64,000 bases of DNA from an uncultured Nitrosomonadales bacterium. Lineage in GTDB: Bacteria; Pseudomonadota; Gammaproteobacteria; Burkholderiales; Methylophilaceae. The stretch is from contig CAJWVO010000001.1 in assembly GCA_913048465.1 (NCBI GenBank), forward strand, positions 1-64,000, in the 5' to 3' direction. Below, piece after piece: positions 1 through 64,000 of this stretch (positions are counted from its first letter, which is position 1; the number at the start of each line of letters is the position of its first letter). The notes beneath the pieces are model-generated. The model had not been told where the DNA came from. It searched no databases and saw only the letters and a program-made list of their open reading frames with translations. Position numbers and translations under genes: made by a program.

Positions 1-1
1 T

Positions 2-679
2 TTTATCAGAAAAGACCCGCCTTTTAATAAAGATTATTTATTTTTAACTATCTCACTCGGTCTGTTAAAAAAACCAAAAATTATTAATTGCCCGCAATCT
101 CTGCAATGTCATAATGAAAAGCTTTCCATTTTAAATTTTCCAAAATTAATTCCAAAAATGCTAGTGAGTAGTAATTTAAAGGAAATAATCCAATTCATCT
201 CAAAATACAAACAAGTTGTATGTAAGCCTATCGATGAGATGGCTGGGAATAAAATTTTTCTTTTAAAAAAAAATGATCTTAATATTAATGTGACTTTAGA
301 GGTCCTTACAGATAATTACTCAACTCTAATAATGATTCAAGAATATATTCCTGAAATTAGGAAGGGAGATAAACGAATTATTATCGTTAATGGTGAACCG
401 CTAGCATATGGTTTATTAAGAATTCCAAAAAAAACTGATTTTAGGGGAAATTTAGCAAAAGGTGGAAAAGCTAAAATTTTTAAATTATCACCATCTGATC
501 TAAAAATTACAGAGGCTGTTAAACCTTATCTATTAAAACATAATTTAAATTTTGTTGGTATAGATGTGATTGGAAATTACCTTACTGAAATTAACATAAC
601 AAGCCCCACAGGACTTGTTGAAATTCAAAAGTTAACCAAGCAAAATGTTGCCAAGACAGTTATCCAAAACCTTTTTTAA
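2..679 (+). CDS. gshB: glutathione synthetase, C-terminal part (5' end outside window)
   Basis: Frame is open from base 2 (FIRKDPPFNKDYLFLT..., GshB 'RKDPPF' motif) and continues into the listed 173 aa ORF with ATP-grasp motifs (QEYIPEIRKGDKRIIIVNGEPLAYGLLR, NFVGIDVIGNYLTEINITSPTGL). Confidence 0.93.
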   Translation, partial: FIRKDPPFNKDYLFLTISLGLLKKPKIINCPQSLQCHNEKLSILNFPKLIPKMLVSSNLKEIIQFISKYKQVVCKPIDEMAGNKIFLLKKNDLNINVTLEVLTDNYSTLIMIQEYIPEIRKGDKRIIIVNGEPLAYGLLRIPKKTDFRGNLAKGGKAKIFKLSPSDLKITEAVKPYLLKHNLNFVGIDVIGNYLTEINITSPTGLVEIQKLTKQNVAKTVIQNLF

Positions 680-1691
680 TTTACTAATTATTTGTCTGCT
701 GCTGCTTAATAGCTCCTGTACAAAACCAAACTTCTATGAAAAAAAATTTTTAGTTTACGGGACTATTTTAGAGTTTAAATTCTTTCAAACACCAAAAAAT
801 ATTGCTGATGAAGCGATGGCAAATATTATTGCACAATTAAATGAATTAAATTCAATCTTTCATCCTTGGCAGAATACTGTAATTAATCAATTTAATAACA
901 ATCAAATTGCAAAAATTTGTGATGATAGACAAATTCAAATTATTTATAGAGCCTATCATTATGAAAAATTAACCAATGGTTTTTTTAATCCAGCTATTGG
1001 GGCCTTGATTGAAGCATGGGGATTTCATACCGATGAAGTTGTTGAAAAAATTCCAGATGATGCTTTGATTGATAAAATTATTAATTCTCGCCCCAGCTTA
1101 AAACAACTTAATTTAAATAAGGGGTGTTTAGAAAAAGTAAATCCTTTTCTCCAGATCGATTTAGGAGGAATGATAAAAGGTTATGCGCTAGATTTAGCAA
1201 AGGATGTATATCAGAAACTTAATATTAAAAATGTTTTAACTAATTTTGGTGGCAATATTTACGCTCATGGGCATCCTGAAACACGTTTTTGGGAAGTTGC
1301 TATTCAAGACCCATATGATCAAACACAACTATTAGCTAAATTAAAACTTCCACCAGGGTCCGCCATAGGCACTTCAGGAAATTATGAAAAATATTTCATA
1401 AATAATGGAAAAAGATATTCACATCTAATCAATCCAACAAATGGTAGTGCATTTTCCAATCATTCCTCAGCCACTGTTTTTATTGATCCTCAGGATGAAG
1501 TTGGATTTAAATCAGATGTTTTTTCAAAACCTTTTTATTTTTCTAGTAATTTAAAACAAACCCAGTTGAATATGAATTTTAATAGCTTTTTTGTTACAGA
1601 TCTTAATCGTAATATTTTTATTACAGAATCTATGTTAGAAAAAATTGAATGGATATTTGAGGAGGGGAAATATTTTGTTCAAGGTATTTAA
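645..1691 (+). CDS. apbE: FAD:protein FMN transferase (ApbE family lipoprotein)
   Basis: Lipobox LLNSSC; ApbE motifs (LNSIFHPW..., DLGGMIKGYALDLA, NFGGNIYAHG, SHLINPTNG). Confidence 0.93.
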   Translation: MLPRQLSKTFFNLLIICLLLLNSSCTKPNFYEKKFLVYGTILEFKFFQTPKNIADEAMANIIAQLNELNSIFHPWQNTVINQFNNNQIAKICDDRQIQIIYRAYHYEKLTNGFFNPAIGALIEAWGFHTDEVVEKIPDDALIDKIINSRPSLKQLNLNKGCLEKVNPFLQIDLGGMIKGYALDLAKDVYQKLNIKNVLTNFGGNIYAHGHPETRFWEVAIQDPYDQTQLLAKLKLPPGSAIGTSGNYEKYFINNGKRYSHLINPTNGSAFSNHSSATVFIDPQDEVGFKSDVFSKPFYFSSNLKQTQLNMNFNSFFVTDLNRNIFITESMLEKIEWIFEEGKYFVQGI

Positions 1692-2028
1692 AGCGGGTGA
1701 TTTTTTAATACTTACTATATTTTGCATCATTCTATTAATGTCGATGACAATTTATTTAAACTTACCTCGTGGGGATATATTGAAAATTGACTATCAAAAT
1801 AAAACTATAAAGTATTCATTAAATCAGAATAAAAAAATTAAACTGGGTGACTTAGATATTGAAATCAAAATGAGTAAAGCGCGAGTCAGTCATTCTAATT
1901 GTAAGAATCAATATTGCGTTATGCAGGGATGGATTTCACATATTAATCAATCAATTTTATGTGTTCCAAATCTTTTTAAAATGACAATTAGTCAAAATAT
2001 AGACAAACATGACAGCACAAACTACTGA
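1675..2028 (+). CDS. NusG domain II-containing (NUP) membrane-anchored protein
   Basis: N-terminal TM, then domain ending SNCKNQYCVMQGWISHINQSILCVPNLFKMTI, typical of NusG_II proteins. TTG start at 1675 follows GAGGAGGGG; the listed 1645 start lies upstream of this RBS. Confidence 0.75.
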   Translation: MFKVFKAGDFLILTIFCIILLMSMTIYLNLPRGDILKIDYQNKTIKYSLNQNKKIKLGDLDIEIKMSKARVSHSNCKNQYCVMQGWISHINQSILCVPNLFKMTISQNIDKHDSTNY

Positions 2029-2539
2029 TATTCATATCATCGCAAAACTTTCTGCAATTGCAATAGTACTTCATACGGCAGAGTTTTTTTTACCATCACC
2101 GATTTTTGGCCTGAAGCCAGGCATTGCTAATGTTGTAGTTCTTTTTTCTTACTATTTTTTTAATCTTAGCTCAGCAGTTTATGTATCTCTGATACGAGTA
2201 TTTATTTCGAGTTTGATTCTTGGTACTTTTCTAACCCCTACCTTTTTTCTCAGCTTTTCAGGTGCGCTTTCTAGTCTAGGATGCTTAGCAATTGCATCTT
2301 ATTTTTTAAATAAAAAATATTTTTCCATTTATTCATTCAGCATGCTCATGAGTTTAGGTCATGTAGTTGGTCAATTTGTCTGTGTGAGAGTATTCATTAT
2401 TCAAGATAATGGTGTATTTTTCTTAATTCCAATATTTATCATTTTTGCTTTTATTTTTGCATTGATCAATGCGTATATCGTTGACAAAATAATGAGAGTA
2501 TCCAAATCGCAGATTAAAAATGATAAAATTTACCCATGA
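2009..2539 (+). CDS. Gx transporter / heptaprenyl diphosphate synthase component I-like membrane protein
   Basis: Multi-TM protein with FGLKPGIANVVVLFSYYFFNLSSAVYVSLIRVFISSLILGTF, characteristic of Hepp_PPS/Gx family; overlaps upstream CDS. Confidence 0.8.
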   Translation: MTAQTTDIHIIAKLSAIAIVLHTAEFFLPSPIFGLKPGIANVVVLFSYYFFNLSSAVYVSLIRVFISSLILGTFLTPTFFLSFSGALSSLGCLAIASYFLNKKYFSIYSFSMLMSLGHVVGQFVCVRVFIIQDNGVFFLIPIFIIFAFIFALINAYIVDKIMRVSKSQIKNDKIYP

Positions 2540-2700
2540 AAAAAATACTTTGTTTGTTTCTATTATTCATTCTTCAATCCTGTGGAACAAAGGGTTCGTT
2601 GTATCTTCCTGAAGAGCTTTATCCTCTTGATGATTCTCAATCAAATCAAAGACCTGCTGCTGAGGAATTAGATGACTCATCAGGAACAGTGGATGAATAA
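2536..2700 (+). CDS. lptM: small LptM-like lipoprotein (54 aa)
   Basis: Hand translation MKKILCLFLLFILQSCGTKGSLYLPEELYPLDDSQSNQRPAAEELDDSSGTVDE*; lipobox LQSC followed by GTKGSLYLP, directly upstream of and overlapping lysA. Absent from the ORF track because of length. Confidence 0.85.
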   Translation: MKKILCLFLLFILQSCGTKGSLYLPEELYPLDDSQSNQRPAAEELDDSSGTVDE

Positions 2701-3946
2701 ATCTTTACTCCGACAGGAATCAAGCCAATATTTTGTTGAAGATGTCAAACTGACAGATATCGCTAAAAAATTTGGCACTCCAGCTTATGTATATTCTAAA
2801 AAATATATTCTTGATCAAATAATTTTTTTACAAAATGCTTTAAGTGATATTGATCACCTTATATGTTTTGCAGTCAAAGCCAACTCAAATTTGAATATTC
2901 TTAAATTGTTTAAAGAATCTGGCTGTGGTTTTGATATTGTTTCTGGTGGTGAGTTACAAAGAGTTTTAACTGTAGATTCATTAAACACAAAAGTTGTTTT
3001 TTCAGGAGTTGGGAAGTCAGTTTCTGAAATTGAAATGGCATTAAATAATAATGTTCTTGCATTTAATGTTGAATCTGAGCAAGAGCTCTTCAGAATCAAT
3101 AATATAAGTAAACGTTTATCCAAAATTGCAAAAGTATCTATTCGAGTTAATCCAAATGTTGATGCTAAAACTCACCCATATATATCAACGGGTTTGAAGG
3201 ATAACAAATTTGGCATTGATGAAACAAGCGCAATTAAATTATATAAAAAAGCAGCAAAACTTGATCACATCAAGATCACTGGAATTGATTGTCACATTGG
3301 ATCTCAACTTACTGACCTCTCTCCATTTGAAGATACATTTATTAAACTGGCATCTTTAATTGATGAGTTAGAATCAAATCAAATAGTGATAGAACACATT
3401 GATATTGGTGGGGGTATAGGAATTTCATACAATAATGAAGATATCTCTCCTATTGATTTTTATGTGCAGATGATAAAAAAATACCTCTTAAAATATAATA
3501 AAAAAATTATTTTAGAGCCAGGAAGGCTCTTAATCGGAAAAGCAGGCCTAATGCTGACCAATGTTGAATACATAAAAAAATCAGAACATAAAAATTTTGT
3601 AATTGTTGATGCTGCTATAAATGATCTAATGAGGCCATCACTTTATAACGCCTTTCATGAAGTAATTAATCTATCCAATACTCAAGACTCGAATGATATC
3701 TTTGATATAGTTGGCCCTATCTGTGAAACAGGTGATTTTCTTGCAAAAGACAGAAATATTAACGTAAACCAGGGCGATATTTTAGCCATTATGGATGCAG
3801 GAGCTTATGGATTTTCGATGAGTTCAAATTATAATTCAAGGCCAAGGATACCAGAGGTAATGGTTGATAAAGATGAGTTTTACCTGATTCGTGAGCGTGA
3901 AAATTTTTCTGACTTAATTGTTCATGAAGAAAAATTCTTAAAATAA
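2672..3946 (+). CDS. lysA: diaminopimelate decarboxylase
   Basis: PLP decarboxylase motifs: CFAVKANSNLNILK, GCGFDIVSGGEL, HIDIGGGIGISY, ILEPGR, GPICETGDF. Confidence 0.96.
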   Translation: MTHQEQWMNKSLLRQESSQYFVEDVKLTDIAKKFGTPAYVYSKKYILDQIIFLQNALSDIDHLICFAVKANSNLNILKLFKESGCGFDIVSGGELQRVLTVDSLNTKVVFSGVGKSVSEIEMALNNNVLAFNVESEQELFRINNISKRLSKIAKVSIRVNPNVDAKTHPYISTGLKDNKFGIDETSAIKLYKKAAKLDHIKITGIDCHIGSQLTDLSPFEDTFIKLASLIDELESNQIVIEHIDIGGGIGISYNNEDISPIDFYVQMIKKYLLKYNKKIILEPGRLLIGKAGLMLTNVEYIKKSEHKNFVIVDAAINDLMRPSLYNAFHEVINLSNTQDSNDIFDIVGPICETGDFLAKDRNINVNQGDILAIMDAGAYGFSMSSNYNSRPRIPEVMVDKDEFYLIRERENFSDLIVHEEKFLK

Positions 3947-4022
3947 AGATCATCACATCTTAAGAAAAACTAACATAAGTGCTACGATAATTAATAATTG
4001 ATAATCAAAAAAACACAATCTG

Positions 4023-4958
4023 ATGCATAAAAAGATAATATCAATTTCATTAGCCAATCCAAGGGGGTTTTGTGCCGGTGTTGATCGTGCTATTGAAATT
4101 GTCGAACAATCCTTAGATAAATATGGTGCTCCAATTTATGTCAAAAATGAAGTAGTACATAATAAATTTGTCATTGAGTCACTAAAAAAAAGGGGTGCGA
4201 TCTTTGTCAATGATCTTAAGTTAGTTCCAGAAAATTCATATCTTATTTATAGTGCTCATGGTGTTTCAAAAAAGGTAAAATCTGATTCTGATATCTATAA
4301 ACTTAAAAGTATCGATGCTACCTGCCCATTAGTGACTAAAGTCCATAAAGAAGTGAACCATTATTTAAAAAATAATTATGAAATTATCATGATTGGCCAC
4401 AAAGGACATCCTGAAGTAGAGGGTACACTTGGACAGGACACGACTTCAAAAAAAATGCATTTGGTAGAAAAGATATCCGATATTCATCATCTTAATATTT
4501 CTAATCCAAACAAGATTGCATATGTGACACAAACGACTTTATCACTTGATGAAACTAAAGATGTAATTAAAGAATTAAAATCTAAATTTCCAATGATTGA
4601 GGGCCCAAAAGCTGATGACATCTGTTACGCAACGCAAAATCGGCAAGATTCAATTAAAAAAATATTACCTCAAGCAGATATTCTTTTTGTAGTTGGATCA
4701 AAAAATAGTTCTAATTCAAATCGTTTAAAAGAACTGGGCGAAAAAAAAGGGGTACCCAGTATATTGATAGATGATATGTCTGATTTTAATCCCGCCTGGC
4801 TTGATAATAAAAAAAATATTGCTATTACTGCAGGTGCCTCAGCACCTGAAATTTTAATCAAACAGCTTACTAAATTAATACAATCTCATTCCAATACAAT
4901 TATTAATGAAATTGATGGTCCTAAAGAAAATATAAAATTTAAATTACCAATCATTTAG
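4023..4958 (+). CDS. ispH: 4-hydroxy-3-methylbut-2-enyl diphosphate reductase
   Basis: LANPRGFCAGVDRAIEIVE, SAHGVSKKV, DATCPLVTKVH, GHKGHPEVEGT, TAGASAPE. Confidence 0.98.
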   Translation: MHKKIISISLANPRGFCAGVDRAIEIVEQSLDKYGAPIYVKNEVVHNKFVIESLKKRGAIFVNDLKLVPENSYLIYSAHGVSKKVKSDSDIYKLKSIDATCPLVTKVHKEVNHYLKNNYEIIMIGHKGHPEVEGTLGQDTTSKKMHLVEKISDIHHLNISNPNKIAYVTQTTLSLDETKDVIKELKSKFPMIEGPKADDICYATQNRQDSIKKILPQADILFVVGSKNSSNSNRLKELGEKKGVPSILIDDMSDFNPAWLDNKKNIAITAGASAPEILIKQLTKLIQSHSNTIINEIDGPKENIKFKLPII

Positions 4959-4963
4959 TTGTT

Positions 4964-5401
4964 TTGAAAAAAATACCAATATCTATTCAGGTCATCATCT
5001 TTTGTGATGTTAAAAACATTTTACTTTTACAAAGAAAAGATAATCTCAATTATTGGCAGTCAGTTACTGGAAGTATTGAAAAAGATGAATCACCTAAGCA
5101 ATGTGCTGGACGAGAAGTATTTGAGGAAACTGGATTAATTGTAAATGATTATAATTTTTACTCACTCAATCAAATGAATCAATACCAGATTTATCCTGAA
5201 TGGAAACACCGTTATGATGAAAATGTCTCAACCAATATTGAACATTTGTTTGCCTTACAATTGCATAAAAAAGAACATATAATAATCAACCCACAAGAGC
5301 ACATTGAATACATATGGACCGATCTGGAAGATGCTATAAAAAAAGTATTTTCCTGGACCAACAGAAATGCTTTAATTAATTTTAAAAAATTATATGAATG
5401 A
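4964..5401 (+). CDS. nudB: dihydroneopterin triphosphate diphosphatase (Nudix)
   Basis: Nudix box: GSIEKDESPKQCAGREVFEETGL; WQSVTGS and YPEWKHRYDENV typical of NudB. TTG start. Confidence 0.88.
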   Translation: MKKIPISIQVIIFCDVKNILLLQRKDNLNYWQSVTGSIEKDESPKQCAGREVFEETGLIVNDYNFYSLNQMNQYQIYPEWKHRYDENVSTNIEHLFALQLHKKEHIIINPQEHIEYIWTDLEDAIKKVFSWTNRNALINFKKLYE

Positions 5402-6491
5402 AACCGTAATACAATTTGAAAAATTTCATCAACTTCAAGAAAATGATTGTCAGCAAAAAATCATAGATGCCAAGTCGAAGCTTAAAGACAAACTTGTTAT
5501 CCTTGGCCATCATTATCAAAATGAATCAGTATATCGACACGCTGATTTCACCGGAGATTCCCTCAAATTAGCACAATATACTCAAAACCTTGAAGCGCAA
5601 TATATTATTTTTCTTGGCGTTCATTTTATGGCTGAAGTCTCTAATATCTTATCTCGAAATGATCAAGTAACAATACTCCCTGATCTTTCTGCAGGATGTC
5701 AAATGGCGGATATGGCTGACCTACAAAAGGTGCAAAGAACATATCGTGAATTAAATAAAGCCTTAAACTTTGATGAAGTTATCACTCCAATTACTTACAT
5801 TAATTCTGCAGCTGATTTAAAAGCCTTTTGTGGAGAGCATGATGGCATCGTCTGTACCTCAACTAATGCTCCAAAGGTTCTTGAGTGGGCGTTTCAACAA
5901 AAAGAAAAAGTATTATTCTTCCCTGATCAACATCTAGGTAGATGGACCGGATTTAAAATGGGCATTGATCTTGATGAAATGGTTGTTTGGGATCCTGATT
6001 TACCCTTAGGAGGATTAACAAATGAACAAATATATCGAGCTAAAATCCTTCTATGGAAAGGTCATTGTGCGGTTCATCAGATGTTCCGGGAGGATCATAT
6101 TAAAAAATTTAGAGAAGAAAATCCTGACGGTATAGTTATTTCTCATCCTGAATCCCCTTTTGAGGTCTGTGTTAACTCAGATATGGTTGGATCCACTGAA
6201 TTTATTTTGAATACCATTAAAAAAGCTGAAACGGGAACAAAATGGTTAGTTGGGACTGAATTAAATCTGGTGAATCGTCTCGCTAATGAAATGATTAAAG
6301 AAGAAAAGATCGTTAAATTTATGTCACATATCGTATGTGAATGCACAACCATGGCTAGAATAGATCCTCAACATTTATCATGGGTTCTAGATAATTTACT
6401 TGAAGGGAAAGTGGTTAATGAAATAGTCGTACCCCCATCAATCGCTCAGTCCGCTAAAGTTGCACTGGATAGGATGATGGCGATTATCTGA
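5394..6491 (+). CDS. nadA: quinolinate synthase A
   Basis: LGHHYQNESVYRHADFTGDSLKLAQ, IIFLGVHFMAE, DLSAGCQMAD, CTSTNAPKVLEW, FFPDQHLGRWTG, HPESPFEVC. Confidence 0.98.
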   Translation: MNETVIQFEKFHQLQENDCQQKIIDAKSKLKDKLVILGHHYQNESVYRHADFTGDSLKLAQYTQNLEAQYIIFLGVHFMAEVSNILSRNDQVTILPDLSAGCQMADMADLQKVQRTYRELNKALNFDEVITPITYINSAADLKAFCGEHDGIVCTSTNAPKVLEWAFQQKEKVLFFPDQHLGRWTGFKMGIDLDEMVVWDPDLPLGGLTNEQIYRAKILLWKGHCAVHQMFREDHIKKFREENPDGIVISHPESPFEVCVNSDMVGSTEFILNTIKKAETGTKWLVGTELNLVNRLANEMIKEEKIVKFMSHIVCECTTMARIDPQHLSWVLDNLLEGKVVNEIVVPPSIAQSAKVALDRMMAII

Positions 6492-6538
6492 TTGTGAATT
6501 ATGAGTCAAATCAACTTAAACAACAACTAAACTTGAAT

Positions 6539-6850
6539 TTAAATCATTAAACGTTTAATTGTTGTGTTGTTAATGATATGTGATTGAATAATTTCATCAA
6601 TATCTGATTCATCAATAAACGTATACCAAACCGCATCTGGATAAACAACCAACATAGGTCCGTCTGAACAACGATCAAAACAGCCGGAACGATTAATTCT
6701 CACCAAACCTTTACCACGCAAATTTAATGATTTAATTCTTTGCTTCATATAATCAAAAATTTTTAGTGCATTAAATTGTGAACAACATTGTGCGCCGTCG
6801 CCCCTTTCATTAAGACAAATAAAAATATGATATTTATAATAATTGTTCAT
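6539..6850 (-). CDS. (2Fe-2S) ferredoxin domain protein (thioredoxin-like fold)
   Basis: HIFICLNERGDGAQCCSQF...VRINRSGCFDRCSDGPMLVVYPDAVWYTF cysteine pattern. Confidence 0.88.
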   Translation of the reverse strand: MNNYYKYHIFICLNERGDGAQCCSQFNALKIFDYMKQRIKSLNLRGKGLVRINRSGCFDRCSDGPMLVVYPDAVWYTFIDESDIDEIIQSHIINNTTIKRLMI

Positions 6851-6851
6851 A

Positions 6852-7592
6852 TCACTCCATTAAATTATTTGTAAATCTCCATATCCGTCTAATCTGCAAA
6901 GTATCTACTTGTTCTTTAATTGACGGAGGAAAAGGGGCATAGGGTGATCCAAGATTCACAATTTTTTTCGCTGCATCATCCAATTGAGGAACTCCTGAAG
7001 ACTTATTAATTTTTATATCTAAAACCTCACCTTGATCATTCAGTATTACCGTCATAACCAGTGACTCACTAATTCCATTTCTAGCCGCTGCGGGATAATT
7101 TAAAGCCCCTATTTTTTCTACTTTATTTTTCCACACCTTATAATAAGACTGAAAATCACGTTCTTTAGTTTTACTAGATATGATCTTTGTTCTTTTATCC
7201 ATTTTTTTCTTATCGACAATATCAGATAATTGAGACTGGATAAAAGATGGATCAAGATTAATTGGTTTTAATTTTTTCTCTTCAACTACTTCTTCTAGTT
7301 TGCTTTCTGGGGTTGAAATGAAGGTTGATTCTTTAGTTTCTTTTATAATTTGTTGTTGGAATTTTTTTTGATCCTGATTTATTTTTTTTATAACTTCTGG
7401 CTTATCCTCTTTTTTTAGATCAATCGTTTCTATATCCATTACTTGATTAGGTATTTTTAAAATATTGACGATCAATTCTTTTTCATTAACTACTTCGTTA
7501 GATTTTAAATTAAAAAAATAAAAGAGGCTCCCATGAAGCAGGACTGAAATAATGAAAAAAATTGAAAAATAATTTGATTTAAGAACTTTCAT
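6852..7592 (-). CDS. TonB-family energy transducer-like protein
   Basis: N-terminal TM, Lys/Glu-rich linker, C-terminal TonB domain (YPAAARNGISESLVMTVILNDQGEVLDIKINKSSGVPQLDDAAKKIV). Confidence 0.82.
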   Translation of the reverse strand: MKVLKSNYFSIFFIISVLLHGSLFYFFNLKSNEVVNEKELIVNILKIPNQVMDIETIDLKKEDKPEVIKKINQDQKKFQQQIIKETKESTFISTPESKLEEVVEEKKLKPINLDPSFIQSQLSDIVDKKKMDKRTKIISSKTKERDFQSYYKVWKNKVEKIGALNYPAAARNGISESLVMTVILNDQGEVLDIKINKSSGVPQLDDAAKKIVNLGSPYAPFPPSIKEQVDTLQIRRIWRFTNNLME

Positions 7593-8934
7593 TATCTAAA
7601 AAACCAATAATTTTAGTTTGCACCCCCTCAAAACTTCCGTTACTTAGAAAAACAATATGGTCATAATCAAAAATAATTTTTTTTAGTTTTTCAATAAATA
7701 CTGAAGCGTCTTCATCGATGAATATTTTTGAGTCTAAGTCTGCCAGGTATTTTTCTGGGTCCCATAACAAATCTTTTGAAAAAAGCATAAATGCTGGAAT
7801 ATTTCTTAAAATATTTCTTAACTCTTCTTTTAAATCTCCTCTTTTCATAGTGTTTGATCTTGGATCAATCACAAACAGGGTTTTATCTTTTGGAAAATTA
7901 TTGCTGAATGTTTTCGCTATAAAATGTATGGCTGTTGGATGATGAGCAAAATCATCATAGATTGTAAGATTATTTTTCTTATAAATTATTTCCAAACGTC
8001 GCTTGGTATTTTTAAATGACGACAAAGATCTTAATGCATTTTCTTCTGAGACTCCAACATGCCTTACTCCCAAAATAGCTGCCATGGCATTTAACTCGTT
8101 ATGCTCCCCTATCAAATCCCAATTAAGCTTGCCTATTTTTTTTTCTTTATAAAATAATAATTTCTCTTCATCGATCTGTTCAATATGCCAAGACCCTGAA
8201 GAATTAAATTCTTCTATCTCAGACCAGATTCCCATATCTACTGTTTCTTTTGTATTTTTATCCTGTTGATTAATTATGATTTTTCCTTGTCGGGGAACGG
8301 TTCTAATCAAATGATGAAAGTGTCTTTTTATGAGGGTAATGTCGTCAAATATATCGGCGTGATCAAATTCAATATTATTAATTACCAAAGTCTTTGGATG
8401 ATAATGGATAAATTTTGAGCGTTTATCAAAAAATGCTGTGTCATATTCATCAGCCTCGATGACAAAAAATGGTGAATCCGATTGTGACAAGGAGCTACTC
8501 GATGAAAAGTTTCCAGGGATCCCTCCGATAAGGTAACCGCAATCAATATCGTTTTCTCTTAAGATCCAATTAATCATTGATGTTGTTGTGGTTTTTCCGT
8601 GAGTCCCAGAGACGGCTATGACCCATTTATCATGCAAGAGGTTTTCATATAACCACTGGGGTCCTGATTGGTACCTTAAATTTTGATTTAAAATTTCTTC
8701 CATCAAAGGATTGCCTCTAGAGACAACATTTCCCACAATGAATAGATCAGGTTTTAAGCTTACTTGGTTCGCATCAAATCCTTGGGTAATCTGAATATCT
8801 TTTGATTCTAAAAAAGTAGACATTGGTGGATAAACATTTTGATCGCACCCAGTAACCGTGTGGCCTAAATCTTTTGCAAGAGAAGCCATGCCTGCCATAA
8901 ATGTACCGCAAATTCCAATCACATGAATATGCAT
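7579..8934 (-). CDS. mpl: UDP-N-acetylmuramate:L-alanyl-gamma-D-glutamyl-meso-diaminopimelate ligase
   Basis: MHIHVIGICGTFMAGMASLAKDLGHTVTGCDQNVYPPMS, AVSGTHGKTTTTSM, EADEYDTAFFDKRSKFIHY, DDFAHHPTAI, DPRSNTMK. Confidence 0.97.
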   Translation of the reverse strand: MHIHVIGICGTFMAGMASLAKDLGHTVTGCDQNVYPPMSTFLESKDIQITQGFDANQVSLKPDLFIVGNVVSRGNPLMEEILNQNLRYQSGPQWLYENLLHDKWVIAVSGTHGKTTTTSMINWILRENDIDCGYLIGGIPGNFSSSSSLSQSDSPFFVIEADEYDTAFFDKRSKFIHYHPKTLVINNIEFDHADIFDDITLIKRHFHHLIRTVPRQGKIIINQQDKNTKETVDMGIWSEIEEFNSSGSWHIEQIDEEKLLFYKEKKIGKLNWDLIGEHNELNAMAAILGVRHVGVSEENALRSLSSFKNTKRRLEIIYKKNNLTIYDDFAHHPTAIHFIAKTFSNNFPKDKTLFVIDPRSNTMKRGDLKEELRNILRNIPAFMLFSKDLLWDPEKYLADLDSKIFIDEDASVFIEKLKKIIFDYDHIVFLSNGSFEGVQTKIIGFLDNESS

Positions 8935-8939
8935 AAAGA

Positions 8940-11900
8940 CTACTTTATATTAGAAGATAGCAACCGTCGAGCATTATCCACATCCATTGAGGATCGATTG
9001 GCAAAGTCAATTAATTGATCTTCATCAATCTTATCTACACTAAAGTAGGTAGATTCTGGATGGGCAAAATAAAATCCTGAGACAGAGGAGGCTGGAATCA
9101 TAGCGTAATTTTCAGTCAATGACATCCCTATCTCATCTGTCTTAAGAAACTTAAAGAGTTCCTCTTTCACAGAATGCTCTGGGCACGCAGGATATCCAGG
9201 TGCCGGTCTTATTCCAAGATATTTTTCTTGAATCAGCTCTTCATTGGATAATTTTTCTTTTTGTGCATAACCCCAGAGATCTTGCCTGACTCTTAAATGC
9301 ATATATTCTGCACATGCTTCAGCCAATCGATCCATCAATGCCTTGAACATGATGCCGCTGTAATCATCTTTATTTTTTTCATATTGATTAAGATAAAATT
9401 CACCGCCATCCCCAGCCGTCACAGCAAACATTCCGATGAAATCATCAATATCAGATTGTTTTGGGGCAATGAAATCGCTTAATGATAAGTTTGACTTGGG
9501 CTTACCACTAATAATTGGTTTTTCTGATTGTTGTCTTAACGCATGAAAGGTAAATTGTAAGTTACCTTGCTCATCTGATATGGCAATATCATCCTCAATC
9601 GCATGTGCCTTACAAAATCCCACTACCGCATGAGCTTTTAATTTTCTGTCATTGATAATTTTCTTCAGCATCGTTTGGGCATCATCAAATAATTGACTTG
9701 CGGTATCACCAACTACCTCATCTTGTAAAATTTGTGGGTATCTTCCAGCCAGATCCCATGTCTTAAAAAATGGAGTCCAGTCTATAAAATCAATCAACTC
9801 ATTTAAATTTATATTTTTAAACACTCGTCTTCCAATAAACTTGGGTTTAATTGGATTGAAATCTAAAGATAATTTATTTTCTCTAGCAGCTTTTAAGCTA
9901 ATGTACTTCACCCCTTTTTTTTGCCCATGAAGTTGTCGGACTTTTTCATAATCTGATTTTAATTTCTCAATATAGTCCACCTTGGTGTCTGGTGATAATA
10001 ATGACTGCATTACAGACACGGATCGAGATGCATCAGCCACATGCACAACCGGTCCTTCGTAATTTGGTGAAATCTTAACAGCTGTATGAGCCCTTGATGT
10101 GGTCGCCCCACCAATTAAAAGTGGCATTTTTACCGATCTAAAATAGGGATCTCTTTGCATCTCACTGGCAACATGAGCCATCTCCTCTAAAGAAGGAGTG
10201 ATTAACCCTGACAACCCTATAATGTCGACATTTTCATCTTTCGCCTTATTTAAAATTTCAGCGCAGGGAACCATAACGCCCATGTTCACCACTTCAAAGT
10301 TATTACATTGGAGTACGACAGAAACAATATTTTTTCCAATGTCGTGGACATCGCCCTTGACGGTTGCAATCAGCATTTTGCCTTTTGGCTTGGATTTTTT
10401 TCCTGTTCTGGCTTCTTCTTCTTCCTTTTCCTTTTCAATAAATGGAATCAGGTGGGCCACCGCCTGTTTCATAACCCTGGCTGACTTAACCACCTGAGGT
10501 AAAAACATTTTTCCTTCAGCAAATAAATCGCCTACTACATTCATGCCATCCATGAGAGGGCCTTCGATCACATTGATAGGACGACCACCGCCCTCCATAA
10601 TCTGTAAGCGAGCTGTTTCTGTGTCTTCTTCGATGTAATTGGTGATGCCATGAATGAGGGCATACTCAATTTTTTTCTCAACAGACACGGGCTGCGTATC
10701 AGAGCCTCGCCACTCATTGGTTTCTTTTTCTTTTTTCTTTCCTTGCAAAGAGCCAGCAATTTCGATCATGCGATCGGTAGCATCCTCACGGCGATTTAGG
10801 ACCACATCCTGAACCACCTCTTTTAATTCTTCCGTCAGATCATCAATCACCCCTATCATGCCCGCATTGACGATACCCATGGTCATTCCGTTCTTTATGG
10901 CATGATTTAAAAATACGGTGTGTATCGCCTCTCTCGCAGCCTCATTCCCTCTAAAACTGAAACTGACGTTGGATACCCCACCAGAAATTTTTGCATGAGG
11001 CAGATTATCTTTTATCCAGTTTGTCGCATTGATAAAGTCAACCGCATAATTGTTGTGCTCCGCAATGCCAGTGGCGATGGCAAAAATATTAGGATCAAAA
11101 ATGATATCTTCCACCGGGAAACCAACCATATTTTTTAATATGTTGTAAGCACGCTCACAAATTTCAATTTTTCTCTCATACGTATCCGCTTGACCTTGTT
11201 CATCAAAAGCCATAACAATCACCGCTGCACCATACTGCATACATAATTTAGCTTGATGAATGAAGCTCTCTTCACCCTCTTTTAATGAGATCGAATTGAC
11301 TATCGGTTTTCCTTGGATGCATTTTAAACCAGCCTCAATAATTGACCATTTTGAAGAATCAATCATAATTGGCACCCTAGAAATATCTGGCTCAGAGGCA
11401 ATCAAATTAAGGAATGTCGTCATCGCCTTCTCGGCATCTAGCATGCCCTCATCCATATTAATATCGATGACCTGAGCTCCATTTTCAACCTGCTGTCTTG
11501 CTACACTGACGGCTTCCTCGTAATTTTCATCAATGATTAACTTGGCAAAAACTCGTGATCCCGTCACATTAGTTCTCTCACCCACGTTCACAAATAAATC
11601 ATCGTCGCCAATAATCATCGGTTCGAGTCCTGATAGGCGCATTTTTTTTGCAATCGTTGGTAATGTTCTTGGCGGGATATCTTTAAGGGATGAAGTAATC
11701 GCAGCAATATGCTCTGGTGTCGTGCCACAGCACCCGCCAGCCACGTTCACAAAACCGCTCTCAGCAAATTCTTTTAATAGGGTGGAGGTATCTTCCGGTT
11801 TTTCGTCAAACCCGGTATCTGACATTGGATTGGGTAATCCCGCATTTGGATAAATGCACACAAAGGTATCGGCAATGTTAGATAATTCTTCGGCATACGG

Positions 11901-12689
11901 TCTCATGAGTGCTGCCCCAAGGGCACAGTTTAATCCGATGGTCAAAGGTTTTGCATGACGAATCGAGTTCCAAAATGCTGTCACCGTCTGGCCTGATAAA
12001 ATCCGACCTGAAGCATCAGTGACCGTCCCAGAAATCATAATCGGAAGAGTCTTACCTAATTGATCAAATGTAGATTGCACTGCAGCAATGGCTGCTTTGC
12101 AATTCAGGGTATCAAACACGGTTTCAATCAGAATAATGTCAGCCCCATTAGATATAAGGACCTCCGCTTGTTCAGCGTAGGAATCAAATAACTGGTCAAA
12201 GGTAATGTTTCTGGCACCCGGGTCATTCACGTCTGGGGATATGGAGGCTGTTTTTGGGGTTGGTCCGATCGCGCCGGCCACAAATCTCGGCTTATCATCG
12301 ATGGAGTATTTCTCTGCCGCTGCCTTCGCTAATTTAACCGACTCAATATTCATCTCTTTCACAAGGCTAGCCATGAAGTAATCTTCTTGGGCCACACTAT
12401 TTGCACCGAAGGTATTGGTTTCAATAATGTCTGCGCCCGCAGCTAAATAATCCTCATGGATTTTTTGAATGACAGCAGGCTGGGTAATGCTGAGGAGTTC
12501 ATTATTCCCTTTTAAGAATAATTCACGCTCACCATCCGGGGCCACAAAAGACTTAAATCGCTCACCCCGGTAATCTTCCTCAACAAATTGGTGTTGTTGG
12601 ATCATCGTACCCATTGCACCGTCCATAAAAAGAATGCGCTTCTTTAATTCAGTCTTTAAAAATTCTTCTGTATTTTTGTATGGGTCCAT
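8940..12689 (-). CDS. metH: cobalamin-dependent methionine synthase
   Basis: 1249 aa with all MetH modules: [44 protein letters not shown]12-binding [19 protein letters not shown], and AdoMet activation domain ([13 protein letters not shown]). Confidence 0.99.
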
Positions 12690-12728
12690 GGGTCATTAAG
12701 ATATAAATAAATGATTTTCCTTATGAGA

Positions 12729-12962
12729 TTACTTCGACTGTTTAGTTTCATTCTCAGCCAAGGCTTTTTCCATGGCTTCTAACTTTTCACGGGTTTTGCG
12801 GAGCACTTCAGTTTGGACATCAAACTCTTCACGAGAAACAAGCCCTAATTCAGTGCACTTGTTCTTAATTAGTGCATTAATATTGTTTTCTATGTCCTCT
12901 ATTGGTGAATTTTCTAATAACTCACGAATTTTGTCAGAAATATTTTGAAACTTGTCTTTCAT
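12729..12962 (-). CDS. ubiK: ubiquinone biosynthesis accessory factor (YqiC/BMFP family)
   Basis: MKDKFQNISDKIRELLENSP...LGLVSREEFDVQTEVLRKTREKLEAMEKAL: BMFP coiled-coil pattern. Confidence 0.88.
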   Translation of the reverse strand: MKDKFQNISDKIRELLENSPIEDIENNINALIKNKCTELGLVSREEFDVQTEVLRKTREKLEAMEKALAENETKQSK

Positions 12963-13080
12963 TTGATTATCATATCGGTGTAAATCGTTGATTCTAACAG
13001 AGTTTTCTGATTTACATAAGGCAGAAAATTAACATTGTTATTCCCCAATAATAAATTAATTCATGCTTTGGAATTTAAGT

Positions 13081-13097
13081 TGGCACGGAAATTGCAT
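13081..13097 (+). promoter_or_regulatory. sigma-54 (RpoN) promoter upstream of torF-glnK-amtB
   Basis: TGGCAC-GGAAA-TTGCAT matches consensus TGGCAC-N5-TTGCW with -24 GG (13082-13083) and -12 GC (13094-13095). Confidence 0.9.
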
Positions 13098-13175
13098 TAA
13101 CTATTACGTATGTTTATGTTTTTTTCGGATCACTTAAACATTTTACAAATCTATAAAATCTTAGGAGAGTATTTT

Positions 13176-13967
13176 ATGAAAACTTTAAAACTTGCGTTGG
13201 CGGCTGCCTTAATTACGCCAACGATGAGTGTTTTTGCGGAGGAGGCAGAATCAGACCATAGCGTGTCCTACAATATGGCTTTGCATTCTGAATATATTTT
13301 CCGTGGTTACACTCAAACGCATAACGACCCTGCTTTATCGGGTGGTATCGATTATGAACACTCAAGCGGCCTATATTTAGGTTTATGGGCATCAAACGTC
13401 TCTTGGATTCGTGATGCTGGTGCTTCTAACAGTGGACATTCACTAGAGATTGACGTTTACGGTGGATATGCTGGTGAATTTGGTGACACAGGCATTGGTT
13501 ACGATGTTGGTTTCCTTCAGTACTGGTATCCAGGCGACATGAAAGCTTCTTTTGCTGCAGCAAATACTTTAGAACTTTATGCTGGTTTAAGTTACGGCGA
13601 TTTAAGTGCTACATATTATGAAGTTGTATCCGAAGATGCTTGGACTTGGGGTAAAGCTCAAGGTGCTGGTGATAGTGCAAAGGGTACATGGTATTTATCA
13701 GTCGATTATGATCATGATGTAGGCCAATACCTAGGTATTGATGGCTTAACTGCTAGCTTACATTATGGTCGTCAAGAGTTTGAAGGATCAGCTAACAGTC
13801 CTTATGACTATTCAGATTATCTAGTTGGACTTGATAAAGAGGTTATGGGCTTGAATGTTGGTTATAACTTTACAACTACTAATCAATCGAAAACCACTTG
13901 GGGCAAGGTTGATGGTAAATATCTTGGTGAAACAAGACACGTATTTTACGTAGCTAAAGAATTTTAA
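13176..13967 (+). CDS. TorF family putative outer-membrane porin (TIGR02001-like)
   Basis: Signal peptide MKTLKLALAAALITPTMSVFAEE then beta-barrel SVSYNMALHSEYIFRGYTQTHNDPALSGGIDYEHSSGLYLGLWASNV. Start reassigned to 13176 (SD GGAG): the listed 13110 start falls only a few bases from the expected sigma-54 TSS. Confidence 0.9.
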   Translation: MKTLKLALAAALITPTMSVFAEEAESDHSVSYNMALHSEYIFRGYTQTHNDPALSGGIDYEHSSGLYLGLWASNVSWIRDAGASNSGHSLEIDVYGGYAGEFGDTGIGYDVGFLQYWYPGDMKASFAAANTLELYAGLSYGDLSATYYEVVSEDAWTWGKAQGAGDSAKGTWYLSVDYDHDVGQYLGIDGLTASLHYGRQEFEGSANSPYDYSDYLVGLDKEVMGLNVGYNFTTTNQSKTTWGKVDGKYLGETRHVFYVAKEF

Positions 13968-13971
13968 TTAA

Positions 13972-14340
<369 letters not shown>

Positions 14341-14350
14341 GGAGATCAGT

Positions 14351-15754
14351 ATGAAAAAATTATTATCCAAATTAGGATTAGTAAGTCTCATCAGTCTTTT
14401 TTTAATGGGCTTTACTAATATCAGTTTCGCTGACACTAGTGTGTTCAGTGACAATTCATATCTGGTGGCAGAGATGGAAGAGATGCCAGCAGGAGATGAA
14501 GCCATGGCTTCGGAAGAAGCAGCAGAAGAAGCAACGATTGATACCGGAGATACAGCCTGGATGATCGTAGCTACCATCCTTGTCATCGTGATGGCGATTC
14601 CTGGCTTAGCCTTGTTCTACGGTGGTCTAGTCAGAGCCAAAAACATGTTGTCTGTGTTGATGCAGGTATTTGTAACATTCTCACTTATGTCAGTTTTATG
14701 GGTGTTCTACGGTTACAGCTTAGCCTTCAGCGACGGTGGTGCATGGAATGATTACATTGGAGGTCTTAGTGCCGCGTTTTTAAGTGGTATTACAGAAGAC
14801 TCAGTTTCAGATACGATTCCTGAATTTGTGTTTGTGACTTTCCAATTAACATTTGCTGCATTAACACCGGCACTGATTGTTGGTGCATTTGCTGAGCGTA
14901 TTAAGTTTTCAGCAATACTTTTATTTATGCCATTGTGGTTAACATTTGTATATTTACCAATCTGTCATATGGTCTGGGGCGGTGGTCTTATCGACTCATG
15001 GGGCGCGGTTGACTTTGCAGGTGGTACAGTAGTTCACATTAACGCAGGTATTGCTGCATTAGTCGGTTCTATCATACTTGGTAAACGAATTGGTCTTGGC
15101 AAAACAGCCATGGCACCCCATAACTTACCTATGACGATGATCGGTGCATCTTTACTATGGGCTGGTTGGTTCGGTTTCAACGTGGGTAGTGAATTAGCTG
15201 CGGATGGAACAGCTGGCTTAGTGATGATTAACACACAAGCTGCTACTGCTGCTGCTGTACTTGGCTGGTTAGCAATCGAATGGGCTGCAAAAGGTAAACC
15301 ATCCATGCTTGGTGGTGCGTCTGGTGCAATTGCTGGACTGGTTGCGATTACCCCTGCTTGTGCAGTGGTTGGTCCAATCGGCGCAATCCTTCTCGGCTTT
15401 ATTGCAAGTATTGTGGCTTTCTGGGCATGTAGCTCACTTAAAAATGCTCTTGGTTATGATGACTCTTTGGATGTCTTCGGTATCCACGGTGTCGCAGGTA
15501 TCATCGGCGCGATTGGTTTAGCAGTCTTAATGGCTCCACAGTTTGGTGGTGTTGGTTATGACGACGGTGTGACTATGGCTACACAACTTTGGTCACAAAC
15601 TAAATCAGTCATATTCACCATTTTATGGTGTGGTGTGATCAGCTTCATTCTATTCAAAATCGTTGACGCAGTTATCGGTCTTCGTGTGTCTGAAGAAGAT
15701 GAAGTGTCTGGTCTAGATACATCATCACATGGTGAGACAGCTTACCGCAACTAA
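14351..15754 (+). CDS. amtB: ammonium transporter
   Basis: AmtB motifs (ALFYGGLVRAKNMLSVLMQ, GGTVVHINAGIAALVGSIILGKR, DDSLDVFGIHGVAGIIGAIG). Start at 14351 after GGAG; signal sequence plus Ala/Glu-rich periplasmic N-terminus. Confidence 0.97.
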   Translation: MKKLLSKLGLVSLISLFLMGFTNISFADTSVFSDNSYLVAEMEEMPAGDEAMASEEAAEEATIDTGDTAWMIVATILVIVMAIPGLALFYGGLVRAKNMLSVLMQVFVTFSLMSVLWVFYGYSLAFSDGGAWNDYIGGLSAAFLSGITEDSVSDTIPEFVFVTFQLTFAALTPALIVGAFAERIKFSAILLFMPLWLTFVYLPICHMVWGGGLIDSWGAVDFAGGTVVHINAGIAALVGSIILGKRIGLGKTAMAPHNLPMTMIGASLLWAGWFGFNVGSELAADGTAGLVMINTQAATAAAVLGWLAIEWAAKGKPSMLGGASGAIAGLVAITPACAVVGPIGAILLGFIASIVAFWACSSLKNALGYDDSLDVFGIHGVAGIIGAIGLAVLMAPQFGGVGYDDGVTMATQLWSQTKSVIFTILWCGVISFILFKIVDAVIGLRVSEEDEVSGLDTSSHGETAYRN

Positions 15755-15791
15755 GATACCTCTCCTCTCTTCAAGATATCTTAGTGATCCT

Positions 15792-15822
15792 AAAAGGGTG
15801 CATGTAAATGCACCCTTTTTTA
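15792..15822 (+). terminator. Rho-independent terminator after amtB
   Basis: AAAAGGGTGCAT-GTAA-ATGCACCCTTTTTT: 12-bp stem followed by T tract. Confidence 0.92.
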
Positions 15823-15877
15823 TTCATAAGACTTAATCTTTCAGTATAATTCGCATAAGCAATAAAAAAATTAATTT

Positions 15878-17788
15878 ATGTTTCCTAAGTTATCAAGCAA
15901 TCCCTACCATCCATTTTTAAAGGCTTATCTTTTTGGTTTAATTTTTTTTAGCCTTTCTAGGTTGGGATTAATCTTTTGGCAGTTGGATGCAGTTGATGCA
16001 ACCGATAAATTTTTAAATATTATCGTACAAGGTGTTCGAGTAGACCTTATCCAGCTGGGATTAATGTTATTAATTCCCTTATTAATTTTTCCACTCAGTT
16101 TCATTAATGGTCAAACAAAAAATATTTTCTTTGCATTTTTAAGATTTTGGATCATTGTCAGTTTTATTATTTTATTCTTTATCGAAGCATGCTCAATCAC
16201 ATTCATCAATGAATACAATACAAGACCTAATGTCCAATTTCTTGAGTACTTAAAATATCCCAGAGAAGTCTTTGAAATGTTATTTAAGGGATTTACCATG
16301 GATGTAATTTTAGTGGTTGGATCTATGTTACTTGTCTCGAAATTTATTATTCTTGCATTCCGAAAACAAAATCAGATTGAGACTAAATTCATTCACCTTG
16401 TGATTTGGCCAATCATCCTCGTCTTAATGTTGATCAGCATTAGGTCTAGTTTTGGTCACCGTCCTGCCAACCCAGCAATCTTTGCTATCACAGACAATGC
16501 CATGGTGAATTCTCTTATTCTTAATTCCCCATACTCTGTATTTTACGCTGCTTATAGTATGAGGCATGAAACTTCGGTCTCAAAAGTGTATGGAAAGATG
16601 GATATTGATAAAATTTATTCTCTGACTGATCAACATGGCCCGGCTGAATACCCAACCCAAAAATTGTTAACGCCAAGCTATCAAGGTAAGAAAAAAAATA
16701 TTGTTATCCTCCTTCAAGAAAGTTTGGGTGCCACTTTTGTAGAGTCCCTGGGTGGAGCACCCGTTACTCCAAATTTAGAAAAATTAAAAAGTGAGGGCAT
16801 TTGGTTTTCCCAACTGTATGCCACAGGGACAAGATCAGTACGTGGTATTGAGGCCATCGTCTCGGGATTTCCACCTACACCTGCGCAAAGTACAGTGAAG
16901 CTGCCATTATCTCAATCTAATTTTTTTACCCTGGCCTCTTTGTTAAATGAGAAAAATTATGAGACAAGTTTTATTTATGGTGGAGAAGCTCATTTTGACA
17001 ATATGCGCAATTTTTTTACTGGGAATGGTTTTAAAAAAATAATTGAACAAAAAGATTTTACTAACCCAATTTTTAAAGGGAGCTGGGGTGCGTCAGATCA
17101 GGATCTATATCAAAAGGCACATGAAGAATTCTTAGAACGTCATAATCAAAACCAACCCTTCTTCAGCTTAGTCTTTACCTCGTCCAATCATGCCCCGTTT
17201 GAATTTCCAGAGGGTGTAATTGATCTATACGAGCAACCACAAGCCACAGAAAAAAATGCTGTGAAATATGCAGATTATGCTCTAGGTGAGTTTATAGAAA
17301 AAGCAAAACAGAGTGATTACTGGGAAAACACTATTTTCTTGGTTGTTGCAGATCATGATATCCGCGTCCGCGGAGATTTTTTAATTCCAATTAAAAATTT
17401 TCATATACCTGGCTTAATCATAGGGGGTGGTATTGATCCCAAAGTCATTAACTCGATTACTAGCCAAATTGATTTACCAGTGACTATGCTTTCATTGGCA
17501 GGCATTCATGCCAAACATCCTATGATTGGACAAGACATGAGCGCTATTGATAAGTCCTATAATGGCCGAGCGGTTATGCAGTACTACGAAAACTTTGCTT
17601 GGATGGAGCAAGACGAACTCTTTATTTTACAACCTAACCAAGAAATTTTTTACGGAAAGTATGACTTAATAAATAATAAAATTATCCCAAGCGATAAAAA
17701 TAATATTATCTATGACAAACAGTTAGCACATGCCCTGCTGCCAAGTATTTTATATAGTCAAAAACTTTATAGATTGCCTCCACAATGA
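15878..17788 (+). CDS. LTA synthase family / sulfatase-fold membrane phosphotransferase
   Basis: Five N-terminal TMs, then sulfatase domain: NIVILLQESLGATFVESLGGAPVTPNLEKL, GTRSVRGIEAIVSGFPP, FSLVFTSSNHAPFEFP, LVVADHDIRVRG. Confidence 0.88.
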   Translation: MFPKLSSNPYHPFLKAYLFGLIFFSLSRLGLIFWQLDAVDATDKFLNIIVQGVRVDLIQLGLMLLIPLLIFPLSFINGQTKNIFFAFLRFWIIVSFIILFFIEACSITFINEYNTRPNVQFLEYLKYPREVFEMLFKGFTMDVILVVGSMLLVSKFIILAFRKQNQIETKFIHLVIWPIILVLMLISIRSSFGHRPANPAIFAITDNAMVNSLILNSPYSVFYAAYSMRHETSVSKVYGKMDIDKIYSLTDQHGPAEYPTQKLLTPSYQGKKKNIVILLQESLGATFVESLGGAPVTPNLEKLKSEGIWFSQLYATGTRSVRGIEAIVSGFPPTPAQSTVKLPLSQSNFFTLASLLNEKNYETSFIYGGEAHFDNMRNFFTGNGFKKIIEQKDFTNPIFKGSWGASDQDLYQKAHEEFLERHNQNQPFFSLVFTSSNHAPFEFPEGVIDLYEQPQATEKNAVKYADYALGEFIEKAKQSDYWENTIFLVVADHDIRVRGDFLIPIKNFHIPGLIIGGGIDPKVINSITSQIDLPVTMLSLAGIHAKHPMIGQDMSAIDKSYNGRAVMQYYENFAWMEQDELFILQPNQEIFYGKYDLINNKIIPSDKNNIIYDKQLAHALLPSILYSQKLYRLPPQ

Positions 17789-19980
17789 AATTAATTCATA
17801 TATTCATAAATTTAAAATATCTCTCACAATTTATTCTGTTTTATGCGCGATCAAATTTAAGACATATTGAAAAAGCAGATACACCTCATGTTGTTCCCGA
17901 AAATTTTATCGGAGTGAATATTGCCAGTAATGAAAATGAAGAGACTGACGAATATATCTTAGATAAAATTCAGGATCTGGGAGTAAAAAACCTAAGGATG
18001 TATTTCACATACCAAGATTTGAACAATCATAAAGCAAGATTGCTAAAAAAATTAAAACATTTTAGTGGATCCATCATTGTCAACCTCAGCCCTCCACCCA
18101 AAGATGCTATTGATATATCAACTGAACATGGAATGATCGCTTGGAAAAATTTTATCAATAAATTTTTTACTGATTTTAAAGAAATTCCATTTGCAGTAGA
18201 AATAGGATCCACTATTAACAGACCATCATGGACAAAACTCACTTTCAAAAGCTTCTTCATGATCTGGGCCGCCACTTACTCAGTGTGTCGAATTCATAAA
18301 CGTTCTATCATTGGTCCCAATATTTCCGACTTTGAACCCTTTATTAATTTTGGGATATATAAATCTTTGCAATCCAAACATCAGCTACCAGATGAGATAT
18401 CAAATAATCTATTTATGGAAAGAACGATTGAACCAGAACCATACGATCGTCGTATTTTTTTAAGAAAATATCCAAAGCTGTTTAAGTTTGATATTTATAA
18501 AAAATCAGCCCTATATAAAGTTATAGCAGAGCACTTTAGTATTAATTCCCTGATATCTCCATGTGCTTTCTGGAGTAAAAAAAGAGTTAATAGACTTATA
18601 GGCCAAACAAATCTTCAAAGGTCTAAGTATGTGACACGCTACTTTGCTCTATTAGCAGCTAAGGGTGACTTTTCAAAAGTATTTTGGGGTCCTCTGGTTT
18701 GTGGTCGTGAAGGGCTGATCTCCAACGGCATCAATGAACCGGATTATCCCAAGCTAGAACAGGTCACATACTACAAAGAGGCTCGGGGTCGAATTTCTGA
18801 CTTTAATATAAAAAAAATGTTCTATGCCCTACGTTTTTTTAACGCTACTATTCCTGGCGCTAAATTTATTAAGGATTACTCTCATGGTCAAAATATTCAT
18901 ATCTTAGAGTTTGAAAAAAATAATCAGATCATTCATCTGTTATGGACACAAAATAATCTAATTCAAGATATTCAACTTCACTATCATTTAAATGATTTAA
19001 GCAATGGGCAATATAAAGATCATCTTGGCAATGAGATTGAAACACCAGATACCATAACTGAAAATCCCATCTATATTTTTTGGAATAAATCATACCAACC
19101 AAATTTAATTCAGTTACCCAAAATCTCTAATGATTATTTTATTCACCATGATCGTGAAAATTATTTTTTTCTTCATGATGACAAATGGGATGGACTCATT
19201 AAAGCAAATAGTAAAACAGCATTAAATTCATTTTTAAAGGCTTGTCATCCATCAAAACTTTTTAGTCCTGACAAAAAAAATAGTCTCCGATTATCTAGAA
19301 ATGCTGTGTGGAGTCTCGTTATTCCAAATTTTGGCAAGGTCGTAATCAAAAAGCCGGCACATATCTACCCACACAAACGTTACCTTGATCGAAACCGACC
19401 TAACAAATCCATAAGAGCATGGAATGGAGCAAATGCTTTACTTGCTAAAGGAATTAATACAGCAGCTCCAATTGCAGTATTTAGTAAAAAGAATGATAAG
19501 ACAGGTCTTGAAAATTACTATATTTGCTTGCACAGTGATGCTTATAACTTTAACGACCTCGCTATCCATTTCCAGACTGAAAACACATTCAAAGGTTTAA
19601 GCAAAAGACATATTTTTGAACGTAGTGCCAATTTTATTAATGATATGCATGGTCGTGGTTTATTTTTTAATGACCTATCTGCGGGGAATCTCTTTATTAA
19701 CATTAATGATAAACACTTTGATTTTGAATTAATTGACACAGGAAGGGTGAAGAATTTTTACAGCAATCTCAGCTTCCAATCACGTAAGAAACAACGTATG
19801 AAAGACATCGTAAGACTGCTTAATAAATTTGATTGGGAGACTAGAAATATTTTCCTTAAACATTATTTCCAACTCAATAATCAATCTTTATCCCTTTTAG
19901 ATAAGCTATCTCTCATAAAGTACGACATTTTTGTTGAAACCAAAAGATTTAGAAAGAAAATACAAAAAAAACTCTCATGA
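17785..19980 (+). CDS. fusion: glycoside-hydrolase-like (TIM-barrel) N-terminus plus WaaP/InaA-type lipopolysaccharide kinase-like C-terminus
   Basis: 731 aa. C-terminus has kinase-like motifs (GKVVIKKPAHIYPHKRYLDRNRPNKSIRAWNGANALLAKGI, HGRGLFFNDLSAGNLFI, FELIDTGRV). N-terminus (GVNIASNE...YILDKIQDLGVKNLRMYFTYQDL) resembles glycosidase barrels. ATGA overlap with upstream gene. Confidence 0.7.
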   Translation: MKLIHIFINLKYLSQFILFYARSNLRHIEKADTPHVVPENFIGVNIASNENEETDEYILDKIQDLGVKNLRMYFTYQDLNNHKARLLKKLKHFSGSIIVNLSPPPKDAIDISTEHGMIAWKNFINKFFTDFKEIPFAVEIGSTINRPSWTKLTFKSFFMIWAATYSVCRIHKRSIIGPNISDFEPFINFGIYKSLQSKHQLPDEISNNLFMERTIEPEPYDRRIFLRKYPKLFKFDIYKKSALYKVIAEHFSINSLISPCAFWSKKRVNRLIGQTNLQRSKYVTRYFALLAAKGDFSKVFWGPLVCGREGLISNGINEPDYPKLEQVTYYKEARGRISDFNIKKMFYALRFFNATIPGAKFIKDYSHGQNIHILEFEKNNQIIHLLWTQNNLIQDIQLHYHLNDLSNGQYKDHLGNEIETPDTITENPIYIFWNKSYQPNLIQLPKISNDYFIHHDRENYFFLHDDKWDGLIKANSKTALNSFLKACHPSKLFSPDKKNSLRLSRNAVWSLVIPNFGKVVIKKPAHIYPHKRYLDRNRPNKSIRAWNGANALLAKGINTAAPIAVFSKKNDKTGLENYYICLHSDAYNFNDLAIHFQTENTFKGLSKRHIFERSANFINDMHGRGLFFNDLSAGNLFININDKHFDFELIDTGRVKNFYSNLSFQSRKKQRMKDIVRLLNKFDWETRNIFLKHYFQLNNQSLSLLDKLSLIKYDIFVETKRFRKKIQKKLS

Positions 19981-20085
19981 AAATCATTAGGTTTTTTTCA
20001 GCGTTATTAAATGTTTATTTTTGGATCTTTTAAGTACAGTAAACAAACTGTTTTATACAGAATCTAATTGAAAGGAGATTACATT

Positions 20086-20157
20086 ATGTGGACAACACCT
20101 GCTGCAACTGAAATGCGTTTCGGTTTTGAAGTAACAATGTACGTATGCAATAAGTAA
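20086..20157 (+). CDS. pqqA: PQQ precursor peptide PqqA (23 aa)
   Basis: Hand translation MWTTPAATEMRFGFEVTMYVCNK*; conserved PqqA pattern MWxxPxxxxxRxGFExTMY with the crosslinked E and Y residues; SD AAAGGAG upstream. Below ORF-track length cutoff. Confidence 0.95.
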   Translation: MWTTPAATEMRFGFEVTMYVCNK

Positions 20158-20171
20158 TTATTGTCTAGGTA

Positions 20172-20201
20172 TAAAAAAGGAGCTTATTGCTCCTTTTTTT
20201 T
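20172..20201. terminator. bidirectional terminator between pqqA and mltA
   Basis: AAAAAAGGAGC-TTATT-GCTCCTTTTTTTT; flanked by A and T tracts so usable from both strands; overlaps the mltA stop codon. Confidence 0.88.
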
Positions 20202-21413
20202 ATTGATCTTAAATTCATTAGGTAACATGACCCAAATATTTCCATGCTGTTTCATGGCGCCCGCCCTTTTTCCTGCTTCTGGCCCTGCCCCCCAATAGTA
20301 GTCTGCTCGAATTGGTCCTCTGATTGCTCCTCCTGTATCTTGTGCAATGACCAAACGATTTAGCGATTCATTTGAATTAGGAAATGTGGTCGCAAGAAAT
20401 ACTGGAGAGCCAATTGGTACATAACGTTTATCAATGGCAATTGATCTCTCAGCCGTTATCGGAACACCTTGGGCTCCAATAGGCCCATCGAGAACATTAT
20501 CGAGCTCTCTAAAAAAAACAAAGCTGGGGTTTTTATCTAGGAATTTTTTTAACTTTTTCTTATTCTTATTGGCCCATGATTTTATTCCCTGCATGGAGGC
20601 ATTATCTTTTGTTAGCTCACCGGCATTAATTAATGCTCTTCCCATGGAGCGATAAGGGTGGCCATTTTGATCAGCATAACCGATGGGAATCTCACTTCCA
20701 TCCTCAAATTTTATTATTCCGGAACCTTGGATCTCAAGAAAAAATGCTTCGACCGCATTATCCACCCAAAATAATTCATTGCCTTTTAAGATATTCTCAC
20801 TTGATGAGATTTGTTCTCTTGAAAAGTAAGGTAATAACTTATTGCCTTCAACTTTTCCTCTCAATCTTTTATATTTCATCTCTGGATAGAGCTCAGATAA
20901 ATCAACCGTAATCAAATCTTCAGGTGTTTTATAAATTGGGGTTGAATATTTTTTGGTTTTCTCCCTGCTGCCATTGAGAATAGGTTGATAGTACCCAGTG
21001 ATTAATCCATAATCAGTGCCATCATCTTTCCATGATTTATAGAGAGTAAAGTTTGTTTTAAAAAATTCAATAACCTCTTCAGAGGATGGATCTTCCATTA
21101 AGTTAGCAATGCTGCACACTTTTTTCCATTGTTTTTGATTAATGAGGGTAGAACAACTTTTTTGCCAAGCAGGCCAAGAATCTTTTACATTGTCACTCTT
21201 TAAAATGAAATCTATCTCATACCACTCAGATTGCCTGAGCTGACTAAATGGAACAATATTCTCATCAGACTTTTTTTTCACCTCAACAACATTACATTCC
21301 CCAGACTTTTTAATTTCTACAATTTCATCACATGGACAATCTGTTTTTTCTATTTGCTTTGGAACACAGCCAATGAAAATAAAAAATATGAGCGGAAAAA
21401 GAAATTTAATCAA
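20184..21413 (-). CDS. mltA: membrane-bound lytic murein transglycosylase A
   Basis: LITGYYQPILNGSREKTKKYSTPIYKTPEDL, EIQGSGIIKFEDGSEIPIGYADQNGHPYRSMGRALINAGEL, IAQDTGGAIRGPIRADYYWGAGPEAGKRAG. Confidence 0.96.
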   Translation of the reverse strand: MIKFLFPLIFFIFIGCVPKQIEKTDCPCDEIVEIKKSGECNVVEVKKKSDENIVPFSQLRQSEWYEIDFILKSDNVKDSWPAWQKSCSTLINQKQWKKVCSIANLMEDPSSEEVIEFFKTNFTLYKSWKDDGTDYGLITGYYQPILNGSREKTKKYSTPIYKTPEDLITVDLSELYPEMKYKRLRGKVEGNKLLPYFSREQISSSENILKGNELFWVDNAVEAFFLEIQGSGIIKFEDGSEIPIGYADQNGHPYRSMGRALINAGELTKDNASMQGIKSWANKNKKKLKKFLDKNPSFVFFRELDNVLDGPIGAQGVPITAERSIAIDKRYVPIGSPVFLATTFPNSNESLNRLVIAQDTGGAIRGPIRADYYWGAGPEAGKRAGAMKQHGNIWVMLPNEFKINKKKEQ

Positions 21414-21790
21414 TGGAGACTCCTCGGCATGATCAAATCAAATTTTGGTATCTCTGCATCAAACCTTTCACCAAACTCAGTTTCCATAGAGTAGGAGCCA
21501 AACATTTCGCCTATAGGCGTGTCTATTTCAGTGGCACTGGTATAGGTAAAATTATCACCAGGATAAATTATTGGTTGTTCTCCAATAACTCCGATTCCAT
21601 CTACTGTTTTGATATTCCCGTTGGAATTGACTATTTTCCAATGCCGAGAGACTAATTGGACATTGATATCAGATTCATTTTTGATGGTCACTGAATAAGC
21701 AAAAAAATATTTTCTTTCTTCATCGGATGAGTGTGAAGGCATATATTCAGTCAGTACACTGATTTCAATTTTTTTACTTAGATCGCTCAT
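21410..21790 (-). CDS. apaG: Co2+/Mg2+ efflux protein ApaG
   Basis: FFAYSVTIKNESDINVQLVSRHWKIVNSNGNIKTVDGIGVIGEQPIIYPGDNFTYTSATEIDTPIGEMFGSY. Confidence 0.95.
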   Translation of the reverse strand: MSDLSKKIEISVLTEYMPSHSSDEERKYFFAYSVTIKNESDINVQLVSRHWKIVNSNGNIKTVDGIGVIGEQPIIYPGDNFTYTSATEIDTPIGEMFGSYSMETEFGERFDAEIPKFDLIMPRSLH

Positions 21791-21791
21791 T

Positions 21792-22607
21792 TTATTTGAT
21801 AAGCCCAGAAGTCGGTGAGCTTGGGTCTCCCTGGTATAATTTTTTGTTCATCCTCCCGGCCAGATAAGCTTCTCTTCCTGCCTCAATAGCCTTTCTCATG
21901 GCTCCAGCCATCATGATAGGATTTTTTGCCTCAGCAATAGCCGTGTTCATTAATACACCATCGCAACCAAGCTCCATCGCAATAGAAGCATCGGATGCTG
22001 TCCCAACCCCAGCATCAACTATAACCGGCACTGATGAATTCTTTATGATGATTTCCAGATTCCATGGATTCAGAATACCCATTCCCGAACCAATTAAGGA
22101 TGCAAGAGGCATAATCGCTACACAGCCAATATCCTCTAAAATTTTGGCAACAATAGGATCATCTGATGTGTATACCATGACCTCAAAACCATCTTTCACA
22201 AGAACTTTTGCCGCCTCAATGGTTTCAATCACATTTGGATAGAGTGTTTCTTTATCTCCTAACACCTCAAGCTTTACCAAATTATGGCCCTCTAACAATT
22301 CACGAGCCAACCTTAATGTTCTGATAGAATCTTCAGCATTAAAACATCCTGCTGTATTAGGAAGATAAGTAAAGTCTGAGGGTGGTACGAAATCAATTAG
22401 GCTAGGCTCATCTAAATTTTGACCGATGTTGGTTCTTCTAATAGCAACAGTAACAATTTCAGCTCCAGATTCAGTTATTGCGTCTTTTGTTTCTTTAAAG
22501 TCCTTATACTTTCCAGTACCTACTAACAATCTAGAATTAAATTCTCTCGAACCAACTATAAATTTATCTGAAGTGCTATCCACCACCAACTGCTCCGACA
22601 ATTTCAA
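21792..22607 (-). CDS. thiG: thiazole synthase
   Basis: [89 protein letters not shown]. Confidence 0.98.
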
Positions 22608-22776
22608 ACTTATCTCCTTCTTTTACTAGCGTATCTTTAAGATTGCTTTTTGGAATAATCTCACCATTACACTCAACTGCAAATTTTTTACTTACCACAC
22701 CAATTTCTTCTACTAGGTTGTATACAGTTAAATTTTCGTCAAAATTTTTTATCTCGCCATTTACCCAAATCTTCAT
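22576..22776 (-). CDS. thiS: sulfur carrier protein ThiS
   Basis: 66 aa beta-grasp protein ending in GAVGGG (C-terminal GG), overlapping thiG. Confidence 0.93.
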
Positions 22777-22788
22777 GGTCTTTATTCG

Positions 22789-23529
22789 CTATGCACTAAA
22801 GTTTCTTGTAAAAAATCTAAACGACATCTCATAACAAATTGAAGCCAATTCGGCATCATAGCGATCGCCCTCATCCCTCATAAAGGCATGCTGTGCATTG
22901 AATTCGTGCCATTCAAATTTAATATCTGTTGATAATAACTTTTGTCTAATTTCAGATAAAGCTTCTGTTGAGACATGGGTGTCCTGTTTACCCCAAATCA
23001 TTAAAAGCTCACCTGAGATATCTTTTAACCGCTCCATGCTGTGTTGGCCAGGCTTATTAGGAATTATGGTTGTATGTAAGTCCGTGGCATAAAAACATGC
23101 AGTCGCCTTTATATTCTTATTTAGCGCAGCGCGAAAAGCTAAATGACCGCCAATACAAAATCCCATTGCTCCAAAATTACCGTTATGCCAATCTTGCTCT
23201 TTTGCCCAATTAATAAGCGCATCGTTATCACTATCATATGACTCAACATCTTTATTTGCCTTGTCGGCATTTCCTTTATCTCTTCCTGCATCGTCATATC
23301 CCAATACTGTTCCGATTGGATTTAACTCATGGAACACCTCTGGCACAAGAACGTTGTATCCATGACTTGCCACAATCTGTGCAGCGCGAAGTATAGGTCC
23401 GGTTTGTTGAAAGATTTCAGAATAAAATAAAATAGTTGGAAATTTACCTATTTGAGTTGGCTGGTGAACATATGTTCTCATCTTTCCGGTGGGGGTATCA
23501 ATATCAATATGATTGGATTTTATTAGCAT
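22789..23529 (-). CDS. dienelactone hydrolase family protein
   Basis: GAMGFCIGGHLAFRAALN nucleophile elbow (GFCIGG), ERLKDISGELLMIWGKQDTHV, FNAQHAFMRDEGDRYDAELA. Confidence 0.92.
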   Translation of the reverse strand: MLIKSNHIDIDTPTGKMRTYVHQPTQIGKFPTILFYSEIFQQTGPILRAAQIVASHGYNVLVPEVFHELNPIGTVLGYDDAGRDKGNADKANKDVESYDSDNDALINWAKEQDWHNGNFGAMGFCIGGHLAFRAALNKNIKATACFYATDLHTTIIPNKPGQHSMERLKDISGELLMIWGKQDTHVSTEALSEIRQKLLSTDIKFEWHEFNAQHAFMRDEGDRYDAELASICYEMSFRFFTRNFSA

Positions 23530-23538
23530 TTTCTTTCC

Positions 23539-23736
23539 TTAATAATCAGCACTTCTTCCTGTTGCATAGTTTTCTGGAAGATCATTTTGCCATCTCTTGC
23601 ATGATTCACATTGATGATCCTCCATCGTTGGGCAATATTTTAACCCTTTGTTATTACAAAATTTACATTCGTTATTTTTATTTTTTTTGTGGATTTCTGT
23701 CGCTACTTTTGAACTTCCAAGACCGTATTTATTATC
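23539..23736 (-). CDS. small Cys-rich putative zinc-binding protein
   Basis: MDNKYGLGSSKVATEIHKKNKNNECKFCNNKGLKYCPTMEDHQCESCKRWQNDLPENYATGRSADY; CxxC...C...CxxC pattern. Preferred start trims four residues from the listed ORF. Confidence 0.6.
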   Translation of the reverse strand, partial: DNKYGLGSSKVATEIHKKNKNNECKFCNNKGLKYCPTMEDHQCESCKRWQNDLPENYATGRSADY

Positions 23737-23809
23737 CATAATAAGCACCTCATGAAGTTTAATAATATAACTATTAAGTTACTCTATGTTAACTATGTTA
23801 TCAAGCATG

Positions 23810-24199
23810 CTAATTGCTCCGAACAGGATTACAATTGGAAAAAATAAAGTCCTTATTTTCTTGCTCTTTTAATGTTTTAATGTTCGCCTGACTGTTTGAG
23901 AATTTCAGTATCAGCATGTCGTTTTGAAAAGTCTCATCATCTATGAAATTAAGCCTATACTCTATATTTTCTAATATAAGCCATTTATCAATGTTTTCTG
24001 TAACACCAGAAATGTCTCTCAAATAAAATTCTTTATTTTCCTCACACTGATATAACGTTGAGTTTTTTGGAGTGGTATCAAGCTCATAATAATCGGTTGA
24101 TAAAACACGGCCGATCTTGTCTGTATTGACGTAAGAACATGCTTGAAAATTTAATGCAACAAAAAATAAACTAATTTTTACTAAATTCTTGAATTTCAC
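23810..24199 (-). CDS. putative lipoprotein of unknown function
   Basis: Signal/lipobox (LFFVALNFQAC); overlaps end of upstream protease gene. Confidence 0.6.
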   Translation of the reverse strand: MKFKNLVKISLFFVALNFQACSYVNTDKIGRVLSTDYYELDTTPKNSTLYQCEENKEFYLRDISGVTENIDKWLILENIEYRLNFIDDETFQNDMLILKFSNSQANIKTLKEQENKDFIFSNCNPVRSN

Positions 24200-25157
24200 T
24201 ATCTAATTCCATGAAGACTTTTGAATGGTATTTAGATTTTACCAAATTTCCTTCATCTGCATATATTTTTGATAGTAATTGATGTGCCATAGAGTGATTT
24301 TCTTTTTTGGCAAGCACTTCCATAAGTTCCTTTTTTGCGTCAGCAACCTGATTGAGATGATATAAACTTCTAGCAAAATAATATTTTGCCTCAAATGCAT
24401 TAGTTTCTTGTATCCATTCTTGAGAAATATTTTTCAATTCATTCCAGTCTTCATCAAATAAGGGTTTAACTATTTTCATAAAGTAAGGAAGATTGGTTGG
24501 AGGTTCATCCCAAAAAGGAATCTGAGCTTGTGTAGTCACATCTAAACGCTCACCTTTTTCCATAAGCTCCTTAACCACCTCGATTGGGATTGAATAATAC
24601 AATGCTCCACGCCCAGGGGTCTTAAATGTTGTAATTCCTAATAGCTTTCCAGTTTCATCAAATAAACCTCCACCACTAGCGCCTAAAGAAAACCATGTTG
24701 ACGACTGGATTACTTTCTTACCCTTTAAATCAAAAATATCTCTGACTTTACCAATTGATGTCACCGGCCTAGTGGCATTACCACCGTAGCTTTTAGCGAT
24801 CACGTTGGTACCGTAATCAACATCCGAACTAGAACCCAATGTCACAGGATCTAAATTAAGATACTTAAAAGTGAGAATGCATATATCATGCTCCCAATCA
24901 GCAATTAACTTTTCTGGGGGATAGCTCGTTCCATATTTTGTGACATGAATACCTGTTGAATTTGCAATCACGTGACAATTAGTAACCACATGGTCTTTTG
25001 CAACCACAACACCTGATCCCACTCCATGGTTACCTGCCTGGTTAGCAGAATGAACTTTCACTATGGAACGATTTAATTGCAATGTCAGCTCTTGGGTAAG
25101 CCCAGCTGAGTTGGAAATTGTAGGTATTAAAAAAAGAATTAATAATAATTTTCGCAT
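24171..25157 (-). CDS. secreted trypsin-like serine protease (S1C-like) with C-terminal repeat region
   Basis: GVGSGVVVAKDHVVTNCHVIANS (His), DWEHDICILTF (Asp), STWFSLGASGGGLFDETGKLLGITTF (GxSGG Ser); TPR-like helices after. Confidence 0.85.
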   Translation of the reverse strand: MRKLLLILFLIPTISNSAGLTQELTLQLNRSIVKVHSANQAGNHGVGSGVVVAKDHVVTNCHVIANSTGIHVTKYGTSYPPEKLIADWEHDICILTFKYLNLDPVTLGSSSDVDYGTNVIAKSYGGNATRPVTSIGKVRDIFDLKGKKVIQSSTWFSLGASGGGLFDETGKLLGITTFKTPGRGALYYSIPIEVVKELMEKGERLDVTTQAQIPFWDEPPTNLPYFMKIVKPLFDEDWNELKNISQEWIQETNAFEAKYYFARSLYHLNQVADAKKELMEVLAKKENHSMAHQLLSKIYADEGNLVKSKYHSKVFMELDSEIQEFSKN

Positions 25158-25217
25158 CGTATCTTATCAAAAGTTTATCTACCTATTCTGATAAGATACG
25201 CAACAGTTAGTTCATGA

Positions 25218-25880
25218 TTAACCGCATTTACTTTCACCGCAGTTTAAACAAGTTAGACATCCATCCATGAGAATAGCTGCTTTGGTATTACATTTTGAGC
25301 ATAATTGACTATCCCTAGGAAATCCAGACTCATCAAGCTGGTCTTGATTCTTATCTAAGTACTCTTTCTTTTTTTCTTCAACTAATTTTTTTTGATGTTC
25401 ATCAAGCTCTTTTGTTTTCAGCATGCCAATGTCAATCAAATGTTTTTCTAAGACCTCACCGATCTCAGCAACCAGGCTTGGAACGTACTTGCCACCTTTT
25501 TTGTAATATCCACCATTAGGGTCAAAAACACTTTGCAACTCTTCAAGCAAGAAAGTAACATCGCCACCTTTACGAAAAACTGCAGACATCACTCTCGTTA
25601 ATCCTACGATCCATTGAAAATGATCCATATTTTTTGAATTAATAAATATTTCAAATGGTCTTGAATGTTCTTGATCTGTGCCTTCATTCATCACCACATC
25701 ATTGATTGTGATATACAAAGCATGCTCAGTGACGGGCGTTTTTACTTTATAAGTAGTTCCTCGAATATGCTCTGGCCTTTCAAGCGGCTCTCCTAGTTGA
25801 ACAACCTCAGCCTTAGGGTCATCGTTTTTGTCATTTAATACAGAGTAACCAACAATCTTTTTTTCAATTTTCTTTACCAT
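25218..25880 (-). CDS. class II ribonucleotide reductase small C-terminal partner (NrdJb-like, TSCPD plus zinc ribbon)
   Basis: YKVKTPVTEHALYITINDVV...RPFEIFINSKNMDHFQWIVGLTRVMSAVFRKGGDVTFLLEELQSVFDPNGGYYKKGGKYVPSLVAEIGEVLEKHL, C-terminal CSKCNTKAAILMDGCLTCLNCGESKCG. Confidence 0.9.
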   Translation of the reverse strand: MVKKIEKKIVGYSVLNDKNDDPKAEVVQLGEPLERPEHIRGTTYKVKTPVTEHALYITINDVVMNEGTDQEHSRPFEIFINSKNMDHFQWIVGLTRVMSAVFRKGGDVTFLLEELQSVFDPNGGYYKKGGKYVPSLVAEIGEVLEKHLIDIGMLKTKELDEHQKKLVEEKKKEYLDKNQDQLDESGFPRDSQLCSKCNTKAAILMDGCLTCLNCGESKCG

Positions 25881-25889
25881 ATTTATCCC

Positions 25890-28049
25890 CTAGAACTTTC
25901 CGTAATATCCTTCTTTTAAAGCGTCATACAAGTTAGCTGCGGTGTGTTTCTCACCATCGTATTCAACCTCTTCATTACCTTTTAACTCTACCGTAGATCC
26001 ATCATCTAACTTAAATTGATACTTCGTATTTTCTAAATCTTTTTCGGTCACTAACACACCTTGGAAAGCCTCCGGATTAAATCTAAATGTAGTACATCCT
26101 TTTAAGCCTTTTTCATAGGCATACATATAAATCTCTTTAAAGTCTTCAAAGTCGTAGTCAGTTGGCACATTAATAGTCTTTGAAATGGAGCTATCAATCC
26201 ATTTTTGTGCAGCCGCCTGAATGTCCACATGATTTTTTGTTTTAATTGTAGATGAGTCAATAAAATAATCTGGTAATGCCTCATCCTCTTTGTCAGAAAA
26301 AGGCATGGCTTTGTCATTGATTAAAGATCTGTAAGCCAATAGTTCAAAAGAAAAAACATCTACTTTTTCCTTAGTTTTTTTACCTTCTCTAATCACGTTT
26401 CTGCTGTAATGGTGGGCAAAAGATGGCTCGATACCATTACTTGCATTATTTGCTAATGATAATGAGATAGTACCGGTTGGAGCAATTGAACTATGGTGGC
26501 TAAATCGAACTCCATTTTCAGCGATCTCGTTTCTTAACTCTTCCGGGAATTGCTGCATATATTTGCTGTATTTTCCCATCAATACTTTACCAGCAACCTT
26601 ATCTCCAACCTTGATTCCATCAGCTTTCATTTCTGGTCGCATCTGAAGCATTTGCTCAGTTATTTCAAATAACTCTTCCATAATAGGTGCAGAACCTTTT
26701 TCTTTGGCTAGCTCAATGCCAACTTTCCATCCTTCTTCAGCAAGTATACGAGTTACTTCTTCAGTAAATTTAATTGATTCTGGGTCACCGTATTTAATTT
26801 TCATCATCGTTAGTGTTGAGCCGAGCCCAAGATAACCCATGCCATGTCGTCTTTTCTTCATGATTTCATCACGCTGCTTGCCAAGCGGGAGACCATTAAT
26901 TTCAACGACATTATCAAGCATTCTGGTAAAAATACTGACTACTTTTTTATACTCATCCCAATCAAAATAGGCATCATCAGTAAATGGGTTTTTTACAAAC
27001 ATCGTAAGATTTACAGAACCCAACAGACAAGCTCCATATTCAGGAAGAGGTTGTTCCCCACAAGGGTTTGTGGCGCGAATATTTTCACAAAACCAGTTAT
27101 TGTTCATTTCATTAACGCGGTCAATCAAAATGAAACCAGGCTCTGCATAATCATAAGTTGATGCCATAATGACATCCCATAATCTTTTGGCTTTAATGGT
27201 TGAATAAACCTTGCATGCAACTTTTCCAACATCCTTTCCTGACTCTTTAACTATGTACTTTTCTTTAACCGGCCAATCACGCCAAACTGTTTTTTCAGAA
27301 TCTTTAAGGTTAAGGTTGTCTTGTTTAGCTTCTTTTTCGGTTACAGGAAAAGCTAGTTTCCAATCTGAATCTGATTTAACAGCCTCCATAAATTCTTTGG
27401 TTATCAAACAGGATAGGTTGAACTGACGGAGCCTTCCGTCCTCTCTTTTTGCTTTAATAAAATCAGTCACATCAGGATGAGAAATATCAAATGTTGCCAT
27501 TTGAGCACCTCGGCGACCACCCGCACTAGACACGGTAAAGCACATACGATCGTATATATCCATAAATGAAAGAGGTCCGCTGGTGTATGCTCCGGCTCCT
27601 GCGACAAATGCTCCTTTTGGTCTTAAAGTTGAAAATTCATAACCAATACCACAACCTGCTTTTAAGGTTAGTCCAGCTTCATGAACTTTATCTAAAATAT
27701 CAGTCATGCTGTCCTGAACTGCTCCCGAAACGGTGCAATTAATTGTACTGGTGGCTGGTTTATGCTCTTTCGCACCCGCGTTCGATGTAATTCTTCCTGC
27801 TGGAATAGCACCGTACTGCAAAGCCCATAAGAAATTTTCTTTCCATTCTTTCTTATTAGAGGGTTCTACATCAGCCAAAGCCTCTGCAACTCTTTCATAG
27901 GTATCTTGAATCGTCTCATCGACATAATTTCCGTCCTTCTTTTTCAGTCGATATTTTTTATCCCAAATATCAACAGAAACTGACTGCATCTGTATTTTAG
28001 TTGCGACTTCGCCTTGGTCGGATTTATCTGAATGAACGGCTTCTAACAT
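25890..28049 (-). CDS. nrdJ: adenosylcobalamin-dependent ribonucleoside-diphosphate reductase (NrdJa)
   Basis: GAIPAGRITSNAGA, STINCTVSGAVQDSM, LKAGCGIGYEFSTLRPKGAFVAGAGAYTSGPLSFM, NPCGEQPLPEYGACLLGSVNLTMFV, APTGTISL. Confidence 0.96.
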   Translation of the reverse strand: MLEAVHSDKSDQGEVATKIQMQSVSVDIWDKKYRLKKKDGNYVDETIQDTYERVAEALADVEPSNKKEWKENFLWALQYGAIPAGRITSNAGAKEHKPATSTINCTVSGAVQDSMTDILDKVHEAGLTLKAGCGIGYEFSTLRPKGAFVAGAGAYTSGPLSFMDIYDRMCFTVSSAGGRRGAQMATFDISHPDVTDFIKAKREDGRLRQFNLSCLITKEFMEAVKSDSDWKLAFPVTEKEAKQDNLNLKDSEKTVWRDWPVKEKYIVKESGKDVGKVACKVYSTIKAKRLWDVIMASTYDYAEPGFILIDRVNEMNNNWFCENIRATNPCGEQPLPEYGACLLGSVNLTMFVKNPFTDDAYFDWDEYKKVVSIFTRMLDNVVEINGLPLGKQRDEIMKKRRHGMGYLGLGSTLTMMKIKYGDPESIKFTEEVTRILAEEGWKVGIELAKEKGSAPIMEELFEITEQMLQMRPEMKADGIKVGDKVAGKVLMGKYSKYMQQFPEELRNEIAENGVRFSHHSSIAPTGTISLSLANNASNGIEPSFAHHYSRNVIREGKKTKEKVDVFSFELLAYRSLINDKAMPFSDKEDEALPDYFIDSSTIKTKNHVDIQAAAQKWIDSSISKTINVPTDYDFEDFKEIYMYAYEKGLKGCTTFRFNPEAFQGVLVTEKDLENTKYQFKLDDGSTVELKGNEEVEYDGEKHTAANLYDALKEGYYGKF

Positions 28050-28123
28050 GAATTTCCCCTGAAATTTATTGCAAAAAAGAATGATGTTTAAGAAAATTGT
28101 AGCAATTCTTTAAATCATTTAAA

Positions 28124-28180
28124 ACCACAATATGTTGTGGTCTATGATTCAGATTTTATCATCTAATTGTGGTTGGTCAA
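28124..28180 (-). promoter_or_regulatory. putative NrdR-regulated sigma-70 promoter of nrdJ
   Basis: Perfect palindrome ACCACAA-TATG-TTGTGGT at 28124-28141; second half-site TTGTGGT at 28167-28173, offset 32 bp. On the minus strand TTGACC (28175-28180), 16 bp, TAAAAT (28153-28158) is a plausible promoter. Confidence 0.75.
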
Positions 28181-28279
28181 TACATAAAATTGCTCAGAAT
28201 TAGTGCATAAATAATAAAAAGTATATAAATCAAAGACTTCAGGATGAAATTTTTTTTTAGAGGTAAAATAATAATAATT

Positions 28280-29533
28280 ATGAGATTATTTTTATATCAG
28301 TTACTTATTCACATACTCATTGTTTTGTCTCCCTTAAAATTTATTTACCGGAGCATTAAACAACCTGATTACTTAGAACATTTAGCTGAACGATATGGTG
28401 GATACAATCTTAAAAATCTAAAAAATAAAGATCTTATTTGGTTTCATTGTGTGTCTTTAGGAGAAACTAAAGCCATCAACAGCTTACTATCTCACTTAGT
28501 ACCCAGATTTAAAAATAAATATTTTTTAATAACTCATTCAACTCCCACTGGAAGGAATATTGAAATATATAAGTCCGACAGAATATTTCGTGCTTACCTT
28601 TGTTTTGATAGTTGGTTTTTAAACAAACTTTTTTTAAGTTACTTTAAACCTAAGGTTGCGATTTTTTTAGAAACAGAAATTTGGCCAGGAATAACTAAAG
28701 AATTAAAATTAAGAAATATTCCATCCTTATTAATTAATGCAAGATTATCCGATAAATCTCTAGCAAAATATCTATACATCAAACAGTTCATTAAAAATAC
28801 TTTTGATTCATTTGATTTGATCATAGCGCAGTCAGAACATGATAAAAAAAATTTCAAATCTATTACTGATAACAAAATTGAAGTTTGCAACAACTTAAAA
28901 TTTAATCAGCCCATTACAGAATTAACGCCATCTGAAAAAAATAAATTTAAAAAACTTTTAAACATAAATTCTAAAAAAGTTATTTCTTTAATCAGTTCAA
29001 GAAAAGGAGAGGAAGAGCTATTTTTAAAACAAATAAAGTTATTAAAGAATTTTGATGATTTTATATTTATGATTATCCCAAGACACCCTCAGCGCTTCAA
29101 GGAGGTAGAAGCACTTATATTGAAAAATGGGTATGCTTGTAATTTAGCTAGCCATCCAAAAAAAACTAATCAATCCAACACCATAGTTCTTGGAAACACC
29201 ATGGGTGAAATGAATAAATATATTTCTATTAGTGATTTAGTATTGATAGGTGGTAGTTTCAAAAACTTTGGCTCCCAGAGCCCAGTGGAGTCTCTATTAT
29301 TAAAAACTCCGTGTTTTGTTGGTCCATCCATTTATAATTTTTTATCGATCATTCAACATGGGATAACTGCAAAAGTAATCAAACAAATTGCACCAGATGC
29401 CATAGCTGTTGAAATAAACAATTTTTTTAAAACCAAAAATAAAAAAGTTTTTGAAAAAAATTTAAATAAATTTCTTTTAAAGAATAAAAAAGATGAAAAG
29501 AAGGTTATTCAGCTGATTAGCAAATATTTTTAA
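28280..29533 (+). CDS. waaA: 3-deoxy-D-manno-octulosonic acid transferase
   Basis: YLEHLAERYGGY, IWFHCVSLGETKAINSL, THSTPTGRNI, FLETEIWPGITKELKLRNIPSLLINARLSDKS, GGSFKNFGSQSPVE. Start trimmed to ATG 28280. Confidence 0.93.
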   Translation: MRLFLYQLLIHILIVLSPLKFIYRSIKQPDYLEHLAERYGGYNLKNLKNKDLIWFHCVSLGETKAINSLLSHLVPRFKNKYFLITHSTPTGRNIEIYKSDRIFRAYLCFDSWFLNKLFLSYFKPKVAIFLETEIWPGITKELKLRNIPSLLINARLSDKSLAKYLYIKQFIKNTFDSFDLIIAQSEHDKKNFKSITDNKIEVCNNLKFNQPITELTPSEKNKFKKLLNINSKKVISLISSRKGEEELFLKQIKLLKNFDDFIFMIIPRHPQRFKEVEALILKNGYACNLASHPKKTNQSNTIVLGNTMGEMNKYISISDLVLIGGSFKNFGSQSPVESLLLKTPCFVGPSIYNFLSIIQHGITAKVIKQIAPDAIAVEINNFFKTKNKKVFEKNLNKFLLKNKKDEKKVIQLISKYF

Positions 29534-30071
29534 TTAATGGTGCGATTGTTTTAAAGCTTGGGTTATCAGAATTTTTTAACCATTCAAATACGATTGATTC
29601 GACATTAGTTAAGATACAGCCAGCATCACGCAGTCTGAAAATTGCATTTTGTTTATTTAAGATATTTCTTGATACTATGGCATCTTCTAAGATGTATACT
29701 TTTTTACCTTGATCAATCAAATCAAGTGCCGTTTGCAGTATACATATATGTGACTCCATTCCTGCCAAGATAATTTGATCTCTGGTTTCAATTAATTTTG
29801 AATTAAACTTTGGTTCATCCACACATGAAAAAGCTGTTTTTTCAATAAAGCTTGCATGGGTTAAAAAAGGAATCATACTGGAGAGTGTTTTCCCAAGACC
29901 CTGGGGATACTGCTCAGTTACTAGAACTGGAATTTCTTCAATTTTTGCTAAAGTAGCAATAAGCTCACAACGTTGAATCATTTTATTAACAACTTCTTTA
30001 GGCATTGCGCCTGCAAGCTTGTCTTGCATGTCAATAATGACTAATTGACCTCTCTGTATTTCAGCTTTCAT
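29517..30071 (-). CDS. isochorismatase-family cysteine hydrolase
   Basis: RGQLVIIDMQDKL, VLVTEQYPQGLG, KTAFSCVDEPKF, ILAGMESHICILQTALDLIDQGKKVYILEDAI. Confidence 0.92.
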   Translation of the reverse strand: MKAEIQRGQLVIIDMQDKLAGAMPKEVVNKMIQRCELIATLAKIEEIPVLVTEQYPQGLGKTLSSMIPFLTHASFIEKTAFSCVDEPKFNSKLIETRDQIILAGMESHICILQTALDLIDQGKKVYILEDAIVSRNILNKQNAIFRLRDAGCILTNVESIVFEWLKNSDNPSFKTIAPLIKNIC

Positions 30072-31452
30072 CTTCCTGACTAACCGTTAAATATTTGTTA
30101 ATTTCTTCTAGATCTTTAATCGATAAAGTTCCGACAGTATGCTTCAAGTTTAACAGATTCTTCAAATAATTATACCTAGAAGATAGTAAATCATATTTTG
30201 CAGAAAATAACATTTGTTGTGCATTCAACACCTCAACACTATTTCTTAAACCTTCTCTAAAGCCGACTTGTGTAGACTTTAATTGCAGCTCGGATGATTT
30301 TAAAGCTTGCTGATAAGCATCAATTGCTGAAAGGTTAGTTTGAAGATTTAAATACGCCTCTCTTACCTGTAATTCAACTTGCCTTTTTAAGGCCTCAGCT
30401 TCTTGAATTGACTTTTCTTTTAATAATTCTGCTTCTCTAATTTTTGATGAAGTAAACCCGCCAGAAAAAATTGGAATATTTATCTCAACGCCAATCGTAT
30501 CTGAGTAATTTCTTAAACCAAAAGCATATCCATCCTTATCCCAGGTTCTCCTTCTTGCGGCTAGGGCATCTATAGTTGGATACTGATCCCCTTTACGAAC
30601 ATCAATTTCTTTTCTGGCAACTTCCACTTCAGCATCCTTAATTAAAATAGCTACACTGTTTTGCATTGCAATGTCTACCCACTCCTCTGGGAGATTATCC
30701 ATTTTTTCAAATGAAATTAAATTCATAAGGGGTTTAAGTGCACCAGGTAATTCTCCAATAATAGCTTCAATCTCTCTTTTTTTAATCTTTAATTCTTTAA
30801 CTGCATTAAGCAAATCCACTTCCATTAAATCTTTTTTGGTTTTAGCTTCATTAATATCAGTGATAGATATTAATCCTGCTTCAAATTTTATTTCAGCTTC
30901 CCGAAGTTGCTCTTGAATCGCTAATCTTTGAGTTTGAATGAGATCAACTTTATCTTTTGCTAACAGTGATTCAAAATAAAGTTCGGATACCCTCATCATT
31001 AAATCTTGCTGAACTAAATGATATTTTTTGTCAGCTAAACTGGTTTGTGCAAGAATTTGCTTATATGTTGAATAGGCAGAATAATTAAAAAGAGGTTGAC
31101 GGATTACAACATTATATCCGTAGGCATCATAATCAGCTTTTGTTCCCCTGGTAAATAAACTTCCGCCAATAGCGGCATCTGTTTTTAAAAATTTTCTCTC
31201 TTGGTTACGATCATCATAATTCATTGTGGCTGAAATAGATGGAAGAAAAAGTGAACGGCCCTGATTTATTAATTCTTTAACCGCTTCATTTTGAAATTTT
31301 TCAGAAGATAAGACGGGATCATTTTGTAAGGCTTGAAGATATAACTCAAAAAGATCTTTCTCTTCAGCAGTTGCATGACTGAAATAAAAAAAGATTAGAA
31401 AAAGAGTAAATAAATTCTTTAGCCTTAAAATAAAAATTTGTTTGGCTCCCAT
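30061..31452 (-). CDS. tolC: TolC family outer membrane efflux protein
   Basis: LFELYLQALQNDPVLSSEKFQNEAVKELINQGRSLFLPSISATMNY; GFREGLRNSVEVLNAQQMLFSAKYDLLSSRYNYLKNLLNLKHTVGTL. Confidence 0.93.
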   Translation of the reverse strand: MGAKQIFILRLKNLFTLFLIFFYFSHATAEEKDLFELYLQALQNDPVLSSEKFQNEAVKELINQGRSLFLPSISATMNYDDRNQERKFLKTDAAIGGSLFTRGTKADYDAYGYNVVIRQPLFNYSAYSTYKQILAQTSLADKKYHLVQQDLMMRVSELYFESLLAKDKVDLIQTQRLAIQEQLREAEIKFEAGLISITDINEAKTKKDLMEVDLLNAVKELKIKKREIEAIIGELPGALKPLMNLISFEKMDNLPEEWVDIAMQNSVAILIKDAEVEVARKEIDVRKGDQYPTIDALAARRRTWDKDGYAFGLRNYSDTIGVEINIPIFSGGFTSSKIREAELLKEKSIQEAEALKRQVELQVREAYLNLQTNLSAIDAYQQALKSSELQLKSTQVGFREGLRNSVEVLNAQQMLFSAKYDLLSSRYNYLKNLLNLKHTVGTLSIKDLEEINKYLTVSQEDES

Positions 31453-32078
31453 GATTCAATAAGCTGAGGAATTGAGGCCTCAAACATTGTTTGTGCACTA
31501 TATTCTGAATCAGATAATCTTTTAATTACTTTTGCATACTGAAGCGATTGATCGCCCTCAAAAATAAAAAGTTGTCCGTTAATATTGAGTTGCTCTCTCA
31601 ATCCTGGGGGCTCTTTCACATGGGATGCAGTAAATACAATAAGATCATATGGGGCTTCTTGGTAATACCCATTAAACCCGTTGCTTACAATGTACTTAAC
31701 GTTATTTAACTTATTTTTTTTGAGTAATTGTTGTGCATGCGCAATAAACTCTAAGTCGATATCAACTGTGTATAACTCTTTAACATGACTTGCCAATAAA
31801 GCTGCAAAAAAACCACTACCGGTCCCAATATGTAAGGCTTTCATTTTTTTATTCAACTCTAGGGAATCGATTATTTTTGCTTCAACTTTTGGAGCTAACA
31901 TTGAAGCATTAACATTAATTGGAATTTCTAAATCAGCAAAGGCTAAGCCTTGATATTTTGAAGGTACAAAAAGTTTACGATCGTATTTTCTAAATAAATC
32001 GAGAACAGACTCATCAAGAACATTCCATGTTCTTATCTGTTGTTCAATCATATTAAATTTACTTTTTTCAGAATGCAT
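31425..32078 (-). CDS. protein-L-isoaspartate O-methyltransferase-like protein
   Basis: MIEQQIRTWNVLDESVLDLFRKYDRKLFVP; MLAPKVEAKIIDSLELNKKMKALHIGTGSGFFAALLA. Confidence 0.88.
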   Translation of the reverse strand: MHSEKSKFNMIEQQIRTWNVLDESVLDLFRKYDRKLFVPSKYQGLAFADLEIPINVNASMLAPKVEAKIIDSLELNKKMKALHIGTGSGFFAALLASHVKELYTVDIDLEFIAHAQQLLKKNKLNNVKYIVSNGFNGYYQEAPYDLIVFTASHVKEPPGLREQLNINGQLFIFEGDQSLQYAKVIKRLSDSEYSAQTMFEASIPQLIESWEPNKFLF

Positions 32079-32192
32079 ATATGTCTTTGAATAGTATAAA
32101 GAATAATACTTGAATTATATCTTATATTATTGGTCCTTATGACTGAAGGCATTAACCTAAATTCATAATTTATGTACAATGTTTAAATATTT

Positions 32193-32267
32193 GCTGGGGG
32201 TCAATTTTATATTGTGAGAAACACCCTTGGAACCTGATTCGGATAATACCGACGTAGGGAATGCAAA
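32193..32267 (+). ncRNA. TPP riboswitch (THI element)
   Basis: CTGGGGGTC...TGTGAGAAACACCCTTGGAACCTGATTCGGATAATACCGACGTAGGGAATGC matches the THI box; located 36 nt before thiC. Confidence 0.95.
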
Positions 32268-32294
32268 AGATGCACTCCTTACTTTTCAACTTGA

Positions 32295-34193
<1,899 letters not shown>

Positions 34194-34199
34194 ACTTCA

Positions 34200-34994
34200 A
34201 TGACCTTAATTTTCTTTATTCAGGCAGTTGTATTAGGAGTTATTGAGGGCCTCACAGAGTTTTTACCTATCAGCTCCACTGGTCATTTGATCATTGCAGC
34301 TCATCTCATTAATGCCAACCATCCCAACATTGAAGTTTTTGAAATTTTTATTCAGCTTGGCGCAATATTAGCCATCATCTATGAATATAGAGTTCAACTG
34401 CTTAATAAAATACTTCATCTTTCTGACAAGAAATCAAAAACATTCTTTTCAAACATCTTTTTAGCATTTCTACCTGCAGCAATTGTAGGGTTAGCATTCC
34501 ATGATGTGATCAAAATATTTCTATTTAATCCTATTGTTGTTAGCTGTGCTTTGATTATTGGAGGGATACTAATATTGCTGATTGAAAAGAAAACAAATAT
34601 TGGATCAACAAAAACTGTAGACAATATTTCTTATAAGCAATCTCTTGGAATTGGATTGTTTCAATGTTTAGCATTAATTCCTGGAACATCAAGGTCTGGA
34701 GCAACAATTATGGGAGGGCTACTTTTAAAACTAGATCGAAAAACAGCGACTGAATTTTCATTTTTTTTAGCAATCCCCATTATGTTCGCTGCTTCATTTT
34801 ATGATTTATTTAAAAACCTTCATAGTCTTTCATCAGATGACTTATGGTTTTTCTTAATTGGATTTTCTACGGCTTTTATATCAGCGCTGATAGTAGTTCG
34901 ATTTCTAATAAAATTTGTTGCTCAAAATGATTTTAAAATTTTTGCCTATTATCGAATTCTTATCGGGATCATTTTTCTAATTCTTTTTTATTAG
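34200..34994 (+). CDS. uppP: undecaprenyl-diphosphatase
   Basis: VVLGVIEGLTEFLPISSTGHLII and LIPGTSRSGATIMGGLLL motifs. Confidence 0.97.
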   Translation: MTLIFFIQAVVLGVIEGLTEFLPISSTGHLIIAAHLINANHPNIEVFEIFIQLGAILAIIYEYRVQLLNKILHLSDKKSKTFFSNIFLAFLPAAIVGLAFHDVIKIFLFNPIVVSCALIIGGILILLIEKKTNIGSTKTVDNISYKQSLGIGLFQCLALIPGTSRSGATIMGGLLLKLDRKTATEFSFFLAIPIMFAASFYDLFKNLHSLSSDDLWFFLIGFSTAFISALIVVRFLIKFVAQNDFKIFAYYRILIGIIFLILFY

Positions 34995-36005
34995 ATGATA
35001 ATTTCACAGTCCAAAAAAAAATTTTCAAATAAAATTTTGCAATGGCATAAGCTACATGGAAGGTATGATCTCCCTTGGCAAAAAAATAAAGATCCTTACT
35101 TAGTGTGGGTGTCAGAAATAATGCTTCAACAAACACAGGTCAGCACCGTTATCCCTTTTTATATTAAATTTATTAATCGATTTCAAAATATCAAACATCT
35201 AGCTGAAGCTTCTGAAGACGAAGTCATGTCTCACTGGAGTGGCCTTGGGTTCTATTCCAGAGCGAGAAACCTTCATAAAACTGCAAGAATTATTGCCGAG
35301 CAATATTCTTGTAAATTTCCGGATACGTTTGAAAGCTTAATTCAACTTCCAGGAATTGGAAGATCAACGGCCGGAGCAATTTTGTCATTTTGCTTTAAAA
35401 AAAAATTTGCCATTTTGGATGGCAATGTCAAACGAGTATTAACTCGTTTTTTTGGCATTCAAGAAAGTATAAGTTTAGCTAAAACAGAAAAATATTTATG
35501 GGTTCTTAGCGAACAACTATTACCTGATGGTGACATTGATATTTATACGCAAGGTATCATGGATTTTGGGGCTACATTATGTAAACCCAAAAATCCCCAA
35601 TGTCATTCCTGCCCAATGAATCAGACATGTATTGCAAAACAAAATAATTTAACCGAAACCATTCCTGTAAAAAATAAAATAAAAACCAAGGAGGACCGAT
35701 CAACCGAATTTTATATTTATGAATGTAATAAACAAATACTTTTAGTCAAAAACCGAACAGGGGTTTGGAGTGGGTTATGGATTCCTCCTCAAAAAAATTA
35801 TTTAAGAAAAAAAAATAACCTTATCAAACAGGGTGAAAGACAATGTGTCTTTTCGCATTATCGATTAAAGTACAAATACTTTTTAATTAAAGTTACGAAC
35901 AAATCAGATTTGATGGTTGATGGATTGTGGTTTGATTGGAAAGAAATACCAGAGCTTGGGCTTCCAGCTCCAATTAAGTCGCTGTTAATCAGTTTAGCGA
36001 ACTAA
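34995..36005 (+). CDS. mutY: A/G-specific adenine glycosylase
   Basis: WHKLHGRYDLPWQKNKDPYLVWVSEIMLQQTQVSTVIPFY, LPGIGRSTAGAILSF, [4Fe-4S] C-X6-C-X2-C-X5-C (CKPKNPQCHSCPMNQTC). Confidence 0.97.
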   Translation: MIISQSKKKFSNKILQWHKLHGRYDLPWQKNKDPYLVWVSEIMLQQTQVSTVIPFYIKFINRFQNIKHLAEASEDEVMSHWSGLGFYSRARNLHKTARIIAEQYSCKFPDTFESLIQLPGIGRSTAGAILSFCFKKKFAILDGNVKRVLTRFFGIQESISLAKTEKYLWVLSEQLLPDGDIDIYTQGIMDFGATLCKPKNPQCHSCPMNQTCIAKQNNLTETIPVKNKIKTKEDRSTEFYIYECNKQILLVKNRTGVWSGLWIPPQKNYLRKKNNLIKQGERQCVFSHYRLKYKYFLIKVTNKSDLMVDGLWFDWKEIPELGLPAPIKSLLISLAN

Positions 36006-36431
36006 CTCCATATCATAATGAATAATTCCAGCATCTAAGTATTTGTTCCCTCTAATTTGAAATAAGTTTTTTTTATAAAATGGGATAGCTTGCTCTTGGG
36101 CCGATAACATAATTTTTTTTGAATGATTCCGATCATCAACCTGATTACAAATATTAGATAATAAAAATGATCCTATACCCACTCTTCTGTATTTTTTTCT
36201 TACAGCCATCCGGCCGATATGAATTTTTTGTTTAATCAGAGCCCTTGCATAGGCAATTAAAATATCATTAAATAAAATACCAAAATGTTTAGCTCCCTCA
36301 TCATCTTTATCCCACTCAAGTTCCTCTGGAATGTTTTGTTCTTTGATAAACACCTCTGTTCTTATATCTTTGATAATTTGAATATCTTTAGCCCAAGATA
36401 AGAGGACAAATTTTTTGTTGTTAACTTGCAT
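35994..36431 (-). CDS. GNAT family N-acetyltransferase
   Basis: IRTEVFIKEQNIPEELEWDKDDEGAKHFGIL, IGRMAVRKKYRRVGIGSFLLSNI. Confidence 0.92.
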   Translation of the reverse strand: MQVNNKKFVLLSWAKDIQIIKDIRTEVFIKEQNIPEELEWDKDDEGAKHFGILFNDILIAYARALIKQKIHIGRMAVRKKYRRVGIGSFLLSNICNQVDDRNHSKKIMLSAQEQAIPFYKKNLFQIRGNKYLDAGIIHYDMELVR

Positions 36432-36486
36432 AGTTTTTATTTTAAAGGCATCATCTTATTCAATTAACTAATCATGAGGAAATATA

Positions 36487-36894
36487 ATGACTAAACACTT
36501 TGGACTTATATCAAGAATCTTATTGGCCCAAATCTTCTTTATTTCTATTTTATTTATTCTCAATAATATCATCACCACACCAGGTGGTTATGGAATGTAT
36601 CAAGATATGCTTGGAGCTAGGGGTCTTCCAGGAATTATGGCTCCAATTAGTATTCTTGTTCAGTTCTTAGGTGGGCTTGCTCTTATCCTAGGATATAAAA
36701 CTAAAATTTCTGCATATATTTTATCTGCTTATTCTATTTTATGGGCATTGATTTACTTCATGAATGCGATGCAAGGTCAACCTGTATTGATTATGAGTCT
36801 TTTATATGTTGCAATTGCTGGAGGACTTCTATTAGTAGGCGCTCATCCTGAGAATGCTGGGTGCAGCCTTGATCAAAAGCTTGCAAAAAAATAA
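36487..36894 (+). CDS. DoxX family membrane protein
   Basis: RILLAQIFFISILFILNNIITTPGGYGMYQDMLGARGLPGIMAPISILVQFLGGLALILGYKTKISAYILSAYSI. Confidence 0.9.
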   Translation: MTKHFGLISRILLAQIFFISILFILNNIITTPGGYGMYQDMLGARGLPGIMAPISILVQFLGGLALILGYKTKISAYILSAYSILWALIYFMNAMQGQPVLIMSLLYVAIAGGLLLVGAHPENAGCSLDQKLAKK

Positions 36895-36906
36895 TTGATG
36901 CTGTGA

Positions 36907-36929
36907 TGGGAATAAATCTTTTATTCCCA
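36907..36929. terminator. possible intergenic hairpin (weak terminator)
   Basis: TGGGAATAAA-TCT-TTTATTCCCA perfect 10-bp stem between convergent genes, but no clean T tract. Confidence 0.45.
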
Positions 36930-37820
36930 TTCCATCATAGGAAAAATAAGATTTACATTCCTTTGATTCTGAATTTCAAATAATAGCCACTGCTCTTTTA
37001 ATGAACTTGCCGCGTTTTCCATCGCAAACTCTAAAGACTCTCCACTATCTATAAATTTACGAACATCATCTCTTAATTTAACAAGATAATTTAATATAGG
37101 CTCTATTGCCTCATTCTTTGATGAAGGTTGTCCATGGCCCGGGATCACTAAATCAATCTCCTTATTATTTATTACCTCTAAAGCTTTTATGAAACCATGA
37201 ATATTTCCATCAATAACTGGTGTTCTTTCTCGAAAGACTAAATCACCCGTCCATAATGTTTTGGTATTTTGATCGAAAACTATCATATCTGCCTCAGTAT
37301 GTGCATCTGGGAAAGATTGAAGAGTAATTTGTCGTTCACCAAGATCTATAATTTTGTCCTTGCCTATCTCCACCATATTGTTGGGTAAGATAAGTGGGCT
37401 ATCTTTAGAAACCTTACCTAAGTACTTTTCGTTTAATTTGCTATAAATCTCTTCTCGAGACTTCATCGCTTTAGTAAGGTTCGCGTGACCATATATTTCG
37501 GCTTCGGAAAAGACCACATTGCCGTATATATGATCTAAATGAGGATGGGTATTGATGACATATTTAATTGGTTGATTAAAATTTTCAGTAATATATTTTT
37601 TTAATTCTTGTCCGACAAGATTACTTCCACCAGAGTCAATCACCGCAATAGAATCATTACCAACAATAAATCCGATATTGCATATATCTCCATCATAGCC
37701 ATCATCCACATCAAGATGTTTACCAACATGAACATAGATACCTGGTGCGACTTCTTTAACAAATGCATTAACATTGATTGCAACAAGCAAAAGAAATAAA
37801 AAGATATGATGTTTTAACAT
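36921..37820 (-). CDS. MBL-fold metallohydrolase, SoxH / quinoprotein-relay-system type
   Basis: Signal peptide, VAPGIYVHVGKH, YVINTHPHLDHIYGNVVF, FPDAHTEADMIVF, TLWTGDLVFRERTPVIDGNIHGFIKAL, IPGHGQPS. Confidence 0.85.
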   Translation of the reverse strand: MLKHHIFLFLLLVAINVNAFVKEVAPGIYVHVGKHLDVDDGYDGDICNIGFIVGNDSIAVIDSGGSNLVGQELKKYITENFNQPIKYVINTHPHLDHIYGNVVFSEAEIYGHANLTKAMKSREEIYSKLNEKYLGKVSKDSPLILPNNMVEIGKDKIIDLGERQITLQSFPDAHTEADMIVFDQNTKTLWTGDLVFRERTPVIDGNIHGFIKALEVINNKEIDLVIPGHGQPSSKNEAIEPILNYLVKLRDDVRKFIDSGESLEFAMENAASSLKEQWLLFEIQNQRNVNLIFPMMEWE

Positions 37821-37869
37821 AACCCTATAATATTGATATTTATGGTTTTAGGGTCTATATTAACTGTTT

Positions 37870-38496
37870 ATGGCAAAAGTTAAAAACAACTATTTTGGTC
37901 CAAAAAAAGACAGGTACAATAATGTAGCTATTCTGCTTCATTGGGTTCTTGCTATTGCTATTCTTTTTATGTTTGTCCTTGGGTGGTACATGCATGAACT
38001 CCCAAAAGGTGGGCCTAAAGTTTCAAGCTTTGATCTCTTTGATCTTGGGCTCATTACTTTTGAAACATCAAAAGAAATTTCAATCAGAACCTTTTATTTC
38101 AACCTGCATAAATCCATTGGGGTAACTATATTCTTTCTTGTGTTATTCAGAATATATTGGCGCTTGACCCATAAACCACCAAAAATGCTATCCTCGATGA
38201 GTGCGTTCGAAATTAAGTTAGCTACTGCAGCCCATCATGCACTGTATTTATTAATGTTCTTAATCCCACTTAGTGGAATCATCATGTCAATTGGCAGCAA
38301 ATATGGCATCCATTGGTTTGGCATTCCATTTCTTCCTGGAATAGATAATGAAACCCTCAGGGACTTATTCAAAGAATTTCATGAAATTTTTGGCCAAATT
38401 TTATTGTTATTCTTTATCCTTCATTTTGCAGGCGCACTTAAACATGCCTTAGTCAATAAAGACGGTGTCCTCAAAAGAATGTGGTTCCACAAATAA
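37870..38496 (+). CDS. cytochrome b561-type di-heme membrane protein
   Basis: RYNNVAILLHWVLAIAILFMFVLGWYMHELP, NLHKSIGVTIFFLVLFRIYWRLTHKPP, AAHHALYLLMFLIPLSG, LLFFILHFAGALKHALVNKDGVLKRMW. Confidence 0.93.
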   Translation: MAKVKNNYFGPKKDRYNNVAILLHWVLAIAILFMFVLGWYMHELPKGGPKVSSFDLFDLGLITFETSKEISIRTFYFNLHKSIGVTIFFLVLFRIYWRLTHKPPKMLSSMSAFEIKLATAAHHALYLLMFLIPLSGIIMSIGSKYGIHWFGIPFLPGIDNETLRDLFKEFHEIFGQILLLFFILHFAGALKHALVNKDGVLKRMWFHK

Positions 38497-38531
38497 TTCA
38501 AACTTTTTACTGTTAATAATTTCTAATTCCT

Positions 38532-39281
38532 ATGCGGAATTACATTATTTTTTCAGATCTTGATGGGACACTTCTTGATCATAAAACATACACTTTTGAA
38601 CCAGCCTCCGAAGCCCTATCTGTTTTGAAATCACGCAAGATTCCTTTAATCCTTTCCTCAAGTAAAACGAAAGCTGAAATTGAAAGAATACAGTCCAAAT
38701 TAACTCTCAAAGAACCTTTCATTTTTGAAAATGGATCGGGTGTTTTTTATAACAATCAAGTCGTTAGCTTTGGAGTTAACTTATCCGAAATTCACGACAA
38801 AATAATCCCTTTGCAAAAAACTTTTAATTTTAATTGTTACTCTCTGCTACCGATTGAAATGGCTGTTCAGCATACTGGATTAGCTGAAGAGGAAGCCAAA
38901 CTCTCTCAACAAAGGCAGTTCTCAGAACCCATTATTTGGCATGATGATGAAGTGAAAAAAATTGAATTTATAAAAATAATTCACCAATTAGGATTGCATG
39001 CTACCCAAGGTGGTCGATTTTTAACCATTTCATCGCACCACGATAAAGCAAAAGCACTAAAATGGGTCAAAAATACTCTCGAAAAAGATTGTCAAACAGA
39101 ATTTATCAGCATTGCATTGGGTGATGGAGAAAATGATATTAATATGATTGACGCATGTGATATTAAGATATTGATTCAAAATAACAATGAACACTTGCAT
39201 AAACCAGGCTGGGTCATAAGCAAGATGTGTGGGCCCTCTGGCTGGAATCAAGAAATAATGAAAGTATTAAATAATGAGTGA
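38532..39281 (+). CDS. HAD-family mannosyl-/glucosyl-3-phosphoglycerate phosphatase
   Basis: IIFSDLDGTLLDHKTYTFEPASEAL, LILSSSKTKAEIERIQSKL, PFIFENGSGVFY, GGRFLTISSHHDKAKALKWV, ALGDGENDINMI: MpgP-type HAD IIB. Confidence 0.85.
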   Translation: MRNYIIFSDLDGTLLDHKTYTFEPASEALSVLKSRKIPLILSSSKTKAEIERIQSKLTLKEPFIFENGSGVFYNNQVVSFGVNLSEIHDKIIPLQKTFNFNCYSLLPIEMAVQHTGLAEEEAKLSQQRQFSEPIIWHDDEVKKIEFIKIIHQLGLHATQGGRFLTISSHHDKAKALKWVKNTLEKDCQTEFISIALGDGENDINMIDACDIKILIQNNNEHLHKPGWVISKMCGPSGWNQEIMKVLNNE

Positions 39282-40497
39282 TTTTTATCAAAATGGGATT
39301 ATCAGCACCCTTCATAATTTAAGAACACAGTCCTTAGATGACTTAGAAAAAAATTTAGAGTTATTTGCAAAATCAAGACCGATGACTTTAGTCCTTCCGA
39401 GTTTATTTTCTGAACTGGAAAAACCAGCACTTCAATTAATCGTGGACGAACTAAAAAAGGTTAATTATCTAAATTCGATTGTTATCGGTTTAGATCAAGC
39501 GACAAAAGAAGAGTACAAATATGCATTACATTTTTTCAATCAGCTTCCTCAAAAACATTTTGTCTTATGGAATGACGGACCACGCTTAAAAAAAATAGAC
39601 GATAAACTCAAAACATTTGGTTTATCTCCAAAAGAGTTAGGTAAAGGACGAAATGTATGGTTTTGTTTTGGATTTGTCCTAGCGGACGGCAGCGCAAAGT
39701 CAGTCGCTCTGCATGATTGCGATATCGTGACTTATAATCGAGAATTACTAGCACGTTTAATTTATCCAGTTGCTAATCCAAATTTTAACTATCAATTTTG
39801 TAAAGGTTATTATTCGAGAGTGGCTAATGAAAAAATTAATGGCAGAGTCTGTCGTCTTCTAGTCACTCCTTTGATACGATCTTTGAAAAAAATCTTCAAT
39901 GACAATGAATATTTAAATTACTTAGATAGTTTTAGATATGCACTGGCTGGAGAATTTTCAATGCGCACTGAAGTACTTAATGATATTCGTATTCCAAGTG
40001 ACTGGGGTTTAGAAATAGGTGTGCTTTCTGAGGTCAATAGAAATTATTCAAATAATCATTTATGTCAGGTTGATATTGCCGATCATTACGATCATAAACA
40101 TCAGGACTTAAGTTTAGATGATCAAGAAAAAGGATTATCAAAAATGTCCATTGATATATGTAAATCCATTTTCAGAAAACTTGCTACTAATGGGCATGTT
40201 TTCAATTCTGAAACCTTTAGATCCATTAAAGCTACATATTTTCGTATTGCCCTAGATTTTATTGAAACTTACAACAATGATGCGTTGATGAATGGACTTA
40301 AATTAGATATTCATTCTGAAGAGAAAGCTGTTGAAATGTTTGCACAAAATATTCTTGATGCTGGAAATAGCTACTTAGACAATCCAATGGAAACACCATT
40401 TATACCATCTTGGACAAGGGTTAATAGTGCCATTCCAGAGTTACAAAAAGAATTTATATCTGCAGTTACAGAGGATATGAATGAGTTTTCAAAATAA
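39274..40497 (+). CDS. glucosyl-3-phosphoglycerate synthase-like glycosyltransferase (GT81-like)
   Basis: MTLVLPSLFSELEKPALQLIVDELKKVNYLNSIVIGLD, GKGRNVWFCFGFVLADGSAKSVALHDCDIVTYNRELLARLIYPVANPNFNYQFCKGYYSR, GEFSMRTEVLNDIRIPSDWGLEIGVL. Confidence 0.82.
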   Translation: MSDFYQNGIISTLHNLRTQSLDDLEKNLELFAKSRPMTLVLPSLFSELEKPALQLIVDELKKVNYLNSIVIGLDQATKEEYKYALHFFNQLPQKHFVLWNDGPRLKKIDDKLKTFGLSPKELGKGRNVWFCFGFVLADGSAKSVALHDCDIVTYNRELLARLIYPVANPNFNYQFCKGYYSRVANEKINGRVCRLLVTPLIRSLKKIFNDNEYLNYLDSFRYALAGEFSMRTEVLNDIRIPSDWGLEIGVLSEVNRNYSNNHLCQVDIADHYDHKHQDLSLDDQEKGLSKMSIDICKSIFRKLATNGHVFNSETFRSIKATYFRIALDFIETYNNDALMNGLKLDIHSEEKAVEMFAQNILDAGNSYLDNPMETPFIPSWTRVNSAIPELQKEFISAVTEDMNEFSK

Positions 40498-42196
40498 AAT
40501 CAGTGGGCAAATTCTTAACCATCTCAATATCATTTATCCCAAATCAAATAATGCCCATTTAACTAACAAGATTTTCTCAATTTTTTTTGAAAAAAAATCA
40601 CCCAAACAACATTTAATTCAAAACAGGTGGGACGAGTCAGATGTTGCCTTAATTACTTATCTAGATACATTCTTTAGTAATGATGAAAAAAATATTCAGA
40701 CTTTGAATAAAGTACTAAATGTTTATCTTCAAGACAGTGTCTCAATTATCCATCTCCTTCCTTTTTTTCCGTATAGTTCTGATGATGGTTTTGCTGTTAT
40801 TGATTATTTAAAAATTAAAAGAGGGTTAGCTAGCTGGTGTGATATCAAAAAACTTTCATCAAAATATAAAATTATGGCTGACCTTGTAATCAACCATTGC
40901 TCTAGTGAATCAGTATGGTTTCAACAATTCTTAAATAATCAACTTCCAGGAAAAAACTTTTTTTTAGATTATGAAAATAAATTTGATACTTCTAAAATCG
41001 TCAGGCCCAGAAGTCACGATTTATTGCAGTTATTTAAAACAAAAAATAATGAAAAATATGTGTGGTGTACTTTTAGTAGAGATCAAGTAGATTTAAATTT
41101 CAAAAATAAAGATGTTCTAATTGAGTTTTTAAAGATTATTAAATTTTACCTAGACCAGGGTATTTCAATTTTAAGATTAGATGCTGTAGCATTTCTTTGG
41201 AAAAAGCTTGGAACAAATTGTATTAATCTGAATGAAACTCACGAAATTATAAAGCTATTTAGGCTGCTTCTCGATGCTAGCTCCAAAAAAACATTTTTAA
41301 TTACAGAGACCAACCTTCCAAATAAAGAAAATCTTGATTATTTCGGAAATGGTAATGAAGCGCAATTAATTTATAACTTTTCACTTCCGCCTCTAATTCT
41401 TTATTCCATGCTTTATGGTAATTCAACTATCTTAAGAAAATGGCTGATGTCTATGCCTCCTCCGATGGAAGGGACTACTTACTTTAATTTTATTGCTTCA
41501 CATGATGGGATTGGAATGAGGCCGGCAGAGGGGTTGATATCGGAAAAAAATATCAAAGCTATCTTAAAAAGAATGAAAGAGTTTGGAGGAGAGGTTTCTT
41601 TCCGCAAGGTTGAAAATAAAAGTAAACCATATGAAATTAATATTGCGCTAATTGACGCACTTAAAGGAACAATTGATACCCTAGATAATTTTCAAATCCA
41701 AAGATTTATATGTGCGCATGCAATTATGTTAAGCCTTGAGGGAATTCCAGCTATCTATATTCATAGTTTTTTTGGAACGGAAAATGACTACACTGGAATG
41801 CGATCAACAAAACAAAAAAGAAGCATTAATAGAAAACGATATGATTTCAAAGACTTAAGTAATAAGATGAATAAAAAAACAATCCATTCTGCTGTTTTAA
41901 AACAACTTAATTCTCTAATTACTATTCGAAAAAAACAACCAGCATTTCATCCAAATGCAACTCAATTTACATTAAACTTAGGAGAAAAAATATTTGCTCT
42001 ATGGAGACAATGTCAAAATAGAAAACAGAGTATTTTTGTCTTATGTAATATTACGAATCAAAAACAGCCAGTTGATCTGAATGAAATAAATTTAATTTTC
42101 AATAAAAACTGGATAGATTTAATTTCCAATAAAAAAATTGAATCCAAAAAGATTTCTTTAAAGCCATATCAAACGATGTGGATCAGCAATTATTAA
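40481..42196 (+). CDS. GH13 subfamily 18-like phosphorylase, probable glucosylglycerate phosphorylase
   Basis: GH13 motifs: ADLVINHCSSESVWFQQF, ISILRLDAVAFLWKKLGTNCIN (nucleophile D), FLITETNLPNKENL (acid/base E), YFNFIASHDGIGMRPAEG. Adjacent to a 3-phosphoglycerate glycosyltransferase and phosphatase. Confidence 0.8.
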   Translation: MSFQNKISGQILNHLNIIYPKSNNAHLTNKIFSIFFEKKSPKQHLIQNRWDESDVALITYLDTFFSNDEKNIQTLNKVLNVYLQDSVSIIHLLPFFPYSSDDGFAVIDYLKIKRGLASWCDIKKLSSKYKIMADLVINHCSSESVWFQQFLNNQLPGKNFFLDYENKFDTSKIVRPRSHDLLQLFKTKNNEKYVWCTFSRDQVDLNFKNKDVLIEFLKIIKFYLDQGISILRLDAVAFLWKKLGTNCINLNETHEIIKLFRLLLDASSKKTFLITETNLPNKENLDYFGNGNEAQLIYNFSLPPLILYSMLYGNSTILRKWLMSMPPPMEGTTYFNFIASHDGIGMRPAEGLISEKNIKAILKRMKEFGGEVSFRKVENKSKPYEINIALIDALKGTIDTLDNFQIQRFICAHAIMLSLEGIPAIYIHSFFGTENDYTGMRSTKQKRSINRKRYDFKDLSNKMNKKTIHSAVLKQLNSLITIRKKQPAFHPNATQFTLNLGEKIFALWRQCQNRKQSIFVLCNITNQKQPVDLNEINLIFNKNWIDLISNKKIESKKISLKPYQTMWISNY

Positions 42197-42241
42197 TTTT
42201 TGTTAATTAATGCCAGCTTAAAATTAGATATAATTGAAGGC

Positions 42242-43090
42242 ATGAACAAAAAAACTTATGTCCTTCATGCTGAAGATCATGACAGAAATATATTTGATTC
42301 AAAATATGTATATCCTGTTGTCTCACGCAGAGCTGGCGGATTATCTTTAGGGGTAAATCTAAATACCAATAATGCATGTAATTGGCAATGTATTTATTGT
42401 GAAATTCCAAACCTCACAAGAGGTGGTCCGGAACCCATCAAAGTTGAATTGTTAAAAGATGAGTTAAACCTTTGGATTGATCAAATAATAAATTCTAACT
42501 TTTTAAAAGAAAATACTCCTCCCGGTACAACATTTGCTGATGTAGCCTTATCAGGGAATGGGGAACCCACTGCAGCTCCAGAATTTTTAGATGTTTTAGA
42601 AATTATCATTGCAAGTTTAAAAGAATATAAACTTATTGATAAAATTCCTGTTCGCTTAATTACAAATGGAAGCTTTATCAGCAAAAAAAAAGAATGTCTT
42701 AAAGTTTTTAATCGCTATCATGGTGAGGTCTGGTTCAAAATTGATGCAGCTGATGAAGGTTCTATAAAACTAATAAATCAAGTTAATTTAGATCCAAATT
42801 CAATGATTAATAAGTTAAAAACATGTGCAGAGGCCTGTCAGACAGTGATTCAAACTTGCTTATTAAAAATTAATCATCAAGTTCCGACAAATGATTTTTT
42901 AAAAAAATATTCAAGTCTAATTAAACCTTACGAGAAGTTAATTAAAAAAATTGATCTTTATAGCTTGGCAAGGCCATCTTTACAGAATAATCAAGCTATT
43001 ACTATTGAAAGATTATCTTTAGACGAACTTAATAATATTAAGAACATATTACAAAAACATTTGACAATTAAAATCGATGTTTTTCCATGA
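42242..43090 (+). CDS. radical SAM protein of unknown function
   Basis: CX3CX2C motif CNWQCIYC, DVALSGNGEPTAAPEFLDVL, VRLITNGS; start trimmed to ATG 42242. Confidence 0.85.
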   Translation: MNKKTYVLHAEDHDRNIFDSKYVYPVVSRRAGGLSLGVNLNTNNACNWQCIYCEIPNLTRGGPEPIKVELLKDELNLWIDQIINSNFLKENTPPGTTFADVALSGNGEPTAAPEFLDVLEIIIASLKEYKLIDKIPVRLITNGSFISKKKECLKVFNRYHGEVWFKIDAADEGSIKLINQVNLDPNSMINKLKTCAEACQTVIQTCLLKINHQVPTNDFLKKYSSLIKPYEKLIKKIDLYSLARPSLQNNQAITIERLSLDELNNIKNILQKHLTIKIDVFP

Positions 43091-43122
43091 GTAAGCTTAG
43101 TTATTAATGTTATATTTACAAC

Positions 43123-43386
43123 ATGAAAGATATAAGTAATCTAATAAGTATCAAAAAGAAAATGGTTGTACCGCTATTATTTATAATCATTTTCTCCTAT
43201 TTCTTATTTATTATTTTTATTGCTTATTTTCCTGATTTTTTGGGTCAGCAATTTTTTAATTCCTCAATCTCTTATGGAATTGTTTTTGGTTTCTTATTAA
43301 TTCTCATCATATTTATTGTGACCCTTGTATATGTATTTTTATCAAATAAATATTTAGAGCCAGAAATCAAAAAAATCACATCATGA
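43123..43386 (+). CDS. DUF485-family membrane protein
   Basis: 87 aa, two TMs ([23 protein letters not shown]..., [28 protein letters not shown]), immediately upstream of an ActP-like symporter. Confidence 0.85.
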
Positions 43387-44945
43387 ACATCATTGCTGTT
43401 AGTTTATTTTTACTTTTTGTATTTGTAACACTTTATATTACTTATTGGGCAGCGAAACAAATCTCTAACCGAGATTCTTTCTATACGGCGGGTGGAAATA
43501 TATCTGGGTTTCAAAATGGCTTAGCCATTTCAGGTGATTTTATGTCAGCCGCATCTTTTTTAGGAATCTCAGGTCTTGTCTTTGCAACAGGTTTTGATGG
43601 ACTCATTTATTCAATAGGATTCTTAGTAGGATGGCCTATAGTTCTCTTATTAATCGCAGAGCCATTAAGAAACTTAGGGAAATATACCTTCGCAGATGTC
43701 GCTTCCTATCGCCTCCAGCAAAGACCTATTAGAACATTATCAGCACTAGGCTCTCTAGCAACCGTATCTCTCTATCTAATTGCACAAATGGTCGGTGCTG
43801 GAAAATTAATTCAAATCTTATTTGGCCTTCCTTATGATTTGGCTGTTTATATTGTTGGTGGCTTGATGATTTTGTATGTTACGTTTGGCGGAATGATAGC
43901 AACAACCTGGGTTCAAATCATTAAGGCTGTTCTTCTTCTTTTTGGAGCGACATTAATATCTATCCTGGTCTTATATCAATTTAATTTTAACCTGAATCAA
44001 TTTTTTTCTACCGCAGTGCATGATCATGAATTAGGCTCAAAAATTCTTAATCCGGGAGGCCTTATCAAGGATCCTATTTCTGCCATATCTTTGGGTTTAG
44101 CACTTATGTTTGGTACCGCAGGATTACCACACATATTAATGCGTTTTTTTACAGTAAAAGACTCCATTCAGGCAAGAAAATCGGTAGTCTATGCTACCGG
44201 CTTTATAGGATATTTTTACATTCTTACCTTCATCATAGGCTTTGGAGCTATCATTCTCGTTGGCTCAAATACTAACTACCTAAATACTGATGGTGGGCTA
44301 ATTGGAAATAATAATATGGCTGCAATCCACCTGGCTCATGCCGTTGGTGGTGATGTGTTACTTGGGTTTATTTCTGCTGTTGCCTTTGCTACTATCTTAG
44401 CCGTTGTATCAGGATTAACTTTAGCCGGTGCATCAGCCATATCTCACGATATCTATGCCAATGTAATTAATTCCTCAAACAAAAATGAGAAAAAAGAATT
44501 ATTTGTTTCAAGAATTGCAACGATTTTTCTCGGTATTCTGGCAATTTTTCTGGGCATCATATTTGAAAAACAAAATATTGCTTTTATGGTCGGGCTTGCT
44601 TTTGCTATCGCAGCTAGTACTAATTTTCCAATTATATTTTTATCCATGTTCTGGAAGAATCTAACGACAAGAGGTGCTTTTTTTGGTGGGCTAATTGGTC
44701 TTTTGGTGACTATTGCCTTAGTTATCTTAAGTCCTGTTGTATGGGTAGATGTATTCCATTTTAGTGAAGCCATTTTCCCTTATAAGTATCCAGCTTTGTT
44801 CTCTATGACTACAACATTCTTTTTTGTTATTTTTATATCTTTATCAGATCGATCATGTCAGGCAATAAAAGATAAAAAAGGATTTCAAGAACAGTTCTAT
44901 CGATCCATTACTGGGATTGGGATAGAAGAGGGTAAAAAACATTAA
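43383..44945 (+). CDS. actP: sodium:solute symporter, ActP (cation/acetate) family
   Basis: [78 protein letters not shown]. Confidence 0.92.
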
Positions 44946-45997
44946 TGGTATTTTTTACTATATTCTTTCAATACATCGAGCATTAATGTTACTTTAGCGG
45001 GATCAGTAAATTGGGTAATGCCATGCCCAAGATTAAATATATGACCTTCACCATGGCCGTAATCATCGATAACTGATTTGACTGTGTCTTCAATTTTTTT
45101 ATCTGAACCTAAGAGGATTGCTGGGTCCATATTTCCTTGAAGCGCTACTTTATTTTTTGTTAATTCTCTTGCTGTTTTTAAACTGGTTTGCCAATCGAGC
45201 CCTATTGCATTGGATCCAGCTTTTAATTGTTGATTTATCCATTGTCCGCCGCCTTTGGTGAATATTATTTTTGGCACATCACCAAAACCAAGGATATTAA
45301 GGTTATCTATAATGACTTTCATGTAATTCAATGATAATTTTTCATATTCCAAATGACTTAATGCTCCACCCCATGAATCAAAAATCATCACTGCATCTGC
45401 CCCTGCCTTAATTTGTTCTGCAAGATATTGACTAACTGTTTCCGCATTAATTTTTAAAATATGATGCATTAGGTCATTACGCTCATATGCCATTTTTTTT
45501 ACATTCAAAAAATCTGTACCGCCTTTACCTTCAACCATATATGTCGCAAGAGTCCATGGACTTCCAGCAAATCCAATAAGGGGGACTCTATTTTGCAAAG
45601 CATCTTTAATTGAACGAACAGCATCAAAAACATAAGACAATTTTTCCATGGATGGTATGTCCAGTTTGTGAACAGATGATTCATCGATTAATGGGTCTGA
45701 AAACGTAGGGCCCTCACCAGGAAGAAAATTTAATCCTAGATCCATTGCATCAGGTATGGTCAAAATATCAGAGAATAAGATAGCGGCATCTAAGTGAGGA
45801 TAACGCTCTAAAGGCTGCATGGTGACTTCAGTAGCAAAAGATGTGTTTCGACAAAGATCCATAAAAGACCCAGCATTTTTTCGGGTATCTCTATATTCAG
45901 GCAGGTAACGACCTGCTTGCCTCATTATCCATGCAGGAGTGTAAGATGTCTTTTCAAGTCTTAATGTCTTAAGAAATGAATCATTTGATAGATTCAT
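44942..45997 (-). CDS. hemE: uroporphyrinogen decarboxylase
   Basis: [67 protein letters not shown]. Confidence 0.98.
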
Positions 45998-46002
45998 GAT
46001 GA

Positions 46003-47430
46003 TTATCTAGGTAACGAGGTGCTTCCCATGAGGTACTCATCAACAGCATGCGCACATTGTCTACCTTCACGAATTGCCCAAACAACTAATGACTGACCTC
46101 TTCTCATATCCCCAGCTGCAAACACTTTATCTCGAGAAGTGAAGTAAGCTTTTTTACCTTTAGTATCTGCCTTAACATTGCCACGAGCATCTTTGTCAAC
46201 ACCAAATTTTTCAAGAATCGATTGTTGGGGGCTAACAAAACCCATTGCCAATAAAACAAGATCTGCTTTAATTCTGAATTCTGAATTTGGTATTTCAGCC
46301 ATCTTGCCATCTTTCCATTCAACTCGGCTGGCGACCAATTCTTTTACAACGCCATTGTCACCAATCAATTCTTTAGTGGCGACAGACCAATCACGATCAC
46401 AACCTTCTTCATGTGAGCTTGAGGTTCTCAACTTAAGGGGCCAGTATGGCCACACCATCGATTTATTTTCTTTTTCAGGTGGCTGTGGCATCAACTCAAA
46501 TTGCGTCACTGATTTTGCACCATGACGATTAGATGTCCCAACACAATCTGAACCGGTATCGCCACCGCCAATCACCACCACGTGTTTATCTGTAGCTAGA
46601 ATTTGCTCTGATAATTTATCTCCAGCAATAACTTTATTTTGAGAGGGTAAAAAATCCATTGCAAAATGAACTCCCTCAAGTTCTCTTCCAGGAACTGGAA
46701 GATCTCTTGGCCATTCAGCACCACCCGATAAAATCACCGCATCGTAATCTTTAATTAAATCGTCAGGATGAATATTATCACCAACATTATGGTTGGTTAA
46801 AAAATTAACACCCTCAGCAGCCATCTGATCCATTCGTCGATCAATGTGAGATTTTTCCATTTTAAAGTCAGGGATTCCATATCGAAGGAGTCCGCCAATG
46901 CGGTCATTTTTTTCCATTAGATCCACATCGTGGCCTGCACGGGCTAATTGTTGTGCTGCAGCTAAACCAGCTGGGCCAGAACCAACAATGGCAATTCTTT
47001 TGCCAGTTTTCTTGTCTGCTACCTGAGGTTTTACCAGATTTAGCTCCCATGCTTTATCAATAATCGCATGTTCAATTGATTTAATCCCAACCGCATCGGA
47101 ATTAATATTAAGGGTACAAGCAGCCTCACATGGTGCTGGGCATATTCTTCCAGTAAACTCAGGAAAGTTATTAGTAGAATGAAGTACCTTGATTGCTTCT
47201 TCCCAATTTTGGCGATACACCAGATCATTCCAGTCAGGAATAATATTATTTACAGGGCAACCATTATTACAAAAAGGAATCCCGCAATCCATGCATCGGG
47301 CGCCTTGGACTTTCGCTTCTTCATCCGTTAAGTGCAGAACAAACTCTTTATAATTCTTCACTCTTTCATGAGGAGGAATATTTTGTTCAGATAGTCTATC
47401 AAACTCTAAAAATCCTGTTGCTTTACCCAT
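46003..47430 (-). CDS. gltD: glutamate synthase small subunit
   Basis: [88 protein letters not shown]. Confidence 0.98.
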
Positions 47431-50400
47431 TAAACTGTTTCCTTATTCGTTTTTTCTTGCAGCTCATTAAGAGCTCTTCGATATTCGTTTGGCATGACTT
47501 TTACAAAATGATTCAACATATCATCCCAATTATCAAGAATATGTTTTGCCATTTCACTATTGGTATATTTCAAATGGTCACTAACTAAGGTCTTTAAGAT
47601 CACTTCATCCGGTTGATTCAGATGTTGAGCTTCTCTCGGTTGTGAATTAGCTGGTAAAACTTTTTCTAACGTGACCATCGATTTATTGCAATTGGCTTCA
47701 AACGTCTTATTCACATCAAATATATAAGCTACGCCGCCTGACATACCGGCCGCGAAATTTTGACCTGTCGGCCCTAGAACAGCGACTGTTCCGCCAGTCA
47801 TATATTCACAACCGTGATTACCAACACCTTCAACAACAGCACTGGCTCCAGAATTTCTTACACAGAATCTTTCCCCAGCAATACCACTAAAAAATGTTTT
47901 GCCAGATGTCGCACCGTACATAACAGTATTACCTACAATGATATTTTCAGATGCTTTTGCATTGAAAGTTTTCGGAGGTTTGATGATAATTTTTCCACCA
48001 CACAAACCCTTGCCAACATAGTCATTACCTTCACCCTCTAGATTAAATGTAATACCTTTTGCTAAAAAAGCTCCAAAACTTTGCCCGGCGGTTCCAGATA
48101 AGTTCACTTGAACTGAGTCTTCAGGAAGTCCGTCATTGCCATATCTCTTTGCTATTTCGTGAGACAGAAGCGTACCAGCGGTTCGATTAATATTTGTAAT
48201 TAGAGTATTAATAACACAAGAACCTTTATTTTCAATCGCATCTTTTGCTTGCTTAATCAGCTCATGATCAAGCGCCTTATCTAGGCCGTGATCTTGTGTT
48301 TCTTGATGATAAGTCCCAACCTCGTCAGACAATTCTGGACGATAGAAGATTTTTGTAAAATCTAGACCGTGTATTTTCCAGTGGTCTATGCCTGCCTGCA
48401 TGTCTAAAAAGTCTGAACGGCCAATGAGATCATTGAAATTTTTAACACCCAATTCAGCCATAATTTCTCTCACCTCTTCAGCAATAAAGAAGAAGTAATT
48501 GACCACATGGTCTGGTTGGCCTGTAAATCTTTTTCTCAACTCAGGGTCTTGAGTCGCCACGCCAACAGGACATGTATTCAAATGACATTTTCTCATCATG
48601 ATGCATCCTTCCACCACTAGTGGTGCGGTTGCAAAACCAAATTCATCAGCGCCCAATAGCGCTCCTATGACAACATCACGTCCGGTCTTCATTTGACCAT
48701 CGACTTGTAAAATGACACGGCTTCGTAACTTATTAAGCACAAGCGTTTGTTGTGTTTCTGCAAGTCCAAGCTCCCATGGAGTGCCTGCATGCTTGATGGA
48801 TGAAAGTGGTGAAGCACCTGTACCCCCATCATGACCAGCGATCACAATGTGGTCTGACTTTGCCTTCGCAACTCCAGCTGCAACTGTACCGACCCCTGTT
48901 TCAGACACCAACTTAACTGATATATCAGCCTGTGGGTTAGCATTTTTTAAGTCATGAATTAACTGAGCCAAATCCTCAATAGAGTAAATATCATGATGGG
49001 GTGGTGGTGAAATTAAGCCAACACCTGGAACAGAGAATCTTAGCTGCGCAATGTACGGACTTACCTTATGGCCAGGAAGTTGACCGCCCTCACCAGGCTT
49101 AGCGCCCTGAGCCATTTTAATTTGAATTTGATCTGCTGCCGCAAGATATTCAGCTGTTACTCCAAAACGACCGGAAGCAACTTGTTTAATTTTAGACCGT
49201 AAAGAGTCTCCTTTTTTCAGCTGAATGTTTGCCTCAATTAGATCTTTACCAAACATTTCTTCCAAGCTGGAATCCTTAGTCAAAGGTATAAACCTTTTCT
49301 TATCCTCACCTCCTTCGCCCGTATTAGATTTACCACCAATGCGATTCATCGCGATAGCAAGCGTCGTATGTGCTTCAGTTGAAATAGAACCTAATGACAT
49401 TGCACCCGTTGCAAACCGTTTAACAATTTCGGTGGCTGGCTCAACATCATCAATTGAAATTGATTTATTGGAGGGTTTAAATTGAAATAAGCCTCTTAAT
49501 GTCATGAATCTCTCGGATTGATTGTTAATCAATTCGGCATATTCTTTATATGTTTGGAAATCTTTTTTTCGAGTGGCATGCTGCAATTTTGCGATGGATT
49601 CTGGATTCCACATGTGTTGCTCACCACGAATTCTAAAGGCATACTCACCGCCAGCATCAAGCGCATTGGCTAACACAGGATCGTTTCCAAATGCATCGCT
49701 ATGTAATTTTTCAGCTTCTGCAGAAACTTCAGCTAAACCAATTCCTTCAATATTAGTTGTTGTGCCAGTAAAGTATTTTTCAACAAATTTTGAGTTTAAG
49801 CCGATTGCTTCAAAAATTTGCGCCCCACAATAAGATTGGAATGTCGAAATACCCATCTTCGACATGATTTTATATAAGCCTTTACCAACTGCCTTTATAA
49901 AATTAGTTTGCGCCTGATCAGCATCATCCGTAATTTCTTTCATGGTCTCAAACACAAGCCATGGACATATTGCTTCAGCACCGTAACCACCGAGTAATGC
50001 AAAATGATGAACCTCTCTTGCAGATCCGGTATCCACAACAAGGCCTGTGTTCGTTCTATTCCCCTCATGCACTAAAAATTCGTGTGTTGCGGAAGAAGCT
50101 AAAAGTGCTGGGATAGCGATCCGATCATTAGATACATTTCGGTCAGACAAAATTAAGATATTAAAACCATCACGAATCGCTTGGTTGGCTTCCTGACAGA
50201 CATTTTCTAAAGCCTGTTGCATTCTTGATTCGGCGTTTTCTGCCGTTGATTTTTTATAAGTAATATCAATTACTTTTGATTTGAAGTGCCCATTAGTTAG
50301 CTGTTCAATTGATTTTAATTGGTCTAATTCCTGAAGACTCAATACAGGTTGGCTTGCTTCAAGGCGCCATGGTGGATTGGTTTCTTCAATACCTAAAAGG

Positions 50401-52055
50401 TTTGGTTTTGGACCAATAAAAGTCACCAATGACATCACGATTTCTTCTCTGATAGGATCAATTGGTGGATTCGTAACTTGTGCAAATAATTGTTTGAAAT
50501 AGTTATATAAGGATTTTGCTTTATTGGATAACACTGGAAGAGCAGCATCATTTCCCATTGATCCTGATGCTTCCTGACCAGATTCAAACATTGGCTGTAG
50601 AATAAATTTGATGTCTTCTTGAGAATAGCCAAAGCTTTGCTGGATATCCAAGATTGGTTGAGACATTGTTCGCGATTCTTCAACCTTATCCAAATCTCCA
50701 AGGAAAAATCTTGAATCATTAATCCATTTTTCGTAAGGTTTAGCAGAAGATAGAAGTTTTTTAACCTCCTGATCGTCAATCACCCTACCGGCATCGGTAT
50801 CAATTAACAACATCTTGCCAGGCTCTAATCGCCATTTTTTAACAATTTTTTCTTCCGGGAAAGTAAGAACACCCATCTCGGATGCCATCATTACAACGCC
50901 ATCATCTGTCATTAAATATCTTGCTGGCCGTAAACCATTTCGATCAAGTGTGGCTCCAATCATTTGGCCATCAGTAAAAGCAACTGCCGCAGGTCCATCC
51001 CATGGCTCCATCAGTGCTGCATGATATTCATAAAATGCTTTTCTTTCCTTGTCCATCAGTGGATTACCGGCCCAGGCCTCAGGAATTAGCATCATCATGG
51101 CATGCGGTAAACTATACCCACCAGCAACGAGGAGTTCTAGACAATTATCAAAACAGGCTGAGTCAGATTGACCATCTTCGATTAACGGCCATAGTTTTTC
51201 CAAATCCTCACCGAGCAACATCGATTTCATGGTCTCATGTCGTGCATGCATCCAATTCACATTCCCCTGGACCGTATTGATTTCTCCATTGTGCGCAATC
51301 ATTCTGAAAGGATGGGCAAGATCCCAGGAAGGGAATGTGTTTGTTGAAAAACGTTGGTGAACTAGTGAAATGGCAGAGGTGAATTTTTTATCTAATAAAT
51401 CTTTAAAGTAAACACCGACTTCCGCCGCTAACAACATACCCTTGTAGACGATCGTTCTGGATGACATCGATGGAATATAAAACTTAGCGTTATCTTCCGG
51501 ATTCATTTTATTGACTGCGATTTCAATTCTTTTTCGAATCACAAATAATTTTCTTTCAAAGGCCGTCTGTTTTTTACACTCATCACTTCTTTGAATAAAA
51601 ATTTGTTTGATGACAGGCTCAACATCTTTTGCAGCATCCGCGATATTAGAATTATCCACAGGAACATCTCTCCAGCCTAGAGTCGTTTGTCCCTCTTCTT
51701 CCACTACTTTTTCAATAAGGGTCTCAACTTCATTACGGAGTGCATCATCTTGGGGTAGGAATAACATTCCAACGCCATAATGGCCAAATTCTGGCAGTTT
51801 AAATCCGGCTTCATTGGCTTCGTTTAAGAAAAACTCATGAGGTATTTGACTTAATAGCCCTGCACCGTCACCGAGTTTTGGATCATATCCCGTCGCTCCC
51901 CGATGGGTGAGGTTGTCTAAAATGGTTAGGCCCTGTGCAACAATCTCATGACTTTTTTTGCCATAAATATTTGCCACAAATCCAACGCCACACGCATCAT
52001 GTTCATTGGACGGATTATAAAGACCTTGCTTCTCAATATTTGATTTTCTTGCCAT
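47430..52055 (-). CDS. gltB: glutamate synthase large subunit
   Basis: 1541 aa; class II GATase start [92 protein letters not shown]. Confidence 0.99.
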
Positions 52056-52151
52056 AACTTTTTATCTGTTGTTTTAAATGAGCCGAACCAACAATAATAC
52101 TGGTTTTATCCAGTAAATTCAATGGTTATGAGGGATTTATTCGGGTTAAGT

Positions 52152-53429
52152 TTAGATTTTTTGAAATGCTTTTTTTGCACAATCAATCGTGAATTTAATA
52201 TCTTCATCTGTGTGTTTTGCAGACACAAAACCAGCTTCAAATGCTGATGGCCCAAAGTAGATTCCTTGGCTTAACATTTCGTGGAAAAATGCATTAAATT
52301 TTTCACGATCTGATGCCATTACATCTTGGAATGAGTTCGGAGGTTGTTCGCTAAAATAAAGACCAAACATTCCGCCCACATTTCGTGCACAAAATTTAAT
52401 ACCTAATTCTTTTGCTGCATCAGTTAATCCATCTGTTAATTTTTTGGTTTGTTTAGATAAAGATTCAAAGAAACCATTAGCTTGAATGAGTTCAAGTGTT
52501 TTTAATCCTGCAGCCACGGCCACCGGGTTGCCAGATAATGTCCCAGCTTGATAGACTGGTCCCAAAGGAGCTAATGTTTGCATGATCTCTTTGCGCCCAC
52601 CAAACGCTCCTACTGGTAAACCTCCTCCGATCACTTTACCTAGGGTGGTCATATCAGGGGTAACACTAAAGAGCTCTTGCGCACCGCCAAGCGATACTCT
52701 AAAGCCAGTCATCACCTCATCAAAAATCAACACTGCTCCATGTTTTTCTGTGACACTTCGCAAAGTGTTTAAAAATTCTTCCGATGGCACAATCAAATTC
52801 ATATTTCCCACCACCGGCTCAAGAATGACACAGGCAATTTCATCGCCTTGCTGATCAAACAGCTGTTGTAATTCTTCTACATTGTTATAGCTTAAGGTTA
52901 AGGTATCTTTAGCAACATCTACTGGCACCCCAGCAGAACTTGGCTGCCCAAAGGTGAGTGCTCCTGAACCCGCTTTGACTAAGAGAGCATCTGCATGGCC
53001 GTGATAACAGCCTTCAAACTTTAAAATCTTGTCTCGACCGGTAAACCCACGCGCCACTCGGATTGCACTCATCGTGGCCTCAGTACCTGAGCTCACTAGG
53101 CGAACTTGCTCAATAGACGGTACTATTTTTACAATTTCCTTTGCCATTGAAAGCTCTCGGGCTGTGGGGGCTCCAAAAGATAGACTGTCTTGTGCAACAT
53201 CTTGAACAGCCTTAATCACTTCAGGATGAGCATGACCTAAAATCATTGGGCCCCAGGAATTAATATAATCAATATATTCATTTCCTTCTTCATCCCATAA
53301 TTTCGATCCATTGGCAGATTTAAAAAATATTGGGGTGCCTCCAACGGAACCGAATGCCCTAACAGGAGAGTTCACGCCACCTGGAATGTAGTGTTGGGAT
53401 TCATTAAACAGGTCAATATTTTTAGTCAT
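52152..53429 (-). CDS. hemL: glutamate-1-semialdehyde 2,1-aminomutase
   Basis: [95 protein letters not shown]. Start moved to MTKNIDLF at 53429. Confidence 0.97.
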
Positions 53430-54057
53430 TTCTAAACTTTCTTTTAATTTCCAATATTTTGTTTGTGACTTTATCAGTTGAATAAAGTGCATTGATCATT
53501 GCAATCGCATCAACACCGCTATTGATGACTGGGCTACAATTATCCAAATTAATCCCACCAATTGCAACAACAGGCTTCATTGATGTTTCGACAACATGCT
53601 CCAGAAAATTTAATGAAGCATGCGGTGCGTTTGGTTTTGTTTTTGTTGGAAAGCAGGCCCCCAGAGCTATATAGTCACAACTAGAGGCCATCATTTCATT
53701 GACCCTTTCAGCATCGTTGTAACAGGATACTCCGACAATGATTTTATTACCTAACTTATCCCTAACTTCTTCAATTGTGATGTCATCTTTTCCTAAATGT
53801 ATGCCATCTGCTTCTAAAATACCACATATTTCATAATCGTCATTAATTATGAATGGCACTTGGTAATGATGACAAAGCGCTTGAAGCTCTTTAGCCTGTG
53901 TCATCCTTAATTGCTTGTTAGCTTTTTTATTTCGATACTGTAATAAGTTAATTTTATTTGACAGCAATTCCTCTGTCTTTATGATTAATTGGCGGGTATC
54001 TTCCCAGTCAGGGGTAATTGCATAAATTCCACTAATGATGTTTGAGGTCATTTTCAT
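53422..54057 (-). CDS. thiE: thiamine-phosphate synthase
   Basis: [80 protein letters not shown]. Confidence 0.95.
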
Positions 54058-54880
54058 CCTCTTCTAGATCACTGAACATCCAGAAAAATCGATTAGGTAT
54101 CAACTGGCCTTGACCATTTACAAGACCGTTTTTAAGCGTATCAATCGTAAATTTTTGAGCCTCTTCAACCGCCGTATGTATCGACATACCTTGTGCTAAG
54201 TATGCTGAAATTGCAGATGCTAGGGTGCATCCTGATCCATGAAAACTCTGAGGTAATCTTTCATGGTCGAAATTAAATATTCCCCCATCCTGACAAAATA
54301 AGGTGTTGGTCAAGGTTTTTTTCTCTACCTGATAATCAGCTGCAGTGAGTAATACATTTTTTGGTCCCAGGTCCAATAAAGATTTCCCAATAAATATAAG
54401 GTCTTCCTCAATTTCAGTGATATTTTTGTTTGAAACTATTTTCGCACCCTCATTAACGTTAGGGGTAATGATTTCTGCTAACGGAAAAAGGTATCTCATC
54501 ATTAATTGGAGGGAATCTCCTAAGGCCAAATTATCCCCCCTCCCAGAGGATAATATAGGATCAATCACCACTGGAACATCGGGGTAATCTTTGATAATTT
54601 CCGAGATCACTATAATATTCTCTTCACTAGCCATCACTCCACACTTGATGACATCAATTTTAGTCTCATTAAGAATCAACCTTGCTTGTTTATCGACGAT
54701 TGAGGGGTCGATTGGTAGCAAATCACTTACACCAGAAGAATCCTGACATGTAATAGCTGTAAGCACGGATAATGGGTAGCAACCGAGGCTTGTTTGTGTC
54801 ATCAAATCAGCTTGAATGCCAGCCCCGCCTGTTGGATCAGAGGCTGCAAAGGTTAATATTTTAGGTACAGATGATGTCAT
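54032..54880 (-). CDS. thiD: hydroxymethylpyrimidine/phosphomethylpyrimidine kinase
   Basis: ILTFAASDPTGGAGIQADLMTQTSLGCYPLSVLTAITCQDS, VVIDPILSSGRGD, SFHGSGCTLASAISAYLAQG. Confidence 0.95.
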   Translation of the reverse strand: MTSSVPKILTFAASDPTGGAGIQADLMTQTSLGCYPLSVLTAITCQDSSGVSDLLPIDPSIVDKQARLILNETKIDVIKCGVMASEENIIVISEIIKDYPDVPVVIDPILSSGRGDNLALGDSLQLMMRYLFPLAEIITPNVNEGAKIVSNKNITEIEEDLIFIGKSLLDLGPKNVLLTAADYQVEKKTLTNTLFCQDGGIFNFDHERLPQSFHGSGCTLASAISAYLAQGMSIHTAVEEAQKFTIDTLKNGLVNGQGQLIPNRFFWMFSDLEEDENDLKHH

Positions 54881-54964
54881 TTTTTTTAAAATATTTGTTT
54901 TATTTTATTGCAAATGTTAACATGCGCGGCTGTAGTCCTTACCAACAAATTTTTGGAGAAAAGT

Positions 54965-55129
54965 ATGTTAAACAAATTTTTATTAGCTTTATTATTCGGC
55001 TTATTCTTAGCTGCCTGTGGTGATGATGTTTCAAATGACAGCGCTGATGCTGAATTACCTCCTCTAACTGGGGAAGCTGCTGATGAAGCTGTAACAGAAG
55101 AGGCTCCAGCTGAAGAAGCTGCTGAGTAA
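54965..55129 (+). CDS. small acidic lipoprotein (54 aa)
   Basis: MLNKFLLALLFGLFLAACGDDVSNDSADAELPPLTGEAADEAVTEEAPAEEAAE; lipobox LAAC; SD GGAG at 54955-54958; own terminator downstream. Confidence 0.78.
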   Translation: MLNKFLLALLFGLFLAACGDDVSNDSADAELPPLTGEAADEAVTEEAPAEEAAE

Positions 55130-55145
55130 TTTAAATGTGATTCAT

Positions 55146-55178
55146 AAAAAAGCTGGATTAAACCTCCAGCTTTTTTTT
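55146..55178. terminator. terminator between small lipoprotein gene and priA
   Basis: AAAAAAGCTGGA-TTAAACC-TCCAGCTTTTTTTT; A/T tracts on both sides. Confidence 0.9.
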
Positions 55179-57366
55179 AAAAATCTACCGGATCAACATC
55201 GATAAACCACTTCACCTTACTTAGATCTTTTTCTCTTAAAATCCTTTCTTTCATATATCTTAAAAATTGGTTCAGTAATTGTCGGCTGCTTGAGTGGAAA
55301 TAAATTTGGTATCGCTCAAATCCCTTTACACGATCAAGAATCGGCTGAACAGGATGAAATACATCAACATCTTTCATACCGCTCTGGCTTGCAATTGAAT
55401 AAGCCTCATTAATAAAATCTTCTATCTTCTTTTTATTTTTACTTTCTGCGCGCAACACGGCTTGGAAACAAAATGGAGGGAAATTGAGGTCTTTTCTTGA
55501 ATTTATTTCTTCTGATGCAAATGATTCATAGTCCTGATTTTTTATCGATTGATACAAAGGATGTTCTGGAAAGTTAGTTTGGATAACAACCTCCCCAGGA
55601 ATTGATCCTCGACCCGCTCTTCCAGCAACTTGTACTAATTGTGAAAATAGTCTTTCTGAGGCACGAAAATCTGAACTGTATAATGCATTGTCAGAATCAA
55701 GCACGACTACTAAGCTTAAATTTGGAAAGTCATGCCCTTTTGATAGCATTTGCGTTCCAACTAATATATCGATTTTGTTATCATGCATATCATCATAGAG
55801 AGCATCAATTGCTGCTTTTGTCTTAATAGTGTCCCTATCAACCCTCCTCACCTGGGCCTTAGGAAATAATTTTCTTATCCTCTCTTCAATTTTTTGGGTT
55901 CCACTCCCGAGAGACATTAAATCAACATTGCCACAAACTTTACATGAAGAGTCTATCCCTCTTTGGTAATCACAATGATGACATCGTAAGTGCTGTTTAC
56001 TACGATGTACAACCAGTTTTGAGCTGCACCTTGAACAACTCGCATACCATCCACACGATGAGCAGAATAAAACTGGTGCATAGCCTCGGCGATTGATAAA
56101 AATCAAAATTTGTTGACGTAGATTAAGATGATGTTTAATGGCAGATTTTAAATATTCTGATATTCCTTCATTTTCTATATTCATGTCATCTTGTATTAAA
56201 TTTATTCTGGGCAGAGTCGCGTCTTTCACAGCTCTCTTAGACAACTTATGAAGCAGCAATTTATTTTCATTTATTGACCGATGCCAAATTTCAATAGATG
56301 GAGTCGCGCTCCCTGCTATAAAGGGAATATTTAGTAGCTTTGCTCGCATCATTGCCACATCTCTAGCGTGATAACGTAATTTATCATGCTGTTTAAATGA
56401 TAAATCTTGCTCTTCATCCATAATAATCGCTCTTAAATTTTTGAAAGGTGTAAATACAGACAATCTTGTACCGATGATTATTTGTGCTGTGCCATTTTTT
56501 GCTAGCTCCCAGTTTTCTAATCTTTTTTTCTGAGTCAAATGACTATGTAAAGAGATTACTAAAAAGCTTGAAAATCTAGAGGTGAATCGATCCTCTAACT
56601 GAGGAGTTAAATTTATCTCGGGAACTAATATAAGAACCTGTCCATTATTTTTGACATATTGTTCGATGAGGTGCATGTACACCTCTGTTTTTCCGCTTCC
56701 TGTAATGCCATAAATTAAAAAGGCTTGAAACCCTTGTGCGCCTAAAATTTTTTCATATATTTCAGACTGTTCTTGATTCAATTGTAATGCGGTTGTTGTT
56801 TGAATAATCTTTGTTTTCTGGTACTCCCTTTCTTTAACAAGATTAAGAGTTATCAATTCCTTTACATATTTTTTCCAATTAATGGAAATCTTCTTTAACG
56901 CTTCGTCTGTTTGCTTTTCTTTGCAGATTACCTTCGCTATTTCTTTAAGGTTTTTTTTTCGCGCAGTGATTTGATCGATCGCTGACTTATTTAAAAGATT
57001 TGTGGCTTCATATATGTATGATTTTTTGTTAAGAACTTTTTTTGTTTTTTTTAAATTTGACGGAACCGCAATATGAATTGTTTGGCCAATGGGGTAATGG
57101 TAATAACTGGATACAAATTTAAATAATTTAAAAAGCTCTTCATTAAATAAAATATCATTATCAACCCTTATTATTTTCTTTATTTGGTGAGCTTCGAGCT
57201 CTGTTGATGAATCAACTTCAACAACGATACCCATTACCTTCCTCGAACCAAAAGGAACTAGCACAGCCTGTCCCAATGAAACATTTTCTTCACACTGATA
57301 ATCAAAAAAATCATCGATTGGGACATCAATGGCAACTTTAACAATTGAAGTTTCTTTTGGATTCAT
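55177..57366 (-). CDS. priA: primosomal protein N' (replication restart helicase)
   Basis: FLIYGITGSGKTEVYMHLIEQ, IIMDEEQDLSFKQHDKLRYHARDVAMMRA, zinc cysteines CSSCGWYASCSRCSSKL...LRCHHCDYQRGIDSSCKVCGN, ILVGTQMLSKGHDFPNLSLVVV. Confidence 0.98.
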   Translation of the reverse strand: MNPKETSIVKVAIDVPIDDFFDYQCEENVSLGQAVLVPFGSRKVMGIVVEVDSSTELEAHQIKKIIRVDNDILFNEELFKLFKFVSSYYHYPIGQTIHIAVPSNLKKTKKVLNKKSYIYEATNLLNKSAIDQITARKKNLKEIAKVICKEKQTDEALKKISINWKKYVKELITLNLVKEREYQKTKIIQTTTALQLNQEQSEIYEKILGAQGFQAFLIYGITGSGKTEVYMHLIEQYVKNNGQVLILVPEINLTPQLEDRFTSRFSSFLVISLHSHLTQKKRLENWELAKNGTAQIIIGTRLSVFTPFKNLRAIIMDEEQDLSFKQHDKLRYHARDVAMMRAKLLNIPFIAGSATPSIEIWHRSINENKLLLHKLSKRAVKDATLPRINLIQDDMNIENEGISEYLKSAIKHHLNLRQQILIFINRRGYAPVLFCSSCGWYASCSRCSSKLVVHRSKQHLRCHHCDYQRGIDSSCKVCGNVDLMSLGSGTQKIEERIRKLFPKAQVRRVDRDTIKTKAAIDALYDDMHDNKIDILVGTQMLSKGHDFPNLSLVVVLDSDNALYSSDFRASERLFSQLVQVAGRAGRGSIPGEVVIQTNFPEHPLYQSIKNQDYESFASEEINSRKDLNFPPFCFQAVLRAESKNKKKIEDFINEAYSIASQSGMKDVDVFHPVQPILDRVKGFERYQIYFHSSSRQLLNQFLRYMKERILREKDLSKVKWFIDVDPVDF

Positions 57367-57432
57367 AACAGATTAACTATATCTGGCATAAGGAGTCAGG
57401 TAAAATAATATTTTTTTAAAATATTACCATTA

Positions 57433-59091
57433 GTGAAAACTGAATTAGCCAGCATTATCTCCTCAGCATTAGATCAGATCCTAGATGATTCTTCTTCTAT
57501 TGATATCCATATTGAGCGCCCTAAAACATTGGAACATGGTGACTATTCAACAAATATAGCACTCCAATTAACAAAAATATTAAAAAAGAATCCTCGTGAA
57601 ATAGCTCAATTGATAATTGAAAAAGTTGGATTAGATCCATCTATTGACCGACTAGAGATCGCAGGACCAGGCTTTATTAATTTTTATTTAAGCTCTGCTG
57701 GAAAATCCTCAATAATAAAAAGTATTTTTTCTCAATCAACCAACTATGGCCATAACCTAACTGGTAAAAATCAAAAGTTACAGGTTGAATTCGTATCAGC
57801 GAATCCCACGGGGCCACTTCATATTGGCCATGGAAGGGGGGCAGCTATTGGTGACTCATTAGTACGTATTATGCAAGCCAACGGTTGGGATGTGATAAGA
57901 GAGTTTTATTACAATGACGCTGGTCAACAAATTAATAATCTAGCCTTGTCTGTTCAATCAAGGATAAAAGGTATTGAACCAGAAGATGCAAATTTTCCTG
58001 AAGACGGATATCGAGGCGAATATATCTTAGAAATTGCAGACGCCTATTCAAACTTAAAAATAGTCGAGGTTGATGGGGAGATAGTAAAGGCCAACGGCAA
58101 TCCCGATGATATTGAAAATATAAAAAGATTCAGCGTTGCCTTTTTGAGAAACGAACAAAATATAGATCTTGCTGCATTCCAAACTACCTTTGATGTTTTT
58201 ACCCTGGAATCCACGTTTTATCAAAATAAAGATGTCGAGAAGGTTTTAGATTTACTAGAAAAAAATGGCTTCAGCTACCAAAAAGATGATGCCACGTGGT
58301 TAAAGACAACTGAATTTGGAGATGACAAAGACAGGGTCATGATCAAATCTGATGGTTCCTATACCTATTTCGTTCCTGACGTTGCCTACCATTTGAATAA
58401 ATGGGAAAGAGGATTTGTTAGGGTTATAAATGAACAAGGCGCAGATCATCATAGCACCATCAACAGAGTAAGAGCAGGGCTCCAAGGCCTAAATTTAGGC
58501 ATACCAAAAGATTGGCCAAATTATGTCTTACATCAAATGGTTACAGTGACAAAAAATAATCAAGAAGTAAAAATTTCAAAAAGAGCAGGAAGTTATGTCA
58601 CATTAAGGGATCTTATTGATGAGGTAGGTTCTGACGCCACAAGATACTTTTTACTCGCCCGAAAACCTGACTCACAACTTATTTTTGATATTGATCTAGC
58701 CAAATCACAAACAAATGATAATCCTGTGTATTACATACAATATGCTCACGCCAGAATATGTGCTGTTCTTAATCAAGCCAATGTTAAACCAGAAGATTTA
58801 CAAAATTTTGATGAAGCTCTTTTAACATCAACACACGAGCATCAATTAATAAAAAGGCTATCTGAGTTCCCTGAAATTATTTCACTATCTGCCAGCGAGT
58901 CTTCACCCCATTACATTGCAACATTTCTAAAAGATCTGGCTGCCGATTTTCACAGTTATTACAATGCGAATAAATTTTTAAGTGATAACAAAGCACTCCA
59001 AAATGCCAGACTAGCATTAATTGGTGCAACGAAAATAGTTATAAAAAATGGGTTACAATTACTTGGAATTTCAGCTCCTGAAAAAATGTAG
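57433..59091 (+). CDS. argS: arginyl-tRNA synthetase
   Basis: VEFVSANPTGPLHIGHGRGAAIGDSLVRIM (HIGH), QMVTVTKNNQEVKISKRAGSYVTLRDLIDEVGSDATRYFLL; GTG start. Confidence 0.98.
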   Translation: MKTELASIISSALDQILDDSSSIDIHIERPKTLEHGDYSTNIALQLTKILKKNPREIAQLIIEKVGLDPSIDRLEIAGPGFINFYLSSAGKSSIIKSIFSQSTNYGHNLTGKNQKLQVEFVSANPTGPLHIGHGRGAAIGDSLVRIMQANGWDVIREFYYNDAGQQINNLALSVQSRIKGIEPEDANFPEDGYRGEYILEIADAYSNLKIVEVDGEIVKANGNPDDIENIKRFSVAFLRNEQNIDLAAFQTTFDVFTLESTFYQNKDVEKVLDLLEKNGFSYQKDDATWLKTTEFGDDKDRVMIKSDGSYTYFVPDVAYHLNKWERGFVRVINEQGADHHSTINRVRAGLQGLNLGIPKDWPNYVLHQMVTVTKNNQEVKISKRAGSYVTLRDLIDEVGSDATRYFLLARKPDSQLIFDIDLAKSQTNDNPVYYIQYAHARICAVLNQANVKPEDLQNFDEALLTSTHEHQLIKRLSEFPEIISLSASESSPHYIATFLKDLAADFHSYYNANKFLSDNKALQNARLALIGATKIVIKNGLQLLGISAPEKM

Positions 59092-59099
59092 AGGACATC

Positions 59100-59651
59100 A
59101 TGGCTCAAGATTACCGAACAAAAAAAGAAATCAATCAAACTCAAGCTTTATTTACTAATGGTTTATTCATCGGTGTGCTGTTAGGAATTTTATTATCCAT
59201 TGGAGTAACCCTATTCATTACTAGCGGTAAGTCTCCATTTGTTCTCAAAGATACGGAAGGAGCATGTATTGAGATTAATTCTGCCTTTGGTGACGAGGAC
59301 GTTATTGCCATTGACGAAGATGCATCTTTTGATTTTTATGAAAATTTACCTGAAAGCCAGGAAACTTACAGCATAAATACCCCAGCTAAAATCAATGACG
59401 ACAGAGCAATTCAATATTACTTGCAGGTGGGTGCCTTTTCTGAAGAATCACAGGCAGATAATCTAAAAGCTAAACTCGCGCTAATGAGTTATGAATCAGT
59501 CATCATGTCAGCAAGAATTGGTGATGACACATTTCACAGAGTGAGCGTTGGCCCCTATGAAGATATGGATGAAGCAAAAAAAATTCGTGAAAATCTGATA
59601 AAAGAAGGATTTAAGGCGAACTTAATCAAGCTCACTAAGCCAAAAGATTAA
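59100..59651 (+). CDS. SPOR domain-containing membrane protein
   Basis: Single TM then C-terminal YYLQVGAFSEESQADNLKAKLALMSYESVIMSARIGDDTFHRVSVGPYEDMDEAKKIRENLIKEGFKANLIK. Confidence 0.92.
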   Translation: MAQDYRTKKEINQTQALFTNGLFIGVLLGILLSIGVTLFITSGKSPFVLKDTEGACIEINSAFGDEDVIAIDEDASFDFYENLPESQETYSINTPAKINDDRAIQYYLQVGAFSEESQADNLKAKLALMSYESVIMSARIGDDTFHRVSVGPYEDMDEAKKIRENLIKEGFKANLIKLTKPKD

Positions 59652-59677
59652 GTTATAAATTATTTTAAGGAATCACA

Positions 59678-60301
59678 ATGAAAAAAATATTTTTTCTATT
59701 TTGTTTGTTTATTTTTCAATTTTCTCATGCCGTTGATCCGCAGTTAAATGTTAACTTCAAACCGACAAAAGAAAAAATTGCGACAGAAGCCAGTGACAAG
59801 ATTGAAGTTGTTGAAATGTTTTGGTATGGCTGTGGGCACTGTTATTCTTTGGAGCCTGAATTAAAAAAATGGCAAGCGTCCCTACCAAAAGATGTTGTAT
59901 TCAAAAAAATTCCGGCCGTGCCAAGAAGAGACTGGATACCCATGGCAAGAGCATATTACGCAATGGAGTCGCTTGGCGTTTTGGATGACCTGCATAGCAA
60001 AATTTTTGAAGCCATTCACAAAGACAAAACTCTCAGTCCAGTCGATGAAGCCGGCGCAATCAAATGGATCGCATCCAACGCTAAATTAGATACCGATAAA
60101 GTGAAAGCTGCATTCAAGTCATTTTCAATGGAAGCGAAACTAAAGAAGGCGAATCAAATGTTTCGAAGTGCTGGAGCGACTGGGGTCCCGACCCTAATCA
60201 TTAATGGTTCGTACATCACCTCATCCACAATGGCAGGCGGGCCCAAAAATGCAATCGATGTTACTAACGGTATTATTGATTCAATTCGATCACAACAATA
60301 A
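59678..60301 (+). CDS. dsbA: thiol:disulfide interchange protein DsbA
   Basis: Signal peptide, EVVEMFWYGCGHCYSLEPELKKW (CGHC), GATGVPTLIINGSY cis-Pro loop. Confidence 0.95.
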   Translation: MKKIFFLFCLFIFQFSHAVDPQLNVNFKPTKEKIATEASDKIEVVEMFWYGCGHCYSLEPELKKWQASLPKDVVFKKIPAVPRRDWIPMARAYYAMESLGVLDDLHSKIFEAIHKDKTLSPVDEAGAIKWIASNAKLDTDKVKAAFKSFSMEAKLKKANQMFRSAGATGVPTLIINGSYITSSTMAGGPKNAIDVTNGIIDSIRSQQ

Positions 60302-60307
60302 AATCGA

Positions 60308-61072
60308 TTGATTAAAAAAATTTTTATTACAGGTGCCTCCTCAGGATTAGGCTGGGCCCTTGCAAAAGGGTATGACTCTGAAAATAACATCTTAGGATTA
60401 GTTGGTCGTAATAAAAAAAAATTACTGAAATTACAAAAAGAGCTTAACTGTCGCTCACAAGTAATGGTTGCCGATGTCGTAAAACCTTCTTCAATGCAAA
60501 TAGCAGCAAATACGTTTAAAAAAAAATACGGCTCTCCAGACATCATCATAGCCAATGCTGGGGTAAGTTCAGGAACACTGGCATCAAAAAAAGAAGATCT
60601 AGAAGTTATTCACAAGATTTTTCAAATAAATTTCCATGGGGTATTGAACACATTTAATCCATTTATGGATGACCTATTAAAAAGTAAACAAGGGCAGTTA
60701 GTGGCTATTGCTTCTGTTGCTGGAATCAGGGGACTTCCAGGTGCCGGGGCTTACAGTGCATCAAAGTCAGCACTGATTAACTATATGGAAAGTATACGAG
60801 TTGAACTAAAAAAATTTAATATTCACGTCACTACAATTTCACCTGGCTATATAAAAACTCCCATGACAAAAATTAATACATACCCCATGCCTTTTTTAAT
60901 TGATGCAGATTTGGCAGCAACCAAAATAATCCATATTATTGACAAGAAAAAATCTCATGCCATTCTGCCATGGCAAATGTCTCTGGTTGCAAAAATTATG
61001 CATATATTGCCCAATTACCTTTGGGATTTGTTAACAAAAAATGGACCTAAAAAGAAAAGGAATATTTTATAA
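60308..61072 (+). CDS. SDR family oxidoreductase
   Basis: IFITGASSGLGWALAKGY, IANAGVSSG, YSASKSALINYMES; TTG start. Confidence 0.93.
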   Translation: MIKKIFITGASSGLGWALAKGYDSENNILGLVGRNKKKLLKLQKELNCRSQVMVADVVKPSSMQIAANTFKKKYGSPDIIIANAGVSSGTLASKKEDLEVIHKIFQINFHGVLNTFNPFMDDLLKSKQGQLVAIASVAGIRGLPGAGAYSASKSALINYMESIRVELKKFNIHVTTISPGYIKTPMTKINTYPMPFLIDADLAATKIIHIIDKKKSHAILPWQMSLVAKIMHILPNYLWDLLTKNGPKKKRNIL

Positions 61073-61109
61073 AAACATATTATATAAATTTATATAATGT
61101 TATATAATA

Positions 61110-62489
61110 ATGCACATGTTTGAAGCCATCGATTTAGCTCGTTTTCAGTTTGCCTTTGTGGTAAGTTTCCATATTATTTTTCCTGCCTTTACTATTGGGC
61201 TAGCGTCTTATCTTGCCGTACTGGAGGCACTTTGGTTATGGAAAAAAGACGATCGCTATCTAAAATTATTTAATTATTGGTTAAAGATTTTTGCTATTGC
61301 CTTTGGTATGGGAGTTGTTTCAGGAATAGTGATGAGCTATCAATTTGGGACAAACTGGTCTGTATTTTCTGATAAAACTGGACCCGTTTTAGGGCCTTTG
61401 ATGGGATACGAAGTTTTATCTGCCTTCTTTCTAGAAGCCGGATTTTTAGGAATTATGTTGTTCGGTATGAACAAAGTGGGTAAAAAACTCCATTTTTTTG
61501 CAACCCTGATGGTAGCATTTGGAACATTTTTCTCAGCATTCTGGATCCTGTCTGTTAATAGCTGGATGCATACCCCAGCAGGATTTAGCATCAATGATGT
61601 TGGTCAATTTGTTCCAGAAAATTGGATTGAAATTATATTTAATCCATCTTTCCCATATCGGTTAACTCACATGCTAATGGCTGCCTACTTAACAACAGCT
61701 TTTGTTGTAGGCGCAGTAGGTGCATGGCATCTCTTAAAAAATAACAAAAATTTATGTGCACGCACCATGTTATCCATGGCCATGTGGATGGCTGCAGTTG
61801 TTGCTCCATTGCAGCTAATTGCCGGTGATATGCACGGCCTTAACACTTTAGAATACCAACCAGCCAAAATTGCAGCCATAGAAGGTCACTATGAAACAAA
61901 AAAGGGTGCTCCACTGATATTATTTGGAATCCCTGATGACGAAGCCATGGAAATAAATTCTATTGTTGAAATACCAAAATTAGGAAGCATGATATTAAAA
62001 CATGATTTCGATGCAGAAATTAAAGGCCTAAAAGATTTTCCAGCAGATGAAATCCCTCCAGCAGAAATCATTTTTTGGTCTTTCCGCATCATGGTTGGAA
62101 TCGGCATGGCCATGATTGCTTTGGGTTTATGGAGTTTATTCTTAAGATGGAAAGATAAATTTTATTCAACCAAACTCTTTCATATTGTTTGCATGATCAT
62201 GGGTCCAGCAGGCTTTATTGCTGTCATTGCCGGTTGGATCACGACCGAGGTTGGGAGACAACCATTCACTGTATATGGAATGTTAAAAACCATTGATTCT
62301 GTATCACCAATTGATGCTCCTGCTGTAGCAACCTCCTTGCTTGTTTTCATAGTGACGTACTTCCTAGTATTTGGCGCTGGAACTTATTATATTTTTAAAC
62401 AGTTTTCCATTAACCCTGACATAGATAAAGATCAAACAAAAAAAGTTGGTTCTTTGGGTGTTTCATTAAAGTTGTTTGATAAAGCATGA
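61110..62489 (+). CDS. cydA: cytochrome bd-type quinol oxidase subunit I (short Q-loop/CIO-like)
   Basis: LARFQFAFVVSFHIIFPAFTIGLASYLAVLEALWL, FGMGVVSGIVMSYQFGTNWSVFSDKTGPVLGPLMGYEVLSAFFLEAGFLGIMLFG, GWITTEVGRQPFTVYGML. Confidence 0.95.
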   Translation: MHMFEAIDLARFQFAFVVSFHIIFPAFTIGLASYLAVLEALWLWKKDDRYLKLFNYWLKIFAIAFGMGVVSGIVMSYQFGTNWSVFSDKTGPVLGPLMGYEVLSAFFLEAGFLGIMLFGMNKVGKKLHFFATLMVAFGTFFSAFWILSVNSWMHTPAGFSINDVGQFVPENWIEIIFNPSFPYRLTHMLMAAYLTTAFVVGAVGAWHLLKNNKNLCARTMLSMAMWMAAVVAPLQLIAGDMHGLNTLEYQPAKIAAIEGHYETKKGAPLILFGIPDDEAMEINSIVEIPKLGSMILKHDFDAEIKGLKDFPADEIPPAEIIFWSFRIMVGIGMAMIALGLWSLFLRWKDKFYSTKLFHIVCMIMGPAGFIAVIAGWITTEVGRQPFTVYGMLKTIDSVSPIDAPAVATSLLVFIVTYFLVFGAGTYYIFKQFSINPDIDKDQTKKVGSLGVSLKLFDKA

Positions 62490-63484
62490 GTATCGAATTA
62501 ATTTGGGCCATTATTTTGTGTTTTGCCATCTTTGCCTATGTTGTACTGGATGGGTTTGATCTCGGAATCGGCATCAACTATCCTTTCATATCATCCAAAT
62601 GGGAAAGAGATATCGCTATGAATACCGTTGCACCCATTTGGGATGGAAATGAAACATGGCTTATTCTAGGTGGTGGTGGTTTATTTGCCGCTTTTCCATT
62701 AGCTTATAGCGTAGTTCTTCCAGCGCTGTATGTGCCATTAACTGCCATGCTAATTGGTCTGATTTTAAGGGGTGTTGCTTTTGAATTCAGATGGAAGGAT
62801 AAAAGCAAAACTCAGATTTGGGATAAGGCTTTTATAATCGGTTCGATTACAGCTACATTTTTTCAAGGTGTAGCACTCGGAGCTTTTCTTCAAGGAATAC
62901 CAATTGAAGGTCGATCATTCAATGGAGATTGGTGGCACTGGCTCACACCATTTTCAATTTTCACTGGGATTGCGCTGATCTTTGGTTATGGTCTACTTGG
63001 ATCAACTTGGCTTATTTATAAAACAGAAAATAAAACAAAACGTCATATGCAATTTTTAGGCAAACGATTTTTTATTCTAACTCTCGTTATGATTTTAATT
63101 GTTAGCCTGTGGACACCTTATTTACACCCTGAGTATTTTCATAAGTGGTTTAGTTACCCTCGAATTCTTTATGTACTGCCTGTGCCATTGTTAGTTTTAA
63201 TTGCCACTGTATTTTGTTTTAGAGCATTAATTAAAAACTATGATTTTCAACCTTTTCTGTGGAGCATAGTATTATTTTTGCTATCGTTTATTGGTTTGAT
63301 GATTAGTATTTACCCCAACATCGTTCCACCAGGGCTTGATATTTGGCAGGCTGCAGCCCCTAAAAAAAGTTTACAATTCTTATTGATAGGCGTTCTAATT
63401 TTTATACCTATCATCATCGCTTACACTTCTTTTACTTATTGGGTTTTTCGTGGCAAAACCAAACCCAATGAAAGCTATCATTAA
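62486..63484 (+). CDS. cydB: cytochrome bd-type quinol oxidase subunit II
   Basis: YVVLDGFDLGIGINYPFI, NTVAPIWDGNETWLILGGGGLFAAFPLAYSVVLPALYVPLTAMLIGLILRGVAFEFRWK. Confidence 0.95.
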   Translation: MSIELIWAIILCFAIFAYVVLDGFDLGIGINYPFISSKWERDIAMNTVAPIWDGNETWLILGGGGLFAAFPLAYSVVLPALYVPLTAMLIGLILRGVAFEFRWKDKSKTQIWDKAFIIGSITATFFQGVALGAFLQGIPIEGRSFNGDWWHWLTPFSIFTGIALIFGYGLLGSTWLIYKTENKTKRHMQFLGKRFFILTLVMILIVSLWTPYLHPEYFHKWFSYPRILYVLPVPLLVLIATVFCFRALIKNYDFQPFLWSIVLFLLSFIGLMISIYPNIVPPGLDIWQAAAPKKSLQFLLIGVLIFIPIIIAYTSFTYWVFRGKTKPNESYH

Positions 63485-63577
63485 TTGAAAAAAATAATTT
63501 ACTTTATTTTTATTTGGATTTTATCTGTGGGGTTTATTTCTCTGATTGGATATTTAATTAAACTATTGATTAAATAG
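63485..63577 (+). CDS. DUF2474/CydX-like single-TM accessory peptide (30 aa)
   Basis: TTG start directly after the cydB stop: (M)KKIIYFIFIWILSVGFISLIGYLIKLLIK*; single TM with Trp, pattern resembling DUF2474 peptides next to CIO-type bd oxidases. Confidence 0.72.
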   Translation: MKKIIYFIFIWILSVGFISLIGYLIKLLIK

Positions 63578-63796
63578 TTATAAATCTAAATCAATATTTT
63601 TTACCGAATTCAAAAATTGAGGCTTAAATTTTGTTTTAGTCTTACCTTTTGTAATGGACACTTTTGAATTATTGTTAAGCTTGTCAGATTTCTGATCCAT
63701 TTCTTTAAATGCATAAATGATTGAATATAGCGCAATTAAAAATGAAAGGATAAGTATTAATGATAATAAAGGTAAAGATAACTCCATATCAACCAT
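63578..63796 (-). CDS. small membrane protein of unknown function (72 aa)
   Basis: MVDMELSLPLLSLILILSFLIALYSIIYAFKEMDQKSDKLNNNSKVSITKG...; TAATG overlap with the upstream pntB stop suggests translational coupling. Confidence 0.6.
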   Translation of the reverse strand: MVDMELSLPLLSLILILSFLIALYSIIYAFKEMDQKSDKLNNNSKVSITKGKTKTKFKPQFLNSVKNIDLDL

Positions 63797-64000
63797 TATA
63801 AATCGTCTACAGCTTTTATTAAATCTTCAACGCACTCTTTTGCATCGCCCAAGAACATCATTGTTTTATCATCATAAAATAGCTCATTATCAAGTCCCGC
63901 ATAACCAACTCCCATTGTTCTCTTATTAACAATAATCGTTTTTGCTTTTTGTGCCTCCAAGATAGGCATCCCGTAGATTGCTGTCCCTGGCTTTTTAGCT
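63796..64000 (-). CDS. pntB: NAD(P) transhydrogenase subunit beta, C-terminal fragment (continues past window)
   Basis: Reverse translation ...KKPGTAIYGMPILEAQKAKTIIVNKRTMGVGYAGLDNELFYDDKTMMFLGDAKECVEDLIKAVDDL*; PntB-type NADP-binding C-terminus. Confidence 0.88.
   Translation of the reverse strand, partial: AKKPGTAIYGMPILEAQKAKTIIVNKRTMGVGYAGLDNELFYDDKTMMFLGDAKECVEDLIKAVDDL

Follow-up and report, generated by a model that had tools for sequence, protein, structure and literature searches.

A WaaP-family kinase fused to a pseudo-GH39 barrel in Methylophilaceae: a candidate glycan reader in lipopolysaccharide core phosphorylation

The window, a stretch of 64,000 nucleotides from a 1.2-Mb Methylophilaceae genome close to those of strain KB13 and of LSUCC0717/LSUCC0665, encodes a 731-residue protein (17785..19980; all features described here lie on the forward strand) in which a barrel of glycosidase fold, apparently lacking the GH39 catalytic glutamates, is joined to a WaaP-family kinase. 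Our favoured reading, held with somewhat better than even confidence, is that this fusion is a cytosolic kinase of the lipopolysaccharide (LPS) core with a built-in glycan reader, and that the membrane sulfatase encoded next to it acts later in the periplasm. The WaaP/InaA-type domain would use ATP to phosphorylate a sugar of the nascent lipid A-core on the cytosolic side of the inner membrane. The inactive glycosidase fold, on the same side as the kinase, would hold a defined core oligosaccharide beside it and might thereby set the order or specificity of phosphorylation. After flipping, the LtaS-like sulfatase could move a phospholipid-derived group, phosphoglycerol or similar, onto the same core.

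Phosphates on the LPS core help to bind the outer membrane of Gram-negative bacteria together; in Pseudomonas aeruginosa WaaP is an essential enzyme (PMC6147952). Little is understood of the way in which core kinases pick out the correct sugar at the correct step. A glycosidase-shaped reader and a kinase on one chain make this recognition testable by binding studies and mutagenesis, and the finding also ties an LtaS-type sulfatase to the genes of LPS-core phosphorylation. In our literature search on glycosidase-WaaP fusions, pseudoglycosidase kinases and Methylophilaceae LPS, which took in few subscription papers and is thus weak evidence of absence, we found nothing on this architecture and no description of a glycan-reading kinase in LPS assembly.

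Domain organisation and predicted fold

An earlier reading of the window, made from the letters alone (the sequence-only reading), had proposed a 731-residue open reading frame that begins inside the stop of the gene before it. Both are present: the ATG of the fusion overlaps the TGA of a 636-residue frame (15878..17788) as ATGA (17785..17788). The AlphaFold model of the full-length fusion, built on a 36-sequence alignment, has a mean pLDDT of 88.3 and a pTM of 0.88. It begins with a helix (residues 2-22; 17788..17850) that is possibly membrane-associating, with a hydrophobicity too weak for a clear membrane span. An eight-stranded β/α barrel follows (residues 37-355; 17893..18849), its strands running from 42-46 to 298-303, and leads into a β sandwich (about residues 356-446; 18850..19122) and the kinase domain (residues 447-731; 19123..19977).

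Structural comparison places the N-terminal part among the GH39 enzymes. With the full model as query, Foldseek ranked the glycosidase PslG first (E 1.4e-13), followed by GH30 and GH39 enzymes, and gave the WaaP structure 6dfl (E 2e-7) as its best match for the C-terminal part. A separate model of the N-terminal part (pLDDT 89, pTM 0.91) again matched PslG (E 1.5e-16) as well as a Bacteroides GH39 enzyme (E 2.2e-16), at TM values of 0.65-0.70, so that PslG and other GH39 enzymes head the list for what is a TIM barrel with a β sandwich of GH39 type. The glycoside-hydrolase-like barrel that had been suggested for the first 450 residues or so is thereby borne out, with no sign of a different fold. 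Foldseek rank and residues together led us to reject a GH13 or trehalose-synthase-like reading of the barrel.

At the sequence level this relationship is faint. Residues 1-450 match no Pfam or NCBIfam model, and a single-sequence phmmer search of the PDB with the fusion protein gave no matches. A profile of the N-terminal domain had PslG as its sole match among PDB sequences, a weak one (E 0.15) that includes the β7 region. The fusion thus reveals a domain (residues 37-446) that has no Pfam or NCBIfam model. Neither a tblastn search of plasmids nor a genome search for relatives of PslG gave a match.

Neither an export signal nor a membrane span was detected in the fusion: in none of 36 relatives does a 19-residue window exceed 1.6 on the Kyte-Doolittle scale, whereas the partner sulfatase reaches membrane-span hydropathy. 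Since signal and membrane segment are both missing, the fusion is probably cytosolic. WaaP, too, is cytoplasmic and acts on the nascent core (PMC6147952).

A glycosidase cleft apparently without the GH39 catalytic pair

In PslG the acid/base is Glu165 and the nucleophile Glu276 (PMC7237758, PMC11912335), and we took its barrel sequence for alignment from the PDB chain. Three MAFFT modes, hmmsearch and hhalign all pair Glu276 with Cys260 of the fusion (18562..18564), a position that holds V, A, S, C, N or Y in the relatives and never Glu or Asp. The GH39 nucleophile, a glutamate at the end of β7, is therefore firmly absent. For the acid/base, which in GH39 enzymes follows β4 in an NE motif, global hhalign (-glob; probability 76%) pairs Glu165 with Thr143 (18211..18213) in VEIGSTINR, directly after strand β4, and this residue is Thr in 32/32 full-length relatives. 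MAFFT gapped the β4 region and put Glu165 elsewhere, for which reason the assignment, based on hhalign and strand position, and with it the absence of the acid/base, carries moderate confidence. With both glutamates missing, the barrel probably does not act as a classical glycosidase, and the cleaving step implied by the glycan editing of the sequence-only reading becomes unlikely.

The cleft is nevertheless strongly conserved. The barrel has 42 positions invariant among 32 relatives compared to 28 in the kinase, and Nei-Gojobori dN/dS values between close pairs of 0.06-0.09 compared to 0.10-0.13. Its invariant residues cluster at the strand ends that shape a glycosidase-type cleft: E139, T143, N145, R146 and W149; N179, D182, F183 and E184; N208, F210, E212, R213 and E218; W263, R267 and R270; and W301, G302, C306 and R308. 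Such a cleft fits a barrel that probably serves as a built-in reader of a sugar chain, while its invariant acids E139, D182, E184, E212 and E218 could support a chemistry other than that of GH39.

The kinase domain

The C-terminal domain matches the Kdo/WaaP family PF06293 at residues 542-682 with 28.6 bits (cut-off 21.3), as do all 32 of the kinase-bearing relatives. The motifs by which a WaaP/InaA-type kinase had been recognised by eye are those described, namely VVIKKP with the catalytic K522, FNDLSAGNLF with the catalytic D630 and N635, and IDTGR with the Mg-binding D651, and each of these four residues is kept in 100% of the 32 relatives. A loss of catalytic residues in homologues, which would have spoken against a kinase, is thus not seen, and score, catalytic residues and the Foldseek match to WaaP agree. 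At residue 628, the position of the HRD His, 94% of relatives have Phe; L087 and L088 have His. Since this His is not strictly needed in atypical kinases, family membership can rest on score, fold and catalytic residues. The fusion falls far outside the Kdo kinase KdkA equivalog (NF002475; 16.8 bits versus 142).

The partner sulfatase

The 636-residue protein encoded upstream (15878..17788) consists of hydrophobic N-terminal segments followed by a PF00884 sulfatase domain (E 7.9e-48), in which the candidate catalytic residues E281, T318, H438, D492 and H493 are invariant in 16 orthologues. It belongs to the LtaS-type superfamily by domain and catalytic residues, and we take it, by family, to be a periplasmic phospholipid-headgroup transferase. 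Its score for the LtaS equivalog is 63, with a cut-off of 970, and for the OpgB/MdoB equivalogs it reaches 74.6 and 62.3 bits where 572 and 574 are required. MdoG/OpgG was found in none of 18 Methylophilaceae genomes searched, with E. coli as a positive control, which makes an OpgB-like role unlikely; together with the low scores it led us to reject OpgB as the function of the sulfatase. Of the proposed LTA-synthase/OpgE-like phosphotransferase, the LtaS type stands. A phospholipid-derived donor and the core as acceptor are its putative substrates.

Distribution and co-inheritance

We surveyed 122 Methylophilaceae genomes, each of them at least 90% complete apart from that of the window, and called a sulfatase orthologue when the score exceeded 1000 bits. 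The full-length fusion occurs in 68/122 and the sulfatase in 67/122: both genes are found in 67 genomes, the fusion alone in one (G160), the sulfatase alone in none and neither in 54 (Fisher 3e-34, a value that ignores relatedness and uses no species tree). Within genera g1, g7, g42 and g43 the two come and go, always together. As five genomes (G032, G158, G064, G159 and G161) carry them at separate loci, linkage alone does not account for this co-inheritance. All 68 genomes with the fusion have other, better-scoring PF06293 kinases, and the fusion is absent from all 43 genomes that lack such kinases.

To the sequence-only reading the pairing had looked uncommon, and a lack of conservation would have counted against that reading. 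It proves to be conserved and, within the family, widespread, and it is rare beyond: among 377 sampled genomes of the class outside Methylophilaceae four have the fusion, one of them with the sulfatase. In G216, G444 and G162 the fusion occurs without the sulfatase, which is thus not obligatory.

A search of 398 genomes of the phylum for the N-terminal domain without a kinase found none, and genus g41 is the one place where such a protein was seen. There, a barrel-only protein of 399-412 residues (L089:6200-7396, L090:5624-6820, L091:6327-7523, L092:6154-7389) is encoded at the syntenic place, flanked by the ammonium transporter and by the gene that elsewhere lies downstream of the fusion. It has lost the cleft residues and kept purifying selection (dN/dS 0.03-0.05), in a genus with neither PF06293 kinases nor the sulfatase. 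As g41 keeps the barrel by itself under selection, the domain seems to have a role besides that with the kinase. Genomes G014, G018, G019 and G109 and genus g41 yielded no PF06293 kinase and still have genes of the GT9 heptosyltransferase family; some streamlined methylotrophs may have lost LPS-core phosphorylation.

Genomic context

The fusion lies inside an LPS inner-core cluster in two lineages. In G032 and G158 it shares an ATGA overlap with the gene for a WaaC-like heptosyltransferase, and genes for a WaaG-like transferase, WaaP-like kinases and chaperones lie beside it. In G444 it is surrounded by heptosyltransferase, HldE-, GmhA-, WaaP- and WaaG-like genes; the same cluster encodes a 745-residue protein whose single chain combines a WaaP domain with another kinase-like domain (L087:11351-13585). 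In most genomes the pair lies outside the LPS cluster, which counts against an LPS-core reading. A separate core cluster of the window genome encodes two kinases together with a carbamoyltransferase (G000 contig C11, L125:9909-11633; compare Pseudomonas wapO); this cluster resembles the Pseudomonas core set waaC-wapG-waaP-wapP-wapQ-PA5006-wapO (PMC8005017).

The kinase and sulfatase families have been joined more than once. In G159 a different WaaP-type kinase and a second LtaS-type sulfatase form a single reading frame of 959 residues (L116:6222-9101), and in G161 the genes for a second kinase and a second sulfatase of these types overlap (L117:6149-8973). Both pairs lie near the gene that is orthologous to the sulfatase gene of the window.

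Alternative explanations

The sequence-only reading had suggested that the two genes could make or edit a phosphorylated envelope glycan. In its strongest form the barrel would be a working enzyme that uses other acids of the cleft (e.g. D182/E184/E212) to trim, transfer or remodel a core sugar, whose product the kinase phosphorylates. The invariance of D182, E184, N208, E212, R213 and E218 in 32 relatives and the strong purifying selection on the barrel would agree with this. Retaining GH-A enzymes, however, require both catalytic glutamates, both GH39 glutamates are missing here, and binding clefts, too, are conserved; we consider such an enzyme improbable. We give a little more credit, while still thinking it unlikely, to the idea that the barrel is a cytosolic device for quality control or ordering, which would proof-read the completed core, or use a new set of catalytic residues to remodel it, and so license phosphorylation before export. 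Chains that combine a barrel and a kinase are known from the trehalose synthase-maltokinase pathway, and trehalose synthase is among the lower Foldseek matches, so a soluble enzyme that converts and phosphorylates a storage sugar might be envisaged. We hold this to be very improbable: the barrel is GH39/GH30-like, not GH13, and lacks the catalytic residues, the kinase belongs to PF06293 and is not a maltokinase, and co-inheritance ties the gene to a membrane sulfatase and to LPS kinases.

The kinase might also act on another envelope glycan or lipid-linked sugar, such as a glycolipid, a capsule precursor or another polysaccharide. The pair adjoins an ammonium transporter or other genes outside the waa cluster in the window, as it does in most relatives, and the fold resembles that of an exopolysaccharide enzyme, PslG. 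Yet the fusion occurs only in genomes that retain other LPS-core-type kinases, it sits among inner-core genes in G032, G158 and G444, and no MdoG was found in the 18 Methylophilaceae genomes searched; we consider a target other than the core improbable. A phosphorylated envelope glycan remains the likely target, and gene context and co-occurrence point specifically to the LPS core. With moderate confidence we thus replace the glycosidase by a pseudoglycosidase reader and narrow the target to the core.

Comparison with known systems

The best structural match, the P. aeruginosa GH39 endoglycosidase PslG (PDB 4zn2/9g17), shares the barrel and β sandwich with the fusion, and local sequence likeness is recognisable around β7. 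It differs in its catalytic E165 and E276, where the fusion family has Thr and Cys/Val/Ala, and in a predicted signal peptide, whereas the fusion has no signal and continues from its barrel into a kinase. With WaaP, the LPS core heptose(I) kinase of P. aeruginosa (6dfl), and the WapP/WapQ/PA5006-type kinases, the fusion has in common PF06293 and the protein-kinase-like fold, the catalytic Lys, Asp and Mg-Asp, a cytosolic location (predicted for the fusion) and, in some lineages, the kind of gene cluster. Compared to WaaP it carries about 450 extra N-terminal residues, forming the barrel and sandwich, a Phe for the HRD His and IDTGR for DFG. The partner resembles the LtaS/OpgB-type phosphoglycerol transferases in PF00884, N-terminal hydrophobic segments and conserved catalytic residues, but scores far below the curated cut-offs of both, and the osmoregulated-glucan gene MdoG was not found in the Methylophilaceae searched. 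For the proposed reader, the closest parallel is offered by pseudoglycosidases such as Klotho, in which a glycosidase fold without the full catalytic pair serves binding. Klotho is GH1-like, and thus of another family, and is an extracellular receptor subunit of animals, whereas the barrel described here is joined to a bacterial sugar kinase.
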